This document shows positions 1-64,000 of a stretch of 64,000 nt of DNA, piece after piece; the stretch's first letter is position 1; every line of letters starts with the position of its first letter. The DNA is from Pontimicrobium aquaticum (GTDB lineage: Bacteria > Bacteroidota > Bacteroidia > Flavobacteriales > Flavobacteriaceae): positions 62,001 through 126,000 of the forward strand of contig NZ_SUPL01000007.1 of the NCBI RefSeq assembly GCF_005047595.1, given 5' to 3'. A program made the position numbers and the translations under genes. The notes below the pieces were generated by a model. It was not told the origin of the DNA. It saw only the letters and a program-made list of their open reading frames with translations, and did no database searches.

Positions 1-1527
1 ATTCGACGTAAAAATTTTGGAAACACCTATAAAAGACTGGATAGGAAAAAGCCATCGTTGACCATGGTCCCTGGAAATAATGCATTTCCAGTTCACCCAA
101 CTTTAAATAGAAGTCTTACACCAAGAGAAGCTGCAAGAATACAAACCTTTCCCGATACTCATAAGTTTGTTGGTGATAGACGTAGACAGTGCATATTAGT
201 TGGAAATGCGGTACCTCCTTTAATGGCTGAACTAATTGGGAAAGAGGTTATTAATCATTTAAATGGAGATACTAAATTAGAAGAAGCAGATAAACAAGTC
301 CTTTTAATCCAAGAATCAAAAGAAGATAAGTTTAATGATAAAATCATACCATATAAGAAATTAAAGAAGTTAAAAGCCAAAGATGGCTTTATTGACTTGT
401 TTTGTGGAGCAGGAGGGTTTACCATAGGATTTTCAAAATCTGGATGGAAACCCCTGTTAAGTGCAGACTTTAATAAATCTGTAGCCGAAACTCATAAAGA
501 GAATTTTCCTTTTATCCCTTTTGTTAGCTCCGATTTAGCGCTTGAGGAATCAAAAAAATTGATTTTAGATAAGTTTGAAAATGAAGATATTGGATTAATA
601 GTTGGTGGACCTCCATGTCAAGGTTTTTCAATGTTTGGAAAGAGAAGATTTGTAAATACTAAAGGGTATAATCCACATTCGGATCCAAGAAATGCGCTTG
701 TGTATTCGTTCTTAGACATAGTGAATAAAATTAGACCGAGATGGTTTTTAATGGAAAACGTATCTGGTCTTGCAAATTTGGATAAAGGGTTGTTTTTAAA
801 ATCCTTAATTGAAGAATTTAAAAATATTGGTTATGATAATACTGAATTTAAAATTTTGAATGCTGCTGACTATGGAGTTCCTCAAAAAAGAAAAAGATTA
901 GTAATAATTGGAAATAGAACTGGACATATTATCCCATGGCCAAAGAAAAAGTATTTTGAAACGCCAAAAGACTGGCAAAATAAATATAGAACTGTTGGTG
1001 AAGTTATAACAGATTTAGCCAAAGAATCATCTTATGAAAAACAAACTTGTCATGTTCCAATGAAGCATAAACCTTTATTAGTAGAGAGATACAAACACAT
1101 TGAAGAGGGAAAAAAACTTAATGTTGATAAATTGCCAGAACATTTACAAAAAGGGTATCGTACTGATAAAGTAAAAAATTATAGCCATGTTTTCAAAAGA
1201 CTACACAGAAACCAAGCTTCAACAACTATGGTTCCTGGACATAATGCTTTTCCAATTCATCCATGGTTAAATAGAGCATTAACAGTAAGAGAAGCTGCTC
1301 GTATTCAAACATTTCCTGATGAAATTGAGTTCATGGGAAGTAGACAGAATCAATGTATACAAGTAGGAAATGCTTTTCCTCCATTATTAGCAGAAATTTT
1401 AGGCGAGTGTATAAAAAAAGCGGAGAAAAATAATTGGTTCCCTGGTGAAGTTCCTAAATCAGCTTGGTATGCACAATTAGAAAAACCTGAAAATGTTGAA
1501 TTAGAACTTAATTTTGAAAAAGTATGA
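1..1527 (+). CDS. Double DNA (cytosine-5) methyltransferase, 5' end outside window
   Basis: Modification subunit of a type II restriction-modification system; it transfers methyl groups from SAM to cytosine C5. The frame is open from base 1, so the gene starts before the window. The visible protein begins with the C-terminal end of one methyltransferase domain (motif IX/X region, TMVPGNNAFP, REAARIQTFP, VGNAVPP, about 20-250). A complete second domain follows: motif I DLFCGAGGF near 391, motif IV GGPPCQGFS with the catalytic Cys codon at 616-618, motif VI ENV near 754, QKRKRLVIIG as motif VIII, then REAARIQTFP and VGNAFPP. The two domain ends are clearly homologous but not identical, so this is a natural fusion and not an assembly duplication. 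It overlaps the endonuclease gene by 4 bases. Two C5 domains suit an asymmetric target in which each strand is methylated separately (inference). Confidence 0.93.
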   Translation: MRRKNFGNTYKRLDRKKPSLTMVPGNNAFPVHPTLNRSLTPREAARIQTFPDTHKFVGDRRRQCILVGNAVPPLMAELIGKEVINHLNGDTKLEEADKQVLLIQESKEDKFNDKIIPYKKLKKLKAKDGFIDLFCGAGGFTIGFSKSGWKPLLSADFNKSVAETHKENFPFIPFVSSDLALEESKKLILDKFENEDIGLIVGGPPCQGFSMFGKRRFVNTKGYNPHSDPRNALVYSFLDIVNKIRPRWFLMENVSGLANLDKGLFLKSLIEEFKNIGYDNTEFKILNAADYGVPQKRKRLVIIGNRTGHIIPWPKKKYFETPKDWQNKYRTVGEVITDLAKESSYEKQTCHVPMKHKPLLVERYKHIEEGKKLNVDKLPEHLQKGYRTDKVKNYSHVFKRLHRNQASTTMVPGHNAFPIHPWLNRALTVREAARIQTFPDEIEFMGSRQNQCIQVGNAFPPLLAEILGECIKKAEKNNWFPGEVPKSAWYAQLEKPENVELELNFEKV

Positions 1528-3008
1528 GCCATGATTTATATGCATCTTGGGCGACTTCTGAATTAGCAAAGAAGTATAAAGAAAATTCTACAGAATGTTT
1601 TCTTACGGAACCAGAAGGTGAATTTGAAATTTTTGCAAATCGTGAAAGTGGAAGGAATTGGCCAATACCAGATGGAAGATTGAGCGTTGATTATAGAAAT
1701 AATAGATATGAGGTGGCTTTAGAATTGAAAAGAATAAATGAGGGATTACATGGAATTCTTACAGCTATTGGACAAAGTCAAGCATACATTCATCCTACCA
1801 AGGGTTATTCTGCTTCAGTAATAGTTATACCAAGGATATATGCTACTCATGAAACTCCTGGCAACTATGTTCAAGAGGTATTGAATAATGTTAATCCAGA
1901 TTTACCTATTGGAGTTTATTCTTATGATACTCCAGATACTTCTGCGACTTCACCATTTCATGGAAAACTATTATGCCATAGGAATATAAATTTAAGTTTT
2001 GCAAATTTTTTGCAACCAAATACTGCTTTGTCAGGTCAAAAATCTAATACTCAATGGGCTCATTTAAGAGAAGGAAGTAGTGAACCAGATGCTTTTTTTA
2101 GATATCTCCAATGTGCAAAAACTTTAAAAGCCAATTTATTAGAAGAACCAATTTTGAATGTTCCTCAAGAACTTTTAGATGCAGTTCAAAGAATTTCACC
2201 TGGAGCTGACCCATTGAGATATTTAACATACACTTCTGGAGAAATATTTCATGATGTTGTTTGGAGAACATTCTGGGTTAATTATATCTTATTTAGGGAA
2301 GTCGCTACTTTATATGAAAAAAATAATAATGATTATACTTTGGTAGACGTTCCAACAAAACTTAAACATATAAATGGTAGAGATTGGAAGAAATTCTTTA
2401 GTGGTAAGAGTAATTCTAAAAAAAATAGATTGGTCAATAGCCTTAATGCAAATGAAATAACGGAAGATGAAGCATGGGAGGATTTTGCAAGAAATATTCA
2501 TGACCGAGCCCATAGCTACAGAGAAGACATTGATTCTTCATTAGAGCATTTAGGTTTTCTTGATGATGATGGAAAACCAAGTGATTTAGGATACAAATTT
2601 GTTGATGCATGTGAAAGGAGTGGAGATAGTGCTACTGGAACACCAAAGTTAATTTTTGGATCTACCTTGTTAAAAAATGGAGGGTTAGCAGCTTTTTTGC
2701 ATTATATATATAAATTATCCGAAACACGCCTTAAATCATCACCATTAGAGTTTACCGCAAGAAACGCAGCAAGAGATAACAGATTAGAATTTCAAAATGT
2801 TGATTATTTAAATTGGATAAAGGAAGAATTGGCTAATAACCTAAAAGTTATGAATACTGCCACTTTAAGAGGAGGAGTTGAAAGAAAACCTTTTCAGGCA
2901 GAGTTATCTATATTGAGAAAATTTGATTTTGTTTCGAAATTTAGAATAGGATTAGGGTTAGAAATAAATTGGCCACTATTACAAGAATATTTGGAATTTG
3001 AAGTTTAA
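1524..3008 (+). CDS. Type II restriction endonuclease, PD-(D/E)XK type
   Basis: Predicted restriction partner of the upstream methyltransferase, 494 residues. Its ATG overlaps the methyltransferase stop (ATGA), so the two are translationally coupled. Near the N-terminus PD (residues 49-50) is followed by ELK (67-69), with the hydrophobic strand YEVALELK in front, which fits a PD-(D/E)XK nuclease core. The following helix contains QSQAYIH, similar to the conserved Gln after many such cores. The remaining 350 residues show no motif I recognise and presumably hold target recognition and dimerisation. Cleavage specificity cannot be read from the sequence. The role as endonuclease rests on the nuclease-like motif and the coupling to a methyltransferase. 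Confidence 0.8.
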   Translation: MSHDLYASWATSELAKKYKENSTECFLTEPEGEFEIFANRESGRNWPIPDGRLSVDYRNNRYEVALELKRINEGLHGILTAIGQSQAYIHPTKGYSASVIVIPRIYATHETPGNYVQEVLNNVNPDLPIGVYSYDTPDTSATSPFHGKLLCHRNINLSFANFLQPNTALSGQKSNTQWAHLREGSSEPDAFFRYLQCAKTLKANLLEEPILNVPQELLDAVQRISPGADPLRYLTYTSGEIFHDVVWRTFWVNYILFREVATLYEKNNNDYTLVDVPTKLKHINGRDWKKFFSGKSNSKKNRLVNSLNANEITEDEAWEDFARNIHDRAHSYREDIDSSLEHLGFLDDDGKPSDLGYKFVDACERSGDSATGTPKLIFGSTLLKNGGLAAFLHYIYKLSETRLKSSPLEFTARNAARDNRLEFQNVDYLNWIKEELANNLKVMNTATLRGGVERKPFQAELSILRKFDFVSKFRIGLGLEINWPLLQEYLEFEV

Positions 3009-3826
3009 ACTTGGCCTCATAAAATTTTGGTCAAAACAATAGATGAGTGGAACGACCATATTTTAGGGGTTTAGTAATAAAGTTTATTAAGCATTTCTAT
3101 TTTACATAATACTTCAACACAATCTTAAATAGTTCAAATGTTTCCTAAAATATAGTGGAGCGAGTCGTTAATTGTTTCCAAAATTATATGAAGCCTTGAT
3201 TTTTTGTTTCTTTTGCATCAAGGCAAAAGATAATGCACAAAAAGAAAACTTTAATTTAAGTTCTAAATAGAACAAGTGTATAGAAATTTACTCGCAGAGA
3301 AATTTTATACTCTTGTGGCAACTTGACGAGAATCGTCTAAAATTTTTTATTACGGACATTTTATCGAATACGTGATTTTTAATAAGAGCAAAAAGGTTAG
3401 CTTTTATTTTGGCGCTGGCAAGCGATGGATAATTATTCGCCAGATTTTTATTTTAAATTTTGGAGCTCATGAATACTTCGTATTTGTGTGTAAAATAAAT
3501 TGTGGTAACAATTTGATTTTATAAAACAATCGAGCGTTTGGTAGCGGCTATTTTACATAACGGCAAATTATAGATACATAATGTTTTAAAAACTCTGTGA
3601 AGCAAACCGCTTAATAGTTTAATGACCCAAGTTCCAATTATTTTTATGAAAACGAATGCTTCTGGGATATTTTACATAATACTACATTATAGCTATCAAA
3701 TAAACCTACAAGTAAATTAGCCGTAATTTCTTTTAACATAATTTTTGACGATATAGACCTAAAGGCACTATATCTACAATTATGCTAAATAGCCTGAAAT
3801 ATGGCTATACAGAAATTACTGTATAT
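3009..3826. other. Non-coding stretch between RM system and integrated element
   Basis: No credible gene is visible in this 0.8-kb stretch: frames are short and broken by stops. It holds three copies of a short repeat described separately and otherwise AT-rich sequence. It may be decayed accessory DNA. Confidence 0.6.
3098..3683 (-). repeat. Three dispersed TATTTTACATAA repeats (dif half-site-like)
   Basis: TATTTTACATAATACT occurs at 3098-3113 and 3668-3683, and TATTTTACATAA also at 3549-3560. Read on the minus strand each contains TTATGTAAAAT, one base different from the classical XerD-binding arm TTATGTTAAAT. In the middle copy the minus strand also has CTATAATTT shortly upstream, as in the dif-like site at 11657. 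They could be scars of earlier Xer-dependent insertions or chance AT-rich sequence. Confidence 0.45.
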
Positions 3827-3854
3827 ATGTACTATAATTTATAGTAAGTAAAAC
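3827..3854 (+). other. Left dif-like site (attL candidate)
   Basis: XerC-like arm ATGTACTATAA (3827-3837), centre TTTATA (3838-3843), then a degenerate arm GTAAGTAAAAC (3844-3854). It shares 16 contiguous bases (3828-3843) with the right site. Bases 3830-3846 also form a 17-bp palindrome with a single central T. A weak XerD arm on the element's side is what Xer-integrated phages typically show. Confidence 0.65.
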
Positions 3855-3933
3855 AAATTTTTTATATATTTGCTTAAGCATTTTAGTTAAAACTTTAATG
3901 TGTTTCATAGTTGAAAAACTATTAATGATATAG

Positions 3934-3980
3934 AACGCTATCTTCGAATTTAGACACTTCAAATAGGTAGCGTTTTTTTT
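3934..3980 (+). terminator. Terminator-like stem-loop at left end of element
   Basis: AACGCTA (3934-3940) pairs with TAGCGTT (3968-3974) and is followed by a T-run to 3980, so it would work on plus-strand transcripts. The 27-base loop is long. No gene precedes it on the plus strand inside the element, so it may also serve as a secondary-structure signal on phage ssDNA. Confidence 0.5.
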
Positions 3981-4018
3981 ATGATTAAACAACTTTGATT
4001 TAACCCTTTACGAATGTC

Positions 4019-4074
4019 GCTATTTTGGTTTATAAGCTCAGGCAAGCTGAGACAGATATAAACCTTAAAATAGC
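4019..4074. other. Long cruciform, candidate replication origin or packaging signal
   Basis: GCTATTTT GGTTTATA (4019-4034) pairs with TATAAACC (4057-4064) and AAAATAGC (4067-4074), leaving a two-base TT bulge. Inside the loop a second hairpin CTCAG / CTGAG (4037-4041, 4047-4051) sits on top. This is the strongest structure in the non-coding end of the element. Structures like this form double-strand origins, single-strand origins or packaging signals in small ssDNA replicons; which one applies here cannot be seen. Confidence 0.55.
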
Positions 4075-4123
4075 TAATGATTGTAAAAGTTAAAACAAGT
4101 CACGTGCTACGTTCGGTTTATTT

Positions 4124-4140
4124 GTTCTTTCGGCAAGAAC
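4124..4140. other. Perfect 6-bp hairpin in non-coding end of element
   Basis: GTTCTT (4124-4129) and AAGAAC (4135-4140) flank the loop TCGGC. It lies 50 bp from the larger cruciform and, with the stem-loop at 3934-3980, makes three hairpins within 210 bp. Confidence 0.5.
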
Positions 4141-4269
4141 CAACCAAAAAAAATAAAAAATAAATGTTTGTTTGCGGATAAATGTTTCATAACTATATGT
4201 TATTTATTAATGATAATTGAATTTAGACAATCCAAAAATAAGGAAAATATTTTAAATATTCAGGAATAA

Positions 4270-4382
4270 ATTTTGATAGCATTTTATTTGTCCTGATCCA
4301 AGAATCTAAGTTGATTTTGATAGCATTTTTTGTTTGATCTGTTCAGGATCCTAGTTTGATCATAAAAATTTTGCTATCATTT
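4270..4382. repeat. Three copies of the element-specific 15-mer ATTTTGMTAKCATTT
   Basis: Exact copies at 4270-4284 and 4314-4328 (ATTTTGATAGCATTT) and at 4368-4382 in the variant that reads ATTTTGCTATCATTT. The core TGATAGCA is the reverse complement of TGCTATCA, so the variants are inverted cores in the same flanks. Three more exact copies lie at 9450-9464, 10019-10033 and 10062-10076. I saw none outside the element. Likely a protein-binding site. Confidence 0.75.
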
Positions 4383-4454
4383 TACGATCATGTAATACAA
4401 CCAAGAAATATGCAAGTAGGAGGTGAGTAGTACTCTTTTATCGGTGTAACTTCT

Positions 4455-4469
4455 CCCCTACTCTAGGGG
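4455..4469. other. Stem-loop just after the late gene block
   Basis: CCCCTA (4455-4460) and TAGGGG (4464-4469) form a hairpin with a CTC loop, 11 bases beyond the stop of the leucine-rich-repeat gene. No T-run follows on the minus strand, so it looks more like an mRNA 3' end stabiliser or DNA structure than a standard terminator. Confidence 0.45.
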
Positions 4470-4480
4470 TAAGGGAAAAT

Positions 4481-5527
4481 TTAATAGTAAATAATAGTAC
4501 ATCCTCTACCACGGGCATAAGCGACATCTGCATCCTCGCCACCTCCATTATTTGTAGCTAGGACACTATTTAATTTTAAAGTACTAGTTGCTATAATACT
4601 CGTAAAAATACCTGTATTGGTTGCAGGGTCACCCATTGAGGTAACGTTTGGCAAATCTATAACGCCATTAAATTTGAAAAAAGCACTTGCAGAACCTGTT
4701 AAATCCGTTAAAGCAGGCAAACTAATATCAAAAACACACTCACCAAAAGAACTACTAATTGAGGTTACTTTTGGCAAAACCCAATTATAACTAGATTCAT
4801 TAGCTAACAATTTAAAACAAAAAGCACCTAAAGTCTGTACATTTGGCATGTTAATTTTTGAAGGTTTTAAAGCTGTACAGCCATGAAAAGCGGAATCACC
4901 TATGACTTCTAATCCTTTACAGTTTACCTCTTCTAAGGATGTAGCATTTTGAAAACCACTTGACGTTTTAATTTCCGTTAAAGATTCATTTGATTCTATA
5001 ATAGAAGTTATATCTAAATCCCCTGAAAAAGCGGCAGAATTTGTTTCATAATCTGAATTGTCAATATTTGCGTAAACATTACCATTTAATATTACAAAAT
5101 CTAGTATTTGAGCTTCAGTAAAACTGAATTTTGCAGCTAATAAAGCCTTTGTGGTAATAGTTCCGCCCACTCCTTTTAATACCAAATGAGAACCATTTAT
5201 AGCGGTAAAATCCGCCAATGATTCCCTTGCATCATCTAATGGCTCTGTATGCGGTAACACCTGTACAACATCATTTAACGAGAATTGAACAACCCTACCT
5301 TCATTGTTGAAATAACTTGAATTAAGGGGAGCAATGCCTTTAAAACCGTCCAAACACAGCATTTGCTCTATTTCATCAAATGTCTTTACATTGTATTTAC
5401 GACCATTAGCATAAAACCCAATCAAAATACTCTGTCTATTGATGACGTCACTTGTAAAAGTTGTAGCAGACAATGAAACATCTACTTTGTGCATCTCAAA
5501 ATTTTCATCCAGATATACTAAATACAT
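4481..5527 (-). CDS. BspA-type leucine-rich-repeat protein of the phage-like element
   Basis: Protein of 348 residues and the last gene of the late block. The N-terminal half (about 1-175) shows no motif I know. From about 180 to 345 it has leucine-rich repeats of the BspA/LRR_5 kind: LTEIKTSSGFQNATSLEEVN, then VIGDSAFHGCTAL, VQTLGAFCFKLL and later repeats with regular Leu/Ile and Phe spacing. There is no signal peptide or membrane segment. In flavobacterial phages the gene distal in the structural block often encodes the host-binding protein, and LRR domains bind proteins or glycans, so a receptor-binding spike is a fair inference. A host-interaction protein acting inside the cell cannot be excluded. 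It is separated from the next gene upstream by two bases. Confidence 0.7.
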   Translation of the reverse strand: MYLVYLDENFEMHKVDVSLSATTFTSDVINRQSILIGFYANGRKYNVKTFDEIEQMLCLDGFKGIAPLNSSYFNNEGRVVQFSLNDVVQVLPHTEPLDDARESLADFTAINGSHLVLKGVGGTITTKALLAAKFSFTEAQILDFVILNGNVYANIDNSDYETNSAAFSGDLDITSIIESNESLTEIKTSSGFQNATSLEEVNCKGLEVIGDSAFHGCTALKPSKINMPNVQTLGAFCFKLLANESSYNWVLPKVTSISSSFGECVFDISLPALTDLTGSASAFFKFNGVIDLPNVTSMGDPATNTGIFTSIIATSTLKLNSVLATNNGGGEDADVAYARGRGCTIIYY

Positions 5528-5529
5528 AA

Positions 5530-5970
5530 CTAAAATATACTTAAATAAGGGTTAGAAGCTCTTAATTTATTTTGCTCTTTACTGGTTAGCTCGTTAGTTA
5601 AAATTGTAATTAAATTGTGCTTTTCACTTGTAAAAGGGTCACCAACATTACCCCAAGTTGTGGAATATTGTCTTAAACCAAAAGCATTGTAAACCTTATT
5701 GAAGTCCGCACCTGATTTTAATTTTGCAAATTCATTGAAAATGATTTTTTCATCCGTTCCCCATAAGTAAGAAACCATTGCTTTATACAAATTGTCTGCA
5801 ATGACTTTAGACTGCTCATCTGTAAGGGTTGACCCTGTTTGACTTAATTTGTCTGATTGTGGTAAGTCTTCAAAATTTTTACCGCTAACGATTTTATAAT
5901 AACGTATGACTAAATAGAGTAGGAGTATTGCACCTAAAATATAAGACCAGTATTTTTTTATGAAGTTCAT
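5530..5970 (-). CDS. Membrane-anchored late protein of the phage-like element
   Basis: Protein of 146 residues with one N-terminal transmembrane helix (about residues 8-26, ILGAILLLYLVI) after a short basic head, leaving most of the chain on one side of the membrane. The soluble part contains VYNAFGLRQY and ends with a helical LITILTNELTSKEQNKL segment. I do not recognise a family with certainty. It sits between the hydrolase gene (one base apart) and the LRR gene (two bases apart), so it is almost certainly co-translated with them. A virion membrane protein or a spike anchor is plausible; nothing proves it. Confidence 0.7.
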   Translation of the reverse strand: MNFIKKYWSYILGAILLLYLVIRYYKIVSGKNFEDLPQSDKLSQTGSTLTDEQSKVIADNLYKAMVSYLWGTDEKIIFNEFAKLKSGADFNKVYNAFGLRQYSTTWGNVGDPFTSEKHNLITILTNELTSKEQNKLRASNPYLSIF

Positions 5971-5971
5971 A

Positions 5972-6442
5972 TTAAAATTTCTTTGTTCGTTTGTAAATTA
6001 AAACCGTTAGGAGTACCAAAAAAAAAAGTCCGCCAAGCAGAAACATGTTATTGGTAGGTGCTTTTATTGTCTTTTTTACATTTTGCCACTTCTGTAAATA
6101 ATTTGGGTCAGTTGCATAATTACTTGCAACTGTTTCTAAAGAATAGTTTGTATCACCTGTATTAGAAATTCCAAAGTTTTTTTGACGTTCAAAATAGTCG
6201 CGCACACTATCGAAATGACTCTTAAAAACCGCATGGCTAAGGTTAGAACCTTTACTGTAGGTTTTACGTACTTTTGGGTGACGCATTCCGAAAAGATTAT
6301 TATTTTGCTTAAAAACCTCACTTTTAAAATTTCCTGTTTCGTGCCATGATTGAGCAAACAATAACTTTACACTTACTTTAGTATATCCATAAAGGTTCTT
6401 TAACAACCATATATAAAGCCATATTTTAAGCCTAAACAACAT
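5972..6442 (-). CDS. Membrane-anchored peptidoglycan hydrolase (glucosaminidase/lysozyme-like)
   Basis: Protein of 156 residues. The core AQSWHETGNF with candidate catalytic Glu35, followed by NNNLFGM (about 47-53), is the signature of FlgJ/GH73-like glucosaminidases and related lysozyme-fold hydrolases. A hydrophobic stretch lies at 5-20, and a clear transmembrane helix with a basic tail lies at the C-terminus (about 131-152), an unusual anchor for a lysin. In membrane-containing phages a virion-bound muralytic enzyme opens the cell wall during entry, which fits this anchor. Release of progeny is the alternative role. Its start codon shares one base with the stop of the 46-residue gene upstream. 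Confidence 0.78.
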   Translation of the reverse strand: MLFRLKIWLYIWLLKNLYGYTKVSVKLLFAQSWHETGNFKSEVFKQNNNLFGMRHPKVRKTYSKGSNLSHAVFKSHFDSVRDYFERQKNFGISNTGDTNYSLETVASNYATDPNYLQKWQNVKKTIKAPTNNMFLLGGLFFLVLLTVLIYKRTKKF

Positions 6443-6582
6443 TATACGTTAACTTTTTTCTTGTCTTTTGATAAATCCAATTTTTCAAATTCATCAATAG
6501 CAAATTCAATCACTTTGATTATTGCCATTACTAATGCACCATACTTAATGGCTAGTTTGAATAAATTAATAACTGATTTCAT
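6442..6582 (-). CDS. Small late protein (46 aa) with hydrophobic N-terminal helix
   Basis: A 46-residue frame (MKSVINLFKLAI...) with a hydrophobic helix over roughly residues 5-30 and a highly charged, Lys-rich tail (DLSKDKKKVNV). Its stop TAA shares one base with the start of the hydrolase gene and its start shares one base with the stop of the gene upstream, a TAATG coupling on both sides that strongly supports translation. Size and hydrophobicity resemble minor membrane proteins of small lipid-containing phages, or a holin. No family is recognised. Confidence 0.7.
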   Translation of the reverse strand: MKSVINLFKLAIKYGALVMAIIKVIEFAIDEFEKLDLSKDKKKVNV

Positions 6583-6680
6583 TATTTTCTTTTGATATCG
6601 TTAATTACACTAATTATATATAGAGCAGTAGATGTTGCAATAACACCCAACAAAACACCAATGAAAAATTCAACTAACAT
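6582..6680 (-). CDS. Small late membrane protein (32 aa)
   Basis: A 32-residue frame (MLVEFFIGVLLGVI...) made almost entirely of one transmembrane helix with a basic tail (NDIKRK). It is linked to both neighbours by one-base TAATG overlaps, which argues that it is a real gene despite its size. Its role is unknown; a minor virion membrane protein or a holin-like function would suit it. Confidence 0.65.
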   Translation of the reverse strand: MLVEFFIGVLLGVIATSTALYIISVINDIKRK

Positions 6681-7129
6681 TAGTTGAACTTTCCAAAATA
6701 GCCTGTCACTTTCTTTCCTGTTGATGTTACACCACGTCCATTTGGCGTAATAACCATACCAATTTCAGGAAGTGCAACAACTTGCGTTTCTAGGTTGATA
6801 CTACAAGGGATTAAACGTGTATGTCCTGAATTAACATAAGTCAACTCACACATCATAGTTTGTTTTTCCTCGCCTTTAGCATTTTTATATTGCTTCGTAC
6901 CCTTATAAGGAGCAACTTTTGCCAATAACATACCTTTTGAACGTGATTTGTTCCAAGCGTTTATAATAGTGCCACCCTTAAATTTACCTTTGGCAATCTT
7001 TGAGTATTTTGCACCTGAACGCTTAGCAGGCTGTTGATTATTATTATAGTTATTACCACCGTAATTATTACGGTTATTGTAACGGTTATAATTGTTTCCG
7101 CCGTAGCTGTTTTTTTTGTAATACGCCAT
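6680..7129 (-). CDS. Basic late protein with Gly/Asn/Tyr-rich head
   Basis: Protein of 149 residues. The first 35 are low-complexity and rich in Asn, Tyr and Gly (YGGNNYNRYNNRNNYGGNNY), followed by a strongly basic stretch (AKRSGAKYSKIAKGKFKGG) and a compact beta-rich-looking domain with two Cys. No membrane segment or signal peptide. The positive charge and the disordered head would suit a nucleic-acid-binding virion or ssDNA-coating protein, but this is inference without a recognised family. It lies two bases after the 134-residue gene upstream and shares one base with the 32-residue gene. Confidence 0.7.
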   Translation of the reverse strand: MAYYKKNSYGGNNYNRYNNRNNYGGNNYNNNQQPAKRSGAKYSKIAKGKFKGGTIINAWNKSRSKGMLLAKVAPYKGTKQYKNAKGEEKQTMMCELTYVNSGHTRLIPCSINLETQVVALPEIGMVITPNGRGVTSTGKKVTGYFGKFN

Positions 7130-7131
7130 AA

Positions 7132-7536
7132 TTAATACACTTTTTTACCACCTTTTTTCATATACCACCAAATACCACCAATGACAACAATAGCACCGAC
7201 CAAGTAATACCAATTACGTTTGAACCATGCTTTTACTTGCTGATTTTGAAGTTCTTTAGCAGCTTCTGAATTATTGACAGCTTGGTTAATAGCCCCTGCG
7301 TAAGGTTCACCAAGATTCCGACCTGCATTGTAAGCAGGGTTGTTTTTCAACATTTCCTGCGCTTGTTTCTTTACAGCGGCATCATACTCTTTTTGATTTT
7401 GCTCTGCTTCCCACTTTGCAAGACCTGCACCACTACCAAGTATACCACCAGTTGCGGCACTTGAAACTCCTCTTAAGAGATTCCCAAAAAAAGTTCCTCC
7501 CTTTTTTTTCTTAAATAGATTACCAAATAAACCCAT
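7132..7536 (-). CDS. Late protein with C-terminal membrane anchor (134 aa)
   Basis: Begins MGLFGNLFKKKKGG, then a Gly/Ala-rich stretch (SSAATGGILGSGAGLAK), a charged helical centre with Asn/Gln/Glu, and ends in one transmembrane helix (about 112-128, YYLVGAIVVIGGIWWY) with a basic tail. The Gly-zipper-like segment and the tail anchor are typical of small phage membrane proteins. No family recognised. It is part of the continuous late block downstream of the capsid candidate. Confidence 0.68.
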   Translation of the reverse strand: MGLFGNLFKKKKGGTFFGNLLRGVSSAATGGILGSGAGLAKWEAEQNQKEYDAAVKKQAQEMLKNNPAYNAGRNLGEPYAGAINQAVNNSEAAKELQNQQVKAWFKRNWYYLVGAIVVIGGIWWYMKKGGKKVY

Positions 7537-7558
7537 TTGAATTATATTAAATTAAACT

Positions 7559-7948
7559 TTACTTCTTTTTGAATACCTTGTAAATCACCACAATCAATAA
7601 AAGGGTAACTAAAGACGGTATTATGTACTTTTTGTATTTGTCCCAAAATTCTTTCATAAAATTTCGTTTTTCATCCGTTGTTGTTTGTGCCACTCCTTTA
7701 ACAGCTCCAAAAGGCGCAGTAAATGAACCGCTTGATACCTTTTTAGGTTTTATGTAAGTACGTGGCTCTGAAAAATCTTCTTTGCTAGGTACTTCTTTTT
7801 CTAATTCGGAAATATCCCTAATTGGTTCTATAATTGAATCGGGTGACTTTGGCAATATTGGGGTGGGTATAGGATATTTATAACCTCCTCCAGAGTCATC
7901 ACCTAGTAAACCGTCAGATTTATCATGTAGCAAACTTTCATCGTACAT
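7559..7948 (-). CDS. Late protein with Pro-rich head and C-terminal membrane anchor (129 aa)
   Basis: An acidic, Pro-rich N-terminal half (YKYPIPTPILPKSPDS) probably disordered, and a C-terminal transmembrane helix (about 109-125, IIPSLVTLLLIVVIYKVF) ending in three lysines. The start shares base 7948 with the stop of the capsid candidate (TAATG), so the two are translationally coupled. In membrane-containing phages, short tail-anchored proteins link the capsid shell to the internal membrane; the position next to the capsid candidate makes that role attractive but unproven. Confidence 0.68.
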   Translation of the reverse strand: MYDESLLHDKSDGLLGDDSGGGYKYPIPTPILPKSPDSIIEPIRDISELEKEVPSKEDFSEPRTYIKPKKVSSGSFTAPFGAVKGVAQTTTDEKRNFMKEFWDKYKKYIIPSLVTLLLIVVIYKVFKKK

Positions 7949-8691
7949 TACACACTCATTAAAGTTAACTCCATTGAAGTTCCAGCAGTTTTTTCAATCT
8001 GAATACTGTCTACTTCTACCAAAGGAATGACCAAAGAAGACCCTGCATCACTATAAACAGTTCCGTCGATGTCAAAACCGAAAATACCCTCTACATCATT
8101 TGAAATGGCTTCGATTTCTTTTTTAGTGTAGGTAACATTACGACCATTACTAAAACGCATATCGATAGACTCCAAAACTGATTTAGAACCCAACACCATA
8201 ACATTACGATGTTGTACAATCAATTCCCTTACGGTTTCATCTGAATTGATTGTTTTTCTTTCTGAACTAACAAAAGCATTCGCAATTTGAGGATATTCAA
8301 TACCATTTACGGTATATGTTTGAGCAGATACTAAATCTGTCAATTCAACAATAATAACCTCGTCGCCTGCTAGAGGAATTGCACCACCTGAACTCTCACC
8401 AGTCTGCATATTCACAAACTTGGCTATCTCACATAATGCTGATAACCCCACAGAATTAGCAGTATCACCTGCAACGAGACCATCCGCAAAAGTTGATGCA
8501 AGAATAAAATCCTTTAAAAGAACCTTATTCAATATCTTTACATTACCGTCTTGACGTTCAACAAAAACAGTAATTTTTTCATTTACCAATTCACTTACTT
8601 TTCTTGAAGAAGTGATTAATAGTGCGCCAATACCTTTGGTTACTCTCAATTCACCTGATTTAGTTTTGGCAGTTGCATTATAAATTTCCAT
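7948..8691 (-). CDS. Candidate major capsid protein of the phage-like element
   Basis: Protein of 247 residues and the first gene of the late block. It has no signal peptide or membrane helix. The sequence alternates short beta-prone stretches (GALLITSS, EKITVFVER, EVIIVELTDL, SLVIPLVEVDSIQIEK) with Gly/Ser/Asn turns, as expected of jelly-roll proteins. Its length matches small double-jelly-roll capsid proteins such as PM2 P2. I base the call on predicted beta content, size, first position in the late block and the absence of any other capsid candidate; there is no diagnostic motif. Alternatives are a spike or a non-capsid virion protein. No consensus promoter is obvious in the 174 bases before it, but an operator-like repeat array lies there. 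Confidence 0.5.
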   Translation of the reverse strand: MEIYNATAKTKSGELRVTKGIGALLITSSRKVSELVNEKITVFVERQDGNVKILNKVLLKDFILASTFADGLVAGDTANSVGLSALCEIAKFVNMQTGESSGGAIPLAGDEVIIVELTDLVSAQTYTVNGIEYPQIANAFVSSERKTINSDETVRELIVQHRNVMVLGSKSVLESIDMRFSNGRNVTYTKKEIEAISNDVEGIFGFDIDGTVYSDAGSSLVIPLVEVDSIQIEKTAGTSMELTLMSV

Positions 8692-8810
8692 TTACTAAAA
8701 ATTTGCTTGAAGATTTCATAAAAGCGGAGCACATTTGACCGAACACCCCGCAATCATGAAAACGCTATTAAACATTTATTGAATGCTAATTACATCAATA
8801 AATACATGCG

Positions 8811-8860
8811 CTTAGTATTTTTGAGTACTTTTGAGTACTAATGAGTACTTTTAAGTACTT
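8811..8860. promoter_or_regulatory. Tandem 10-bp AGTACT repeat array, operator-like
   Basis: Four head-to-tail 10-bp units, TTGAGTACTT (8821-8830), TTGAGTACTA, ATGAGTACTT and TTAAGTACTT (to 8860), with a degenerate fifth (CTTAGTATTT, 8811-8820). Each has the palindromic core AGTACT, and the 10-bp spacing puts every unit on the same face of the helix. The array separates the HTH gene from the capsid candidate, so it is probably a control site for the late genes. Replication iterons are an alternative. Confidence 0.7.
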
Positions 8861-8865
8861 TTTTT

Positions 8866-9024
8866 TTAATCAACAATACCAAAATATAGGTTTAAATGGT
8901 CCTGTGTTATGCGCTTTGTTTTGATATCGTATGTTTCCTTTATTTCTGAAATGTAACGATAGGCAGTTGCACGTGAGCATTGTAATTGATGCATAATGTC
9001 TTTGGCAGTTAATAGGGTCATCAT
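8866..9024 (-). CDS. Small helix-turn-helix DNA-binding protein (52 aa)
   Basis: A 52-residue frame (start MMTLLTAKDIMHQLQCSRAT) in which residues about 6-30 fit a helix-turn-helix: LTAKDIMHQLQ, turn CSR, recognition helix ATAYRYISEIK. It resembles small excisionase/MerR-like or DeoR-type HTH proteins. Its start overlaps the stop of the beta-barrel candidate gene (ATGA). It lies immediately upstream of the 10-bp repeat array and the late genes, so it is the best candidate for the late-gene switch. A longer frame in another register covers the same DNA but has no such signature. Confidence 0.75.
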   Translation of the reverse strand: MMTLLTAKDIMHQLQCSRATAYRYISEIKETYDIKTKRITQDHLNLYFGIVD

Positions 9025-9539
9025 TCAAGTATTTTAATTTCCAATCCGATAAAACCACTCAAACGCCATAAGTAATCGTTATACAGATATTGTAAGTCTG
9101 TACGTTCGGTATATTGCGCCATTAGTGATATATTGAAGTTTTTAAATTTGTAAACAGTTTCTAAGTTTATGGATAATGACCTAGTGGTCACCAACCTATT
9201 AATCCAACCATAAGTGATAGAGGGAGCTAGTTCAAAACGATTTATGATATTGTCAAAGGCATAACCAATACCAGCCGAAAACCTTTCATATTTGTAGGAG
9301 TTCAAAAAAGCATGTTCATATTCAGGGAAAATAAAAATGTAACCGTCTGAATCCCTAAAGTTTTTTAACTTCAATCTATAAATTGCATTATAGGTAAGTG
9401 GCTTATTGTTTTTTTGGTCACCCAACATCATTAAACGAGCATCATTGTAAAATGATAGCAAAATCGATTTATGGTAATTTTGCTGTGATTGGCAAATTAA
9501 GGGTAAAATAAGCGATATTATCAATAGTGATTTTTTCAT
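9021..9539 (-). CDS. Secreted, beta-barrel-like protein encoded by the phage-like element
   Basis: Protein of 172 residues with a signal peptide (MKKSLLIISLILPLICQSQ, cleavage near residue 19). The mature part alternates hydrophobic and polar residues with many aromatics (YERFSAGIGYAF, FELAPSITYGW, FKNFNISLMAQY) and ends LSGFIGLEIKILE, which fits a small outer-membrane beta-barrel. A barrel in an early or middle phage operon could alter the cell surface after lysogeny, for example blocking superinfection; this is speculation from location. One exact copy of the element's 15-mer (9450-9464) lies inside the gene. Both ends overlap neighbours by ATGA. Confidence 0.65.
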   Translation of the reverse strand: MKKSLLIISLILPLICQSQQNYHKSILLSFYNDARLMMLGDQKNNKPLTYNAIYRLKLKNFRDSDGYIFIFPEYEHAFLNSYKYERFSAGIGYAFDNIINRFELAPSITYGWINRLVTTRSLSINLETVYKFKNFNISLMAQYTERTDLQYLYNDYLWRLSGFIGLEIKILE

Positions 9540-9727
9540 TTTTTTGGTGGTATTATCGATTTGAATTCATTGCATGAATATGTCTTTTCAAACACCTCAT
9601 TCCAACGTGAACAATAGACGTTTTTTAAACTGAAAATATCCACGAATTTTTGCCATTTACAATGATTGCATTTTTTTACAGTAAATACAGTGGTTTTGAC
9701 GTTATTTTGATTTTTAGTTCTTAACAT
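9536..9727 (-). CDS. Small Cys-rich protein (63 aa), zinc-binding candidate
   Basis: A 63-residue basic protein with CNHC near residue 20 and two further Cys (about 39 and 51), which could bind zinc. No membrane segment. The stop overlaps the start of the signal-peptide protein (ATGA). No family recognised; a small regulator or host-takeover protein is possible. Confidence 0.55.
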   Translation of the reverse strand: MLRTKNQNNVKTTVFTVKKCNHCKWQKFVDIFSLKNVYCSRWNEVFEKTYSCNEFKSIIPPKK

Positions 9728-9740
9728 ATTTGTTAATTTT

Positions 9741-9762
9741 CGCCGACTATCATAGGTCGGCG
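9741..9762. other. GC-rich stem-loop over the stop of the RHH gene
   Basis: CGCCGAC (9741-9747) pairs perfectly with GTCGGCG (9756-9762), unusually GC-rich for this window. It covers the last codons and stop of the RHH gene. A short T-run follows only on the plus strand; on the transcribed minus strand there is none, so it may weaken readthrough or stabilise mRNA rather than terminate. Confidence 0.55.
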
Positions 9763-10004
9763 TTTTGGGTTAATTTTAAAATGGTTCTAAAGGCGTTTTT
9801 AAGCTCGGTTAACTCTAGTCTTAAAGCGTGGTTTTCACGGTTTAAGAGTGCGTTCTTTTCGTTTGTAGCTTCTATTAAATAATGACGTTCCAAAACGTAC
9901 TCGATAGCACGTGAATTTGTATTGATTTCATCACAGTTTTTCTGCAATGATTTTAATTGTTTTTCTGCTTTGCTTGAAAGTTTTCTAATAGTGAGTGTTT
10001 TCAT
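9750..10004 (-). CDS. Ribbon-helix-helix repressor candidate with coiled coil (84 aa)
   Basis: MKTLTIRKL forms a plausible N-terminal strand, followed by two helices (SSKAEKQLKSLQKN and SRAIEYVLERHY), the order of a ribbon-helix-helix DNA-binding domain. Residues about 50-78 (NEKNALLNRENHALRLELTELK) are a coiled coil suited to oligomerisation. Two exact copies of the element's 15-mer (10019-10033 and 10062-10076) lie 15-72 bases upstream of the start, so autoregulation through these sites is likely. Whether it acts as repressor or partition/replication-control protein cannot be told. Confidence 0.65.
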   Translation of the reverse strand: MKTLTIRKLSSKAEKQLKSLQKNCDEINTNSRAIEYVLERHYLIEATNEKNALLNRENHALRLELTELKNAFRTILKLTQNADL

Positions 10005-10018
10005 GATTTTGATATTTT

Positions 10019-10076
10019 ATTTTGATAGCATTTCTTTTGACCTGGAGAAAAATATTTTTAAATTTTGCTATCATTT
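10019..10076. promoter_or_regulatory. Paired 15-mer sites upstream of the RHH gene
   Basis: ATTTTGATAGCATTT (10019-10033) and ATTTTGCTATCATTT (10062-10076), start to start 43 bp, i.e. about four helical turns. The cores TGATAGCA and TGCTATCA are inverted relative to each other. The pair at 4314-4382 has the same order with 54 bp between starts. Placement directly before the RHH start suggests its operator. Confidence 0.7.
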
Positions 10077-10077
10077 T

Positions 10078-10173
10078 TTAATTGTTTGGTTTTATAACTT
10101 CATGGTCTATGACGTAGAAATGTTTTATATATTCTAAATCTGTTATGTCTAAAATTGAAGTTTGATAGTTCAT
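10078..10173 (-). CDS. Very small protein (31 aa) after rep
   Basis: Frame MNYQTSILDITDLEYIKHFY..., soluble and rather acidic, starting three bases after the stop of the 53-residue gene. Supported only by its tight placement in the rep operon; the sequence gives no function. Confidence 0.4.
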   Translation of the reverse strand: MNYQTSILDITDLEYIKHFYVIDHEVIKPNN

Positions 10174-10176
10174 AGT

Positions 10177-10338
10177 TTAATAGTGTTTTAGCCTTAAATT
10201 GACATAGTTTAATTGTCTTTGTAACGAGTTGTAAATGTTATCGTTCGTTACTTGGCTCATGCGCAATTCAATAGCATCCCTCTTTTGAGTAAGCCATATT
10301 CTTTTCTCTAATTTAGAAGTGGGATATTTATTTGTCAT
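10177..10338 (-). CDS. Small basic protein (53 aa) after rep
   Basis: Frame MTNKYPTSKLEKRIWLTQKR..., basic and predicted helical throughout, without membrane segments. Its ATG lies within the end of the upstream small membrane protein gene (overlap 10328-10338), as usual in this element. No family recognised; a small nucleic-acid-binding or replication accessory protein would be in keeping with charge and position. Confidence 0.55.
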   Translation of the reverse strand: MTNKYPTSKLEKRIWLTQKRDAIELRMSQVTNDNIYNSLQRQLNYVNLRLKHY

Positions 10339-10498
10339 CTTTTGCGGTTCTATAAATTTGGTTAAGTGATAAAACTGAAATAAAAGCGGCTGTAATGCCT
10401 AAGAAGTAATATTCTAAACTAATCATATAGACTGCGTTTAGTAGAATAACTATTGTGCTTAAAAAAGCAATGAAAAGTGTTAATTTGTTTGTTTTCAT
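10328..10498 (-). CDS. Small two-helix membrane protein (56 aa) after rep
   Basis: Frame MKTNKLTLFIAFLSTIVILL... with two hydrophobic helices (about 6-26 and 30-46) and a charged end. The start overlaps the stop of rep (ATGA). No family recognised. Small membrane proteins next to replication genes in ssDNA phages sometimes help anchor replication or assembly to the membrane, but this is only a suggestion. Confidence 0.6.
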   Translation of the reverse strand: MKTNKLTLFIAFLSTIVILLNAVYMISLEYYFLGITAAFISVLSLNQIYRTAKDDK

Positions 10499-11622
10499 AA
10501 TTTAATGTTTAATTGTTTTAAATAGCTTAAAACGTGGTTATTATAATTTAATTTAGATTGTAACTTTTGGTCCTTGAACACTATAAGACCCATTAACTTT
10601 TTGATTTTAAATCTCATGCGTGATTGTGCTACATAAGTGGATTTTTTGTCGTTGGACTGAAACGTGTTAACCAGTTGTAACAAACTGTCTTCATCGTAGC
10701 CTTTTATTATACAATTTTGGATGAGTTCAAAAATTATGTGGTCAGTAGGAGAAAGTTGAGGACTTTTTATCCTGTATTGAGGTGTTATATAAGATTTAAG
10801 CGAGAACACTACGAAATCATTTAATTGTTTAGGAGTGAACTCTAAATATTCTTTTAAGGTCTTGAATTGTGGCAAAATTTTATAATGCGCTAATCTTCGC
10901 TTATGGTCGTAGTTTTTTATAGTTGCTTCAACTCTTGTTAAATTCCTAATTAGTGGGTCGTAGGCTGGAAACAAAAACGTGTTGTAAAATTCTGCTGATT
11001 TAGACAATAATTCATCTTCCTTATAATAGAGCTTTATAAATGGTAAAGAGGGTTTTGCGTATTGTCGTTTATTAATACTTAAACCAAGATTGTCAGGAGT
11101 ATTGACTAAATGCATGTGTTTAGATTTAGTTCCTGAATCAACTATAAGCAGTTTAAGAGCGTCTAAGTAATGGTTTCTATGTTCTACATATAAATTGATA
11201 CAAACGTCTATATCTGATGCGTAACCGTTTACAAACGTTTCTAAAGAGCATCTAAATACGTTTAAGGCTATAAACTCATTGTATAAAGTATTAATATTAC
11301 TACTGTTAATCCCTTCAAAATAACGGTGTTTAAGCAATTTACTTGAAAGTGTTAACGATATAAATTTCGTGGGTATTTTTTCTTCTAAATCCGAATCGTA
11401 AATAGGGATTTCAACAAGTCCAATTCTTAAAGTAATTCCTTTTGATTGGATTATTATTGGTTTTGGCGGATATAATTCACAGTCAACAGCATCTAAACTT
11501 TCATAATAGATACACGTCATAGACGTCAAACGTTTGTCTATAACATTACAATCCTTAAGAGGGATTTTTAAACTTAACGAATCCGTTAAGGCTTGGTTTA
11601 TAGGAATATTTGGTGCGGACAT
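10495..11622 (-). CDS. Replication initiation protein, rolling-circle (Rep_trans/phage II-like) candidate
   Basis: Protein of 375 residues and the first gene of the element, starting about 30 bases inside the right att site. I recognise the spacing of motifs shared by plasmid Rep_trans proteins and phage gene-II-like replication proteins: ASDIDVCINL (about 135-144), FIKLYYKEDEL (195-205) and RNLTRVEATIKN (226-237), corresponding to the usual acidic strand, the Y-x-K segment and the R-x-E strand. Such proteins nick one strand at the double-strand origin through a tyrosine. The similarity is a pattern, not a measured alignment, and the catalytic Tyr is uncertain (Tyr199 or Tyr200 are candidates). 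The C-terminal 90 residues look helical and may bind DNA. Confidence 0.68.
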   Translation of the reverse strand: MSAPNIPINQALTDSLSLKIPLKDCNVIDKRLTSMTCIYYESLDAVDCELYPPKPIIIQSKGITLRIGLVEIPIYDSDLEEKIPTKFISLTLSSKLLKHRYFEGINSSNINTLYNEFIALNVFRCSLETFVNGYASDIDVCINLYVEHRNHYLDALKLLIVDSGTKSKHMHLVNTPDNLGLSINKRQYAKPSLPFIKLYYKEDELLSKSAEFYNTFLFPAYDPLIRNLTRVEATIKNYDHKRRLAHYKILPQFKTLKEYLEFTPKQLNDFVVFSLKSYITPQYRIKSPQLSPTDHIIFELIQNCIIKGYDEDSLLQLVNTFQSNDKKSTYVAQSRMRFKIKKLMGLIVFKDQKLQSKLNYNNHVLSYLKQLNIKL

Positions 11623-11648
11623 AAGTATTTGTAAGTCAAATACTTAAA

Positions 11649-11683
11649 CAAAGTTACTGTACTATAATTTATATTATGTCAAA
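11649..11683 (-). promoter_or_regulatory. Flavobacterial-type promoter of rep overlapping the right dif-like site
   Basis: On the minus strand TTTG (11683-11680) is followed after 23 bases by TAACTTTG (11656-11649), matching TTG-N17-23-TAnnTTTG. Transcription would start about 20 bases before the rep ATG. The -33 box lies in the XerD arm of attR, so integration and excision would change this promoter. Confidence 0.6.
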
Positions 11684-11684
11684 T
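11657..11684 (+). other. Right dif-like site (attR candidate)
   Basis: XerC-like arm CTGTACTATAA (11657-11667), centre TTTATA (11668-11673), XerD arm TTATGTCAAAT (11674-11684). The last arm differs in one base from the E. coli XerD arm TTATGTTAAAT. Arm and centre lengths (11, 6, 11) are those of a classical dif site, and 11658-11673 repeats the left site exactly. Confidence 0.7.
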
Positions 11685-11722
11685 AAAATATTTTAAAACC
11701 TTCTATTCTATTAGAGTTTTGA

Positions 11723-12370
11723 CTAAAAAGGTTTTTCAGCTACCAATAACCACATTACTTTATCTTCATCGTTTTGCCAATTCCCTAAATCGTCTATTTG
11801 GTTTATTATTTTAAAATTAGCATCGATTAATTCTTCTTTTACATAATTAGAACCCAAAGTATGCGCATAAGTTTGTTCTGCTCGTGTACCATGTTTTACC
11901 CTAGATTTTAGCTTTTCTAAAATTAATAGCTTTCCACCAGGTTTTAATGCATTATAAACATGTTTTAAAATTTGCTCATAATCACTCATTTCATGGTACG
12001 TATCAACAATAAACACCACATCTAATGTTTCCTTAGGTAATTTAGGGTTGTCATAATCACCTAAAATAACCGATGCATTATTTAAATTTCGAGTGTTGAG
12101 ATGGTCTTTTAATCGCTCTAACCTATCATTTCTAACATCAACCGCATACACTTTACCCTTATGGCTCACCCTGTTTGCTAAATGAATGGTTAAATAGCCT
12201 TCATGACAACCAATATCTGCAACATGCTTGCCTTCCTTAATACCGGCTAATTCAAACATAGTATCAATAGGCATCCATGTGTCTCTTTCTTTCCAATCGT
12301 TTTGTGAATATTGCCCATAACTTAATAATGGTAACAAAAAGCATAGTAATAGTTGGGTTGTTTGCTTCAT
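11723..12370 (-). CDS. Exported class I SAM-dependent methyltransferase
   Basis: Protein of 215 residues from the ATG at 12370 (a GTG two codons earlier is less likely). It has a signal peptide (MKQTTQLLLCFLLPLLSYG, then Q) followed by a Rossmann methyltransferase: motif I VADIGCHEGYLT, acidic strand YAVDVRN, motif post-I VILGDYD, DVVFIVDTYHEM, and LKPGGKLLILE. Related sequences occur in Bacteroidota and resemble ubiquinone/menaquinone-type methyltransferases, but the signal peptide places this one in the periplasm, where SAM is not expected. Substrate unknown. It is the first chromosomal gene right of the element and seems to be transcribed alone. Confidence 0.8.
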   Translation of the reverse strand: MKQTTQLLLCFLLPLLSYGQYSQNDWKERDTWMPIDTMFELAGIKEGKHVADIGCHEGYLTIHLANRVSHKGKVYAVDVRNDRLERLKDHLNTRNLNNASVILGDYDNPKLPKETLDVVFIVDTYHEMSDYEQILKHVYNALKPGGKLLILEKLKSRVKHGTRAEQTYAHTLGSNYVKEELIDANFKIINQIDDLGNWQNDEDKVMWLLVAEKPF

Positions 12371-12440
12371 TAACACAAGATATTATATTTAAACCTATAG
12401 TGTGCTTAAAATTCTCTTAAATATTGACTGTAAATCATTA

Positions 12441-12475
12441 AAAAAGGCCACATCTTAAAAAAACATGACCTTTTT
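12441..12475 (-). terminator. Intrinsic terminator after the 126-aa gene
   Basis: AAAAAGGCCA (12441-12450) pairs with TGACCTTTTT (12466-12475) with one mismatch; on the minus strand the stem ends in a T-run. It ends the transcript coming from the EF-G-like operon. Confidence 0.65.
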
Positions 12476-12494
12476 AGGTTGGTTAATTAAACTG

Positions 12495-12875
12495 TTATAA
12501 CCATTCACGGAAATAATCCATCATATCTTCTTTTAAGTCATAATGCATTCTAATATACGTACGCATGTCTTCTTTTAAGGTATGTTGTTCATTTTGTAAA
12601 CGTCCATCTATAGTTTCATTAAAATCGGCATTATTAATATTTGCCATTTTATTTCTTATTCTGTGCATTAACTTTGAAATAGCATTTTTCTCAATCATTA
12701 TTTTGTTTTGAAACTGCTCTAATGGTACTGTTGCTTGTTTTCCAAACTCTCTGCTGGCTATTTCTTCCAGTTTTTCTTGAAACGTATCCATTTCGTTAAA
12801 ATGAAAACGTAACTCTCTTTTCCAAGTGTCTAAATTGAACTTTAAATCGCTTAAATATGATACTTTTACTTGCAT
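12495..12875 (-). CDS. Helical protein of unknown function
   Basis: 126 residues, highly charged and predicted almost fully helical (LDTWKRELRFHFNEMDTFQEKLEEI; LQNEQHTLKEDMRTYIRMHYDLKEDMMDYF), probably a coiled-coil or four-helix protein. No signal peptide or motif. It starts 18 bases after the EF-G-like gene, shares its transcript and may act with it. I do not recognise a family. Confidence 0.75.
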   Translation of the reverse strand: MQVKVSYLSDLKFNLDTWKRELRFHFNEMDTFQEKLEEIASREFGKQATVPLEQFQNKIMIEKNAISKLMHRIRNKMANINNADFNETIDGRLQNEQHTLKEDMRTYIRMHYDLKEDMMDYFREWL

Positions 12876-12893
12876 GTGTTTTGTTTTTATGTG

Positions 12894-15002
12894 TTAAACT
12901 TCTTCTTTTACTAATGCTTTCTGTACGTTTGTTGGTACTGGTTGATACGATGAAAACACTGAGTGAAAAGTAGCTCTTCCTTGTGTTAACGAACGTAAAT
13001 CGGTTGAATACCCAAATAATTCGGCGGCTGGAATCATACATTTTAATATTTGATAATTGTCTGAGTTTTCAAACCCTTGTATTATCGAGCGTCTTGCTTG
13101 TAAATCTGTCATAACGCTTCCAGTCATCTCTTCTGGCACTTTTACTGTAAGCTCATTGGTTGGTTCTAATAATTTAGGCTTTGCATTTAAAAAGGCTTCT
13201 TTAAATGCATGAGCACCAGCTATTTTAAAGGATATATCGTTAGAATCTACCGAGTGCATTTTGCCATCATATACCATAACACGTACATCTCTAATAAACG
13301 AGCCTGTTAGTGGTCCCGATTCCATAACCTCCAGCACACCTTTCATTACTGATGGTAAATAACGCTGATCTATAACACCACCAACAATACAGTTGTAAAA
13401 TATAAGTTTTCCTCCCCACGGTAGATTAACTTCTTCTTTCCCTCGAATATTAAACCCTTCTGGTTCAGGCATTCCTTCGAACCAAGGTTCAATTTTCATA
13501 TGCACTTGAGCAAATTGTCCAGAGCCACCAGATTGTTTTTTATGTCTGTAACTTGCTGTGGATGAGCGTTGAATAGTTTCACGATATTGAATTTTTGGCT
13601 TTCTAAATTCTGCTTCAACACCATAAATGTTTTTTAAAGCCCAACCTATCGTTGCTAAATGTAATTCACCTTGACAACCTAGTAACTGTTCTTTTGATTC
13701 TTTTGAATATGAAATTACTACTGTTGGGTCTTGGCTATGAATGCGTTTTAAGGCTTCACTAAGTTTTTCATCATCATTTTTATTAACAGCAGTTACGGCC
13801 TTAGTAATTCTTGGTTCAGGGTATTGAATATACTTCATACTTATAAGTTTATTGCCACTGTATAAGGTATCGTTAGTTCCTGTGTGCTTTAATTTAAGAG
13901 TAGCACCAATATCACCAACTGTAAGCTTAGAAACAGATTCTCTATTTTTTCCATCCATGATGAATAATTGGTTAAGCGTTTCTGTTTCGCCTGTATGTGA
14001 GTTTGTTAGTTTATCGTTAAGATTAACCTCTCCAGATTTTACTTTAAAGAATGTAATTTGACCTAAGTTAGGCTGATATAATGTTTTAAAAACAAATAAT
14101 ACTGTGTCGCCATCGGCTTTAGATTCAACAGTGACTCCTTCTCTACTTTGTACAGGCTTTAAATCGGCTGCAGCAGGTGCAACATTATCTATAAAGCCCA
14201 TTAAACGTCCTGTTCCCATATCGTTTAGTGCTGACACACAAAATACTGGAAATACTTCATGATTAAGCATACCTGCTTTTATTCCTTGACGCATCTCATC
14301 TTCATTAAGAGTACCTTTTTCAAAATACAGTTCTAATAAATTCTCATCATTTTCAGCAGCTTTTTCAACTAATTCGTTATGTAGCTTATTTGCTTTATCT
14401 ATTTCATCTGCAGGAATATCAATTTTCTCAGGTTTCCCTCCTTCTGGTTTAAATTTGTAGCAACGCATTTTTAAAACATCAATAATACATTGTGCACCAT
14501 CAATTTTAATAGGATATTGTATCATAACTGCATTATTGCCTACCAAACTTTTAATACTCTTAAAATTGTCTTCAAAATTGGTGTCTGGATGATCTATTTG
14601 ATTCACTACAAACAATGTTGGTCTGTGGTATTTATCAATATAATTCCAAATAATTTCGGTACCAACTTCTACACCGTGCTTTCCGTTTATTACATTAACT
14701 ACAGTATCTGCTACACGAATGGAAGAAATAATTTCACCAATAAAATCATCTAAACCAGGAGTGTCTATGATGTTTATCTTATAGTTTCTCCATTCAGTAT
14801 GCATAGGTGTAGCAAAAACAGAAGCACCGCGTTGGTGCTCTATGTCATGATAATCTGATACGGTATTTTTGTCTTCTACAGTACCTCTTCTATTAATAAG
14901 ACCAGCTTCAAAAAGCATGGTCTCTGAGAGGGTGGTTTTACCACTATTGTGTGCACCAACAAAAACGACATTTTTGATGTGCTTATCGTCGAATACTTTC
15001 AT
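12894..15002 (-). CDS. Elongation factor G-like GTPase (EF-G paralogue)
   Basis: 702 residues from the ATG at 15002; a TTG 21 bases upstream would add seven residues and is less likely. Domains follow EF-G: a GTPase with G1 GAHNSGKT (16-23), a switch I-like DIEHQRGASVFATPM, G3 DTPGL and a non-standard G4 NQID (usually NKxD), then domain II, domain III (YSKESKEQLLGCQGELHLATIGWALK), domain IV with HKKQSGGSGQFAQV, and domain V. EF-G paralogues of this type are widespread and their roles vary (translocation, ribosome recycling, stress). Divergent switch and G4 residues suggest it is not the main translocase. Confidence 0.88.
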   Translation of the reverse strand: MKVFDDKHIKNVVFVGAHNSGKTTLSETMLFEAGLINRRGTVEDKNTVSDYHDIEHQRGASVFATPMHTEWRNYKINIIDTPGLDDFIGEIISSIRVADTVVNVINGKHGVEVGTEIIWNYIDKYHRPTLFVVNQIDHPDTNFEDNFKSIKSLVGNNAVMIQYPIKIDGAQCIIDVLKMRCYKFKPEGGKPEKIDIPADEIDKANKLHNELVEKAAENDENLLELYFEKGTLNEDEMRQGIKAGMLNHEVFPVFCVSALNDMGTGRLMGFIDNVAPAAADLKPVQSREGVTVESKADGDTVLFVFKTLYQPNLGQITFFKVKSGEVNLNDKLTNSHTGETETLNQLFIMDGKNRESVSKLTVGDIGATLKLKHTGTNDTLYSGNKLISMKYIQYPEPRITKAVTAVNKNDDEKLSEALKRIHSQDPTVVISYSKESKEQLLGCQGELHLATIGWALKNIYGVEAEFRKPKIQYRETIQRSSTASYRHKKQSGGSGQFAQVHMKIEPWFEGMPEPEGFNIRGKEEVNLPWGGKLIFYNCIVGGVIDQRYLPSVMKGVLEVMESGPLTGSFIRDVRVMVYDGKMHSVDSNDISFKIAGAHAFKEAFLNAKPKLLEPTNELTVKVPEEMTGSVMTDLQARRSIIQGFENSDNYQILKCMIPAAELFGYSTDLRSLTQGRATFHSVFSSYQPVPTNVQKALVKEEV

Positions 15003-15249
15003 ATGTTTAGTTTTAAGATTCAATAAAATTACTCACATTTATTCATGAAAAACATGATTTTTGTTAGCTATTGATTGAATGAAAAAAGAACACGGAGTAT
15101 TTAGAGACAAATGGACATATAAGATACAAAATTCTTATGATATTTCGTCTTAATTTATAAAAAGAAGAAAATTTTTCAGGTTAAAAAATCCAAAACTAAG
15201 TTATCATCGTAAATACACTAAAACAATTTAATCCATAAAAACTACTATT

Positions 15250-16113
15250 ATGAAAAAACTCTCAATTCTACTATTAAGCGGATTGATATTAACATCATGT
15301 GTATCTAAAAAGAAATACGTTGCTTTAGAGACTGAAAACGGACAAATTAAAAGCGAATTAACCAAAACAAGAGTCGAAAAAGAAGACTTAGAAACTAAAT
15401 TTAGTGCTATTCAAACGCGTGTTGACCAGTATAACAAAAAAATAAATTCGTTAACAGATTTAAATACAGAGTTAACTATTGAAAATGATGCAAAATTAGA
15501 AACAGTTTCTAATGTTGCTGTGATATCAAACGATACAAAGCAAAAGATGCGTGAAACGCTAAAAAATGTAGATCCTGAGTTAGTAGCGAATGCGAATACT
15601 TTAAAAGATTCTATGGATTTAGCTGTATCTTATAATTTAACAAAAACGATTAACACATCAAATTTAAATGAAGATGAAGATATCGCTATCAATATTGATG
15701 AAACGGTAGTAATGATATCTATTTCAGATAAATTGTTATTTAACACTGCAAGCTATAGAGTAAGTAATAAAGCTGATGCTATTTTACAGAAGTTAGCTGA
15801 TGTTATTAATTCTGAACCTAGTATTGATGTTATGGTTGAAGGTCATACAGATTCTAGAAGCATTAGCAATGCAAAGGTTAGCGATAACTGGGACTTAAGT
15901 GTGTTACGTGCAACATCGGTAGTTAGAAAGCTTCAAGACCAATATGGTGTTGCTCCTGAAAAGTTAATAGCTTCTGGACGTAGTAGCTACCAACCTCTTG
16001 TTGAAAACGATTCAAGAGAAAACAGAGCAAAAAACAGAAGAACTCGTATTATAATTTTACCAAATATTAATAAATTCTTTGCTTTAATGTCTGACTCAAC
16101 AGTTGGAAATTAA
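15250..16113 (+). CDS. OmpA-family peptidoglycan-binding lipoprotein
   Basis: 287 residues. Lipoprotein signal peptide with lipobox LTSC at about residues 13-17. Residues 25-80 form a coiled coil (KKYVALETENGQIKSELTKTRVEKEDLETKF). The C-terminal OmpA domain (about 155-275) has the peptidoglycan-binding signature VEGHTDSRSISN...DNWDLSVLRATSVVRKL and NRRTRIIILP. It probably links outer membrane to cell wall. It is monocistronic, with a strong terminator after it. Confidence 0.9.
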   Translation: MKKLSILLLSGLILTSCVSKKKYVALETENGQIKSELTKTRVEKEDLETKFSAIQTRVDQYNKKINSLTDLNTELTIENDAKLETVSNVAVISNDTKQKMRETLKNVDPELVANANTLKDSMDLAVSYNLTKTINTSNLNEDEDIAINIDETVVMISISDKLLFNTASYRVSNKADAILQKLADVINSEPSIDVMVEGHTDSRSISNAKVSDNWDLSVLRATSVVRKLQDQYGVAPEKLIASGRSSYQPLVENDSRENRAKNRRTRIIILPNINKFFALMSDSTVGN

Positions 16114-16138
16114 TTTAAAACAAGCCTCAAATCACAAC

Positions 16139-16168
16139 AAAAAGCGCATTCAACAGGATGCGCTTTTT
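16139..16168 (+). terminator. Intrinsic terminator after the OmpA lipoprotein gene
   Basis: AAAAAGCGCAT (16139-16149) pairs perfectly with ATGCGCTTTTT (16158-16168) around an 8-base loop and is followed by T-rich sequence. Confidence 0.9.
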
Positions 16169-16181
16169 GTTTGTTAAATAC

Positions 16182-16212
16182 TTGGGTACACAACAAGGTT
16201 ATAATATCTTTG
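16182..16212 (+). promoter_or_regulatory. Flavobacterial promoter of the DUF3817-mscS pair
   Basis: TTG (16182-16184) and TATCTTTG (16205-16212) separated by 20 bases match the TTG / TAnnTTTG consensus of this phylum. The gene begins 22 bases after the -7 box. Confidence 0.75.
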
Positions 16213-16233
16213 TACGAATTAAATTAAGCATTT

Positions 16234-16524
16234 ATGTTTTCACTTATAAACATTTTTAGAGTCACAGCCTTTTTAGAAGGTGTGTCGTATATTTTATTAC
16301 TTTTTATTGCTACACCTATTAAATATTTTGGTGATGATCCTCAATATGTGAAAATGTTAGGAATGCCACATGGCATATTATTTATGTTATATGTAGTGCT
16401 AGCCTATATGTTAAAGCAAGAAAACGCATGGTTTAAGGCAAATTTCAGAATGGTATTATTAGCATCAATTATTCCATTTGGTACGTTCATACTAGAGCGC
16501 AAATACAATAAAGCCATAAGTTAA
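16234..16524 (+). CDS. DUF3817 family membrane protein
   Basis: 96 residues with three hydrophobic helices. The opening (FRVTAFLEGVSYILLLF), the central GMPHGILFMLYVV and the terminal LLASIIPFGTFILERK match the small DUF3817/YdzA-like inner membrane proteins, whose function is unknown. Its stop overlaps the start of the mechanosensitive channel gene by one base, so the two are coupled and may both respond to membrane state. Confidence 0.85.
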   Translation: MFSLINIFRVTAFLEGVSYILLLFIATPIKYFGDDPQYVKMLGMPHGILFMLYVVLAYMLKQENAWFKANFRMVLLASIIPFGTFILERKYNKAIS

Positions 16525-17768
16525 TGGATTATTTTAAACACCTCCTTTACGATTATTTTATTTCTCTTGGTATGTCAAGTACTACAGCTAGTTATTTAAA
16601 TATGCTAGCATTGTTCATTGGGCTATTAATACTTGTATTCATTATAGATTTTATAGTTCGTCGCATCTTGCTTACCATGTTTTCAAAGCTAGCTGAAAAG
16701 TCAAAGTCTAATTTTGATGATATCATGGTGAAAAATAAAGTGTTTCGCAATGTTGCGCATATCATTCCATTAATCGTAGCTATTGAGTATGTGCCAATGG
16801 TATTTTTAGATTTTCCTTATTGGGAGAATATCATAGAAAAAACGCTATTAGTTTTTGGGATTATTTTAACCTTAAGGATTGTTCGTAGTTTTTTAAATAC
16901 GTTAAAAGATTACTTTAAGACATTACCAAGACTTAAAGATAAACCTATTGATAGTTTTATTCAAGTATTTATGATTTTTGCTTGGGTTCTTGGTTTTCTT
17001 TCTGCTTTGGCAATAATAACAGGTGTCGAATTTTTACAATTCATTACTGGACTTGGAGCAGCTTCAGCAGTTGTTATTCTTGTTTTTAGAGATACTATTT
17101 TAGGGTTTGTGGCTAGTATTCAAGTATCTATAAACGATATGGTACGTATTGGAGATTGGATTACGTTTGAAAAATATGGAGCAGATGGTGATGTGATTGA
17201 AATTAATTTATCAACCGTAAAAGTTCAAAACTTTGACAAAACTATTACTACCATTCCAACGTATGCTTTAATATCAGACTCTTTTAAAAACTGGAGAGGC
17301 ATGACTTCTTCTGGTGGAAGACGCATAAAACGTGCATTAAGTATTAAGTTAAGTAGTATTAAGTATTTAACTGTTAATGAAGTTGATAAATTAAAAAATA
17401 TTCAAATAATTTCAAATTATTTGTTAACACGGCAAAATGATATTGAAAAGTTTAACACCACTAATAATGCAGACAAAGTCTTATTGTTAAATGGTAGAAA
17501 CTTAACTAACCTTGGTGTGTTTAGAAAGTACCTTGAAACCTATATCGAAAACCACTCTGCCATTAACAAAGACATGACCATTATGGTACGCCAATTGGCA
17601 CCAACCTCACAAGGCATTCCAATAGAAGTTTATGCTTTTAGTAGTGACAAACGTTGGCAAAATTATGAATATATCATGGCTGATATTTTCGACCACGTAA
17701 TTGCTGCAGTACCTTATTTTGATTTAGAAGTTTATGAACTAAGTACAGGTGTTTTGGAATCAAATTAG
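16524..17768 (+). CDS. MscS-family mechanosensitive ion channel
   Basis: 414 residues. About five N-terminal membrane helices, then the MscS pore helix with small residues (ITGLGAASAVVILVFRDTILGFVASIQVSINDMVRIGDWI, quoted in part: residues about 170-205) and the beta domain (VIEINLSTVKVQNFDKTITTIPT region). The cytoplasmic part is of the larger YbdG-like type. It releases solutes on hypo-osmotic shock from the inner membrane. Co-transcribed with the DUF3817 gene. Confidence 0.9.
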   Translation: MDYFKHLLYDYFISLGMSSTTASYLNMLALFIGLLILVFIIDFIVRRILLTMFSKLAEKSKSNFDDIMVKNKVFRNVAHIIPLIVAIEYVPMVFLDFPYWENIIEKTLLVFGIILTLRIVRSFLNTLKDYFKTLPRLKDKPIDSFIQVFMIFAWVLGFLSALAIITGVEFLQFITGLGAASAVVILVFRDTILGFVASIQVSINDMVRIGDWITFEKYGADGDVIEINLSTVKVQNFDKTITTIPTYALISDSFKNWRGMTSSGGRRIKRALSIKLSSIKYLTVNEVDKLKNIQIISNYLLTRQNDIEKFNTTNNADKVLLLNGRNLTNLGVFRKYLETYIENHSAINKDMTIMVRQLAPTSQGIPIEVYAFSSDKRWQNYEYIMADIFDHVIAAVPYFDLEVYELSTGVLESN

Positions 17769-17786
17769 AAAATTCTAAATTTTTAC

Positions 17787-18293
17787 TTAATCTTTTATTG
17801 CTAATTTTTTTGCTTTTTCAACTATTGGCTCATAGTCAAAAGTTGAACAAGAACCTTCACTAAATATTCTTTGTCCAGTTTTTTCGATTTTACTTACATC
17901 ATTTTCCCAATCAAATATATACACAGTAGCTCTAAACTCTTCTTTGAATTTTTTATAATTCAATTTGCCATTTTCAAATCCGAAGCTATCTTCTTTTTCA
18001 ATTATTTTTATTGGTACACCCTTATGCAAATAAATGGTTTTTGTTAATCGTCCTTGAGATAAAATAATTTCTTCAACAATTTTGGAAATTGATTCTTTAT
18101 TTTTCCACACTTTCAAGGCTCCTTCATCATTAATGCCAATTTCAACCTTATTAGTTGAATTAAATTTCAATAATAGAAGTGTTGAGTCGGATTTGATTGT
18201 ATTTGCTATTAGGCTAATGTGTTCAATATTATTTTCTTGCCCAAAAGCTACACTTCCAATTAAACTAATTAAAACTATAAATATTCTTTTCAA
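17787..18293 (-). CDS. Secreted protein of unknown function
   Basis: 168 residues with a signal peptide (MKRIFIVLISLIGSVAFGQ). The mature protein has a lone Cys near its C-terminus (EGSCSTFDYEP) and a mix of strands and helices without a motif I recognise. It is followed on the opposite strand by the channel gene, tail to tail, and preceded by the thioesterase gene 16 bases away, so it may share that transcript. Confidence 0.75.
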   Translation of the reverse strand: MKRIFIVLISLIGSVAFGQENNIEHISLIANTIKSDSTLLLLKFNSTNKVEIGINDEGALKVWKNKESISKIVEEIILSQGRLTKTIYLHKGVPIKIIEKEDSFGFENGKLNYKKFKEEFRATVYIFDWENDVSKIEKTGQRIFSEGSCSTFDYEPIVEKAKKLAIKD

Positions 18294-18309
18294 ATGAAAT
18301 GATTAGTGA

Positions 18310-18699
18310 TTACTTCAACCTATCTTTTACAAATTCCACTTCTGTTTTGCCATGAGGTGTTGGCTTCCCATGCTCATTTAGGTTGACCATAATAATATTA
18401 TCGACCGTTAAAATAGTTTCACGAGTCATTTTATTTCTGGCTTCACATTTAAGGGTTAATGATGACTTTCCAAATTTTGTAACTTCCATTCCTAATTCAA
18501 CAATATCACCTTCTTTTGCTGAACTCATAAAGTTTATTTCGGATATATATTTAGTGACAATTCTTGAGTTTTCCAATTGAATAATAGTATATAAAGCAGC
18601 TTCTTCATCGATCCACTCTAATAAGCGACCACCAAACAACGTGCCATTTGGATTTAAATCTTCTGGCTTTACCCATTTACGTGAATGAAATCTCATCAT
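18310..18699 (-). CDS. Acyl-CoA thioesterase, hotdog fold (YciA/BACH type)
   Basis: 129 residues, typical for single hotdog thioesterases. Visible signature: NPNGTLFGGRLLEWIDEEAALYTI (residues about 15-38; the Asn and Asp/Glu of the helix form the active site), then NFMSSAKEGDIVEL and FGKSSLTLKCEARN. It hydrolyses acyl-CoA to free acid and CoA in the cytoplasm. Two adjacent ATG codons could start it. Its start overlaps the stop of the formimidoyltransferase gene by ATGA. Confidence 0.88.
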   Translation of the reverse strand: MMRFHSRKWVKPEDLNPNGTLFGGRLLEWIDEEAALYTIIQLENSRIVTKYISEINFMSSAKEGDIVELGMEVTKFGKSSLTLKCEARNKMTRETILTVDNIIMVNLNEHGKPTPHGKTEVEFVKDRLK

Positions 18700-20390
18700 A
18701 TCTTTTTATCAATTAAAGCAATCATCTCATTCTCTGTTGCTAACGTTTTGTTAAATATTGATTTTGCCTTGTTCAAGAGTTTTTCAGCAGTATCTCTGTT
18801 CTTGATATCTTTAGCATTTATACGAACATTAAAATAGGCACCATAAACTGCGGTTCTTGCACATAAGGCTCCTACACCTGCATCAGATAGTGAATTTTGT
18901 AAACCATTTTTTGCCATAGCCATCATGACTTCCATAGAATCACAAGCAGTTTCCATAACTAATAAAGGCACTTCGGTTGCATAAATTGTAGCAGACTCAA
19001 TCGCTTCTCTTCTAGCTTTCTTTTCTTCATCAGTGCCCTTTGGCATCCTAAAACCGTCAATAATTTCGTTAAAGGCATTGGTGTCTTCATCTACTAAAGC
19101 CAATAATTTATTTTTGTATGCTTGCCCTTTTTCTGCCCAAACCGAAAACTCTTCCCAACGGTCGTCCCAACCAGGCTTATGAGCCGATAAGTTTGCCACC
19201 ATTGTTCCTAATGATACGCCTAGAGTTCCAACATAGGCAGAAATAGAACCACCTCCTGGTGCCATCGATTCACTGGCTGTTTCTTCAGCAAAAGAAGATA
19301 AATCAAAGTCGATTAACTTCTTCTCTGCTTTGCTTTTAAGCACATATTCTATGATTTTTTCTTCAGGATTGAAAGGTTTTAAGTCGTCTAATCCTAAAGA
19401 TTTTACAGCAATTTTAATCTTTTCAGCCTCAGAAATACCTAATGAACGATTTTGCTTTCTTAAAAAATAATCACCAGCATCCAACATCGCTTTTAAAGGA
19501 ATCAACCCTATTAACTCTGAACCTGTGACACGCAAACCTCGTTCATCGGCTGCTTTGCAAGTTTCATCAAAAGCTTTGTGCATTGAGGTAATACTAATAT
19601 TGGTAAGGTTATAAGAGATTTGCGCAATACCATATTCTTCTATAAACCAACCTATGCCTTTTACAGCTTTTAGCTTTCCAGGAACACGAACTGGTTCACC
19701 GTTTTCGTCTAGCACCTTTTTACCAGTAATTGGATTGCCTTCACGTTTTACACGTCCAGCCTCACGAATGTCAAATGCAACGGCATTAGCACGACGTGTA
19801 GATGTTGTATTTAAATTGACATTATAGGCTACCAAGAAATCTCTAGCAGAAATAGCCGTAGCACCAGTTGAAGCTACTTTATCATTAAATTCTGCTGGCC
19901 CAAAATCTGGTTTCCAATTTGGGTCAGATAACTTTTTTGGCAAGCCTTCATATTCTCCAGCTCTACAATTTGCCAAATTTACACGTTTAGATTCTTGCGC
20001 TGCATTTTCGTATAAATATACAGGAATATCTAACTCCTCTCCTACGCGTTTTCCTAATTTTTGAGCATACTTAGCGGTTTCCTCTAAGGTAATCCCAGAA
20101 ATAGGTACTAAAGGACATACATCTGTCGCACCAAAACGAGGATGCTCACCACTATGCTTACTCATATCAATAAGTTCAGATGCTTTTTTAATAAGTATAA
20201 AGGCAGCTTTAATAACCTGTTCGGGTTCTCCAACAAACGTAATCACAGTTCTGTTTGTGGCTGCTCCAGGATCAACGTCTAAAAGCTTCACGCCTTCAAC
20301 AGTTTCAACGGTATTGGCTATGGTATGTATTTTATCTAAATCACGTCCTTCGCTAATATTTGGAACGCATTCAATAAGTTGTTTTTGCAT
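18696..20390 (-). CDS. ftcD: Bifunctional glutamate formimidoyltransferase / formimidoyltetrahydrofolate cyclodeaminase
   Basis: 564 residues, the full two-domain form. N-terminal transferase (1-about 330) starts with ECVPNISEGRD and has LLDVDPGAATNRTVITFVG; C-terminal cyclodeaminase (about 345-564) has ESMAPGGGSISAYVGTLGVSLGTMVANLS. It moves the formimino group of formimidoyl-glutamate (histidine breakdown) to tetrahydrofolate and releases ammonia. No other histidine-degradation gene is in the window; the histidine biosynthetic operon is only a few kb away, which is probably coincidence. Confidence 0.94.
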   Translation of the reverse strand: MQKQLIECVPNISEGRDLDKIHTIANTVETVEGVKLLDVDPGAATNRTVITFVGEPEQVIKAAFILIKKASELIDMSKHSGEHPRFGATDVCPLVPISGITLEETAKYAQKLGKRVGEELDIPVYLYENAAQESKRVNLANCRAGEYEGLPKKLSDPNWKPDFGPAEFNDKVASTGATAISARDFLVAYNVNLNTTSTRRANAVAFDIREAGRVKREGNPITGKKVLDENGEPVRVPGKLKAVKGIGWFIEEYGIAQISYNLTNISITSMHKAFDETCKAADERGLRVTGSELIGLIPLKAMLDAGDYFLRKQNRSLGISEAEKIKIAVKSLGLDDLKPFNPEEKIIEYVLKSKAEKKLIDFDLSSFAEETASESMAPGGGSISAYVGTLGVSLGTMVANLSAHKPGWDDRWEEFSVWAEKGQAYKNKLLALVDEDTNAFNEIIDGFRMPKGTDEEKKARREAIESATIYATEVPLLVMETACDSMEVMMAMAKNGLQNSLSDAGVGALCARTAVYGAYFNVRINAKDIKNRDTAEKLLNKAKSIFNKTLATENEMIALIDKKI

Positions 20391-20473
20391 AGTAATTAGA
20401 ATCGTATGTATTTAATTTCAAAGATAAAGATTCTATTAAGATACTTGAATTTTAATGATAAAAAATATAATAA

Positions 20474-20657
20474 AACCCATTGTACATTTTGATTAAAACT
20501 TATCAATTCGAGTGAATTTCACGATTGAGAATAAGTGAAATTAGTATCGAGAATCAAATTTTTGTTTCAAAAGAAGTGTTCTCTATACAATTTTCTATCG
20601 AAAATCACTCGAACTGACATAAAATAATGTTTAATGAGTCAAAATGTACAATGGGTT
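20474..20657. repeat. Nested palindromic repeat (MITE-like), 184 bp
   Basis: The outer ends are a perfect 19-bp inverted repeat, AACCCATTGTACATTTTGA (20474-20492) and its complement (20639-20657). Inside lies a second palindrome whose ends TTCGAGTGA (20507-20515) and TCACTCGAA (20605-20613) resemble a dispersed intergenic repeat common in Flavobacteriaceae. No coding capacity. Probably a non-autonomous element or REP-like unit that also separates two transcription units. Confidence 0.75.
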
Positions 20658-20664
20658 AATAAAG

Positions 20665-21558
20665 TTAGAATAATGTCTCTGTATCTTTTCCCATTCTTGG
20701 AATAATAAGATTTGTTCCTAAAGCTTTATTGGCATTTTTAATAAAATGAGCAGACAATAAAGGAGATGCTTTTTCAATGTTTTGATGCACAAAAAAGTCA
20801 ACTTCACCTACTCCCTGTTCTTTCCAATCTGCAATACGTTCTATCCAATCATCTAACCTATTATAATCACTTTGGTGATTAGCACCAACATAACGTATAA
20901 AAGCGTTGTTGTTTGTTAAACGCATGTGCATTAAATCGCGTCGTCCAGCAGTATCTACAATCACATTTGAAATGTTGTTTGCTTCTAATAGTTGATATAG
21001 TTCTCCAGCAACCGCTTTATCATTATACCAATTAGTATGCCTAAACTCAATAGCTAGTGGAATTTCTTTTGGCCAATTCTCAACGAAATCTACTACTCTA
21101 TCAAAATCTTTAGGAGCAAAATTATTATGCATTTGCAAGAAGATAGTTCCAAGCTTTTCTTTAAGGTTGGATGCATTGTATAAATAGTTTTCTACAACTG
21201 GTTTTACATCGTCGTTCAATCGTTTCCAATGGCTTATTTCTTGATTTAATTTAGGAAAAAACTTAAAATTCTTGGGTGTTTTACTGTACCATTTTGCAAA
21301 CGTATCTGCTGGAAAAATCCTATAAAAAGTTGCATTTAATTCAATGGAGTTGAACTGTGTTGAGTAATATTCTAATTCATCTTTTGTGCCTCTTGGATAA
21401 AATCCTTTTAAATCTGCTTTATTCCATTTGGCGCATCCAACGTACAAGCTAAACTCTGAGTTTTCTTTAAATTTATTCAATACGTGCTTAGTATCTGGAT
21501 GGTCTGGAGGTAATGTAAAATCGATATTTTCAGGGTTATCTACACTTCCAAATTTCAT
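20665..21558 (-). CDS. DUF72 (YecE-like) family protein
   Basis: 297 residues from the ATG at 21558; the frame extends 40 residues further upstream but that part is hydrophobic and unlike the family. Signature: FSLYVGCAKWNKADLKGFYPRGTKDELEYYSTQFNSIELNATFYR (opening), then LAIEFRHTNWYND and DFFVHQN. DUF72 proteins have a TIM-barrel-like fold and unknown activity. Transcribed alone from the region divergent to the next gene. Confidence 0.88.
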   Translation of the reverse strand: MKFGSVDNPENIDFTLPPDHPDTKHVLNKFKENSEFSLYVGCAKWNKADLKGFYPRGTKDELEYYSTQFNSIELNATFYRIFPADTFAKWYSKTPKNFKFFPKLNQEISHWKRLNDDVKPVVENYLYNASNLKEKLGTIFLQMHNNFAPKDFDRVVDFVENWPKEIPLAIEFRHTNWYNDKAVAGELYQLLEANNISNVIVDTAGRRDLMHMRLTNNNAFIRYVGANHQSDYNRLDDWIERIADWKEQGVGEVDFFVHQNIEKASPLLSAHFIKNANKALGTNLIIPRMGKDTETLF

Positions 21559-21690
21559 ATTCTTAGTTTTTTCAAATATAAGAAATCGACGTCTCAATTT
21601 ATGAATGTTAATAAGATGGTTAACAACGAATACATGAATGACATGATATAGACTTATAGATTTTTTATTTTTATTCAAAACCTTTGCCTT

Positions 21691-22107
21691 ATGATTGATA
21701 GAGATCTTGACCTAAAACGTATTCGTCCTGATTTTATGACTACAACTATCAATGACGAAATGTCAACCGAAGAGCGTTTTCAAAACCTAGTATTGCGTCC
21801 AATTATCAAGCTTCAAAATGATTTATTTATTGAAGTTTTTAAGAACTACATTGTAAAACACAAAAATGTGTTTTATGATTTATCTATTGAAAAACGTATT
21901 GATTACATTAGTAATACTATTCATAAAGACATGAAGTTTAGAAACAGTCTTAAAGGTATGGTTATTGGCATGTTTACTGTTGAAGAGTACAAGTTATACA
22001 TTCAAAACTCATCAGCTCTTAATAAACGAATGATGAATATTGTAAAAGAACGTTTAATTGATAATGTTCAAGTTATTTCTGATTCTAGAACGCTTACTGC
22101 AGTTTAA
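21691..22107 (+). CDS. Conserved flavobacterial protein of unknown function
   Basis: 138 residues, no signal peptide or membrane helix, mainly helical. Features: IRPDFMTTTINDEMSTEERFQNLVLRP, KHKNVFYDLSIEKRIDYI, FRNSLKGMVIGMFTVEEY and SSALNKRMMNIVKERL. I recall closely similar proteins in many Flavobacteriaceae, sometimes labelled glyoxalase, but nothing in the sequence supports that label. Tail to tail with the DUF2461 gene, overlapping it by four bases. Confidence 0.75.
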   Translation: MIDRDLDLKRIRPDFMTTTINDEMSTEERFQNLVLRPIIKLQNDLFIEVFKNYIVKHKNVFYDLSIEKRIDYISNTIHKDMKFRNSLKGMVIGMFTVEEYKLYIQNSSALNKRMMNIVKERLIDNVQVISDSRTLTAV

Positions 22108-22781
22108 ATTAGCGATTCGCCATTTAGGTTTGTGGTAAGCACATCGCTCATATAATCAAAGAAAGGTCTTATAGTTTTAAAAGAATCATCAACAGTATTT
22201 AGAAAATTTTTTGAGGTGACTTCTTTATCGGTAAATTTTCTAGTGAAAATGTACATTTTCTTTCTTATTAAGTCGATGTTTTCATGCTCCTTGTCAAAAC
22301 CTTTTGGAGCCGTTTTTAGCTCGTCGCCAACCAAATCTCCCCAGACTAATTTGAATTTCTTATTACTCATGATAGCTCTCATTTCTCTAGCATCCATTTC
22401 AAACTCTTTTCTTATTCTAAATAAGTCGTCTTTATTAGGTTGCCAAAAACCTGTAGCAATAAAACTTTCATTATTGGGCTGTATGTGTAAATAATAACCA
22501 CCTCTTAACTCAGGCTTTTTACGGTGAAAACTACCACCAAAGTGCGTTTTGTATGGTGTTTTGTCTTTTGAAAAACGAACATCTCGATAAATGCGAAACA
22601 TTTTTAGTTTATCAACTTCGTCATGCGTATTTAAACGCTCATATAATTGATTATAGAATTGTTTTACTTCTTTCTCTAGCTCTTTAAATTCAGGCTTATT
22701 ATCATTAAACCAATCACGATTATTATTCTTATCTAATCGTTTAAAAAAAGAGAAGACTTCTCTTGGAATTGTTTCGTTCAT
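22104..22781 (-). CDS. DUF2461 family protein
   Basis: 225 residues. Pattern of the family: FSFFKRLDKNNNRDWFNDNKPEF at the start, FRIYRDVRFSKDKTPYKTHFGGSF in the middle, GGYYLHIQPNNESFIATGFWQP, and a late KKMYIFTRKFTDKEV. Function unknown. Cytoplasmic, no motif of a known enzyme. Starts 34 bases after the truA stop on the same strand and may be in its transcript. Confidence 0.9.
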   Translation of the reverse strand: MNETIPREVFSFFKRLDKNNNRDWFNDNKPEFKELEKEVKQFYNQLYERLNTHDEVDKLKMFRIYRDVRFSKDKTPYKTHFGGSFHRKKPELRGGYYLHIQPNNESFIATGFWQPNKDDLFRIRKEFEMDAREMRAIMSNKKFKLVWGDLVGDELKTAPKGFDKEHENIDLIRKKMYIFTRKFTDKEVTSKNFLNTVDDSFKTIRPFFDYMSDVLTTNLNGESLI

Positions 22782-22815
22782 TTCAATTTTTTTTGTTTAA
22801 AATACAAAAAGCAAA

Positions 22816-23601
22816 CTACTCTTCAAATTTGATTTTATTGAGTATTAATCCTGAAGCTGGAGCAATATAATCCATTACTTCATTACTTTCGGATAATAAG
22901 CTTTTTTCAATATAGTTCAACGTTATTTCGCCTCGACCAAGTTTAATAAGCGCACCCATCATTAATCGTATTTGATTTCTTCCAAAACCTTTACCTACAA
23001 CTCTTAAAGTATATGTTTTATCAGGAAAAAAATTGGCAGTATATAACGTGTTTTCTGTAAGTTCACAAACTTCTAAAGTTCTATTATATATACCTTCATT
23101 TGTAGCCTTATAGCAGTAGGTTTTAAAATTATGTTTACCTTGAAATAATGTTGCTCCCTTTTTCATAAGTTCAATATCTAAATTGTCTAAAATGGTTGTC
23201 ATTATTGAGGCACAAAACGGATGGCATTTTTCTCCATAAGTGAATAGGTATATATACTCCTTTGTTTTAGAGCTTTGAATAATATTAAAATCTTCAGTGA
23301 CTTGTTGTATTGATAAAGCCCTAATATCTTGAGGCAAGTTCTTGTTGAACAAGTTTAAAAACTCAGTTTCATCTTCAATTTTATGATGCAGAAACAATTC
23401 AAAAGCAGCTTCATTAGCAGACACCATAGCATCGGTACGTCCAGCAGCCAATGTTTTAAAATAGCTGTCTTCAAGAATGTACTTAAACGTTCTATCAATC
23501 ATTAAATGAATGGTTTTTACCTTAGGTTGCTTTTGCCAACCATGAAACCGATAGCCTAAATACTGGAATTTTATGAGATAGAAATACTTCTTTATAAACA
23601 T
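22816..23601 (-). CDS. truA: tRNA pseudouridine synthase A
   Basis: 261 residues from the ATG at 23601; the frame continues 27 residues upstream with low-complexity hydrophobic sequence that is not part of the family. Shows YLIKFQYLGYRFHGWQKQP at the start and the catalytic-loop AAGRTDAMVSA (Asp as nucleophile; most TruA have GRTDAGVHA, so it is slightly divergent). It makes pseudouridine at positions 38-40 of tRNA anticodon stems. The truA start region overlaps nothing; the DUF1853 gene starts divergently 74 bases away. Confidence 0.85.
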   Translation of the reverse strand: MFIKKYFYLIKFQYLGYRFHGWQKQPKVKTIHLMIDRTFKYILEDSYFKTLAAGRTDAMVSANEAAFELFLHHKIEDETEFLNLFNKNLPQDIRALSIQQVTEDFNIIQSSKTKEYIYLFTYGEKCHPFCASIMTTILDNLDIELMKKGATLFQGKHNFKTYCYKATNEGIYNRTLEVCELTENTLYTANFFPDKTYTLRVVGKGFGRNQIRLMMGALIKLGRGEITLNYIEKSLLSESNEVMDYIAPASGLILNKIKFEE

Positions 23602-23675
23602 TTGAAAAAATTGAGTCTTTAAAAATTGAATGTACAAAAGAATTAGGAAATAGATTTGTATTTTCGAATTAACAA

Positions 23676-24494
23676 ATGACACTAACTACAAAACAAATTC
23701 AACGACATTTTGATGGATTTTTGCAAACACCTAGTTTGTGGGGTAATAGTGCTGTTTATGATTTACATCAGTTTAGTATTACCCAAAAATCTTTACCAAT
23801 AAATTCGCAAATTGATACAAAATTACGTCTAGGAAAATATATTGAGCGCTTTGTTTCTTTTCAATTGCAGCATGAAAAAACTACACAAATGCTTGCAGAA
23901 AACATACAAATTAAAAGAGATAATGTAACATTAGGCGAAATAGATTGCTTACTTGTTAAAGATAAAAAGCCAATACATTTAGAGGTTGTTTATAAGTTTT
24001 ATTTGTACGATGTGTTAGTTGGCAATACTGAAATAGAGCATTTTATAGGGCCCAATAGAAAAGATGCTTTAGTAGAAAAACTAAGCAAATTGAGGCATAA
24101 ACAGTTACCGCTGCTCTACTCTAAAGAATGCGAATCGTATTTAAAAACCCTGGATTTAAATGTATCAGAAATTGAACAACAAGTATATTTTAAAGCTCAA
24201 TTATTTATTCCATATGTAAAAAAAGAAATGCAACTGGAAACTTTAAATCAAAATTGTATTAGCGGATTTTATATCTATAAATACGAAATAGAACAGTTTT
24301 CAACTTGTAAATTTTACATACCAACAAAAAAAGATTGGCTGATAGTACCGCACCCAAATGTAAACTGGGCTAACTTTAATACTTTTAGGCATAAAATAAA
24401 CACCTATTTTACACGTGAATTTTCACCTATGGTTTGGGTAAAACACCCTTCTGGTGAGATAGAAAAACTATTTTTTGTTTGGTGGCACGCATAG
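23676..24494 (+). CDS. DUF1853 family protein
   Basis: 272 residues. Signature LQTPSLWGN near the start, then GKYIERFVSFQL and GEIDCLLVKDKKPIHLEVVYKFYLY, which looks like a PD-(D/E)XK nuclease core (D in EID, E in LEV, K displaced to YKF), and FIGPNRKDALVEKL. Biochemical role unknown. It ends 15 bases from the end of hisIE, convergent. Confidence 0.85.
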   Translation: MTLTTKQIQRHFDGFLQTPSLWGNSAVYDLHQFSITQKSLPINSQIDTKLRLGKYIERFVSFQLQHEKTTQMLAENIQIKRDNVTLGEIDCLLVKDKKPIHLEVVYKFYLYDVLVGNTEIEHFIGPNRKDALVEKLSKLRHKQLPLLYSKECESYLKTLDLNVSEIEQQVYFKAQLFIPYVKKEMQLETLNQNCISGFYIYKYEIEQFSTCKFYIPTKKDWLIVPHPNVNWANFNTFRHKINTYFTREFSPMVWVKHPSGEIEKLFFVWWHA

Positions 24495-24509
24495 CGTGTT
24501 TAAGCATGT

Positions 24510-25106
24510 TTAACTTTTGTGTCTTTCTTCAAGAACTTTCACTATATCTTTTAAAGTAAAACCTTTTGCTTGCAGTAAGATCAAATAGTGAAATAGTAAA
24601 TCGGCGCTTTCATTTAAAAACAGATTATCATTATTATCCTTAGCTTCAATAACCACTTCTACTGCCTCCTCTCCTACTTTTTGAGCCACTTTATTAATTC
24701 CTTTCTCAAATAACGAAGCAACATATGATTTTTTAGAATCAGCATTTTTTATTCGGTCTTCAATCGTGTTTTCTAATTTAGAGATGAAACCAAAATTTTG
24801 TTTGTTTGCTTCATTCCAACAGGTATCAGTTCCTTTATGACATGTTGGTCCTTGAGGATTCACTTTTATTAAAAGTGTATCATTGTCACAGTCGTTTTTT
24901 ATGGATATAAGATCTAAAAAATTACCACTTTCTTCACCTTTCATCCATAATCGTTGCTTGCTTCTACTAAAAAAAGTGACTCTTTTTGAGTCTATTGTTT
25001 GCTCTAATGCTTCAGCATTCATATAACCAAGCATAAGTACCGTTTTGGTTTCTGCATCTTGGATGATTGCTGGAATGAGTCCTTCTGAATTATATTTTAT
25101 TTCCAT
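24510..25106 (-). CDS. hisI: Histidine biosynthesis bifunctional protein HisIE
   Basis: 198 residues with two enzymes of the pathway. N-terminal phosphoribosyl-AMP cyclohydrolase (1-about 105): MLGYMNAEAL, FFSRSKQRLWMKGEESG and the zinc-binding GPTCHKGTDTC. C-terminal phosphoribosyl-ATP pyrophosphatase (about 110-198): KVGEEAVEVVIEAKD. Together they carry out steps 2 and 3. It is the last gene of the his operon, starting inside the end of the receiver-like gene (17-base overlap). Confidence 0.95.
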   Translation of the reverse strand: MEIKYNSEGLIPAIIQDAETKTVLMLGYMNAEALEQTIDSKRVTFFSRSKQRLWMKGEESGNFLDLISIKNDCDNDTLLIKVNPQGPTCHKGTDTCWNEANKQNFGFISKLENTIEDRIKNADSKKSYVASLFEKGINKVAQKVGEEAVEVVIEAKDNNDNLFLNESADLLFHYLILLQAKGFTLKDIVKVLEERHKS

Positions 25107-25443
25107 TATCTTTTTTATTTATATAACTTATATAGTTATTTAATAATCCTCTTATTTGTTCTGCAGCGACTGGATTTGCTGAATGTACTTTAAATTGTAA
25201 GTTTCTTAAATCTAATCCTGATTCATATACCAACCATTTAGCAGCAGCATAACCATCAGGTGCGATCTCTCCTCTATTATCTAAACCCAAATCATTATCA
25301 AAACTTATGAATTCTGGCAGACCATTTTTCTTAATATAATTAATGAAAGCATCATAAGTTCTTACAATATCAAACTCCGACTCTTGGGATTTATCATAAA
25401 CCATTTCTATAGTTCTTATATCATCTAAAAATAGTTTTTTCAT
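25090..25443 (-). CDS. Receiver-like (cREC-type) protein inside the his operon
   Basis: 117 residues. [10 protein letters not shown] at the start and [10 protein letters not shown] (about 47-56) recall the acidic pocket and phospho-acceptor strand of response-regulator receivers, but the order matches the compact cyclic-phosphate-processing receiver-like family: LDDxR, then SFDxDLG, then a C-terminal HSANP segment. No output domain. It lies between hisF (ATGA overlap) and hisIE (17-base overlap), so it is certainly co-expressed with them. A link to a phosphoribosyl intermediate or regulation is possible but not shown. Confidence 0.72.
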
Positions 25444-26195
25444 AGTCTTACTTCTATATTATTATTTCTTAATTCTTCTTTTAGTTCTTTAATTGGGATC
25501 TCACCAAAATGAAACACACTTGCTGCCAAGGCAGCATCAGTTTTACCCTCAGTAAAGACATCCACAAAATGTTGCTTCGTCCCTGCACCTCCAGAGGCTA
25601 TAATAGGAATATTAACTGTGTTCGATAACTTTGATAAAGCCTCATTAGCAAAACCATTTTTGGTACCATCATGATTCATAGATGTAAATAGAATCTCTCC
25701 AGCGCCACGTTGCTCCACTTCCTTAGCCCAATCAAATAATCGAATTTCAGTAGGAATAGTTCCTCCAGCTAAATGAACAAACCAATCATTGTCAATTTGT
25801 TTGGCATCAATAGCTACAACAATACACTGAGATCCAAATTTATTTGATAACTCATTAATTAAATCAGGATGTTTAACTGCTGACGAGTTAATCGATATTT
25901 TGTCTGCACCATGTTTTAATAATGCATCAACATCTTCAACAGATGAAATACCACCTCCAACTGTAAAAGGAATATTTACCTGCTCAGCAACTCGCAAAAC
26001 CATTTCTAGAGTTGTTGCTCTTCCTTCAAGTGTCGCTGAGATGTCTAAAAACACAAGTTCGTCTGCACCTTCTATGGCATATTGTTTAGCTAATTCAACA
26101 GGGTCACCTGCATCAATTAAATTTACGAAATTGACACCTTTAACAGTTCTTCCGTTTTTAATATCCAGACATGGTATGATACGTTTTGCTAGCAT
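25440..26195 (-). CDS. hisF: Imidazole glycerol phosphate synthase subunit HisF
   Basis: 251 residues, standard length. TIM barrel with catalytic Asp in [15 protein letters not shown] (Asp11) and in VVAIDAKQ, phosphate-binding [10 protein letters not shown] and ASGGAGT. Together with HisH it turns PRFAR and ammonia into imidazole glycerol phosphate and AICAR. One base separates it from hisA. Confidence 0.96.
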
Positions 26196-26196
26196 G

Positions 26197-27000
26197 TTAG
26201 TTGCTTAATATAAATTGTTCTAATTGTTTTAAACTGATTCGGTTTTCATAGATTGCTTTCCCTATAATGACGCCTTCGCAACCCAATTCTTTGAGCTTTG
26301 GTAATTCATTATAAGTTGAAATGCCTCCAGAAGCTATGAGTTTAATTTTGTTTGTCACCTTGAGCGTAGTCGAAAGGTCTTTTTCCTTATAACGAAATTT
26401 CTCGTCGCTTTGCTCTGTCGAAATGACATTACATTCATTCAAAATTCTTCTATATAAACTAAACGAAGGCCCTTCAAGCATGCCATCTTTAGAAATATCT
26501 GTACAAATCACATATTTGATGCCCTTAGATTGATAGTTTTTTATAAATGGAATAACCTCTAAACTACTTTCTTCTTGCCAACCAGAAATTGCAATTTTTT
26601 CATTATTGCAATCTGCACCAAGAATTATTTTATCAGAACCATAAGTTTCAATCCAAGAATTAAACACTTCAGGGTTCTTAACTGCAATACTACCTCCAGT
26701 TATTTGATTTGCACCAGATTCAAAAGCAATTTTCAAGTCTTCATTTGACTTTAAGCCTCCTCCAAAATCTACCTTTAAATTTGTTTTAGTTGTTACTTGC
26801 TCTAAAACTTTATAGTTAACTATATGACTCGCTTTAGCACCATCTAAGTCAACTACGTGCAAAAACTCAATTCCTGAATCTTCAAATAGCTTTGCAACTT
26901 CTAAAGGATTTTCATTATACACTTTTTTTGTGTTATAATCTCCTTTGGTAAGCCTTACACACTTTCCTTCTATGATATCTATTGCTGGTATTATTCTCAT
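26197..27000 (-). CDS. hisA: HisA (phosphoribosyl-formimino-AICAR-ribotide isomerase) carrying an in-frame palindromic insert
   Basis: 267 residues, about 25 longer than usual (around 240-245). TIM barrel with the two catalytic acids in place: Asp8 ([14 protein letters not shown]) and Asp168 ([14 protein letters not shown]). Phosphate-binding DFGGGLKS and LIASGGIS are intact. Residues about 191-216, between LYRRILNEC and KIKLIASGG, have no counterpart in the family and are encoded by a palindromic repeat (26353-26428). The frame is kept through it, so the protein is probably functional, with an extra loop after barrel helix 6. Fourth step of histidine synthesis. Confidence 0.93.
26353..26428. 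repeat. Palindromic repeat inserted in hisA (RPE-like)
   Basis: TGTCACCTTGAGCGTAGTCG (start at 26353) and an imperfect inverted counterpart ending TTTGCTCTGTCGAAATGACA (26428), with TGTCA/TGACA ends. The segment TGAGCGTAGTCGAA recurs exactly in the intergenic repeat at 31137-31163 (opposite strand). 76 bp, about 26 codons, inserted in frame like Rickettsia palindromic elements. Confidence 0.8.
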
Positions 27001-27006
27001 ATCTAT

Positions 27007-27074
27007 TTCCTGCGAAGGCAGGAATCTTTTTTAATTAATAATTTATTGATGTGGATTCCTGCCTTTGCAGGAAT
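27007..27074. repeat. Two inverted copies of a TTCCTGC palindrome between hisA and hisH
   Basis: TTCCTGCGAAGGCAGGAA (27007-27024) and ATTCCTGCCTTTGCAGGAAT (27055-27074) are each hairpins, and one is essentially the reverse complement of the other. The stretch between hisH and hisA contains nothing else. It may form a large hairpin in the his mRNA. Confidence 0.75.
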
Positions 27075-27088
27075 GACAAACCAAGTTT

Positions 27089-27670
27089 TTACATTTTAAT
27101 AAAATTTTTTAATAATTGTTCTCCTGCACTACTGCTTTTCTCTGGGTGAAATTGAACACCATAAAAGTTGTCTTTTTGCAATGCCGAAGCATAATCAACT
27201 TCATAGTGCGTTGTAGCAATAGCTTCCTCACATTGTTCAGCATAATAACTATGCACCAAATACATATACTCACCCTCTAAAATATCTTTAAACAAACTGG
27301 ATTTTAAATTTGAAATGGTATTCCAGCCCATTTGAGGCACTTTAACAGCATGGGTAAACTTTTTAACATCAACATTAAAAATGCCTAAACCTTTAGTATT
27401 ACTTTCTTCTGTATGTTGACACATGAGTTGCATACCCAAACAGATGCCAAGCACAGGTTGCTTTAACGTTGGTATTAGTTGATCCAATCCAGATGCTTTA
27501 AGCATTTTTATAGCATGACCAGCTTCTCCTACTCCTGGAAAAATAACTTTGTCAGCTTGTTTTATGATGTCTGCATTATTCGTTAATAAGGCCTCATAAC
27601 CCAAACGCTTAAAAGCAAATTGAATGCTTTTAATATTACCTGCTCCATAATCTATTATTGCAATTTTCAT
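27089..27670 (-). CDS. hisH: Imidazole glycerol phosphate synthase subunit HisH (glutaminase)
   Basis: 193 residues, class I glutamine amidotransferase. [16 protein letters not shown] start, oxyanion PGVGEAG, nucleophile Cys in GICLGMQLM, and catalytic His-Glu in VQFHPEKS. It supplies ammonia to HisF. Shares one base with the end of hisB. An 88-base gap with palindromic repeats separates it from hisA, unlike the tight packing elsewhere in the operon. Confidence 0.96.
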   Translation of the reverse strand: MKIAIIDYGAGNIKSIQFAFKRLGYEALLTNNADIIKQADKVIFPGVGEAGHAIKMLKASGLDQLIPTLKQPVLGICLGMQLMCQHTEESNTKGLGIFNVDVKKFTHAVKVPQMGWNTISNLKSSLFKDILEGEYMYLVHSYYAEQCEEAIATTHYEVDYASALQKDNFYGVQFHPEKSSSAGEQLLKNFIKM

Positions 27671-28803
27671 TATAGCATACCTTTGGTTGATGGCAAAATC
27701 ATTTTCTCTAAATCACGTTTGACTGCCATTTTAATTGCTTTTGCAAACGCTTTAAAAATGGCTTCTATTTTATGGTGTTCATTGGTGCCTTCAGCTTTAA
27801 TGTTTAAATTACATTTGGCTCCATCTGTAAACGATTTAAAGAAATGCATAAACATTTCAGTTGGCATTTTTCCTATCATTTCACGTTTAAATTCTGTTTC
27901 CCAAACCAACCAGTTACGTCCACCAAAATCAATAGCTACTTGCGCTAAACAATCGTCCATTGGTAAGCAAAATCCGTAACGTTCAATACCTAATTTATCG
28001 CCTAAAACCTGATTAAACAATTCACCTAAAGCAATGGCAGTGTCTTCAATGGTGTGGTGTTCGTCAATTTCTAAATCGCCATCAACATTTATATCTAAAT
28101 CCATTTGCCCATGACGTGCAATTTGATCTAACATATGATCAAAAAAGGCAATTCCTGTATCAATGTTGCTTTTTCCAGTGCCATCAAGATTTAGCGAGAT
28201 CTCTATTTTGGTTTCATTAGTATTTCGTGTAATAGTTCCTGTTCGTTCTTTAGCTTTTAAGAATTTATAGATGTCTTCCCAATCATTGGTTTCAAGAGCT
28301 ATAAAGCTATCCAACTCTTCACGTTTGACTGTTATTTCATTGGTACCAAGATTTGTATTATCATTAATATAAATCCCTTTTGCATTTAGATTTTTTGCCA
28401 ATTCGATATCTGTTAAACGGTCTCCTATCACAAAAGAATTTTCTAAATCATAATCCTCTGAAAAGTATTTGGTCAACAAACCAGTATTTGGTTTTCTTGT
28501 TGGCTCATTGTCTTTTGCAAACGTTTTATCAATAAATTGTTCTTCAAAAACCACACCTTCGCTTTTAAATGTATCTATAACAAAATTATGAACTGGCCAA
28601 AAGATGTTTTCTGGGTAAACTTCTGTACCTAAACCATCTTGATTAGTAATCATCACGATTTCAAAATCCAATTCCTTGCATATTTTACTCATGTATTGAA
28701 ACACTTTTGGATAGAAAATAAGTTTATCAAAAGAATCAATTTGTTCATCAGCTGGCTCTTTTATTAAAGTTCCGTCTCTGTCTATAAATAGTACTCGTTT
28801 CAT
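27670..28803 (-). CDS. hisB: Bifunctional histidinol-phosphatase / imidazoleglycerol-phosphate dehydratase
   Basis: 377 residues, the fused form. N-terminal HAD phosphatase (1-about 170): [19 protein letters not shown], and [16 protein letters not shown]-terminal IGP dehydratase (about 185-377): [30 protein letters not shown], and the late [14 protein letters not shown] with metal-binding His residues. It does steps 6 and 8 of the pathway. Confidence 0.96.
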
Positions 28804-28805
28804 AA

Positions 28806-29840
28806 TTATATTGTCTTTAAAGCTTCAATTAGTTTTTTATTTTCTATTTGAGAACCAATGGTAAATCGTAGACAATTTTCGCAACCTGGTTGATTGGTTC
28901 TGTTTCTAACGACTATTCCCTTATTTATTAATTCGTTATATCTTTTTGTGGCATCATCAACTTTTACCAATACAAAATTAGCATCTGATGGATAAATTTG
29001 CTCAATAAATGGTATGGTTTTTAATTCTGAATTAATAAAGTTGCGTTGTTCTAAAATTGTCTTTATTTCTGTTTCAACTTCACTAGGTTTGGATAACCGT
29101 TTTAAAGCTCTTTGTTGAGTTAATTCGTTAACGTTATATGGAGGTTTTATTTTATTTAAAATTGAAACAATTTCTTTGGAGGCATAGCATATACCCAATC
29201 GTATTCCTGCCATTCCATAAGCTTTTGATAAGGTTTGAGTCACAATTAGATTTGGAAATTCTTCTAACCTGTTTAACCAACTTCTTTGCTCAGAGAAATC
29301 TATATAAGCTTCATCAATTACGACAATACCGTTGAATTTATTTAGTAATGTTTCAACATCTTTTGGATTAAAATTATTACCACTTGGATTGTTAGGCGAA
29401 CATAAAAATAGAATCTTTGAATTCTGATTTGCAGAACTTAGAACTTCATCAACCTTAGGTTGAAATATTTCTGATAAATTTACTTTAATAATGTCTATTG
29501 CATTAACATTAGCTAACACTTCATACATGCCATAGGTTGGTGGTAATGTGATTACATTGTCTCTATTTGGTTCACAAAATGCTCTGAAAATTAAGTCTAA
29601 AACTTCGTCACTTCCATTCCCAAGCAAAATATTTTCTTTTGATACCCCTTTTTGTTTTGCTAAAATGGTTTTTAGGCTGCTTTGTTGTGGATCAGGATAA
29701 CGATTAACACCATTATTAAAAGGGTTTTCATTAGCATCAAGAAACACCATATTTGTAGTTGCATCTTTATAGTCATCTCTTGCTGAAGAATAAGGCTTTA
29801 ATGCTTTAATATTATCTCTTATGAAATCTTGAATATTCAT
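28806..29840 (-). CDS. hisC: Histidinol-phosphate aminotransferase
   Basis: 344 residues, class I/II PLP aminotransferase. DANENPF and YPDPQ at the start, [36 protein letters not shown] Lys in [16 protein letters not shown] and the distal Arg in RFTIG. It overlaps hisD by four bases. Confidence 0.96.
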
Positions 29841-31123
29841 TTCTTTAAATCTTTTAATCTGATTGAAACGGCATTTTTATGTGCTTGTAAGCCTTCAGCT
29901 TCTGCCATTAACTCAATAGTTTCTCCTATGTTTAATAATCCTTCTTTATTAATTTTTTGAAATGTTATACTCTTTGTGAAACTATCCAAATTCACACCCG
30001 AATATGCTTTTGAAAACCCATTAGTTGGTAAGGTATGATTGGTTCCTGAAGCGTAATCGCCAGCACTTTCAGGTGTATAATTTCCAATAAATACTGAACC
30101 AGCATTTATGATGTTATCTACAAAAAAAGTATTGTTCATTGTTGAAATAATTAAATGTTCTGGACCATAATCATTAATTAACTCTAAAGCTTCCTCGACA
30201 TTTTCGATTAAGAATGCCTTTGAATTTTGCAATGCTTTTTGTGCAATATCTTTTCTTGGAAGATATTGAAGTTGATTTTCAATTTCATCTTCAACTTTTT
30301 TAATGAGATTTTTTGAATCAGAAACCAAAATAACTTGACTATCTGTACCATGTTCAGCTTGACTTAACAAATCAGAAGCTACATAAGTAGCGTTAGCAGA
30401 ATCATCTGCAACAACCAACAATTCGCTAGGTCCAGCAGGCATATCTATGGCTACACCATATTTGGTTGACAGCTGTTTAGCAACAGTAACAAACTGATTT
30501 CCTGGCCCGAATATTTTATATACCTTAGGAATAGCATCTGTTCCAAAGGTTAATCCAGCAATCGCTTGAATACCTCCAGCTTTCACAATTTTTGTTACAC
30601 CACATAACTGTGCTGTATATAAAATTTCTTTAGCAATCGCACCCTCTTTATTTGGTGGTGAACATAAAATAATTTCTTTACATCCAGCAATTTGAGCTGG
30701 AACAGCAAGCATCAAAACTGTTGAAAATAAAGGTGCTGTACCTCCAGGTATATACAAACCAATTTTTTCAATAGGTCTCTTTTCTTGCCAGCATAAAACA
30801 CCTCTTGCTGTTTCAATTTCTACTTTAGCTGTTTTTTGAGCTTTATGAAACGTTTCTATATTTAGCTTTGCTTTTTTTATAGCATTTTTTAATTCTATTG
30901 AAACACTATTTGATGCCTTATTTATTTCTTCTTCTGAAACAATACAATCATCAAGTTCAACGCCATCAAATATTGAAGTGTATTTAGCAACTGCAAAATC
31001 TCCATGTTGCTGCACATCTTGAAATATTTGATTGACTGTATTCTCAATATCTTCAATAGATTGAGTTGGTCTTTGAAGTAATGCTGACCAATCTTCTTTT
31101 TTCGGGTTTACTATTGTTTTCAT
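29837..31123 (-). CDS. hisD: Histidinol dehydrogenase
   Basis: 428 residues from the ATG at 31123. A GTG at 31141 would extend it by six residues, but this extension runs into the palindromic repeat at 31137-31163, so I prefer the ATG. Signature motifs: IGLYIPGGTAPLFSTVLMLAVPAQIAGC (in part, 125-150), GGIQAIAGLTFGT, GPGNQFVTVAK, DMPAGPSELLV, LLSQAEHGTDSQ. Zinc ligands fall in QAEHG and the DYASGTNH segment. Oxidises histidinol to histidine in two steps. Confidence 0.95.
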   Translation of the reverse strand: MKTIVNPKKEDWSALLQRPTQSIEDIENTVNQIFQDVQQHGDFAVAKYTSIFDGVELDDCIVSEEEINKASNSVSIELKNAIKKAKLNIETFHKAQKTAKVEIETARGVLCWQEKRPIEKIGLYIPGGTAPLFSTVLMLAVPAQIAGCKEIILCSPPNKEGAIAKEILYTAQLCGVTKIVKAGGIQAIAGLTFGTDAIPKVYKIFGPGNQFVTVAKQLSTKYGVAIDMPAGPSELLVVADDSANATYVASDLLSQAEHGTDSQVILVSDSKNLIKKVEDEIENQLQYLPRKDIAQKALQNSKAFLIENVEEALELINDYGPEHLIISTMNNTFFVDNIINAGSVFIGNYTPESAGDYASGTNHTLPTNGFSKAYSGVNLDSFTKSITFQKINKEGLLNIGETIELMAEAEGLQAHKNAVSIRLKDLKK

Positions 31124-31136
31124 TTTTAGGTTTTTA

Positions 31137-31163
31137 GACACTTCGACTACGCTCAGTGTGACA
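31137..31163. repeat. Palindromic repeat between hisG and hisD
   Basis: The palindrome ACACT / AGTGT (31138-31142, 31155-31159) encloses TCGACTACGCTC. Its complement shares TGAGCGTAGTCGAA with the insert in hisA, so both belong to one family. It may attenuate or process the his mRNA. Confidence 0.75.
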
Positions 31164-31172
31164 ATTATCGTG

Positions 31173-32030
31173 TTATAGCACCATTTTTTCGATTGGACAA
31201 ACTAATATGCCTTGAGCGCCTTTTAACTTTAGCTCATCAATAATTTCCCAGAATTGATTTTTATTTATGACTGTGTGCACTGAGCTCCATCCTTTTTCGG
31301 CTAATGGCAAAACCGTTGGACTTTTCATTCCTGGCAACACTTTAATGATGTCATCTAATTTATCATTAGGAGCATTTAACAATACATATTTTGATGCTCT
31401 ACCTTTTAAAACCGATTGAATTCTGAACTGAATTTTATTTAAAATCTCTTGGTTTTCAGCAGAAATTAAGGGAGATACTGCTAAAACAGCTTCAGAATTT
31501 AAGATGACTTCTTTCTCAACCAAATTGTTTTTAAAGAGTGTGCTTCCACTTGACACAATATCCACAATGGCATCAGCAAGTCCAATATTTGGAGCAATTT
31601 CAACTGAGCCATTAATAATATGCAAATCTGCTTTTACATTATTTTTCTTGAGGAATTGGTTCACTGTATTTGGGTAAGACGTCGCAATGCGCTTGTCTTC
31701 TAAGTCCTCTATGCTATTGTATTTATCAGATTTAGGAAGAGCAATACTAACGCGACATTTAGAAAAGCCTAGCTTTTCAACAAATTGTATATCATTTCCT
31801 TTTTCAATTAATACATTTTTACCTATAATGGCTGCATCTACCACACCATCTCTTAAGTATTGTGGTATATCACCATTACGCAAGTAAAAGACTTCTAAAG
31901 GGAAATTGTTAGCTGAAGCCTTAAGTTGGTCTTTTCCATTATCAATAGAAATACCAATGTCTTTTAGAAGCCTCATAGAGTCTTCGTTAAGTCTTCCTGA
32001 TTTTTGAACAGCAATTTTTAATTTACTCAT
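31173..32030 (-). CDS. hisG: ATP phosphoribosyltransferase, long form
   Basis: 285 residues, the long form with a C-terminal regulatory domain (about 210-285), so it should be feedback-inhibited by histidine without HisZ. Motifs: KLKIAVQKSGRLNEDSMRLLKD at the start and the phosphate-binding VDIVSSGSTLFKNNL. It catalyses the first committed step. It is the first gene of the his operon and follows an attenuator leader. Confidence 0.96.
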   Translation of the reverse strand: MSKLKIAVQKSGRLNEDSMRLLKDIGISIDNGKDQLKASANNFPLEVFYLRNGDIPQYLRDGVVDAAIIGKNVLIEKGNDIQFVEKLGFSKCRVSIALPKSDKYNSIEDLEDKRIATSYPNTVNQFLKKNNVKADLHIINGSVEIAPNIGLADAIVDIVSSGSTLFKNNLVEKEVILNSEAVLAVSPLISAENQEILNKIQFRIQSVLKGRASKYVLLNAPNDKLDDIIKVLPGMKSPTVLPLAEKGWSSVHTVINKNQFWEIIDELKLKGAQGILVCPIEKMVL

Positions 32031-32046
32031 TTTTGTTTTTTTATGT

Positions 32047-32114
32047 GTTTGAGTAAATCTTTTTGGTAGAATTTCAATGTGATTGAAATAAAAAACCGTT
32101 TGATTTACTCAAAC
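32047..32114 (-). promoter_or_regulatory. Alternative pairing across the his terminator and the hisG start region
   Basis: GTTTGAGTAAATC (32047-32059) is the exact complement of GATTTACTCAAAC (32102-32114). The second segment is also half of the terminator stem. On the mRNA the terminator half can thus pair instead with the sequence 17-29 bases before the hisG ATG, possibly linking transcription control to translation initiation. Confidence 0.6.
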
Positions 32115-32119
32115 GGTTT
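32093..32119 (-). terminator. his attenuator terminator
   Basis: AAACCGTTTGA (32093-32103) pairs with TCAAACGGTTT (32109-32119), an 11-bp stem with a 5-base loop. On the minus strand it is followed by TTTTTTATTT. It lies between the leader peptide and hisG, as an attenuator should. Confidence 0.88.
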
Positions 32120-32149
32120 AAAAATATTTTGGTTTTATTCAATACATTT

Positions 32150-32206
32150 TCAGCTCGCTTGAGTGCAAGTATGAAAATGATGATGATGTAATTGAATAAA
32201 ATTCAT
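32150..32206 (-). CDS. hisL: His operon leader peptide
   Basis: An 18-residue frame reading MNFIQLHHHHFHTCTQAS, with five His among six consecutive codons. It ends 30 bases before the terminator stem and precedes hisG. This is the classical arrangement for attenuation: when charged tRNA-His is scarce the ribosome stalls at the His codons and prevents the terminator. The symbol hisL is given by function and position, not by sequence similarity. Confidence 0.88.
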   Translation of the reverse strand: MNFIQLHHHHFHTCTQAS

Positions 32207-32282
32207 TTTGTTTTTTGTCTCAACAAAGATTCAGAATAAAATATTAGAATTCCAAGTTATCTTCATTATTTTTTTACAAACC

Positions 32283-33098
32283 TTATTGATTTCCTAAAAT
32301 AATTGGCATTCCACTATCACCTGAGCCAATCACAATCACTTTGCTGTTAGGTGATTCTGCCAATTTAATAGTTGCTTCAATTCCTTTGTCTTGAAGAATT
32401 TTATCTGTAAGTGATGCACTTAAAATACGGTTTGCATCTGCTTTACCTTGTGCCTCAATAATTTGTTTTTGTGCTTCTTTATCGGCTGTAATTAATCTAA
32501 ATTCATATTCCAAACTCTCTTGCTCCTGCTTTAATTTACGTTCGATAGCATCTTTTATAGTTGGTGGCAAGGTTACATCTCGGACTAACACTTCGTTTAA
32601 TTGCACGTATTGGTCTTCAACAATATTTTTTGTTTCTTCAAAAATTTCTTGTTGAATGGCGTCACGCTTACTAGAATATAATTGCTCAGGTGTATATCGC
32701 CCTACAACACTTCTGGCTGCCGAACGAATTGCTGGTAGCAATACACGTTCTTTGTACATTTCACTTTTTTCTTGATGCAATTTCCCCAAGTTTGTGATAT
32801 CTGGTTGGAACCACACTGAAGCTTCCAGTTTTATATCTAATCCGTTAGACGATAGCACATTCATTTTTTCTAAAACTTCTTGTTGTCTAACCTCATAAAC
32901 AAAAACTTTATTCCAAGGAGCAACAATATGAAACCCTTCTCCCATTGGTGGTTCATCAACCACTACTCCTTCTCCAAAGGTTTTAAAAAGTACTCCAGCC
33001 TCACCGGATTCTATGGTTACTGCAGATTTTGCTAAAAGAATGATTACTATTATAAGCCCTATAATGATTGGTAATCCAATCTTTGGTAATTTTTCCAT
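32283..33098 (-). CDS. Prohibitin/SPFH-domain membrane protein
   Basis: 271 residues. One N-terminal transmembrane helix (about 8-25), then an SPFH domain: VTIESGEAGVLFKTFGEGV, GFHIVAPWNKVFVYEVR, RSVVGRYTPEQLYSSKRDAIQQEI and VLVRDVTLPPTI, followed by a coiled coil (EQESLEYEFRLITADKEAQKQIIEAQGKA). Such proteins form ring assemblies on membranes and assist membrane-protein quality control. Starts 21 bases downstream of the vWA-type gene and probably shares its transcript. Confidence 0.9.
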   Translation of the reverse strand: MEKLPKIGLPIIIGLIIVIILLAKSAVTIESGEAGVLFKTFGEGVVVDEPPMGEGFHIVAPWNKVFVYEVRQQEVLEKMNVLSSNGLDIKLEASVWFQPDITNLGKLHQEKSEMYKERVLLPAIRSAARSVVGRYTPEQLYSSKRDAIQQEIFEETKNIVEDQYVQLNEVLVRDVTLPPTIKDAIERKLKQEQESLEYEFRLITADKEAQKQIIEAQGKADANRILSASLTDKILQDKGIEATIKLAESPNSKVIVIGSGDSGMPIILGNQ

Positions 33099-33119
33099 GT
33101 TATTTTGTTGTTAATATTA

Positions 33120-35150
33120 TTAAATAAGTCCGTTATATTTTCTTAAAAACCACTCTATCGTTAGGCTTAAAATTATAAGCACTAAGAGGATTTTAAAGTC
33201 TATCAAAGGTACAACATTTTTATTGCTTTTTTGGATAGTGGCAAATCTGGAATCTGTAATTAAATCATTTACAATTTCTGAAGTATTTGCAATAAAATAA
33301 CTTTTACCACTGCTGTTTTGTGCAATTCGTTGAAGCTTAATTGTATTGGCGTTTAAAAACTGTTCTTCAACATTATAATCTAAAATCTTGGTGTGTCCAG
33401 AAAGAGTAACTTCTCCATTGTTAGCACGTACTGTAAAATTGTAATCGTTAGGAGGAAAATTATTTAAATTTACTTGATAACTATTTTGTTGTAGTACGAA
33501 AGGAATTGTAGTAACATTATTAGTTTCAAGATTTTTTACCACAATTTCTAAAGTAGCAGCTGCATCAAATTCGTAATTTTTATTAAAAAATTGGGCTGTA
33601 ATTTTAATGTTGTCACTTCCATTATAGAATGATTCATAATTAACTGTTAGTCTATTTCTGCGTTTGTTTGAGGCTACATACTGCACAATTTTTCCAATAA
33701 AGTCGTCAAATTGATTAAACGAATTTGTATCTAAAAAACTTTGAGATCGCCAACGCCAAATGCCTTCTCCAAAGAGTACGACTCCTCGTTGGCCAACATT
33801 TTCGTAAGTAGCCAATAAAGCTTCATTAACTAAATTATTATTTATGCTCTTGAACAATAATGTTTCTGCTGGAATGTTAAAGGCAACACTACCAAATTCA
33901 GATTCTAAAGGTGGTAAATTATCAAAATTTAAATCACCTTTTAAGAAGGTTGCAAAATTTTGATTATAGATTGCTTGAAAGCTTTCTTCTTGATTCGTTA
34001 TACTTTGCTTAAAAACATCTTGAATACTATTTAAAAAGTTCCAATCGGTATTAATACCTCCAATTATAAAGCGGTTTTTACCATCACTATCTAACGATTC
34101 AAAAACAGGTTTAAATACACTATTTGGTTGATACAAAACTACCATTTGGTAATTGTCTTTGTCATTAATATACTCTAATGGAGACATTACGTATGCACTA
34201 CGCTGCTCGTTACTTTCAATAGACTTTTTTAAAGTTCCAATATCAGGATGTGATATGCTAGTTACTATGGCAACGTTTGTTTTTTGATCAATTACTTCGA
34301 GAGCAAAAGGCTTTGAGTTATTAACTGTGTTTTTTTCGGTGGCTAAAGGAGAAAGAGATACTGTATAACTGTTAATGCCAACTTTATCGGAAGGTAAAGT
34401 AATATTTAGTGTATGTGAATTATTAATTTTTGAAAACTGCAAATTTGTTGAATATACAGTAGCATTATTTCTTTTAATTGTTAATTGCGAACTAACAGGT
34501 GTGTTTCCATTATAAACCGCAATCACTTCAACAGGAAACTTGTTTTTTAAATAAGCATATTTATTAACGTTAAGTTGCTGGATTTTTAAATCGGAATAAG
34601 TTATGGTATCACCCAAAATAACAGAGAACACAGGCTGTTTGTACTGCTTTGCTGAAAACTCAAAATCTCTTCCAAAAGTTTGATTTCCATCTGTAATCAA
34701 AATTATTGGCGAACTAGACTCTTTATAGATTTGCTGTAAACTACTAAATACGGAAGTATAGTTTGTTTGTGTTTGATTAAACGACAACGAGTCAAGTTTT
34801 TTAAACTCTGACCCAAAAGTGTAAAAATCTAAATTAAACTTATTACTTAAATCTTGATTATTGGATAGTGATTGTAATAATTCGTTAGTTTTCTCGTCTT
34901 GGTCTAAATGTATTATAGATTTTGAATCATCAACAACCACAACAAGATTGGGTTTTTCATTATACAGTGTTAGTTTTTCGAATTTTGGATTGATAAGTAA
35001 TAATAGAACACTAAAAATTGTAATAAATCGTAAAAATGAAAATATTGGATTTAATTTTCGCTTTTTAGATTTATATATATACTGAAACAGCGCTAATAAA
35101 AGCGCTGTTATTCCAGCTAAAATTATATATATAAGTGTGCTTCCTGACAC
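33120..35150 (-). CDS. vWA-type membrane protein of unknown function
   Basis: 676 residues. Two N-terminal transmembrane helices (about 4-22 and 38-53), then a von Willebrand A-like domain with the metal site VVVDDSKSI (D-x-S-x-S) and ILITDGNQTFGRD. A long extracytoplasmic part with beta-sandwich-like sequence follows, and a last transmembrane helix near the end (about 655-672). The layout recalls Bacteroidota proteins related to BatA/aerotolerance vWA membrane proteins, without the catalytic features of any enzyme. Shares one base with the small secreted protein gene upstream. Confidence 0.78.
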   Translation of the reverse strand: MSGSTLIYIILAGITALLLALFQYIYKSKKRKLNPIFSFLRFITIFSVLLLLINPKFEKLTLYNEKPNLVVVVDDSKSIIHLDQDEKTNELLQSLSNNQDLSNKFNLDFYTFGSEFKKLDSLSFNQTQTNYTSVFSSLQQIYKESSSPIILITDGNQTFGRDFEFSAKQYKQPVFSVILGDTITYSDLKIQQLNVNKYAYLKNKFPVEVIAVYNGNTPVSSQLTIKRNNATVYSTNLQFSKINNSHTLNITLPSDKVGINSYTVSLSPLATEKNTVNNSKPFALEVIDQKTNVAIVTSISHPDIGTLKKSIESNEQRSAYVMSPLEYINDKDNYQMVVLYQPNSVFKPVFESLDSDGKNRFIIGGINTDWNFLNSIQDVFKQSITNQEESFQAIYNQNFATFLKGDLNFDNLPPLESEFGSVAFNIPAETLLFKSINNNLVNEALLATYENVGQRGVVLFGEGIWRWRSQSFLDTNSFNQFDDFIGKIVQYVASNKRRNRLTVNYESFYNGSDNIKITAQFFNKNYEFDAAATLEIVVKNLETNNVTTIPFVLQQNSYQVNLNNFPPNDYNFTVRANNGEVTLSGHTKILDYNVEEQFLNANTIKLQRIAQNSSGKSYFIANTSEIVNDLITDSRFATIQKSNKNVVPLIDFKILLVLIILSLTIEWFLRKYNGLI

Positions 35151-35695
35151 TAGTCACCTTTTACTTTTATAATATCAAATGAATCTAAAAAGCGATTGAT
35201 ATCTTCATTTTTATCTTTTTGTTTCATGCATATCACCTGAGTTATATATATGGTATTCTCAATTAAATAAGCATTCATGTAAATATAAGCTTGATCGATA
35301 TTTATTTTAATACTCCTCCCAGGATATCCATTAAACGTAATTTTATTATCAAAAACTAGTTCGCCTTTAACATTTGTAACTGCTCCATTAACAGCACCAT
35401 CTAAAACCGTGTTATTATATTCATCATCAGCATCCTCAAATTGTTCCTCTGGATAATCTGATCTAATAACTGAATAAATAACATTGTTATCATCATTGCT
35501 TGTAGATTGAAGCATAAACATATGCATATCAATATCTCCTACAGCAGTTGGTACGTTTTGAACTGATTTTGTAGGCTCCTTAGGGAATTCAGCTCTAAAA
35601 GCAAATTCAACCGATTTAAAGTCTAGCCAGCTACTTTGAGAAGTAACCTCTATAGATACAAAAAATAGAGCAATAATAAAGAATAGGCTTTTCAT
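35150..35695 (-). CDS. Secreted protein of unknown function
   Basis: 181 residues from the ATG at 35695, which is followed directly by a signal peptide (MKSLFFIIALFFVSIEVTSQ). Upstream in-frame codons run into fabG and are unlikely. Mature part: FKSVEFAFRAEFPKEPT, GDIDMHMFMLQS, FNGYPGRSIKI and IYITQVICM, a pattern seen in Bacteroidota periplasmic proteins of unknown role. One base overlap with the vWA-type gene and 16 bases after the fabG stop suggest one transcript. Confidence 0.8.
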   Translation of the reverse strand: MKSLFFIIALFFVSIEVTSQSSWLDFKSVEFAFRAEFPKEPTKSVQNVPTAVGDIDMHMFMLQSTSNDDNNVIYSVIRSDYPEEQFEDADDEYNNTVLDGAVNGAVTNVKGELVFDNKITFNGYPGRSIKINIDQAYIYMNAYLIENTIYITQVICMKQKDKNEDINRFLDSFDIIKVKGD

Positions 35696-35711
35696 ATTTT
35701 TGGGTATTAGC

Positions 35712-36458
35712 TTAAGTGAGCATTCCACCATCAACATTTAGTGTTTGTCCAGTTACATAAGCCGATAAATCACTTGCTAAAAACACGCATGCATTAGCAA
35801 TGTCTTCAGGTGTTCCTCCTCGCTTTAGAGGAATAGCAGCTCGCCACCCTTTAACGGTGTCTTCATCTAATTTAGCTGTCATTTCTGTTTCAATAAACCC
35901 AGGTGCAATAACGTTACTTCTAATATTTCTAGATCCTAGTTCTAAAGCTACAGACTTTGAAAACCCAATAATTCCTGCTTTAGATGCAGCATAATTAGTT
36001 TGTCCTGCATTTCCTTTAACACCAACTACAGAACTCATGTTAATAATTGACCCTTTGCGCTGTTTTAGCATAGTACGCTGTACAGCTTTGGTCATATTAA
36101 ATACAGATTTAAGGTTTACTTCAATAACTTTATCAAAATCTTCCTCTCCCATTCTCATTAATAAATTATCTTTTGTAATTCCAGCGTTGTTAACCAACAC
36201 ATCAATACTTCCAAACTCTTTAAGTACCTCATCAGCTAGCTCTTGAGCTTCAGAAAAACTAGCAGCATTACTTTTATATCCTTTTGCTTTAATACCTAAA
36301 GTGTTTAATTCTTTTTCTAATTCTTGAGCAGCTTCAACAGAAGAGCTGTATGTAAAAGCTACATTAGCTCCTTGTGCTGCAAACACTTGAGCAATTCCTT
36401 TTCCTATTCCTCTACTGGCTCCAGTTATAATGGCAGTTTTTCCTTGTAATAATTTCAT
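35712..36458 (-). CDS. fabG: 3-oxoacyl-[acyl-carrier-protein] reductase
   Basis: 248 residues, classical short-chain dehydrogenase. NADP site TGASRGIGKGIA, NNAGITKDN, catalytic Ser in NMSSVVGVKGN and YAASKAG with the Tyr and Lys, and the FabG end GQTLNVDGGM. It reduces beta-ketoacyl-ACP in fatty acid synthesis. First gene of the block that continues to the prohibitin gene. Confidence 0.94.
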   Translation of the reverse strand: MKLLQGKTAIITGASRGIGKGIAQVFAAQGANVAFTYSSSVEAAQELEKELNTLGIKAKGYKSNAASFSEAQELADEVLKEFGSIDVLVNNAGITKDNLLMRMGEEDFDKVIEVNLKSVFNMTKAVQRTMLKQRKGSIINMSSVVGVKGNAGQTNYAASKAGIIGFSKSVALELGSRNIRSNVIAPGFIETEMTAKLDEDTVKGWRAAIPLKRGGTPEDIANACVFLASDLSAYVTGQTLNVDGGMLT

Positions 36459-36651
36459 GTTTTTAAATCTTTTTGAAAGTAGTGTTAGATTAAAATCAAA
36501 TATAAGGTATTTGAGTAATAATTATCAAAAATTAACCTTTTGAATAAAAATAAAGTAGAAAAAAGATGAATAAAAAGGTAGGAGTATTTTATAGTTTCTT
36601 GTTATATAATAAATCATATGTATTATAAATAAATTTAAATCTACAAATTCT

Positions 36652-37431
36652 ATGAAAAATTTAAAACTTACTTACAAAAACTTTAGTATTTTATTACTGT
36701 TTGTTATCCTTCTTACTCTTAGCTGTACAAAAGATGAGGATGATATGAATGGTCATGGTCAATTAACATTAAATGTTAGCTCAAGTACAGCAAATATTCC
36801 AGGATCTTCTGGTAGTGCATCTAGGACTACTGGTGGTAATTCTGATATTGTTATTACCGATTTTCTATTAAATATTAAAGAGTTTGAGTTGGAATTGGAT
36901 ATTGAAAGTGATCATGATGATGATAATGACGATGAACTTTGGGATGATGATGGGTATTTTGATTATGAAGATGAAATTGAGCTAACTGGACCTTTTGAAT
37001 TAGATCTTATGTCAAATCAGTTTTCAATAGTTTCTGTTAATCTACCTAATGGTGTGTATGAAGAAATTGAATTTAAGTTTGATAAAAGTACGGATGCTAA
37101 TAGTGATTTGTTTAACAAGTCTATTTTAATTAAGGGAACCATTGATGCAACGCCTTTTGAGTACTGGCATGATTTTGAAGACGAGGTGGAAATAGATTTT
37201 GATAACCCAGAATACGATCTTACTATTAATAACAACGGAACGGATTTAACTATTAATTTTGATTTAACAAATGTATTTAATAGTATTACTGGAGTGGATC
37301 TATCTCAGGCTGCAGATGGAAATGCTAATGGTATTATAGAAATTAGTCCTAGCGATAACGATGGAAATAATGCACTAGCAGAACAATTAAAAAATAAGAT
37401 TAAAGATTATATTGAATTGTCTGACGATTAG
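36652..37431 (+). CDS. DUF4382-like acidic lipoprotein
   Basis: 259 residues. Lipoprotein signal (about 1-25, LLTLSC lipobox). The mature part has an acidic, Asp-rich loop (SDHDDDNDDELWDDDGYFDYEDE, about 88-110) that probably binds calcium, between two beta-rich parts (ITDFLLNIKEFELEL and LMSNQFSIVSVNLPNGVYEEIEFKF) like the DUF4382 carbohydrate-binding-type fold. Outer membrane location is expected. Monocistronic, followed by a bidirectional terminator shared with sucD. Confidence 0.78.
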   Translation: MKNLKLTYKNFSILLLFVILLTLSCTKDEDDMNGHGQLTLNVSSSTANIPGSSGSASRTTGGNSDIVITDFLLNIKEFELELDIESDHDDDNDDELWDDDGYFDYEDEIELTGPFELDLMSNQFSIVSVNLPNGVYEEIEFKFDKSTDANSDLFNKSILIKGTIDATPFEYWHDFEDEVEIDFDNPEYDLTINNNGTDLTINFDLTNVFNSITGVDLSQAADGNANGIIEISPSDNDGNNALAEQLKNKIKDYIELSDD

Positions 37432-37451
37432 ATTATTTAATAATCTTCAAT

Positions 37452-37488
37452 AAAAAAAGCGAAGTCTGTTATGGACTTCGCTTTTTTT
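37452..37488. terminator. Bidirectional terminator between DUF4382-like gene and sucD
   Basis: AAAAAAAGCGAAGTC (37452-37466) pairs perfectly with GACTTCGCTTTTTTT (37474-37488). The A and T tracts make it work in both directions for the convergent genes. Confidence 0.92.
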
Positions 37489-37504
37489 ATCTTAAATAGT
37501 TTTA

Positions 37505-38377
37505 TTAAGCCATTACTTCGGCAACTTTTTTTCCAATTTCGGCAGGCGAATCCACTACGTGAATTCCACATGCTCTCATAATTTTCTTTTTTGCTTGAGC
37601 AGTATCATCACTTCCACCAACAATTGCACCAGCGTGCCCCATAGTACGACCTGCAGGCGCAGTTTCACCAGCTATAAAACCAACAACTGGTTTTTTACTT
37701 CCACTAGCTTTATACCAATTGGCAGCATCAGCTTCAAGTTGTCCGCCTATTTCGCCTATCATTACTACTGCTTTTGTCTCTGGGTCATTAATTAGCATTT
37801 CAACAGCTTCTTTAGTAGTCGTTCCAATAATTGGATCTCCTCCAATACCAATAGCTGTCGTAATTCCAAGACCTTGTTTAACAACTTGGTCAGCCGCTTC
37901 ATAAGTTAATGTTCCTGATTTAGAAACAATACCAACATTTCCTTTTTTAAATACAAACCCAGGCATGATTCCTACTTTAGCTTCTTCTGGTGTAATTACA
38001 CCAGGGCAATTAGGACCAACCAAACGACAATTTCTATCTTTTATATAATCTGCAGCTTTAATCATATCAGCTACAGGAATACCTTCAGTTATTGTAATAA
38101 TTACTTTTATTCCAGCATCGGCAGCTTCCATAATTGCATCGGCTGCAAACGCAGGTGGTACAAAAATTATAGTTGTATCGGCTCCAACTTGTTTTACAGC
38201 TTCTTCAACAGTGTTAAAAACAGGTTTGTCAAGATGAGTTTGACCACCTTTTCCTGGAGTTACTCCTCCAACAACATTGGTTCCATATTCAATCATTTGT
38301 GAAGCATGAAATGTACCTTCACTTCCTGTAAATCCTTGAACAATAATTTTTGAATCTTTATTTACTAAAACGCTCAT
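37505..38377 (-). CDS. sucD: Succinate-CoA ligase (ADP-forming) subunit alpha
   Basis: 290 residues, standard length. CoA-binding [49 protein letters not shown] and the phosphohistidine loop [13 protein letters not shown]. Makes succinate, CoA and ATP from succinyl-CoA in the citric acid cycle with SucC, whose gene is not in this window. On the minus strand TACTTTTG (38419-38412) fits a -7 box for its promoter, although I see no good -33 box. Confidence 0.96.
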
Positions 38378-38481
38378 TTGTGTTTTGTTTTTTAATTTAA
38401 CTAAGACGTGGCAAAAGTAATTTTTTGAAACTAATTTTTAAAGTGTTTTGGTCTTTAATTTTCGTGAAAATAAAAATCTGT

Positions 38482-39423
38482 CTAAACTTTTTTGTTTTTA
38501 AGTTTTTCTAGAATCTCAGGAATTTTTCTAACATAAGCCATTTCCTTAAATTTTTCTCTAGCTTCTGATGCAGGAGAACCAAAATACGCCTTGTTTTCAT
38601 CTGTGGAATGTCCTAGTCCAGATTGTGCATAAAGCTCAGTACCTTTTGCTATTGTTATACCACTTTTTACTCCAACTTGCCCCCAAATTATTACATTGTC
38701 TTCTACGACAACGCAACCAGCAATACCAGTTTGGGATGCTATCAAGCAATTTTCGCCAATAATTGTATCATGCCCTATTTGTATTTGATTATCAAGTTTA
38801 GATCCTTTACCAATTCTTGTATCGGCTGTCACGCCTCTGTCTATAGTGCAAGCTGCACCTATATCGACAAAGTCTTCAATAACTACTCTACCACCAGACA
38901 ACAATCTATCGTAGCCATCAGGTCGTTTTTTATAATAAAAGGCATTGGCTCCTAAAACTGTTGCAGAATGGATTGTAACATTGTTTCCAATAATTGTATC
39001 ATCGTAAATACTGACATTAGGATGAATAGTGCAATTATCGCCAATGACTACATTATTACCAATAAAACAATTAGGTTGAATAGTAGTATTTTTGCCTATT
39101 ACAGCTGTATTTGAAATAGCACTATTAGAAGATTGAAAAGGCTTAAAATACTGCGTTAATTTATTAAAATCTCTAAAAGGATCTTCAGAAACTAAAAGGG
39201 CTTTTCCTTCTGGACAAGCTACATCTTTATTAATTAAGACTATGGTAGCTGCTGATTGTAATGCTTTATCGTAGTATTTAGGATGATCAACAAAAACAAT
39301 ATCACCTGGAGTGACCACGTGAATTTCATTCATGCCAAAAACTGGAAAATCTTCATCGCCAACATATTTACTATCAATAATTGATGCTATTTCTTTTAGA
39401 GTATATGCTTTAGGAAATTTCAT
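38482..39423 (-). CDS. LpxD-like acyltransferase, left-handed beta-helix paralogue
   Basis: 313 residues. A short N-terminal domain (1-about 100, NEIHVVTPGDIVFVDHPKYYD) and a hexapeptide-repeat beta-helix (IGKNTTIQPNCFIGNNVVIGD onward), with the catalytic-type His in IQIGHDTIIGEN. It is related to, but clearly different from, the longer LpxD at 42296. Flavobacteria often carry such a second gene here, between sucD and efp. Either a second UDP-3-O-acylglucosamine N-acyltransferase or an acyltransferase for another sugar nucleotide. Confidence 0.85.
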   Translation of the reverse strand: MKFPKAYTLKEIASIIDSKYVGDEDFPVFGMNEIHVVTPGDIVFVDHPKYYDKALQSAATIVLINKDVACPEGKALLVSEDPFRDFNKLTQYFKPFQSSNSAISNTAVIGKNTTIQPNCFIGNNVVIGDNCTIHPNVSIYDDTIIGNNVTIHSATVLGANAFYYKKRPDGYDRLLSGGRVVIEDFVDIGAACTIDRGVTADTRIGKGSKLDNQIQIGHDTIIGENCLIASQTGIAGCVVVEDNVIIWGQVGVKSGITIAKGTELYAQSGLGHSTDENKAYFGSPASEAREKFKEMAYVRKIPEILEKLKNKKV

Positions 39424-39425
39424 TG

Positions 39426-39480
39426 CACAGTTTGCAGTTTTCAGTAACAGTTTACAGTCTGTCTACTCAGACCGTGACTG
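39426..39480. repeat. CAGTTT-type simple repeats with a small hairpin
   Basis: Imperfect repeats of a CAGTTT-like unit (CAGTTTGCAGTTTTCAGTAA and continuation) followed by GTCTACTCAGAC. Probably replication slippage; no function visible. Confidence 0.5.
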
Positions 39481-39492
39481 ACTAGCTGAGTT

Positions 39493-40059
39493 TTATTCTT
39501 TAACACGTTCTTTATAAGTTCCTTTTGCTGTTTCAATTTTAATTTTATCACCTTCATTAATAAAGAGCGGTACATTTACTTCTGCACCAGTTTCAACTGT
39601 TGCTGGTTTAGTAGCGTTGGTAGCTGTATTTCCTTTAACACCTGGTTCCGTATGAGTAACTTCTAAAACAACACTTGCAGGCATTTCTACAGATAAAGGC
39701 ATGTTGTCTTCAGTATTTATTAAAATTGTTACCACTTCACCTTCTTTCATTAAATCTGGTCTATCTAAAGCTGCTTCCAATAAACGAATTTGCGTATAAT
39801 CTGCCTCATTCATGAAATGATAAAATTCGCCATCATGATATAGGAATTGAAATTTATGAGTTTCAACTCTTACATCGTCAATTTTATGTCCTGCTGAAAA
39901 GGTATTATCAATTACTTTTCCTGTTGTAACACTTTTTAATTTGGTACGCACAAAGGCAGGTCCTTTTCCAGGTTTTACGTGTAAAAATTCTATAATTTTA
40001 TATATGTCGTGATTATATCTAATGCATAATCCGTTTCTAATATCTGAAGTACTTGCCAT
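39493..40059 (-). CDS. efp: Elongation factor P
   Basis: 188 residues, standard length. Three beta domains with the opening RNGLCIRYNHDIYKIIEFLHVKPG (in part) and the domain I tip PGKGPAF with a lysine, the residue modified or left bare in different bacteria; FYHFMNEADYTQI and the domain III end VPLFINEGDKIKIETAKGTYKERV. It rescues ribosomes stalled at polyproline. It sits between two lipid A genes, a common flavobacterial arrangement. Confidence 0.95.
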   Translation of the reverse strand: MASTSDIRNGLCIRYNHDIYKIIEFLHVKPGKGPAFVRTKLKSVTTGKVIDNTFSAGHKIDDVRVETHKFQFLYHDGEFYHFMNEADYTQIRLLEAALDRPDLMKEGEVVTILINTEDNMPLSVEMPASVVLEVTHTEPGVKGNTATNATKPATVETGAEVNVPLFINEGDKIKIETAKGTYKERVKE

Positions 40060-40114
40060 ATTAATGTTTAGTTGTTAATTCGTTTAATTGTTGATTTGCT
40101 TACTCTAAATAATT

Positions 40115-40900
40115 TTAATTTGATTTAAAATATCCTTTCATTATTCCACGATGCGAATTCTTAATAAATTGAAGGATTTCATCACGTTCTGGAGTAGCCT
40201 CCATTTCTGCTTCAATAATTTCTGAAGCTTGAGTATTGTTGTAGTTTTGCTGATATAGCAAACGATATATGTTTTGTATTTCTCTAATTTTTTCAGAAGA
40301 GAAGCCTCTACGACGCAACCCTACAGAGTTTATGCCAACATAAGATAATGGCTCACGTGCGGCTTTTACAAATGGTGGTACGTCTTTTCTAACCAAAGAA
40401 CCTCCTGTTACAAAGGCATGATTACCAATAGAGCAAAACTGGTGAACAGCTGTCATGCCAGCTAAAACAACATAATCTCCAACGGTTATATGACCAGCTA
40501 AAGTGCTATTATTTGAAAAAATACAATTATTTCCAACAACACAATCGTGAGCAATATGGCAATATGCCATAATAAGGCAATTATTACCAATAACTGTTTT
40601 CATTTTATCGGTTGTACCACGATTTATAGTAACACATTCTCTAATAGTCACGTTATCTCCAATTTCAACCGTAGTATCTTCATCGTCATATTTTAAGTCT
40701 TGAGGAACAGCAGAAATAACAGCACCAGGAAAAATACTGCAATTTTTTCCAATTCGAGCACCTTCCATTATGGTAACATTTGAACCAATCCAAGTTCCCT
40801 CTCCAATAACGACATTATTGTGGATGGTTGTAAATGGCTCAATAACAACATTTTTAGCAATTTTTGCTCCTGGGTGAACGTAAGCAAGTGGTTGATTCAT
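40115..40900 (-). CDS. lpxA: Acyl-ACP-UDP-N-acetylglucosamine O-acyltransferase
   Basis: 261 residues with regular hexapeptide repeats (PGAKIAKNVVIEPFTTIHNNVVIGEG) and catalytic His in YCHIAHDCVVGNN, followed by the family's helical C-terminus (SYVGINSVGLRRRGFS, IYRLLYQQNYN). First step of lipid A synthesis in the cytoplasm. Two bases after the lpxC-fabZ stop. Confidence 0.95.
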   Translation of the reverse strand: MNQPLAYVHPGAKIAKNVVIEPFTTIHNNVVIGEGTWIGSNVTIMEGARIGKNCSIFPGAVISAVPQDLKYDDEDTTVEIGDNVTIRECVTINRGTTDKMKTVIGNNCLIMAYCHIAHDCVVGNNCIFSNNSTLAGHITVGDYVVLAGMTAVHQFCSIGNHAFVTGGSLVRKDVPPFVKAAREPLSYVGINSVGLRRRGFSSEKIREIQNIYRLLYQQNYNNTQASEIIEAEMEATPERDEILQFIKNSHRGIMKGYFKSN

Positions 40901-40902
40901 AA

Positions 40903-42309
40903 TTATTTAACTTTGGTTATTTGAGCCATTAATTCAGCTTCTGCACATAGTTTTCCATTTGCATATGCGTAACCTTGCATATGACAAATACCTCTTCTAA
41001 TTGGTGATATTAAAGAGCATTTAAAAATAAGGGTGTCTCCAGGTACTACTTTTTGTTTAAACTTAACATTATCCATTTTCATAAAGAACGTTAAATAGTT
41101 TTCTGGATCTGGCACTGTACTCAATACTAAAATACCACCTGTTTGTGCCATAGCTTCAACAATTAAAACTCCTGGCATTACTGGTGCTCCTGGAAAATGA
41201 CCAGCAAAGAAACCTTCGTTCATTGTGACATTTTTTGTGCCAATAACGTGTGATTTTGATAATTCAAAGACCTTATCTAGCAATAAAAACGGTTGCCTAT
41301 GCGGTAGCATGTTCATAATTTGATTAATATCCATTAACGGCTCTTGGTTTAAATCAATATTAGGAACGTTATTTCGTTTTTCAATCTTAATTATTTTTGC
41401 CATTTTTTTTGCAAACTGCGTGTTTACAAAATGTCCTGGTTTGTTAGCTATAACTTTACCTCTAATTTTTGTTCCAATGAGAGCTAAATCTCCAATAACA
41501 TCTAGTAATTTATGCCTTGCTGCTTCATTTGGGTGATGCAACGTTAAGTTGTCAAGAATACCATTTGGTTTTACTGATATATTATCTTTTTTAAATGCTT
41601 TTTTAAGACGTTCCATTGTTTCTGGAGATAACTCTTTATCTACATATACAATGGCATTGTTTAAATCTCCACCTTTAATTAATCCATTTTCTAGAAGCAT
41701 TTCTAATTCATGTAAAAAACTAAATGTCCTGGAGTCTGAAATTTCATTTTTAAATTTTGAAATATTAGTTAGCGTTGCATTTTGTGTGCCAAGAACTTTA
41801 GTTCCAAAATCGACCATTGTGGTAACTTGATAAGTATCAGCAGGAATTACTGTAATTTCGCTACCAGATTCTTCATCTATATATGAAACAACTTCTTTAA
41901 CCACATACTCTTCTATAAAAGCATTTTGCTCTACTTTTTCGGCAGATTCTAAGGCCTCTACAAAAAACTTTGAAGAACCATCCATTATTGGAGGTTCAGA
42001 AGCATCTAATTCAATAATTACATTATCAATTTGTAAACCAACTAATGCAGCTAAAACATGTTCACAGGTTTGAATAGTAACACCATTCTTTTCTAAACAT
42101 GTACCTCGCTGCGTATTTGTAACAAAGTTGGCATCTGCTTGTATTATTGGACTACCTTCTAAATCTATTCGTTTAAAAGTATAGCCATTATTAGCTTCGG
42201 CTGGTTTAAAGGTTAATGTAACATTTTTACCAGTATGTAATCCAACTCCAGTAAGCGAAACTTCTTTAGAGATAGTCTTTTGCTTAATTTCTGTACTAAT
42301 TACTGTCAT
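40903..42309 (-). CDS. lpxC/fabZ: Fused UDP-3-O-acyl-N-acetylglucosamine deacetylase / 3-hydroxyacyl-ACP dehydratase
   Basis: 468 residues, the fusion typical of Bacteroidota. LpxC part (1-about 305): [10 protein letters not shown], zinc His in [15 protein letters not shown] and [22 protein letters not shown] with the other zinc ligands. FabZ part (about 320-468): [13 protein letters not shown], catalytic [24 protein letters not shown]. It makes the committed deacetylation in lipid A synthesis and dehydrates hydroxyacyl-ACP, so lipid A and fatty acid synthesis are balanced in one protein. Overlaps lpxD by 14 bases. Confidence 0.96.
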
Positions 42310-43324
42310 TTAATTTCTTTTCTATTTCGTTTAATCCTTTAACAATTTTTGGAAGATTTTTAAAGTGTACGTAAGATTTGTTATAATCACCATATGTTAA
42401 TGCAGGTGAACCTTGAAGCACTTCATTGTCTTTAACATTTCTTGTTATACCAGATTGAGCTTGAACCTTAACATTATTACCTATAGTAATATGGCCAACA
42501 ATTCCTACCTGACCTCCTATTTGGCAATTTTCGCCTATTTTTGTAGATCCTGCAATTCCTGTTTGGGCTGCTATAACGGTATTTTTACCTATCTCAACAT
42601 TGTGAGCTATTTGTATTTGATTATCAAGTTTTACTCCTCGCCTAATCACTGTTGATCCCAAAGTTGCTCTATCAATTGTGGTAGCTGCACCAACATCTAC
42701 ATAGTCTTCTAAAATAACATTACCTGTTTGTGGTACTTTGTTATATTCGCCTTTTTCATTTGGTGCAAAGCCAAAGCCATCAGCACCAATAATTACGCCT
42801 GAATTTATAATACAATGGCTACCAATAACTGTTTCTGAATATATTTTTGCACCAGAAAATAAAACTACATTATCTCCAATGGTTACATTATCACCAATAT
42901 AGCAACCAGGAAAAATCTTTACGTTATTACCAATTGACACATTGTCTCCTAGGTAAGAAAAAGCACCTAGATAAAGATTATCACCATATTTGGCTGTTTC
43001 TGAAATAAACGTTGGTTGTTCAATTCCAGATTTATTCATTTTTACTTGATTGTAATACTCTAATAACTTTGAAAATGCTTTGTAAGCATCATCAACCTTT
43101 ATTAAAGTGGTAGTTATTTTGGCTTCTGGCTCAAAATCTTTATTAACAATAGTTATAGAGGCTTTAGTCTCGTAAATAAATTGTGTGTATTTAGGGTTAG
43201 CTAAAAACGTTAAAGTTCCATCAGAACCTTCTTCAATTTTTGCAAGTTTAGAAACTTCAATGTCAGGATTTCCAACAACATCTCCTTCTAAAATCCCTGC
43301 TATTTGTGATGCGGTAAATTTCAC
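42296..43324 (-). CDS. lpxD: UDP-3-O-(3-hydroxymyristoyl)glucosamine N-acyltransferase
   Basis: 342 residues, full length. N-terminal uridine-binding domain ([19 protein letters not shown]), long hexapeptide beta-helix from [32 protein letters not shown], and catalytic His in [16 protein letters not shown]; helical C-terminus. Third acylation-type step of lipid A synthesis. Probably the first gene of the lpxD-lpxC/fabZ-lpxA-efp-lpxD-like transcript; TACTTTTG (43404-43397, minus strand) is a plausible -7 box. Confidence 0.95.
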
Positions 43325-43415
43325 GCGAATTTGTTTATTGTGTTTAACTAATTAAGTACTTTTTAAATTAGGTCAAGAAATTAGTTTTAATTGTCGCAAA
43401 AGTATAAAAAATGTA

Positions 43416-44645
43416 CTAAAGTTTGCTCTTTGGGTAACATATATAATACTTAGTTACTGGTTTGGCTAAAGCTTTTAGGTTTAAATAGTCTGATGCCTTA
43501 GCAACTTCAACCACTTTTCCTGTTTTATAAAGAATATTTATTTGCTGGGATTTGCGTTGATAAGCTTGGTTAGAAATTTCTCCTCCAAACACAAAATATT
43601 CTGCTTCATTAGTACTAATATTATAAGTGTTTTTCAGACTCTCTATATGTTTATTAAGCTTATTGGTTTTTACTGGCTTGTTTTTTATTTTAATGCTTAG
43701 TAACTCTCTATTTACAATCATTTCGCTTAAGTTACTAAGTACAAAATCCTCATGATTTTGCCATTCTTTTAAAGCTGAAATAATATCATAATCATCTAGC
43801 TTAGAGAATATTTCTAAGCTTTCATCGGTAAATAAATCTTTTGTAATATCGTTATTTAAAAAATACATTAAAGGTTTGCTGGCAGTTAAATTATGTCCTG
43901 ATTTAATTAGTTCATTAGCTCTTTTTAAGGTTCTAATTAGTAATTGTTCAGCCGCCAATCCCGTTTTATGTAAATAGACTTGCCAATACATTAATCGGCG
44001 TGCAGTTAAAAACTTTTCGATACTGTAAATGCCTTTTTCTTCAATAACCAGTTCTTCGTCAACTACATTTAACATGGTTATTAAACGTTCGCTATTTACA
44101 TTACCTTCAGCCACTCCAGTGTAAAAGCTATCGCGTTTTAAATAATCGGCTCTATCCATATCTAACTGACTAGAAACTAGCTGATACAAGAACTTTCTAT
44201 GATAATCGCCTTTAAAAATTTTAATAGCAAGCGTTAAACTTCCGTTAAATTCTTCATTTAGTTTTTCCATAAAAAGTACCGAAATTTCTTCATGAGAAAT
44301 GCCATTTACAATACTATGCTCCATAGCATGGCTAAATGGCCCATGACCAATATCATGCAAAAGAATGGCTACTAAAAGTGCATTTTCTTCTTCTTCAGAA
44401 ATTGTAACTCCTTTAAAACGAAGTATTCTAATGGCTTTTTGCATTAAGTACATGCTTCCTAAAGCGTGATGAAAACGTGTGTGATGCGCTCCAGGATATA
44501 CTAAATACGATAACCCCATTTGTGTAATTCGACGTAAGCGCTGGAAATATTTATGCTCAATTAAATCGAAAATTAAAGAATTAGGAATAGTAATAAATCC
44601 GTAAATTGGGTCGTTAAATATTTTGAGTTTGTTCTTTGTGTTCAA
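43416..44645 (-). CDS. HD-domain phosphohydrolase (dNTPase-like)
   Basis: 409 residues. KIFNDPIYGFITIP at the start, and the metal-binding HD motif in RFHHALGSMYLM, LLHDIGHGPFSHAMEHS and SQLDMDRADYLKRDSFYTGV, the pattern of the dGTPase-related HD proteins next to lipid A genes in Bacteroidota. Nucleotide substrate unknown. Divergent from porX with only 35 bases between the starts; on the minus strand TATATTTG (44675-44668) fits a -7 box. Confidence 0.9.
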   Translation of the reverse strand: MNTKNKLKIFNDPIYGFITIPNSLIFDLIEHKYFQRLRRITQMGLSYLVYPGAHHTRFHHALGSMYLMQKAIRILRFKGVTISEEEENALLVAILLHDIGHGPFSHAMEHSIVNGISHEEISVLFMEKLNEEFNGSLTLAIKIFKGDYHRKFLYQLVSSQLDMDRADYLKRDSFYTGVAEGNVNSERLITMLNVVDEELVIEEKGIYSIEKFLTARRLMYWQVYLHKTGLAAEQLLIRTLKRANELIKSGHNLTASKPLMYFLNNDITKDLFTDESLEIFSKLDDYDIISALKEWQNHEDFVLSNLSEMIVNRELLSIKIKNKPVKTNKLNKHIESLKNTYNISTNEAEYFVFGGEISNQAYQRKSQQINILYKTGKVVEVAKASDYLNLKALAKPVTKYYICYPKSKL

Positions 44646-44680
44646 ACTTGTTTTTTTAAAAGTTATACAAATATAATTAT

Positions 44681-46231
44681 ATGAGCAACATAAACATCCT
44701 TTGGGTTGATGATGAAATAGATTTACTTAAACCACATATACTATTCTTAGAAAAGAAAAATTACAATGTAACGACTTGCCAAAGCGGAACTGAAGCTATC
44801 GAAATAATTGACAGTCAAAATTTTGATATTGTTTTTTTGGATGAAAACATGCCAGGACTTACAGGGTTAGAAACCTTATCTGAAATAAAAGAAAAACGTG
44901 CTAACATTCCTGTAGTAATGATTACCAAAAGTGAAGAGGAATATATTATGGAAGAAGCCATTGGAAGTAAAATTGCAGATTACCTGATTAAACCTGTAAA
45001 CCCTAATCAAATACTACTAAGCTTAAAAAAGAATTTAGACCACACGCGATTAGTTTCAGAAAAAACGACTTCAAATTACCAACAAGAGTTTAGGAAGATT
45101 GCTATGGATTTATCTATGGTCAATACTTTTGAAGAATGGACCAACCTATATCAAAAGCTTATTTATTGGGAAATGGAACTAGAGAACATTGATGATCCAG
45201 CCATGTTTGAAATTTTAGAGTCACAAAAAAGTGAAGCAAACACACAATTTGGAAAATTCATTGATAAAAACTATCAAAATTGGTTTGGTAACAGTGGAGC
45301 TCCAACCATGTCGCACACACTTTTTAGAGAAAAAGTAGTTCCAGAGCTAAGCAAAGAACAGCCTACATTGTTTATTGTAATAGATAATTTACGTTTCGAC
45401 CAATGGAAAGCTTTTGAGCCTATTATACAAAACTATTATAAAAAGGAATACGAAAAACCTTATTATAGTATTCTACCAACAGCCACGCAATATGCAAGAA
45501 ATGCTATTTTTTCTGGATTAATGCCAAGCGACATGGAACGTTTACATCCTAATTACTGGAAGAACGATACTGACGAAGGTGGCAAAAACATGTTTGAAAA
45601 TGAGTTTTTACAAGCACAGTTAAAACGTTTAGGGCTAACTCATCTAAAATGTGAATATTCAAAAATTTCAAGTTTAAAAGCAGGGAAAAAATTAGTTGAA
45701 AATTTTAAATCTAAAAAAGATAATGACTTAACTGTTGTGGTTTACAATTTTGTTGATATGCTTTCGCACTCAAAAACCGAAATGGAAGTTGTTAAGGAAT
45801 TAGCATCAAACGATAAAGCTTATAGGTCATTAACCGTTAGCTGGTTTAAAAACTCCCCGCTTCTTGAAATTATTCAGCAAGCACAACAAATGGGCTTTAA
45901 ATTAATAATCACTACAGATCATGGCACTATTAATGTTAAAAACCCATCAAAAGTTATTGGCGATAGGGATACCAGTTTAAACTTACGATATAAAACAGGT
46001 CGTAGTCTTACCTATGAAGACAAAGAAGTTTATGCTGTCACTAATCCAAAAGATATTCACTTACCTAGCTTAACAATGAGCAGTTCCTTTATTTTTGCAA
46101 AAGGTGATTTCTTTTTTGCATATCCTAATAATTACAACCATTACGTGAGTTATTATCGTAATACGTATCAACATGGAGGTGTATCGTTAGAAGAAGTAAT
46201 CATACCTTTTGCAGTATTAAATCCACGTTAA
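44681..46231 (+). CDS. porX: PorX, response regulator with PglZ-type domain (type IX secretion control)
   Basis: 516 residues. Receiver domain (1-about 120) with ILWVDDEIDLL, phospho-acceptor Asp in VFLDENMPG and conserved Lys in DYLIKPVNP. The long C-terminal domain belongs to the PglZ/alkaline-phosphatase superfamily: VIDNLRFDQW, YSILPTATQYARNAIFSGLMP, VVVYNFVDMLSHSK and ITTDHGT. In Porphyromonas PorX controls type IX secretion genes and acts as a nucleotide-linked phosphodiesterase. The secreted T9SS substrate at 49271 shows that the pathway is in use here. Confidence 0.93.
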   Translation: MSNINILWVDDEIDLLKPHILFLEKKNYNVTTCQSGTEAIEIIDSQNFDIVFLDENMPGLTGLETLSEIKEKRANIPVVMITKSEEEYIMEEAIGSKIADYLIKPVNPNQILLSLKKNLDHTRLVSEKTTSNYQQEFRKIAMDLSMVNTFEEWTNLYQKLIYWEMELENIDDPAMFEILESQKSEANTQFGKFIDKNYQNWFGNSGAPTMSHTLFREKVVPELSKEQPTLFIVIDNLRFDQWKAFEPIIQNYYKKEYEKPYYSILPTATQYARNAIFSGLMPSDMERLHPNYWKNDTDEGGKNMFENEFLQAQLKRLGLTHLKCEYSKISSLKAGKKLVENFKSKKDNDLTVVVYNFVDMLSHSKTEMEVVKELASNDKAYRSLTVSWFKNSPLLEIIQQAQQMGFKLIITTDHGTINVKNPSKVIGDRDTSLNLRYKTGRSLTYEDKEVYAVTNPKDIHLPSLTMSSSFIFAKGDFFFAYPNNYNHYVSYYRNTYQHGGVSLEEVIIPFAVLNPR

Positions 46232-46317
46232 AAAATCCATAAAAAGTAAAAAACATCGATGAAATACTGTTTTATGTTGTATTTTTATTATATTAGCACT
46301 ATAATTGCACAAAAATT

Positions 46318-46743
46318 TTGCAGTTGAAAACGATATTTGACATTCAATCTATTGATAATGTGGCTAAAGAGTTGTTAGCAAACGCTAAGCATAAAACCAT
46401 TTTATTTTATGGAGACATGGGAGTTGGAAAGACCACACTTATTAGTGCTTTGGTAAAAGCACTTGGAGGTACTGACGAAACTTCTAGTCCAACATTTTCA
46501 ATAGTAAATGAATATAAGGTTAATGATGATATTGTGTATCATTTTGACTTTTATAGAATTAATGATGAAACTGAGGTATTAGATATAGGTATTGAAGATT
46601 ATTTTTACTCAGGACATTGGAATTTTATAGAATGGCCTGAAAAAATAGAAGGAATTTTGCCAAATGAAGCAGATATTTCTTACATAAAAATGAATAATGA
46701 CGGTTCCCGAACATTAGAATTAGGTGTTTTTGGAAAGAAATAA
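46318..46743 (+). CDS. tsaE: tRNA threonylcarbamoyladenosine biosynthesis protein TsaE
   Basis: 141 residues. P-loop GDMGVGKTTLISAL, SSPTFSIVNEY and FYRINDETEVLDIGIEDY. ATPase that works with TsaB and TsaD to make t6A37 in tRNAs decoding ANN codons. The frame has no ATG; the start is TTG at 46318 (an in-frame stop lies at 46294), a point that automated starts could misplace. Follows porX by 86 bases. Confidence 0.92.
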   Translation: MQLKTIFDIQSIDNVAKELLANAKHKTILFYGDMGVGKTTLISALVKALGGTDETSSPTFSIVNEYKVNDDIVYHFDFYRINDETEVLDIGIEDYFYSGHWNFIEWPEKIEGILPNEADISYIKMNNDGSRTLELGVFGKK

Positions 46744-46806
46744 TAAATAAATTAAAAAAAAATTGTAAAAAAACTGGCTTTGCACCCCAAACAAAAATCA
46801 ACAAAT

Positions 46807-46821
46807 TACGGTTTTTCCGTA
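46807..46821. promoter_or_regulatory. Inverted repeat TACGG-N5-CCGTA, operator candidate
   Basis: A perfect short inverted repeat TACGG (46807-46811) TTTTT CCGTA (46817-46821), about 100 bases before the small secreted-peptide gene. It stands out from the AT-rich surroundings and is a likely binding site for a dimeric regulator. Confidence 0.5.
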
Positions 46822-46886
46822 GCTTGAAAGCCGCATAAATAAAGGGTTTTAACATTTTGTTAACACTTTTAAGAAGTCTTATAATC

Positions 46887-46894
46887 TATCTTTG
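46887..46894 (+). promoter_or_regulatory. -7 box of the small secreted-peptide gene
   Basis: TATCTTTG fits TAnnTTTG; the gene starts 31 bases after it. The nearest TTTG upstream (46856-46859) leaves a 27-base spacer, longer than usual. Confidence 0.5.
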
Positions 46895-46924
46895 TAGTGA
46901 TTAATTAATTAAATCCCTTGAATT

Positions 46925-47068
46925 ATGAAAACAAAAAAGTATTTAATAGCAATAGCTATTTTCGGTGGTGTATTGTTTACAGCGCAAGCAACTAATTTAT
47001 TAGACTTAAATGAGCAATTCACAACAAAAATCGACAAAAAGGACATCAAGCTTCCGAAGAACGGATAA
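46925..47068 (+). CDS. Small secreted peptide (47 aa)
   Basis: A 47-residue frame starting MKTKKYLIAIAIFGGVLFTA, a signal peptide (cleavage near residue 21-22, AQA), leaving a 25-residue mature peptide rich in Lys, Asp and Asn. It overlaps the start of the next gene by 59 bases in another frame. Promoter-like TATCTTTG and an inverted repeat lie upstream. I recall short proteins of this type before membrane-protein genes in other flavobacteria; their role is unknown. Confidence 0.65.
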   Translation: MKTKKYLIAIAIFGGVLFTAQATNLLDLNEQFTTKIDKKDIKLPKNG

Positions 47069-47564
47069 GCGAGTTTTTAAAAAGTCCATATTAGGAGGTA
47101 GTATTGTAGCTACATTAATTGCTGCTACGCCCTTAATTTTTAATTTATATCAAAGTGTTCCAGATACTAAAATTTGGGACACTTTTTTGTTCACATATGA
47201 AAGTGGGTGGTACGAAAGTGCGGCGGTAAGTGCTTGGACTTTAATGGGAAAGCTTGTACCTCTAATGCTTTTAATTATATGGTTTTTTACAAATAAACAT
47301 TGGTGGTATCATTCATTAATAGTGCCTATAGCTATGTACATATACCAGATTATTGAAATCATAAACAGTGACTTAGAGGCTATTGATAAAGATTTAATTT
47401 TATACTTATTACCAGTCATGGCAATTATAATTCCTTCTATTTATTTAATAAAAGCAAAAATGTTTAATAAAATAAATAGTGCCGATAAATCTCTTGAAGA
47501 GTTAGAAGAAGAATTTAAAGTAGGTGGTAAAGGCTTTTGGGGAAAGTTATCGGATTATTTTTAA
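47010..47564 (+). CDS. Membrane protein of unknown function
   Basis: 184 residues with four hydrophobic stretches (about 28-46, 70-92, 99-115, 126-145), a charged N-terminus (STKRTSSFRRTDKRVFKK) and an acidic C-terminus (EELEEEFKV). No motif. Starts within the end of the small secreted-peptide gene, so translation may be coupled. A conserved flavobacterial protein by my memory, with unknown role. Confidence 0.75.
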   Translation: MSNSQQKSTKRTSSFRRTDKRVFKKSILGGSIVATLIAATPLIFNLYQSVPDTKIWDTFLFTYESGWYESAAVSAWTLMGKLVPLMLLIIWFFTNKHWWYHSLIVPIAMYIYQIIEIINSDLEAIDKDLILYLLPVMAIIIPSIYLIKAKMFNKINSADKSLEELEEEFKVGGKGFWGKLSDYF

Positions 47565-47630
47565 TATTAAACAAACTATAAATTAGAATTTTAAAATTTA
47601 TTTGTAATTTGGTTTTTCAATAACCAAACT

Positions 47631-48830
47631 ATGAGTAAATCTCTCTCTCCTTTTACTAAAGAGCAATTGCTTCCGCAGGAAGAAACCCTAGAAGTTTTAA
47701 AACATAAAGGCAACTTATTTATTGGTATTCCCAAAGAAACGTCGCTTCAAGAAAAGCGCGTATGCTTAACACCTGATGCTGTATCTGCACTTATTAATAA
47801 TGGACATCGTGTATTGTTGGAATCTGGAGCTGGTGTTGGTGCTAACTTTAAAGACAAAGATTATAGCGAAGCTGGTGCCGAAATAACTAAAGATACTTCT
47901 AAAGTATTTTCTTGCCCTATTTTATTAAAAGTGGAACCGCCATCGCTTGATGAGATTAAGCTCATTAATCCGCAAACCATTTTAATTTCTGCGTTGCAAT
48001 TAAAAACGCAAAACAAAGCTTATTTTGAAGCATTAGCTGCAAAGCGTGTAACTGCTATTGGTTTTGAATTTATTAGAGATGAAGATGGTGCATATCCAGC
48101 TGTAAGACAGTTAAGTGAGATTGCAGGAACTGCTTCGGTATTAATAGCCTCAGAACTACTATCTAATGTAAACAATGGTAATGGTTTGCTATTTGGTAAT
48201 ATAAGTGGTGTCCCTCCTATCCAGATTGTTATTATAGGTGCAGGAACTGTTGGTGAGTTTGCTATAAAATCTGCCTTAGGTTTAGGTGCAAATGTTAAGG
48301 TGTTTGATAGCTCTATTTCTAAGTTACGAATGCTTCAAAGTAATTTGGGATGCTCTTTGTACACCTCAACCATGCAACCAAAAAATTTACTTAAAGCACT
48401 TAAACGTTGTGATGTGGCTATTGGTGCTGTTAGAGGTAAAAATAGAGCACCAGTATTAGTTAGTGATGATATGGTACAAAACATGAAAACAGGGTCTGTA
48501 ATTATAGATGTAAGTATAGATATGGGAGGTTGTTTTGAAACTAGCGAAATTACCACACATAATAAACCAACTTTTGTTAAGCATGATGTAATACACTATT
48601 GTGTACCAAATATTCCAGCAAGATATTCTAGAACTGCATCAGTATCAATTAGTAACATGTTTACGCCTTACCTTTTAGAAATTGCGGAAAATGGAGGTTT
48701 AGAAAATGCGCTTCGATTTGATCGTGGTTTAAAAAATGGATTGTATTTTTACCACGGAATTTTAACTAACAAATCTGTAGCAGATTGGTTTGACTTAGAT
48801 TATAGTGATGCCAATCTATTAATTTTTTAA
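47631..48830 (+). CDS. ald: Alanine dehydrogenase
   Basis: 399 residues, somewhat longer at the N-terminus than typical Ald (about 370). Motifs: IGIPKETSLQEKRVCLTPDAV, NAD site IVIIGAGTVGEFAIKSALGLGANVKVFD (about 195-220), DVAIGAVRGKNRAPVLVSDDMVQNMKTGSVIIDVSIDMGGCFETS, and YCVPNIPARYSRTASVSISN. It interconverts alanine and pyruvate with NAD. The transhydrogenase alpha subunit has a related fold, but the C-terminal membrane part is missing here, so Ald is the better call. Confidence 0.92.
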   Translation: MSKSLSPFTKEQLLPQEETLEVLKHKGNLFIGIPKETSLQEKRVCLTPDAVSALINNGHRVLLESGAGVGANFKDKDYSEAGAEITKDTSKVFSCPILLKVEPPSLDEIKLINPQTILISALQLKTQNKAYFEALAAKRVTAIGFEFIRDEDGAYPAVRQLSEIAGTASVLIASELLSNVNNGNGLLFGNISGVPPIQIVIIGAGTVGEFAIKSALGLGANVKVFDSSISKLRMLQSNLGCSLYTSTMQPKNLLKALKRCDVAIGAVRGKNRAPVLVSDDMVQNMKTGSVIIDVSIDMGGCFETSEITTHNKPTFVKHDVIHYCVPNIPARYSRTASVSISNMFTPYLLEIAENGGLENALRFDRGLKNGLYFYHGILTNKSVADWFDLDYSDANLLIF

Positions 48831-48842
48831 GCGCAAAAATAA

Positions 48843-49214
48843 ATGAAACTTATTCAACGTGTTGGATACTACTTAGGTGGTTTTTCGATTGGACTTATAC
48901 TATTAGCATTTTTTTTAAGTGGTAAAAAAATATCGTGTAGCTATGGTCCAAATGCTAGAGTTATAAAAAACATCAATATTAAGCCATTACAATACTCCGA
49001 AGCATCACTTCAATACATTGAAAATAAAAAAGTAGATACGGCATTAATTAGTAGCACCCTAAAAAAAGGGAATGTCAACTTTTCTTTAAGCAATACTAAA
49101 TTAGACTCTTGTAAGATTTATGTGATTGAAAAAGACTTTAAACAAACTGAAATACAATTAACTGTCGAAAATTGTGATAGTCTAGCAATTTTAAAAAGTA
49201 TCATCGTTAATTAA
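48843..49214 (+). CDS. DUF4258-type small protein with N-terminal membrane anchor
   Basis: 123 residues. One membrane helix (about 8-26), then LQYIENKKVDTALISSTLKKGNVNFSLSN and IYVIEKDFKQTEIQLTVENCDS, a pattern matching the DUF4258-like proteins found next to alanine dehydrogenase in flavobacteria. No known function. Starts 12 bases after ald, so they are co-transcribed. Confidence 0.75.
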   Translation: MKLIQRVGYYLGGFSIGLILLAFFLSGKKISCSYGPNARVIKNINIKPLQYSEASLQYIENKKVDTALISSTLKKGNVNFSLSNTKLDSCKIYVIEKDFKQTEIQLTVENCDSLAILKSIIVN

Positions 49215-49247
49215 AACACCCAACAAAATATACTTTGTTGAGTGTTT
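49214..49247. terminator. Terminator between the DUF4258-type gene and the T9SS protein gene
   Basis: AAACACCCAACAAA (49214-49227) pairs with TTTGTTGAGTGTTT (49234-49247) with one mismatch. A and T tracts flank it, so it can serve both convergent genes. Confidence 0.75.
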
Positions 49248-49270
49248 CTCTACCTAATAAAATGCTTTTA

Positions 49271-52084
49271 TTAATTAAAGATAATTTTTTTGGTAGTGCT
49301 TTTTTCTAGTTCTTCAAGCGTTACAAAATAAAGTCCAGTATTAAACCTTGATATATCTATTTCTTTTTGAAAAATTAATCCATTATTATCACTAATTGTT
49401 TCATAATAAATTAATTTACCTATGGCATCATGAATAAAAATGTTAGAGTTGTTACTCAATCCTCCTAAATGTATTTTTAATTTTCCGTTAGTTGTAGGGT
49501 TTGGGTAGATTTCGTAAAGATAGTTTGGATTAGAATTTATATCGTCGTTTTCACATGCTATTACTTCAACTAAAACGTCATCACTATCTGAGCTATATTG
49601 ATTAGAAACCATTACAGTATATATAGTATCTTCGGATGGAGATACATTAATTATTCTAGTAGTTTCACCAGTACTCCACAAGTATTCATCTCCTCCACTT
49701 GCGGTTAATGTTATAGTATCTCCATTACAAATTATTTGATCTTTACCAGCATTAGCATTTACTGCATTAGTATTGTTTACTGTTACTCTAACCTGTGCAA
49801 CATCTGAACAGTTATTTTTAAAACCAGTTACATAATAGTCTGTTGTTTGCTGTGGACTTACCGCAATATTAGGTTGTGTTGCACCATTACTCCACAGGTA
49901 AGTATCTGCTCCTGTAGCCGATAATGTTACATATTGCCCAATATCTATAGTTTGGTCATTTCCAGCATCTACATTTGGTATCTCGTTTACATATACAGTA
50001 ACTTCATCTGTTCCACTGGAAATAGCATTTGTTACTTCAACATTGTAAGTAGTAGTCGCATTTGGGTTTACAACTATTGTTGCCGTAGTTTCACCAGTGC
50101 TCCATAAGTATGATTCACCTCCACTTGCAGTTAATGTTGCAGATTCTCCATTGCAAATATATTGATCTGCTCCAGCATTAGGTTCTACGGTGCCAATAAC
50201 CGTTACTTTAACCTCGTCATAAGCAGTACAACCATTTGCCTCAGTAGCTTCAACATAATATGTGGTTGTGTAGGTTGGACTTACCGTAATACTAGAAGTG
50301 GTTTCGCCAGTGCTCCACGATATATCGCCAACAGCTACAACTGTTAGTGTAGTGCTTTCGCCAAGATAGATGTCCACGTCATTACCAGCGTTTATCGTTT
50401 GCCTGGGCTTTACTGCTACAGTGACCTCGTCGGTACTGGAACAGTTATTCTGTGTTACTATGACTGAATAATTAGTTGTAATATCTGGTGTTATGGTGAT
50501 ACTTGGTGTGGTTTCACCATTACTCCATAAATACGTATCGCCACCTGAAGCCGTTAGTGTAATTTCTTCGCCTTGACATATTTCAATATCTTCCCCAGCA
50601 TTGGCTACTGGAATTGCATTAACCGTTACAACAACATTATCTGTTGTTGTATCTCCATTAGCATCGGTTCCTGTTACTGTATAAGTTGTTGTTACATCTG
50701 GTGTAACTGTAATACTAGCAGTGGTATCACCTGTACTCCACTCATAACTTTGGGATCCCGAAGCTGTTAATGTAACTGTATCTCCAATACATATATTTTT
50801 ATCTGTTCCTGCATTAACACTAGTTGACCCACCTCCTGATAATTTATCTCTAAAATCTACTATATAGCCTTGAATAGGATATGTGCCATTTCCCCAGTCG
50901 GAAGCATAAATAACTCGACTACCAGAAGGCGAAGGGCAAGCTTGCGTCTCATTATCATAGGTTTCAAGGTTACTTCTAATGCTTGCAATTCGTTCAACTC
51001 GTGTGCCATCTAATTTTGCTGCAACTAATTCATCATAATATGGTCCCCAATTGCTTGATGACGACTGAGATGTAAATACCCAACCCAATCTATTTATTGA
51101 TCTAGCAGACCCATGGCTTCCGTAACCTCCTTGCGATAATACTGTTACAACACCATCAGAAAGTCTTCTTTTTATAATTCTACCCTCATCTGGTCTTGAT
51201 TTAGAGTTACCAACAGCATATTCTATCCCATTTTCATCAACTGCTACATCAAAGTGACTTGGTCTTCCATATTCACTCCAATAAGGCCCTACCTGATTAC
51301 CTTGTAAATCGTAAACCTTGGTTCGGTCACTACCATTACCATAATCACCATTTACCATGGTGTAGTTTCCTAAGGGAGAAATTGATAACCAATCAATATC
51401 AATTCCTGAAAAATCGATATCTGGATATTTTACATTATTCGCAAAATCTATAGCAAAAACAACTTGTTTACCGTCGGAATTTCTATTTGCAAACACTGAT
51501 ATCATTGAACCATCGTTTGTATAATTCCCTGTATGCCCTGTTGATAGGTTTGAATATCCTGATAAACTCATTAATTGATTTACATTACCTGTTGAATAGC
51601 TCCAAGTATAAATGCCACTATCTCTAAGTAATAACATAAGATCCGGATTGGTAGGATGCCATCGTTGTTCATTGGCAGAGGCTGTATTTGCTTCTTTAAT
51701 AACCTCATAAGTTTCCCCATCTAAAAATAATGATGGTCCCCAACCACCACTAGAAGATTTGTGTTTCCCTAGATAAATTATAGACTCATCGGCATTCCAT
51801 GGTTGTCTGTTTGAATAACCATGTCTAGCAATATTTTTCCATGATTCTCCACTAATATTTGGAATTGGTGAGCCTACATCACCAGTAATTCTTGTGATTT
51901 TTGTACCAAAAACAGGGTCTGTAATGGTTTGCAAATAACTAGGTTTATTAGCTTGTGGAATTGGAGTGTAATTATTTAAAGAAGTGTCCAAATCGTAATC
52001 TTGTGCGTTTACTGATAAAGAAAAACAGCAAAAACAAAGCATTACTAAAGTCAATCCTAAGGAAGAATTAATGTATTTCATCAT
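49271..52084 (-). CDS. Secreted T9SS substrate: beta-propeller with six bacterial Ig-like repeats
   Basis: 937 residues. Signal peptide (about 1-27, ends VNAQ). Residues 30-425 look like a beta-propeller (GDVGSPIPNISGESWKNIARHG, DESIIYLGKHK, TGHTGNYTNDGSMISVFANR). From about 428 to 850 come six repeats of 70-90 residues starting with NAGxD (NAGTDKNICIGD, NAGEDIEICQGE, NAGNDVDIYLGE, NAGADQYICNGE, DAGNDQTIDIGQ, NAGKDQIICNGD) and containing YLWSTGETT. The C-terminal about 80 residues (YEIYPNPTTNGKLKIHLGG ... FNTGLYFVTLEE) are the type A sorting domain recognised by type IX secretion. Likely a cell-surface or secreted protein; ligand unknown. Either of two adjacent ATGs may start it. Confidence 0.92.
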   Translation of the reverse strand: MMKYINSSLGLTLVMLCFCCFSLSVNAQDYDLDTSLNNYTPIPQANKPSYLQTITDPVFGTKITRITGDVGSPIPNISGESWKNIARHGYSNRQPWNADESIIYLGKHKSSSGGWGPSLFLDGETYEVIKEANTASANEQRWHPTNPDLMLLLRDSGIYTWSYSTGNVNQLMSLSGYSNLSTGHTGNYTNDGSMISVFANRNSDGKQVVFAIDFANNVKYPDIDFSGIDIDWLSISPLGNYTMVNGDYGNGSDRTKVYDLQGNQVGPYWSEYGRPSHFDVAVDENGIEYAVGNSKSRPDEGRIIKRRLSDGVVTVLSQGGYGSHGSARSINRLGWVFTSQSSSSNWGPYYDELVAAKLDGTRVERIASIRSNLETYDNETQACPSPSGSRVIYASDWGNGTYPIQGYIVDFRDKLSGGGSTSVNAGTDKNICIGDTVTLTASGSQSYEWSTGDTTASITVTPDVTTTYTVTGTDANGDTTTDNVVVTVNAIPVANAGEDIEICQGEEITLTASGGDTYLWSNGETTPSITITPDITTNYSVIVTQNNCSSTDEVTVAVKPRQTINAGNDVDIYLGESTTLTVVAVGDISWSTGETTSSITVSPTYTTTYYVEATEANGCTAYDEVKVTVIGTVEPNAGADQYICNGESATLTASGGESYLWSTGETTATIVVNPNATTTYNVEVTNAISSGTDEVTVYVNEIPNVDAGNDQTIDIGQYVTLSATGADTYLWSNGATQPNIAVSPQQTTDYYVTGFKNNCSDVAQVRVTVNNTNAVNANAGKDQIICNGDTITLTASGGDEYLWSTGETTRIINVSPSEDTIYTVMVSNQYSSDSDDVLVEVIACENDDINSNPNYLYEIYPNPTTNGKLKIHLGGLSNNSNIFIHDAIGKLIYYETISDNNGLIFQKEIDISRFNTGLYFVTLEELEKSTTKKIIFN

Positions 52085-52365
52085 TTAATAATTTGGGGCA
52101 TACGAGATAAACATATTAAAATATTAACTGATTAATATACATCAGCTAAGTTAATCGATAAAACACATTTAAATTGAAGTATTACTCTTACAATATAATG
52201 AATTTTATAGATTTTATAGGTTATTTCATCGGTTTATTGTTCGTAAAAACATTTAAAGGTAAATACGTTTATAAATTGCATTTGGATTTTTTGATACAGA
52301 AAAAAATTTGCAATTAGAATTTTAGAAAAAAAATCCTTTACATTTAGGCATCCTAAATTACAATT

Positions 52366-53598
52366 TTGAACTTTAAAAAACATTTACCTATTTTAGAGAA
52401 TTTTGTATCGTATTTTTTATTTAAAGCTATTGATGCAGTTATACCATTAATAGTAATTACCTATTTAATTGATGTAGTAGGTTTAAATAATTATGGGTAT
52501 TATGCCTTTGCCTACGCATTAATTTTTTACTTACAAAACATCATACAGTTTGGGTTTGATCTTTCTGCTGTGAGGTCTATTGCATTATTAAGAGACGACA
52601 AACAAAAACTATCTAAAGTTTATAATGATGTTTTTTCAGCACAAATTGTCTTCTTTGTTTTAGTTACCATATTTTTATTATCACTTGTTTTATTTGTGCC
52701 AAGGATTTACGATCATTATATCATATACTGCTTCTTTTTTATTCTATTGGTTGGAGAGTTGTTATTTCCAATGTGGTTTTTTTTAGGTGTAGAGCGCATG
52801 AAATTTATGACTATAATAAGTGTGATTTCTAAATCTACGTTTGCCATACTCTGTTTTTTACTAATAAAACATGAATCAGATTACATATATATATCGTTAT
52901 ACCACTCGGTTGGATTTTTATTTGCTGGCATTATTGCTCAAATAATCATTAGAAAAACGTTTGGAATAAAATTTAGGTTTTCAAAAGTACAAGACATTAA
53001 AGCAACGATTATTGAAGCGTGGAGTGCTTTTTTAACAATGGTTTCACCGACTATCTATCACAATACATCTATTTTTCTTGTGGGAGTTTACGGTATTCCT
53101 AGCTTTGTAAGTGTTATGGAAATTGGTGCCAAAGTTCTTGGTGCTTTTAAAGTAGTTATAACCATCATGTCTAATGTATTATTTCCTTTTTTAAATAGAA
53201 ACAAATCTTACTTGCCAAAAGTAAGATTGGTATTTGTTACGATAGGTTTTACATTGTCTTTAGTTATGTTTTTTTCATCAGAAATACTAATGCATCTTTG
53301 GTTAGGGGATGATGCTGTCGAAGTAATTAGAGTTGTTAAGTTTTTAAGCCCTGGCCCACTGCTTTCGTCAATTATTTCGGCATATGGTATTAATGGATTA
53401 ATGATTATGAAAAAGGATAAATTATACTCTAAAATTATAGTTATTGGATCGGTTATAGGGTTAATGGTTGGTTTAATATTTATACCTAAGTACTATTATA
53501 TTGGTGGTGCCATAGCGATTATTTCAGCAACATCTGTTAAAGCTATTTTTTCATGCTTTTACTCGGTAAAAACTATTAAGCAACTTCAAAATAGGTAA
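52366..53598 (+). CDS. Wzx-type polysaccharide flippase
   Basis: 410 residues, about twelve membrane helices, MATE/Wzx-like. Start is TTG at 52366. Opening FLFKAIDAVIPLIVITYLIDVVGLNNYGYYAFA and the loop QNIIQFGFDLSAVRSIALLRDDKQKLS match O-antigen/capsule flippases. It moves lipid-linked repeat units across the inner membrane. First gene of the polysaccharide cluster and directly followed by the polymerase gene. Confidence 0.88.
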   Translation: MNFKKHLPILENFVSYFLFKAIDAVIPLIVITYLIDVVGLNNYGYYAFAYALIFYLQNIIQFGFDLSAVRSIALLRDDKQKLSKVYNDVFSAQIVFFVLVTIFLLSLVLFVPRIYDHYIIYCFFFILLVGELLFPMWFFLGVERMKFMTIISVISKSTFAILCFLLIKHESDYIYISLYHSVGFLFAGIIAQIIIRKTFGIKFRFSKVQDIKATIIEAWSAFLTMVSPTIYHNTSIFLVGVYGIPSFVSVMEIGAKVLGAFKVVITIMSNVLFPFLNRNKSYLPKVRLVFVTIGFTLSLVMFFSSEILMHLWLGDDAVEVIRVVKFLSPGPLLSSIISAYGINGLMIMKKDKLYSKIIVIGSVIGLMVGLIFIPKYYYIGGAIAIISATSVKAIFSCFYSVKTIKQLQNR

Positions 53599-54714
53599 AT
53601 GAGGTTTAAAGATTATATATGGGCTATTTATTTAATTGTATTTCCTTTTTATGCTTTTGAATCTGGAAATCCACAAATTGCTGATGCATTTGGTGCAATT
53701 TTAATATTTGGGCATATAAGTGAAATTTTAAAAAATATAAAGACCAATAGGTTTACAAAAAGTTTGTTTCTATTTGTTGTATATACCTTTATAGTAAATG
53801 CTGTTTGGATGCTAATTTTGGGTGAGTTTGAAATTATAAAGAATAGTATTTTCTATTTTTATAGCTTTTTAATGGTACTCTTTTTAGTAGGGAAAATTGA
53901 AGACGTCTCTTTTTTAAAGTTTACGTTTAAAGCTATTACAGTTGCACTAATACTTCAATTAGTTTTATGGCCTTTTGTAGAATCAGAAGGTGTTAGAAAT
54001 CAAATGTTCTTTAATAATCCTAATCAGCTAGGTCTTTGGGCACTATGTTTGCTAATTATTACCAGTGTAATTACTGAAATTATTAAGCCAAAACTACTGC
54101 ATTCACTAATTCCTTTAATTATAGCTTCATTCCTAATAATAATTTCTGCATCAAGAGCTGCTTTAGCTGGTTGTTTATTGTTCTGGATGTTTTACATAAT
54201 AAAATCTAGAAAGTACTTAATTTTATTTATAACGATTGTCGTTATAGGGAGTATATTTATTGGTTATAATTATGATTTAAACTTAAGCAATTTTACTGCT
54301 TTAGAATATAATATTGAGCGTCTGCAAAGTGAAAGTATTAGCAGTAACAGAAGCCTTGGAGGCAGAGGTTATGATAGAATAGTTAATTATCCACAATATT
54401 TGTTTTTTGGTGCAGGTGAAGGTCTGTATGAAAGGTTTAACGAAACCATAGAGCTACACTCAATTTTTGCAAATGTACTTTTTAGCTATGGTATTATTGG
54501 GTTTTCCATGTTCATTTTTGCTTTTTCATCCTTACTGAAAAACAAGTTAACCAAAATTGTCATTATATTATTTTTAGCTTTAGCTGTTTTTGCTATGGTA
54601 CATATGTCATTACGAGTTCCGTTTTTTTGGATGACTTGCCTATTTATAGTGTATTTACATAAGTATAAAAATAACTTAGACATAGATAATCGAGAATTTT
54701 TAACACATCCTTAA
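53599..54714 (+). CDS. Wzy-like O-antigen/capsule polymerase or ligase-fold protein
   Basis: 371 residues with about ten membrane helices and a large periplasmic loop. FFNNPNQLGLWALCLLIITSV, SASRAALAGCLLFW and HSIFANVLFSYGIIGFSMFIFA are typical of the Wzy/WaaL family, which is otherwise very variable. Probably polymerises the repeat units brought out by the flippase. No gap from the flippase gene. Confidence 0.82.
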   Translation: MRFKDYIWAIYLIVFPFYAFESGNPQIADAFGAILIFGHISEILKNIKTNRFTKSLFLFVVYTFIVNAVWMLILGEFEIIKNSIFYFYSFLMVLFLVGKIEDVSFLKFTFKAITVALILQLVLWPFVESEGVRNQMFFNNPNQLGLWALCLLIITSVITEIIKPKLLHSLIPLIIASFLIIISASRAALAGCLLFWMFYIIKSRKYLILFITIVVIGSIFIGYNYDLNLSNFTALEYNIERLQSESISSNRSLGGRGYDRIVNYPQYLFFGAGEGLYERFNETIELHSIFANVLFSYGIIGFSMFIFAFSSLLKNKLTKIVIILFLALAVFAMVHMSLRVPFFWMTCLFIVYLHKYKNNLDIDNREFLTHP

Positions 54715-54724
54715 AGTTTTAATT

Positions 54725-55870
54725 ATGAAAAAAATTATAAGGATAACTACAGTGCCAATTTCCCTAAAGAACTTACTAAAGGGGCAACCAAAATTCATGA
54801 GTCAATATTATGAAATTGTTGGTGTTACAAGTTCAGGAGATGAAATTATTGACATTATTGCAGACGAAGGCATTAGAGTGATAGAAGTAGAAATGACACG
54901 TTCTATCACGCCTTTTAAAGATCTTGCATCCTTAATTAAACTTATTAAATTATTAAGAAAAGAAAAACCATTTATTGTGCATTCACACACGCCAAAGGCT
55001 GGAACTTTAGGTATGATTGCGGCAAAACTAGCTAGAGTGCCAAATAGGTTGCATACCATAGCAGGCTTACCCTTACTTGAAGCTACAGGTTTAAAACGTA
55101 AACTACTCGATTTAGTAGAAACAATCACTTATAAGTGTGCTACAAAAATATATCCAAACTCCTTAGGTTTGAAAGATATAATTATTGAAAATGGTTACAC
55201 AAACCCTTCAAAACTTAAGGTTATAGGTAAAGGTAGTTCTAATGGCATTGATGTAAATCATTTTTCACTTGAAAAGCTCAATACAGATACTCTAACAGAA
55301 TTAAAAACTAAATTAAATATCTCAAACGAAGATATTGTATTTGTTTTTGTTGGTCGGTTAGTAAAAGATAAAGGTATTAATGAGTTAATTTCTGCTTTTA
55401 AGAGAATAAAAAAGAAGCATGTTAAACTATTGTTAGTAGGAACCTATGAACATGAATTAGATCCTTTAAATAAATTAACTATAGATGAGATTGAGAATAA
55501 CAAAAACATCATGTCTGTTGGTTGGCAAACCGATGTAAGACCTTATTTTGCAATATCGCATGTTTTGGCGTTTCCTAGCTATAGAGAGGGTTTTCCAAAT
55601 GTAGTAATGCAAGCTGGAGCATTGCATTTGCCATGTATTGTAACCAATATTAATGGTTGCAACGAAATAATTCATCATGGTGTAAATGGATTGATTATAC
55701 CACCAAAAAATGAAGATAAACTTTTTGATGCTATGCTTGAATTAATTGACAATCCAGAAAAAAGACAATCTTTAGCAAAGGTTTCTCGAAAAACAATTTG
55801 CGATAATTACAAACGAGAAGTAATATGGAACGCACTATTAAACGAATATAAAAACCTAGAAACCCAATAA
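54725..55870 (+). CDS. Glycosyltransferase, family 4 type (GT-B)
   Basis: 381 residues. N-terminal half with HSHTPKAGTLGMIAAKLARVPNRLHTIAGLP, C-terminal half with VGRLVKDKGINELISAFKRI, VGWQTDVRPYFAISHVLAFPSYREGFPNVVMQAGALHLPCIVTNINGCNEII (in part), with the E-x7-E region typical of GT4. Adds a sugar to the lipid-linked repeat unit in the cytoplasm. Donor and acceptor cannot be told. Confidence 0.9.
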   Translation: MKKIIRITTVPISLKNLLKGQPKFMSQYYEIVGVTSSGDEIIDIIADEGIRVIEVEMTRSITPFKDLASLIKLIKLLRKEKPFIVHSHTPKAGTLGMIAAKLARVPNRLHTIAGLPLLEATGLKRKLLDLVETITYKCATKIYPNSLGLKDIIIENGYTNPSKLKVIGKGSSNGIDVNHFSLEKLNTDTLTELKTKLNISNEDIVFVFVGRLVKDKGINELISAFKRIKKKHVKLLLVGTYEHELDPLNKLTIDEIENNKNIMSVGWQTDVRPYFAISHVLAFPSYREGFPNVVMQAGALHLPCIVTNINGCNEIIHHGVNGLIIPPKNEDKLFDAMLELIDNPEKRQSLAKVSRKTICDNYKREVIWNALLNEYKNLETQ

Positions 55871-55871
55871 T

Positions 55872-56483
55872 ATGTACACAAAAATACTAAAACCTATATT
55901 AGATTTACTAGCTGCAATTATTGGTTTAGTGCTTATTTCTCCTGTGTTTTTATTGCTAATACTATTACTATTGATTACAAACAGCGGAAAGCCTTTCTTT
56001 TTTCAAAGACGAGCAGGGAAAAATGGAAGAATATTCAAAATCATTAAACTAAAAACCATGAATGATAAAAAAGATCAGCATGGAAAATTATTGCCTTACG
56101 ACCAAAGAGTAACTAAAATAGGCACATTTATTAGAAAATACTCTCTAGATGAAATTCCGCAATTAATCAATATATTAAAAGGTGATATGAGCTTGATTGG
56201 TCCAAGACCTTTACACCCTGAATACCTACCTCTCTACAATAAGGAACAAGCCAGAAGACACGATGTTATGGTTGGTATAACTGGTTGGGCTCAAGTAAAT
56301 GGAAGAAATACCATATCGTGGGAGCAAAAATTTGAATACGATGTTTGGTACGTTGACAACCAATCTTTTATGCTAGATTTAAAAATTTTATGGCTTACAT
56401 TTTATAAAGTCATAAAGAAAAAAGATATAAATAGCTCAGAGAATACAAATATGCCAGCTTTTAAAAATGCAGATGTCGAATAA
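55872..56483 (+). CDS. Initiating sugar transferase (undecaprenyl-phosphate phosphosugar transferase)
   Basis: 203 residues, the short form. One N-terminal membrane helix (about 10-32), FFFQRRAGKNGRIFKIIKLKTM, IRKYSLDEIPQLINILKGDMSLIGPRPL, RHDVMVGITGWAQVNGRNTISWEQKFEYDVWYVDN. It transfers a sugar phosphate to undecaprenyl phosphate and starts repeat-unit synthesis. With this short form the sugar is often a UDP-bacillosamine-like sugar in such clusters, which the 61153 gene could help provide (inference). Overlaps the next gene by 17 bases. Confidence 0.92.
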   Translation: MYTKILKPILDLLAAIIGLVLISPVFLLLILLLLITNSGKPFFFQRRAGKNGRIFKIIKLKTMNDKKDQHGKLLPYDQRVTKIGTFIRKYSLDEIPQLINILKGDMSLIGPRPLHPEYLPLYNKEQARRHDVMVGITGWAQVNGRNTISWEQKFEYDVWYVDNQSFMLDLKILWLTFYKVIKKKDINSSENTNMPAFKNADVE

Positions 56484-57537
56484 AGATATAGGATCCTGTT
56501 TTTATGAGTTAAAACCTGGCGATCCAGAATATAAAGCACTTACTCAAAACGTAGTTCAACTAAAACACTCGTTTGCGTTTTATTATTCTGGTAGAAATGC
56601 CTTTTTAGCTGTATTTAATGATATTGAAAGCAAGACTACCATTAATAAAATTTGGCTTCCCTCCTATTATTGTGATACAGTTGTTAATCTAATCAACAGT
56701 AACTTTAAAAATGTAGCATATTATAATATAGATCCTTTTCATTTTGAAAGTGACATAGATGTTACAGAGTTTGCTAGTAAAGACGATATAGTAATATTAA
56801 ATAATTTTTGGGGATTGTCCACTTTTAAAGATTATTCGAATATTAAGGAGAAACCTATAATTATTGAAGATCATACACATGGTTGGTTATCTAAGCAAAG
56901 TCTAAATAGTAATGCAGATTATTGTATTTGCTCTTTACGTAAAACATACCCTATTCCTTTAGGTGCTATAACATGGATGCCGAATAGTAATTCAAAACAA
57001 ACACCATATAAAGACGCAAAAGATACAGCAATCATTAAAGCATATTTGAGCTTTAATAACTCAATGAAGCTAAAGCGAGCATTTATTAAAAAAGATAAAA
57101 ACACTAAAGATGAATATCTAGATTTACTCAACAATGGTGAATCTATATTGTGTGAATCTAATAGCTATAATAAACCTAATAATGAGTTATTGGATCAAAT
57201 CAACAAATATTTAGCTTTCAACCCTAACATAGTCAAAGCAAACAACTTTAATCAAATAATTGGAAGTATTAATAAAACCCATAAGTTTAAAATACTTAAA
57301 AGAGAAGGTTTTACACCATTTGGATTACTGCTATTATTCAAGAGTGAAAAGCTATTCATATCATTTAAAAACTGGTTAATTTCTAATAATATCTATCCAG
57401 CACATTTATGGCCAAATACCAAAACGGAGTCTGAATGGAAGTATCTTTTTAACTTGCATATAGATTTTAGATACAATATAGAAGATATTAGCTACTTAGT
57501 CGAAAAAATTAATATTTGGATTAAAAACAATGTATAA
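56467..57537 (+). CDS. PLP-fold, DegT-related protein of the polysaccharide cluster
   Basis: 356 residues. Divergent member of the aminotransferase fold: SGRNAFLAVFNDI for the phosphate loop, WLPSYYCDTVVN, IIEDHTHGWLS where DegT proteins have the cofactor-binding Asp, and YCICSLRKTYPIPLGA with a lysine in the Schiff-base position. Similarity to DegT/DnrJ/EryC1 enzymes is clear but low, so it may modify a sugar in an unusual way. It could also have lost activity. Starts inside the sugar transferase gene end. Confidence 0.68.
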   Translation: MQMSNKDIGSCFYELKPGDPEYKALTQNVVQLKHSFAFYYSGRNAFLAVFNDIESKTTINKIWLPSYYCDTVVNLINSNFKNVAYYNIDPFHFESDIDVTEFASKDDIVILNNFWGLSTFKDYSNIKEKPIIIEDHTHGWLSKQSLNSNADYCICSLRKTYPIPLGAITWMPNSNSKQTPYKDAKDTAIIKAYLSFNNSMKLKRAFIKKDKNTKDEYLDLLNNGESILCESNSYNKPNNELLDQINKYLAFNPNIVKANNFNQIIGSINKTHKFKILKREGFTPFGLLLLFKSEKLFISFKNWLISNNIYPAHLWPNTKTESEWKYLFNLHIDFRYNIEDISYLVEKINIWIKNNV

Positions 57538-57558
57538 TTGTGCAACCAGATTTTTTCC

Positions 57559-58575
57559 ATGATTAAAGAAATTACATCTAAAACTGAATGGCAGTTAGTA
57601 TTAAGTAAGACAGATACTTACGATTTTTATCATACGTATGATTATCATCACATTTCATGTGACCCAAGCAAGGAAACACCAATTTTAATCACTTATACAT
57701 ACAACGATGTTCTTGTTGCATTACCTCTATTACTAAGAAAAATAGATAATACAAAATTTTTCGATTTTACATCTATTTATGGATATGGAGGCCCTATTGT
57801 GAAAAACATAAATGCATCCTTTGATACTATTCATTTTCAAAATGAATTAACTAATTATTTTATAGAAAAGCAAATAGTATCGGTGTTTTCAAGGCTTCAT
57901 CCTTATATCAAAGAACAAGATGCTATTATGTCTTCCTTTGGAGAGCTAACACCTCTTGGTAAAGTGGTGAATATAGATGTGACATTACCTATTGAAGACT
58001 CTCGGAGAGCATACCAAAAATCTTTAAAAAATCAGGTAAATAAATTACGTCGTACTTGCACAGTTAGAAAAGCTGAAACCAAAGAAGATATTCATGAGTT
58101 TATAGACATTTACTACGAAAACATGACGCGTTTAAACGCTAAAAAAGAGTATTTTTTTGAACGTAGCTATTTTTTTAATTTTTTAGGGCAAACAGACTTT
58201 AATACTGATATACTTTTAGTTGAAGAAATTGAATCAAAAAAAATTATTGCTGGCTCTATGTTTGTAAAAACCAATGGATTTGTTCAATTTCATTTATCAG
58301 GAACAAGAACAGATTTTTTAAGATTAAAACCTTCAAAACTTTTTCTTGATGAAATGAGAATTGAAGCTTCTAACAATGGTTACAAGTATTTTAATTTAGG
58401 AGGTGGACTAGGAAGCAAAGAAGATTCTTTATTTGAATTCAAATCGTCATTTTCAAAAGATTTTCGCATATTTAAAGTTTGGAAGCATATTGTAAATCAA
58501 AAAATTTATGATAATCTAAGCAATGGTGTTAATAGCAAAAACATAGATTATTTTCCATTGTATAGAGCAAATTGA
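57559..58575 (+). CDS. FemAB/GNAT-like acyltransferase
   Basis: 338 residues from the ATG at 57559; a TTG at 57538, directly after the previous stop, is an alternative with seven more residues. Double GNAT-like layout: YQKSLKNQVNKLRRTCTVRKAE, IIAGSMFVKTNGFVQFHLSGTR, and FLRLKPSKLFLDEMRIEASNNGYKYFNLGGGLGSKEDSLFEFKSSFS (in part). Related proteins transfer aminoacyl or acyl groups to cell-wall or glycan acceptors. It likely decorates the polysaccharide. Confidence 0.8.
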   Translation: MIKEITSKTEWQLVLSKTDTYDFYHTYDYHHISCDPSKETPILITYTYNDVLVALPLLLRKIDNTKFFDFTSIYGYGGPIVKNINASFDTIHFQNELTNYFIEKQIVSVFSRLHPYIKEQDAIMSSFGELTPLGKVVNIDVTLPIEDSRRAYQKSLKNQVNKLRRTCTVRKAETKEDIHEFIDIYYENMTRLNAKKEYFFERSYFFNFLGQTDFNTDILLVEEIESKKIIAGSMFVKTNGFVQFHLSGTRTDFLRLKPSKLFLDEMRIEASNNGYKYFNLGGGLGSKEDSLFEFKSSFSKDFRIFKVWKHIVNQKIYDNLSNGVNSKNIDYFPLYRAN

Positions 58576-58577
58576 GT

Positions 58578-59636
58578 ATGAGTGATAAAAATGGACATTT
58601 TGTTATTTCACTAGACTACGAATTGCATTGGGGCGTTTTCGATAAGTGTAGTGTAGCCAGTTATGAAAAAAACTTAAAGAATACTAGAGAAGTCATTGAA
58701 AAGCTTTTGGCACTCAGCGATAAGTATAACATAAAGCTAACTTTTGCTACGGTAGGTTTTTTGTTTGCCAAAGATAAAAATGACCTAGTAACTCATGCAC
58801 CAAAAGATAAACCAAGTTATAAAAATAATAAACTTAACCCTTACCTTTTACTAGACAGTATTGGCAATAATGAAATGGATGACCCTTACCACTTTGGTAA
58901 CTCTATTTTAAAAAAAATTAAAGAAAGTGGCAATCATGAAATAAGCACTCATACGTATTGCCACTATTATTGCAATGAGAAAGGGCAAACAATTCAACAA
59001 TTTCAAGAAGATATTACAGCCGCTAAAAACATTGCCAAAAATATTGATATAGAAATAGAAAGTATCATATTTCCAAGGAATATGATTAATAAAGAATATC
59101 TAGAGCTGTGTTATAAAAATGGTATTACTTCCTATAGAGGTACAGAAAAGGCATATATATATAATATTGATCCTAAATCAATTTTTTACAAATGGCAATT
59201 GTTTAGAATTTTGAGGGTAGTTGATGGTTATTTAAATATAACAGGACACAATACTTACAATGTAAAAAACATTAATAAAAAAGACCACACCATCAATATA
59301 CCGTCTAGTAGGTTTTTAAGACCATTTAGTCCAAAATTAAAGGCTTTTGAATGGTTAAAGCTTAGAAGAATTCGAAAAAGCATGAAACATGCCGCTAAAA
59401 ATAATGAATTGTTTCATTTATGGTGGCACCCTCATAATTTTGGAAATGATATAGATAAAAATATAGAGAACTTAGAAAAAGTATTTGTGGACTACAAAAA
59501 ATTAAACTCCAAGTACAATTTTTCAAGTGTAACAATGACGTCATTAGCAAAAAAAATAACGTCCTCTTTAGTAATATCTAACTTTATTAGTTTAACAAGA
59601 GAATTTGAACTTTTATCTGTTTATTTTGCCTCATAA
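58578..59636 (+). CDS. Polysaccharide deacetylase-like protein (NodB fold)
   Basis: 352 residues from the ATG at 58578. HFVISLDYELHWGVFDK carries the catalytic-type Asp, NHEISTHTYCHYYCNE and IIFPRNMINKEYLELCYKNGI continue the fold, and LFHLWWHPHNFG near the end bears a further His pair. The pattern is that of the metal-dependent NodB homology domain; the substrate, probably an N-acetylated sugar of the exopolysaccharide, cannot be told. No signal peptide, so it acts inside. Confidence 0.82.
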   Translation: MSDKNGHFVISLDYELHWGVFDKCSVASYEKNLKNTREVIEKLLALSDKYNIKLTFATVGFLFAKDKNDLVTHAPKDKPSYKNNKLNPYLLLDSIGNNEMDDPYHFGNSILKKIKESGNHEISTHTYCHYYCNEKGQTIQQFQEDITAAKNIAKNIDIEIESIIFPRNMINKEYLELCYKNGITSYRGTEKAYIYNIDPKSIFYKWQLFRILRVVDGYLNITGHNTYNVKNINKKDHTINIPSSRFLRPFSPKLKAFEWLKLRRIRKSMKHAAKNNELFHLWWHPHNFGNDIDKNIENLEKVFVDYKKLNSKYNFSSVTMTSLAKKITSSLVISNFISLTREFELLSVYFAS

Positions 59637-59675
59637 ATAATTTAGATTGATATTTACCTTTAGATATTTGTAAAT

Positions 59676-60803
59676 ATGAAATCAAAAATTTGGCTATCTT
59701 CTCCACATATGAGTGGTAACGAACAAAAGTTTATAAATGAGGCTTTCGATACCAATTGGATTGCTCCTTTGGGTCCAAACGTAACTGGCTTTGAAAACGA
59801 TATTCAAAGTTATTTAAATGAAGATACTCACGTAGCAGCATTAAGTTCTGGTACAGCAGCCATACACTTAGGTTTAATACTTTTAGGTACATCAAAAGAC
59901 GATGTGGTTCTTTGCCAAAGCAAAACATTTTCGGCTTCAGCAAATCCAATAGTATATCAAGGTGCAACACCAGTTTTTATTGATAGTGAAAAAGACACCT
60001 GGAATATGTGTCCTATTCAGCTAGAAATAGCCATTAAAGATCAAATTGCTAAAGGAAAAAGACCTAAAGCTATTATTGCGGTTCATTTATATGGCATGCC
60101 TTATAAGGTTGATGAAATTCATACGATTGCTAAAGCTTATGATATTCCTGTTTTAGAAGATAGTGCCGAAGCATTCGGGAGTACTTATAAAGGAAAAAAG
60201 TGTGGCACTTTTGGAGATATATCAATATTATCTTTTAACGGAAATAAAATAATCACTACGTCTGGTGGTGGTGCCTTAGTCAGTAAGATAAAGGAAATAA
60301 AAGACCAAGCTATATTCTTATCTACACAAGCTAGAGACAAATCGGTAGCGTATTTACATTCTCATATAGGATACAATTACAGAATGTCTAATATAGTTGC
60401 TGGAATAGGAAGAGGACAAATGACAGTGCTAGACAAACATGTGGAGCTTAGAAGAAAAAACTATGAGTTTTATTCAAATTTATTGAGCAATCAAGATGCT
60501 GTTGAGTTACTAAATGAACCTAAAGATTTTCACTCAAACAGATGGTTATCTTGCATATTGTTAGATAGTTACAAAACTAAAGAATTACTGAGGTTAGAGT
60601 TTGAAAAAGAAAACATAGAAACCAGACCATTATGGAAGCCAATGCACCAACAACCTATATTTAGCGATTGCAAAACATATCTTAATGGAGTTTCAGATGA
60701 TTTATTTGAAAGAGGCTTGTGCTTACCTAGTGGCTCAAATTTATTAGACGAAGAATTAAACAGAATCTACAAAGTGCTAAAAGTATTTTTTGATTTAAAT
60801 TAA
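59676..60803 (+). CDS. DegT/DnrJ/EryC1 family aminotransferase
   Basis: 375 residues. IWLSSPHMSGNEQKFINEAF start, ALSSGTAAIHLGLILLG, VLEDSAEAFGSTYKGKKCGTFGDISILSFNGNKIITTSGGGALV with the Schiff-base lysine, and YNYRMSNIVAGIGRGQM. Matches PglE/WecE-type enzymes that add an amino group to a nucleotide-activated 4-keto sugar, with the 61153 dehydratase giving the ketosugar. Together they suggest a rare amino sugar in the surface polysaccharide. Confidence 0.93.
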   Translation: MKSKIWLSSPHMSGNEQKFINEAFDTNWIAPLGPNVTGFENDIQSYLNEDTHVAALSSGTAAIHLGLILLGTSKDDVVLCQSKTFSASANPIVYQGATPVFIDSEKDTWNMCPIQLEIAIKDQIAKGKRPKAIIAVHLYGMPYKVDEIHTIAKAYDIPVLEDSAEAFGSTYKGKKCGTFGDISILSFNGNKIITTSGGGALVSKIKEIKDQAIFLSTQARDKSVAYLHSHIGYNYRMSNIVAGIGRGQMTVLDKHVELRRKNYEFYSNLLSNQDAVELLNEPKDFHSNRWLSCILLDSYKTKELLRLEFEKENIETRPLWKPMHQQPIFSDCKTYLNGVSDDLFERGLCLPSGSNLLDEELNRIYKVLKVFFDLN

Positions 60804-61152
60804 ACTTAAAAACATCTAACTTTTTAAGTTTTTATTAATACGCAAATATTAGTCGAAAGTTTTATTTTTTTCAAATCGGTGAAATTTGTTATTTATCGTT
60901 TTTATTTGACGAATACCTAATAAACAATGATATTTACTTTAATTATGCTGCTAGTTATTTTTTGAATAGATTATTTTTCTATTTATATGCTATTTAAATG
61001 AATAAATAACTGCTATTTCATAATTCCCCCTAATTAATAAAGCTAGTCTTTATTAAAATTGAATTTGATTACATAGCAATTATATTAGGTCTAATTTAAA
61101 ATTTTAAATTAGGTCTAAATAACGGTTAATGTAAAATTGCCTATTTTGAGTT
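60804..61152. promoter_or_regulatory. 349-bp intergenic region with operator-like palindrome
   Basis: No gene. The palindrome TAATTTAAAATTTTAAATTA (61092-61111) is flanked by two direct copies of ATTAGGTCTAA (61084-61094 and 61108-61118), 34-70 bases before the dehydratase start. A promoter region for the export part of the polysaccharide cluster is likely. Confidence 0.55.
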
Positions 61153-63048
61153 ATGTTTAAGAACGGATTATATAATATCTCGCAAAGATATGCGTCTAAA
61201 TGGCTAGTATTGCTATTTGATGTATGCATCGTGTTATTCACGTTCTTTCTCGCTTATTTAATACGCTACAACTTTAGGTTAGACTTTGAAATTAAAAAGT
61301 TTTTTGGAGAAATTCCATTTGTTGCATTAAATGCAATTATTAGTTTTTTAATCGTAGGTACCCACAAAAGTGTTGTTAGGTTCATTGGTATTAAGGACGT
61401 TATAAATGTAATTATTGGCGTTAATATACTTGCAACCATATTACTAGTAGTCACTTTTTTAACAAGACAATTCGATTTTTTTATTTCCTATGATATTCCA
61501 GGATCAATTATTTACATTCACTTACTACTTAATATACTATTATTAATTTCTAGCAAGTTTTTTATTAAAGCGAGTTATAAGGCTATCATTTCTGGATTCA
61601 AATCTAAAGTAAACGTACTTATTTATGGTGCTGGTAATTCTGGTAACTTAACGTACGACGCCATTATAAATGACGCAAACAGTGATTACGAAGTAATTGG
61701 CTTTATAGATGATGATGAGAGAAAAATAGGTAAAAAAATAAACTTACTTAAAGTTTATGGCTCTAATGAAATTAACGATAATTTTATAGAAAAACACAAA
61801 GTTCACGAAGTGATAATATCTATTCAAAGTATTAGTTACCATCGCTTATTAGAAATTTCTAGTATATTTCTTGAAAAATCAATAAAAGTTAAAATTGTAC
61901 CTCCAGTGCAACAATGGATTGATGGAGATTTACAAGCATCACAAATTAAGGAAGTTAAAATTGAAGATTTACTCGGTAGAGAACCTATTAGTTTTGAAAA
62001 CCCTGTTTTAGTTGAAGAATACGATAACAAAGTAATTTTAATTTCTGGTGCTGCAGGATCTATAGGAAGTGAAATAGCTAGAAATTTATGTAACTTCAAT
62101 TTTAAAAAATTAATTCTAGTTGATATGGCTGAATCTGCTCTCTACGATATTCAGCAAGAATTTGTGCAAAAAGACATAAAAAACTATGTTGCCTTAGTAA
62201 CAGATGTTCGATGCCAAATTAGGATGGATAAAATTTTATCAGATTACAGACCAGAAATCATTTTCCATGCTGCGGCATATAAGCACGTTCCTTTAATGGA
62301 AAATAATCCGCAAGAAGCGGTAAGTATAAATATTGGAGGCACAATAAACATATCAAATTTAGCAGTTAAACATGGTGTAGATAAGTTTGTAATGATATCT
62401 ACCGACAAAGCTGTAAACCCAACAAACGTTATGGGTGCTACAAAACGTGTGGCAGAACTATATATAAGTTGTCTAAAAGGAAAAGGCAAAACTAAATTCA
62501 TTACTACCAGATTTGGAAATGTACTTGGATCTAATGGATCTGTAATTCCTTTATTTAAAAAGCAGATTGAAAATGGTGGTCCATTAACCGTGACTCATAG
62601 AGACATTACAAGATATTTTATGACCATTCCTGAAGCATGCTCCTTAGTTTTAGAAGCAGCAGCCATGGGTAATGGAGGAGAAATTTTTGTATTTGATATG
62701 GGACAGTCGGTTAAAATATTTGATCTTGCAATAAATATGATTAAGCTATCTGGCTTAAAATATCCTGAAGATATAGATATAAAAATTGTAGGATTAAGAC
62801 CAGGAGAAAAAATATATGAAGAGCTTTTAGCTGACGGAGAAAACACAAAGCAAACCTATCATGAAAAAATTATGATAGCTAAAAGTAAAAAAATAAGCGT
62901 TGAAGACATTCAAGAAAAAATAATTGAACTAAATAACTCTAATCTAAACAGCCAAAGTATTGAGATTGTTTCAAAACTTAAAAATATTGTACCTGAATAC
63001 ATTTCAAATAACTCAAAGTTTGAAGTTTTAGATAAAGCCAAAAATTAA
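61153..63048 (+). CDS. Membrane-bound nucleotide-sugar 4,6-dehydratase (CapD/PglF/WbpM type)
   Basis: 631 residues. Four N-terminal membrane helices (about 15-135), a first nucleotide-binding domain (VLIYGAGNSGNLTYDAII, about 155-170) and the catalytic SDR domain from about 300: ISGAAGSIGSEIARNLCNF, VDMAESALYDIQQEF, HAAAYKHVPLMENNP, MISTDKAVNPTNVMGATKRVAELY, FGNVLGSNGSVIPLFKKQI. Enzymes of this kind convert UDP-GlcNAc to the 4-keto-6-deoxy sugar. Full-length. Confidence 0.93.
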   Translation: MFKNGLYNISQRYASKWLVLLFDVCIVLFTFFLAYLIRYNFRLDFEIKKFFGEIPFVALNAIISFLIVGTHKSVVRFIGIKDVINVIIGVNILATILLVVTFLTRQFDFFISYDIPGSIIYIHLLLNILLLISSKFFIKASYKAIISGFKSKVNVLIYGAGNSGNLTYDAIINDANSDYEVIGFIDDDERKIGKKINLLKVYGSNEINDNFIEKHKVHEVIISIQSISYHRLLEISSIFLEKSIKVKIVPPVQQWIDGDLQASQIKEVKIEDLLGREPISFENPVLVEEYDNKVILISGAAGSIGSEIARNLCNFNFKKLILVDMAESALYDIQQEFVQKDIKNYVALVTDVRCQIRMDKILSDYRPEIIFHAAAYKHVPLMENNPQEAVSINIGGTINISNLAVKHGVDKFVMISTDKAVNPTNVMGATKRVAELYISCLKGKGKTKFITTRFGNVLGSNGSVIPLFKKQIENGGPLTVTHRDITRYFMTIPEACSLVLEAAAMGNGGEIFVFDMGQSVKIFDLAINMIKLSGLKYPEDIDIKIVGLRPGEKIYEELLADGENTKQTYHEKIMIAKSKKISVEDIQEKIIELNNSNLNSQSIEIVSKLKNIVPEYISNNSKFEVLDKAKN

Positions 63049-63053
63049 TACAT

Positions 63054-63848
63054 ATGAAGTCAAAAATCAATTTATCGGAGATAGTAAATAAATTATTACT
63101 ATTAGTAGCACTTTTAGCACTAAACTCATGTGCTTCTCGCCAAGAAGTAGTTTACTTTCAAGACGAACCAATTTCTGAAGCAATTGAAAATCAAAATGCA
63201 AATTTTGAGCTTAGATATAAAACTGACGATTTACTAACAATCATTGTCTCTGCCGATGATCCTGTAGTGGCTCAGCCTTATAACTTACAAGCTGCATCCA
63301 CAACCACATCAGTTATTGACGCTCAAGGAAGTTTAAAAATGCAAACTTATTTAATAGATAGTCAAGGGGATATTGAATTCCCTGGATTAGGTTCTATTAA
63401 AATTGGTGGCTTAACTAGAAGTGAAGCTAATAATTTATTAAAAGATAGGCTTAAAGAATATATTAAAAACCCTATTGTAAATATTAGGCTTGCCAATTTT
63501 ACAGTAACCGTTTTAGGTGAAGTAAAAAACCCTGGTTCATATACTATTCAGGATGAAAAAATATCAATATCAGAAGCTTTAGGATTAGCTGGAGATTTAA
63601 CAATTTATGGTAAAAGAGATAATGTATTGTTAATTAGAGAAGTTGATGGTCAAAAAAAATATTCTAAAATTGATTTAACCTCAGTAAATGTTTTAAACTC
63701 CGCTAACTATTATTTAACTCAAAATGACGTATTATACGTTGAGCCAAACAATGCAAGAGTTAGAGCATCAAGTTACAATCAAAATAACGGTGTTATCATT
63801 TCTGCCGTAGGAACACTAGCAACTATTGTTGCCATTTTAATAAAATAA
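63054..63848 (+). CDS. Polysaccharide export outer-membrane lipoprotein (Wza-like)
   Basis: 264 residues. Lipoprotein signal ending LNSC (about 28), polysaccharide-export domain (FELRYKTDDLLTIIVSADDP, LIDSQGDIEFPGLGSIKIGGLTRSEANNLLKDRL), SLBB domain (FTVTVLGEVKNPGSYTI) and a C-terminal hydrophobic helix (about 243-262). It forms the outer-membrane exit for the polymer. Starts five bases after the dehydratase. Confidence 0.92.
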   Translation: MKSKINLSEIVNKLLLLVALLALNSCASRQEVVYFQDEPISEAIENQNANFELRYKTDDLLTIIVSADDPVVAQPYNLQAASTTTSVIDAQGSLKMQTYLIDSQGDIEFPGLGSIKIGGLTRSEANNLLKDRLKEYIKNPIVNIRLANFTVTVLGEVKNPGSYTIQDEKISISEALGLAGDLTIYGKRDNVLLIREVDGQKKYSKIDLTSVNVLNSANYYLTQNDVLYVEPNNARVRASSYNQNNGVIISAVGTLATIVAILIK

Positions 63849-63863
63849 TAACATATTATATTA

Positions 63864-64000
63864 ATGACACCTCAATCCAAAAACACTTCAAGTTTAAGAG
63901 AACAGTTAGATAAATATTTCACGAATTGGAAATGGTTTACTTTAAGCCTATTTATTTGTTTTACTGTAGCATTCATTTATTTAAGGTATGCCACTGATAC
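63864..64000 (+). CDS. Start of a Wzc/Wzz-type chain-length and kinase protein (runs out of window)
   Basis: Only 45 codons are visible: MTPQSKNTSSLREQLDKYFT and a transmembrane segment (WFTLSLFICFTVAFIYL). Length, the N-terminal membrane helix and the position 15 bases after the Wza-like gene fit the start of a polysaccharide co-polymerase/tyrosine kinase. Confidence 0.7.
   Translation, partial: MTPQSKNTSSLREQLDKYFTNWKWFTLSLFICFTVAFIYLRYATD

Follow-up and report, generated by a model that had tools for sequence, protein, structure and literature searches.

In-frame insertion of a REP-like repeat dimer in hisA of Pontimicrobium aquaticum and recurrent repeats in the same HisA loop of Flavobacteriaceae

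REPINs are pairs of REP units, one inverted relative to the other and separated by a spacer, and are associated with RAYT transposases. Rickettsia palindromic elements (RPE) are dispersed palindromic repeats that lie in frame in unrelated genes; several families are described, and the host proteins are presumed to be functional (PMC10969869). The GTAG and CGTC REPs of Di Nocera 2013 are small hairpins present as singles and as dimers, including heterodimers, and some of them lie within ORFs and code there for 20-30 residues (PMC3733652). In that article, CGTC families are recorded in Bacteroidetes among other phyla, apparently without a dedicated transposase, and one common intragenic site is noted, in recB of two Xanthomonas (PMC3733652). 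A search of the open-licence literature gave no paper that treats repeats in hisA or in proteins of Flavobacteriaceae.

In the window, the whole stretch of 64,000 nucleotides that was analysed, an ORF at 26197-27000 on the reverse strand encodes a HisA of 267 amino acids, and the product was assigned to Pfam PF00977 (His_biosynth) by domain search with an E-value of 1.3e-71. The gene is host to an inserted element of 76 bp at 26353-26428, to which no strand is assigned and which encodes most of HisA residues 192-216. Its ends are TGTCA/TGACA, and neither the target duplication nor the parent transposon of a MITE was noticed for it. The initial annotation had described a palindromic repeat inserted in frame, making HisA about 25 residues longer than normal. 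The in-frame insertion was confirmed by the open frame, by copies elsewhere and by alignment with four congeners (G001-G004), whose HisA proteins of 242, 247, 245 and 251 amino acids are without the insert; the gain compared with G001 is 25 residues. A fifth congener, G005 (86% complete), had no usable hisA, and the congener comparison was made with the other four. The two halves are distinct REP-like units in opposite orientation, which leaves the palindrome imperfect. A type A unit of 27 nt is located at 26353-26379 on the forward strand (TGTCACCTTGAGCGTAGTCGAAAGGTC), with a stem CCTT/AAGG flanking the core GAGCGTAGTCGA, and a type C unit of 35 nt at 26394-26428 on the reverse strand (TGTCATTTCGACAGAGCAAAGCGACGAGAAATTTC); they are separated by a spacer at 26380-26393. 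The element is thus a dispersed repeat with inverted halves, as annotated, but not one palindrome.

Half of the repeat had also been annotated as recurring between hisG and hisD. A second type A unit was found in this intergenic gap, at 31136-31164 on the reverse strand, and was 86% complementary to 26352-26380 in the window comparison. The core GAGCGNAGTCGA occurred twice in the window, at 31143 and at 26362 (the match at 26362-26373 within the hisA element), compared with 0.01 occurrences expected from shuffles. Elsewhere in the same genome (G000) a 33 bp stretch of the type A part was found with 97% identity at G000:C1:373423, and the type C unit gave a 38 bp match of 87% at G000:C19:235391. 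Searching this genome with the element resulted in 15 matches at E ≤ 10, five of them below 0.03 with the hisA query itself included; exact cores numbered two for type A and zero for type C. These few matches indicate that the genome of the window is poor in such repeats. Folding of the element as a single strand was not better than that of shuffles (RNA z -0.67; DNA z -0.32), and neither was the DNA fold of the type C unit strand by itself. The repeat claim is therefore based on the copies elsewhere and not on folding energy.

A second palindrome was observed at 27007-27073 (ATTCCTGCGAAGGCAGGAAT ... ATTCCTGCCTTTGCAGGAAT), in the hisH-hisA gap and immediately upstream of the hisA start; it presumably resembles the dRS3/CGTC-1 kind. 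A palindrome of like kind is located immediately 5' of hisA in L038, L041 and L107, and the matches to the GATTCCTGC palindrome in loci of relatives lie upstream of the hisA start and are hence non-coding. Rfam returned only four sub-threshold matches resembling plant microRNAs, all of them at this palindrome (26997-27083). Further away, at 20474-20657, a perfect 19 bp terminal inverted repeat, its arms 146 nt apart, forms an intergenic, MITE-like structure, whose end sequence was found in 0 of the 295 loci examined. The hisF-hisIE gap of the his operon holds a gene for a protein of 117 residues (25090-25443, reverse strand), which matched Pfam cREC_REC with an E-value of 1.8e-24. cREC_REC is a cyclic-phosphate processing receiver domain.

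An AlphaFold2 model of the window HisA, made from 30 aligned sequences, had a mean pLDDT of 83.9. Residues 194-215 were below 50 and were flanked by an intact helix (180-190) and an intact strand (220-224); another loop, residues 19-24, was likewise below 50. The insert is positioned in the loop from helix 6 to strand 7, where 4gj1 has by alignment a short turn, its helix ending near residue 190 and its strand starting at 197. Among the matches listed in a structure search, the best 35 were all HisA or the related PriA/HisAP enzymes. D8 and D172 of the window HisA align with Salmonella D7 and D176 (HisA entries titled D7N and D176A) and were invariant across the 30 aligned sequences, in agreement with the annotation that frame and active-site residues are kept. 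In (beta/alpha)8 barrels the helix-to-strand loops are found on the face opposite the catalytic face. From this general knowledge the inserted loop would be expected to point away from the active site. The insert-bearing HisA presumably still works as an enzyme.

The same HisA loop was compared in the 80 named loci nearest by HisA sequence (mostly Flavobacteriaceae, two otherwise titled) and in five loci of the window genus. The resulting 85 tree rows correspond to 83 distinct genomes, because two pairs of rows, L017/L035 and L018/L037, are each identical on the tree. A recognisable repeat was found in the loop in 28 of the 85 rows, of type A in 12, B in seven, C in five, D in three and F in one; the kinds were labelled by eye, some of them from motifs that hisA had first revealed, and for decayed loops the label is ambiguous. 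Such an insertion had been thought rarely noted in Bacteroidota. With a recognisable repeat in 28 of 83 distinct related genomes, it is not rare in Flavobacteriaceae; in the other 55 genomes no recognisable repeat was found in the loop. The loop has about 25 residues without an insert and 31-57 with one. The reading frames of the inserts vary among genomes, type B being read as CHSEQSEES and type C otherwise. Type C was also seen by eye in hisA of L038, L039, L041 and L087. Related clades such as Gelidibacter keep a 31-residue loop alike in sequence. Such 31-residue loops, in Gelidibacter and elsewhere, may be old decayed repeats, as may the Muricauda-type loops (GSGVED), and all of these were left unlabelled. 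A phylum-wide sample of 148 genomes gave a match in 128 and sequences for 29 besides the window's own. Type A was present in three of 14 other family members (L207, L208 and L212; L209 was ambiguous), and no recognisable repeat was observed in the 15 HisA loops from outside Flavobacteriaceae, of which the loops alone were read.

A tree was made from HisA with the loop removed, HisH, HisF and HisB; on such a quick tree gain and loss are indistinguishable. With six labels, one for each of the five kinds and one for none, the 85-row tree requires 27 changes, compared with a mean of 26.9 for shuffled labels, and the repeat kinds therefore show no clustering on the tree. Presence and absence alone require 22 changes, at least 16 of which are forced by well-supported branches. 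Sister species were found to differ, with type A in L036 versus none in L045, type B in L061 versus an unlabelled loop in L075, type F in L063 versus type D in L086, and type A in L047 versus type C in L087. L076, L083 and L088 have one common type A insertion, which argues against pure turnover. One ancestral insertion with inheritance only was ruled out by the 27 changes, despite this common insertion. Nested repeats were observed in hisA of L088, where a second copy lies inside the common insertion, in PurL of L237, in TrpF of L289 and in L008 of the window's own genome (G000:C12 near 102436), as if an existing unit had been the target. Because the same loop is struck repeatedly by different repeats in relatives, it resembles a natural landing pad at which parasitic DNA extends a functional protein by some peptide.

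The kind of insert in hisA was linked to the repeat content of the genome. Pattern counts were made in each genome, less the copy in hisA; reversed control patterns gave zero save one hit. The 11 type A carriers had a median of 33 copies (range 7-81) versus 3 in the 69 others (top 66; p=4.4e-6). For type B, the median was 4 in seven carriers versus 0 in 71 others (top 21; p=5.0e-6), and the three type D carriers had 25, 21 and 0 copies versus a median of 0 in 75 others (top 20; p=0.047). Four cross-kind tests, of one kind versus carriers of another, gave p values of 0.20, 0.10, 0.26 and 0.97. The content tests ignore kinship, which matters little here because the labels are scattered. Exact type A cores reached 81 per genome, and type C was scarce throughout, with at most four matches in each of the 14 genomes (of 80) that had any. 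G050 (66), G059 (53) and G077 (31) were rich in type A yet had none in hisA; in the latter two a type A core lies within PurL. G055 has type D in hisA and 0 exact type D copies elsewhere.

Exact cores were found 20 times in hisA over 19 of the 80 his loci (A 12, B 6, D 2), and zero times in the coding DNA of the other his genes in these loci (hisB, hisC, hisF, hisH, hisIE and hisD; 310,772 bp). The motifs were partly first seen in hisA, so the count favours this gene and the zero in the other his genes is the informative part. The non-coding DNA of the 80 loci contained 18 more type A matches and no exact core of types B and D. When mismatches were allowed, 24 matches were found in 21 loci, the coding ones in hisA only. 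A genome-wide search for the repeat inside genes had been proposed. In G011, G022 and G053, six of 63 sampled places were within an ORF (hisA twice, PurL, LeuRS, a ParC-type topoisomerase subunit and TrpF), but most, 57 of the 63, were outside ORFs by the criterion adopted here.

Recurrent in-frame repeats of several kinds, nested ones included, were observed at one site each in PurL (the linker; L236-L265) and TrpF (a loop; L266-L295). In 37 of 77 genomes the PurL linker is nine residues long, and in another 17 of the 77 its length is 12-37. Repeats were recognisable by eye in 13 of 30 PurL loci (L236-L239, L241, L244, L246-L248, L251, L258, L260 and L261), a sample biased to carriers because it was taken as the top 30 matches of a query that has the insert. 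Type A cores were located within the PurL matches of G011, G012, G049, G059 and G077 and within the TrpF matches of G011, G022, G023 and G069. Together with PurL and TrpF, hisA brings the recurrent sites to at least three.

The type A hairpin was analysed for covariation in 109 distinct contexts of its core, many of them from loci picked for holding the motif, a choice with no bearing on the pairing result. Watson-Crick pairs were found in 102 of the 109 contexts at flanking position 3 (shuffled mean 29.9, maximum 46) and in 101 at position 4 (shuffled mean 34.1, maximum 49). Restricting the set to unique flanks gave pairing in 81 and 80 of 88. All four Watson-Crick types were present, and in the 109 contexts pairing was absent beyond the fourth flanking position. 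The fixed core and the free but compensated stem show that the type A hairpin is maintained, and suggest that the hairpin is what the mobilising machinery recognises. For the type B/F core, stem covariation in six contexts only was not beyond shuffles.

Y1_Tnp genes were present in 40 of the 80 genomes. Across these genomes repeat counts and Y1_Tnp counts showed no correlation (Spearman 0.02 for type A, 0.14 for D and 0.00 for B). Genomes rich in type A were found both without Y1_Tnp (G011, G022, G040, G050, G059 and G077) and with it (G018, G023 and G039). A RAYT/Y1 transposase was rejected as the mover, since the counts are uncorrelated and several of the richest genomes have none. The flanks of five Y1_Tnp genes were inspected, and the gene of G004 was flanked by a repeat of another kind. 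This Y1 transposase gene (L115, G004:C77:43789-44133), with its flanking CGACTCCTACGGAGTCG-type palindrome, is possibly a separate REP-transposase pair in the genus of the window.

Very probably, a REP-like dimer was copied or transposed into hisA and survived in frame in a flexible loop, a few permissive sites being reused. The dimer would consist of two REP-like hairpin units, copied perhaps via a single-stranded hairpin. It would have survived because its total length kept the frame, the added residues fell in a flexible loop and the catalytic residues were untouched. The units are dispersed in Flavobacteriaceae genomes, with most sampled copies outside genes, but a few permissive places in proteins accept them repeatedly, namely the loop of HisA, the interdomain linker of PurL and a loop of TrpF. 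At such sites units are gained, kept across speciations in some clades, nested, decayed and lost, as seen from the tree, the sister pairs and the nested copies. Survival at the tolerant sites would be neutral, and nested insertion could be one route of replacement.

Alternatively, the machinery could prefer the hisA, PurL and TrpF sites, using for example the remnant of an earlier repeat as target. Such targeting would account for the 20 matches in hisA versus none in the other his genes, which have linkers too, and for the different kinds in sister species, but 55 of 83 related genomes have no recognisable repeat at the HisA site. The nested copies, and the decayed type B-like loops seen by eye in the congeners G002 and G004 where the window has C and A, also fit it; the scattered copies elsewhere imply a machinery that is not site-specific. 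Targeting is considered unlikely, and is not rated lower because of the absence from the other his genes, their linkers notwithstanding. It is likewise doubtful that hairpins whose core is fixed and whose stem is arbitrary are preferentially written onto remnants of earlier repeats in HisA, PurL and TrpF of Flavobacteriaceae; if true, one protein loop rewritten repeatedly would be a natural peptide-display pad.

Selection of the added loop for an altered HisA function or protein contact is improbable. It could explain the recurrence at one place and the similar 31-residue loops retained by clades such as Gelidibacter, but not readily inserts that vary in kind and frame among relatives, a loop predicted to be disordered, and the 55 of 83 genomes without a repeat. 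Even less probable is a role at the RNA level, by which a hairpin in the his messenger would tune processing or translation of hisF immediately downstream (hisA stop at 26197, hisF from 26195). The covarying type A stem would fit such a role, but the window element is absent in most relatives; an RNA element was rejected because RNA and DNA folds were like those of shuffles and Rfam gave no match at 26353-26428. An assembly or sequencing artefact is hardly credible, because the insert, known here from assembled sequence alone, has counterparts in 27 other rows, which come from independent assemblies and likewise carry a repeat in frame in this loop.

Intragenic repeats are known as scattered oddities, whereas here one enzyme loop is struck independently in many lineages. 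The before and after pairs of sister species are thus a natural experiment on the entry of mobile hairpins, the sites that accept them, and the decay or retention of the peptide. The same experiment bears on the machinery that moves units with a fixed core and a free stem. The repeats explain odd lengths of HisA, PurL and TrpF in Flavobacteriaceae, and mark tolerant sites for protein engineering.

Compared with the known systems, the hisA element resembles REPINs in being two inverted REP units with a spacer. An association with a cognate Y1 (RAYT-type) gene, as in REPIN-RAYT systems, was not found, the counts being uncorrelated. REPs are units of 20-40 nt with a hairpin, a trait seen for type A in the covariation (102 and 101 of 109), and occur in many copies mainly outside genes, as was found in relatives; the window's own genome has only the two exact type A cores. 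The GTAG/CGTC REPs, to which the repeats are likened by description, differ in that here the HisA loop is occupied in 28 of 83 genomes, in addition to PurL and TrpF, and in the free but compensated variation of the type A stem. REP-like elements in proteins were thus already known, and the recurrent use of one site is what is added here. The behaviour of Rickettsia palindromic elements, to which the initial annotation had compared the insert, was found insofar as a dispersed palindromic repeat lies in frame in a coding gene whose enzyme appears otherwise intact from its sequence. The likeness is one of insertion mode, and does not extend to size, kind and frame: RPE are about 100-150 bp, whereas the hisA element of 76 bp consists of REP-sized units of two kinds, read in several frames among genomes. 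Also unlike RPE, one HisA loop is struck by different kinds in many lineages. The hisA element works like Rickettsia palindromic elements but stands closer to REP sequences.
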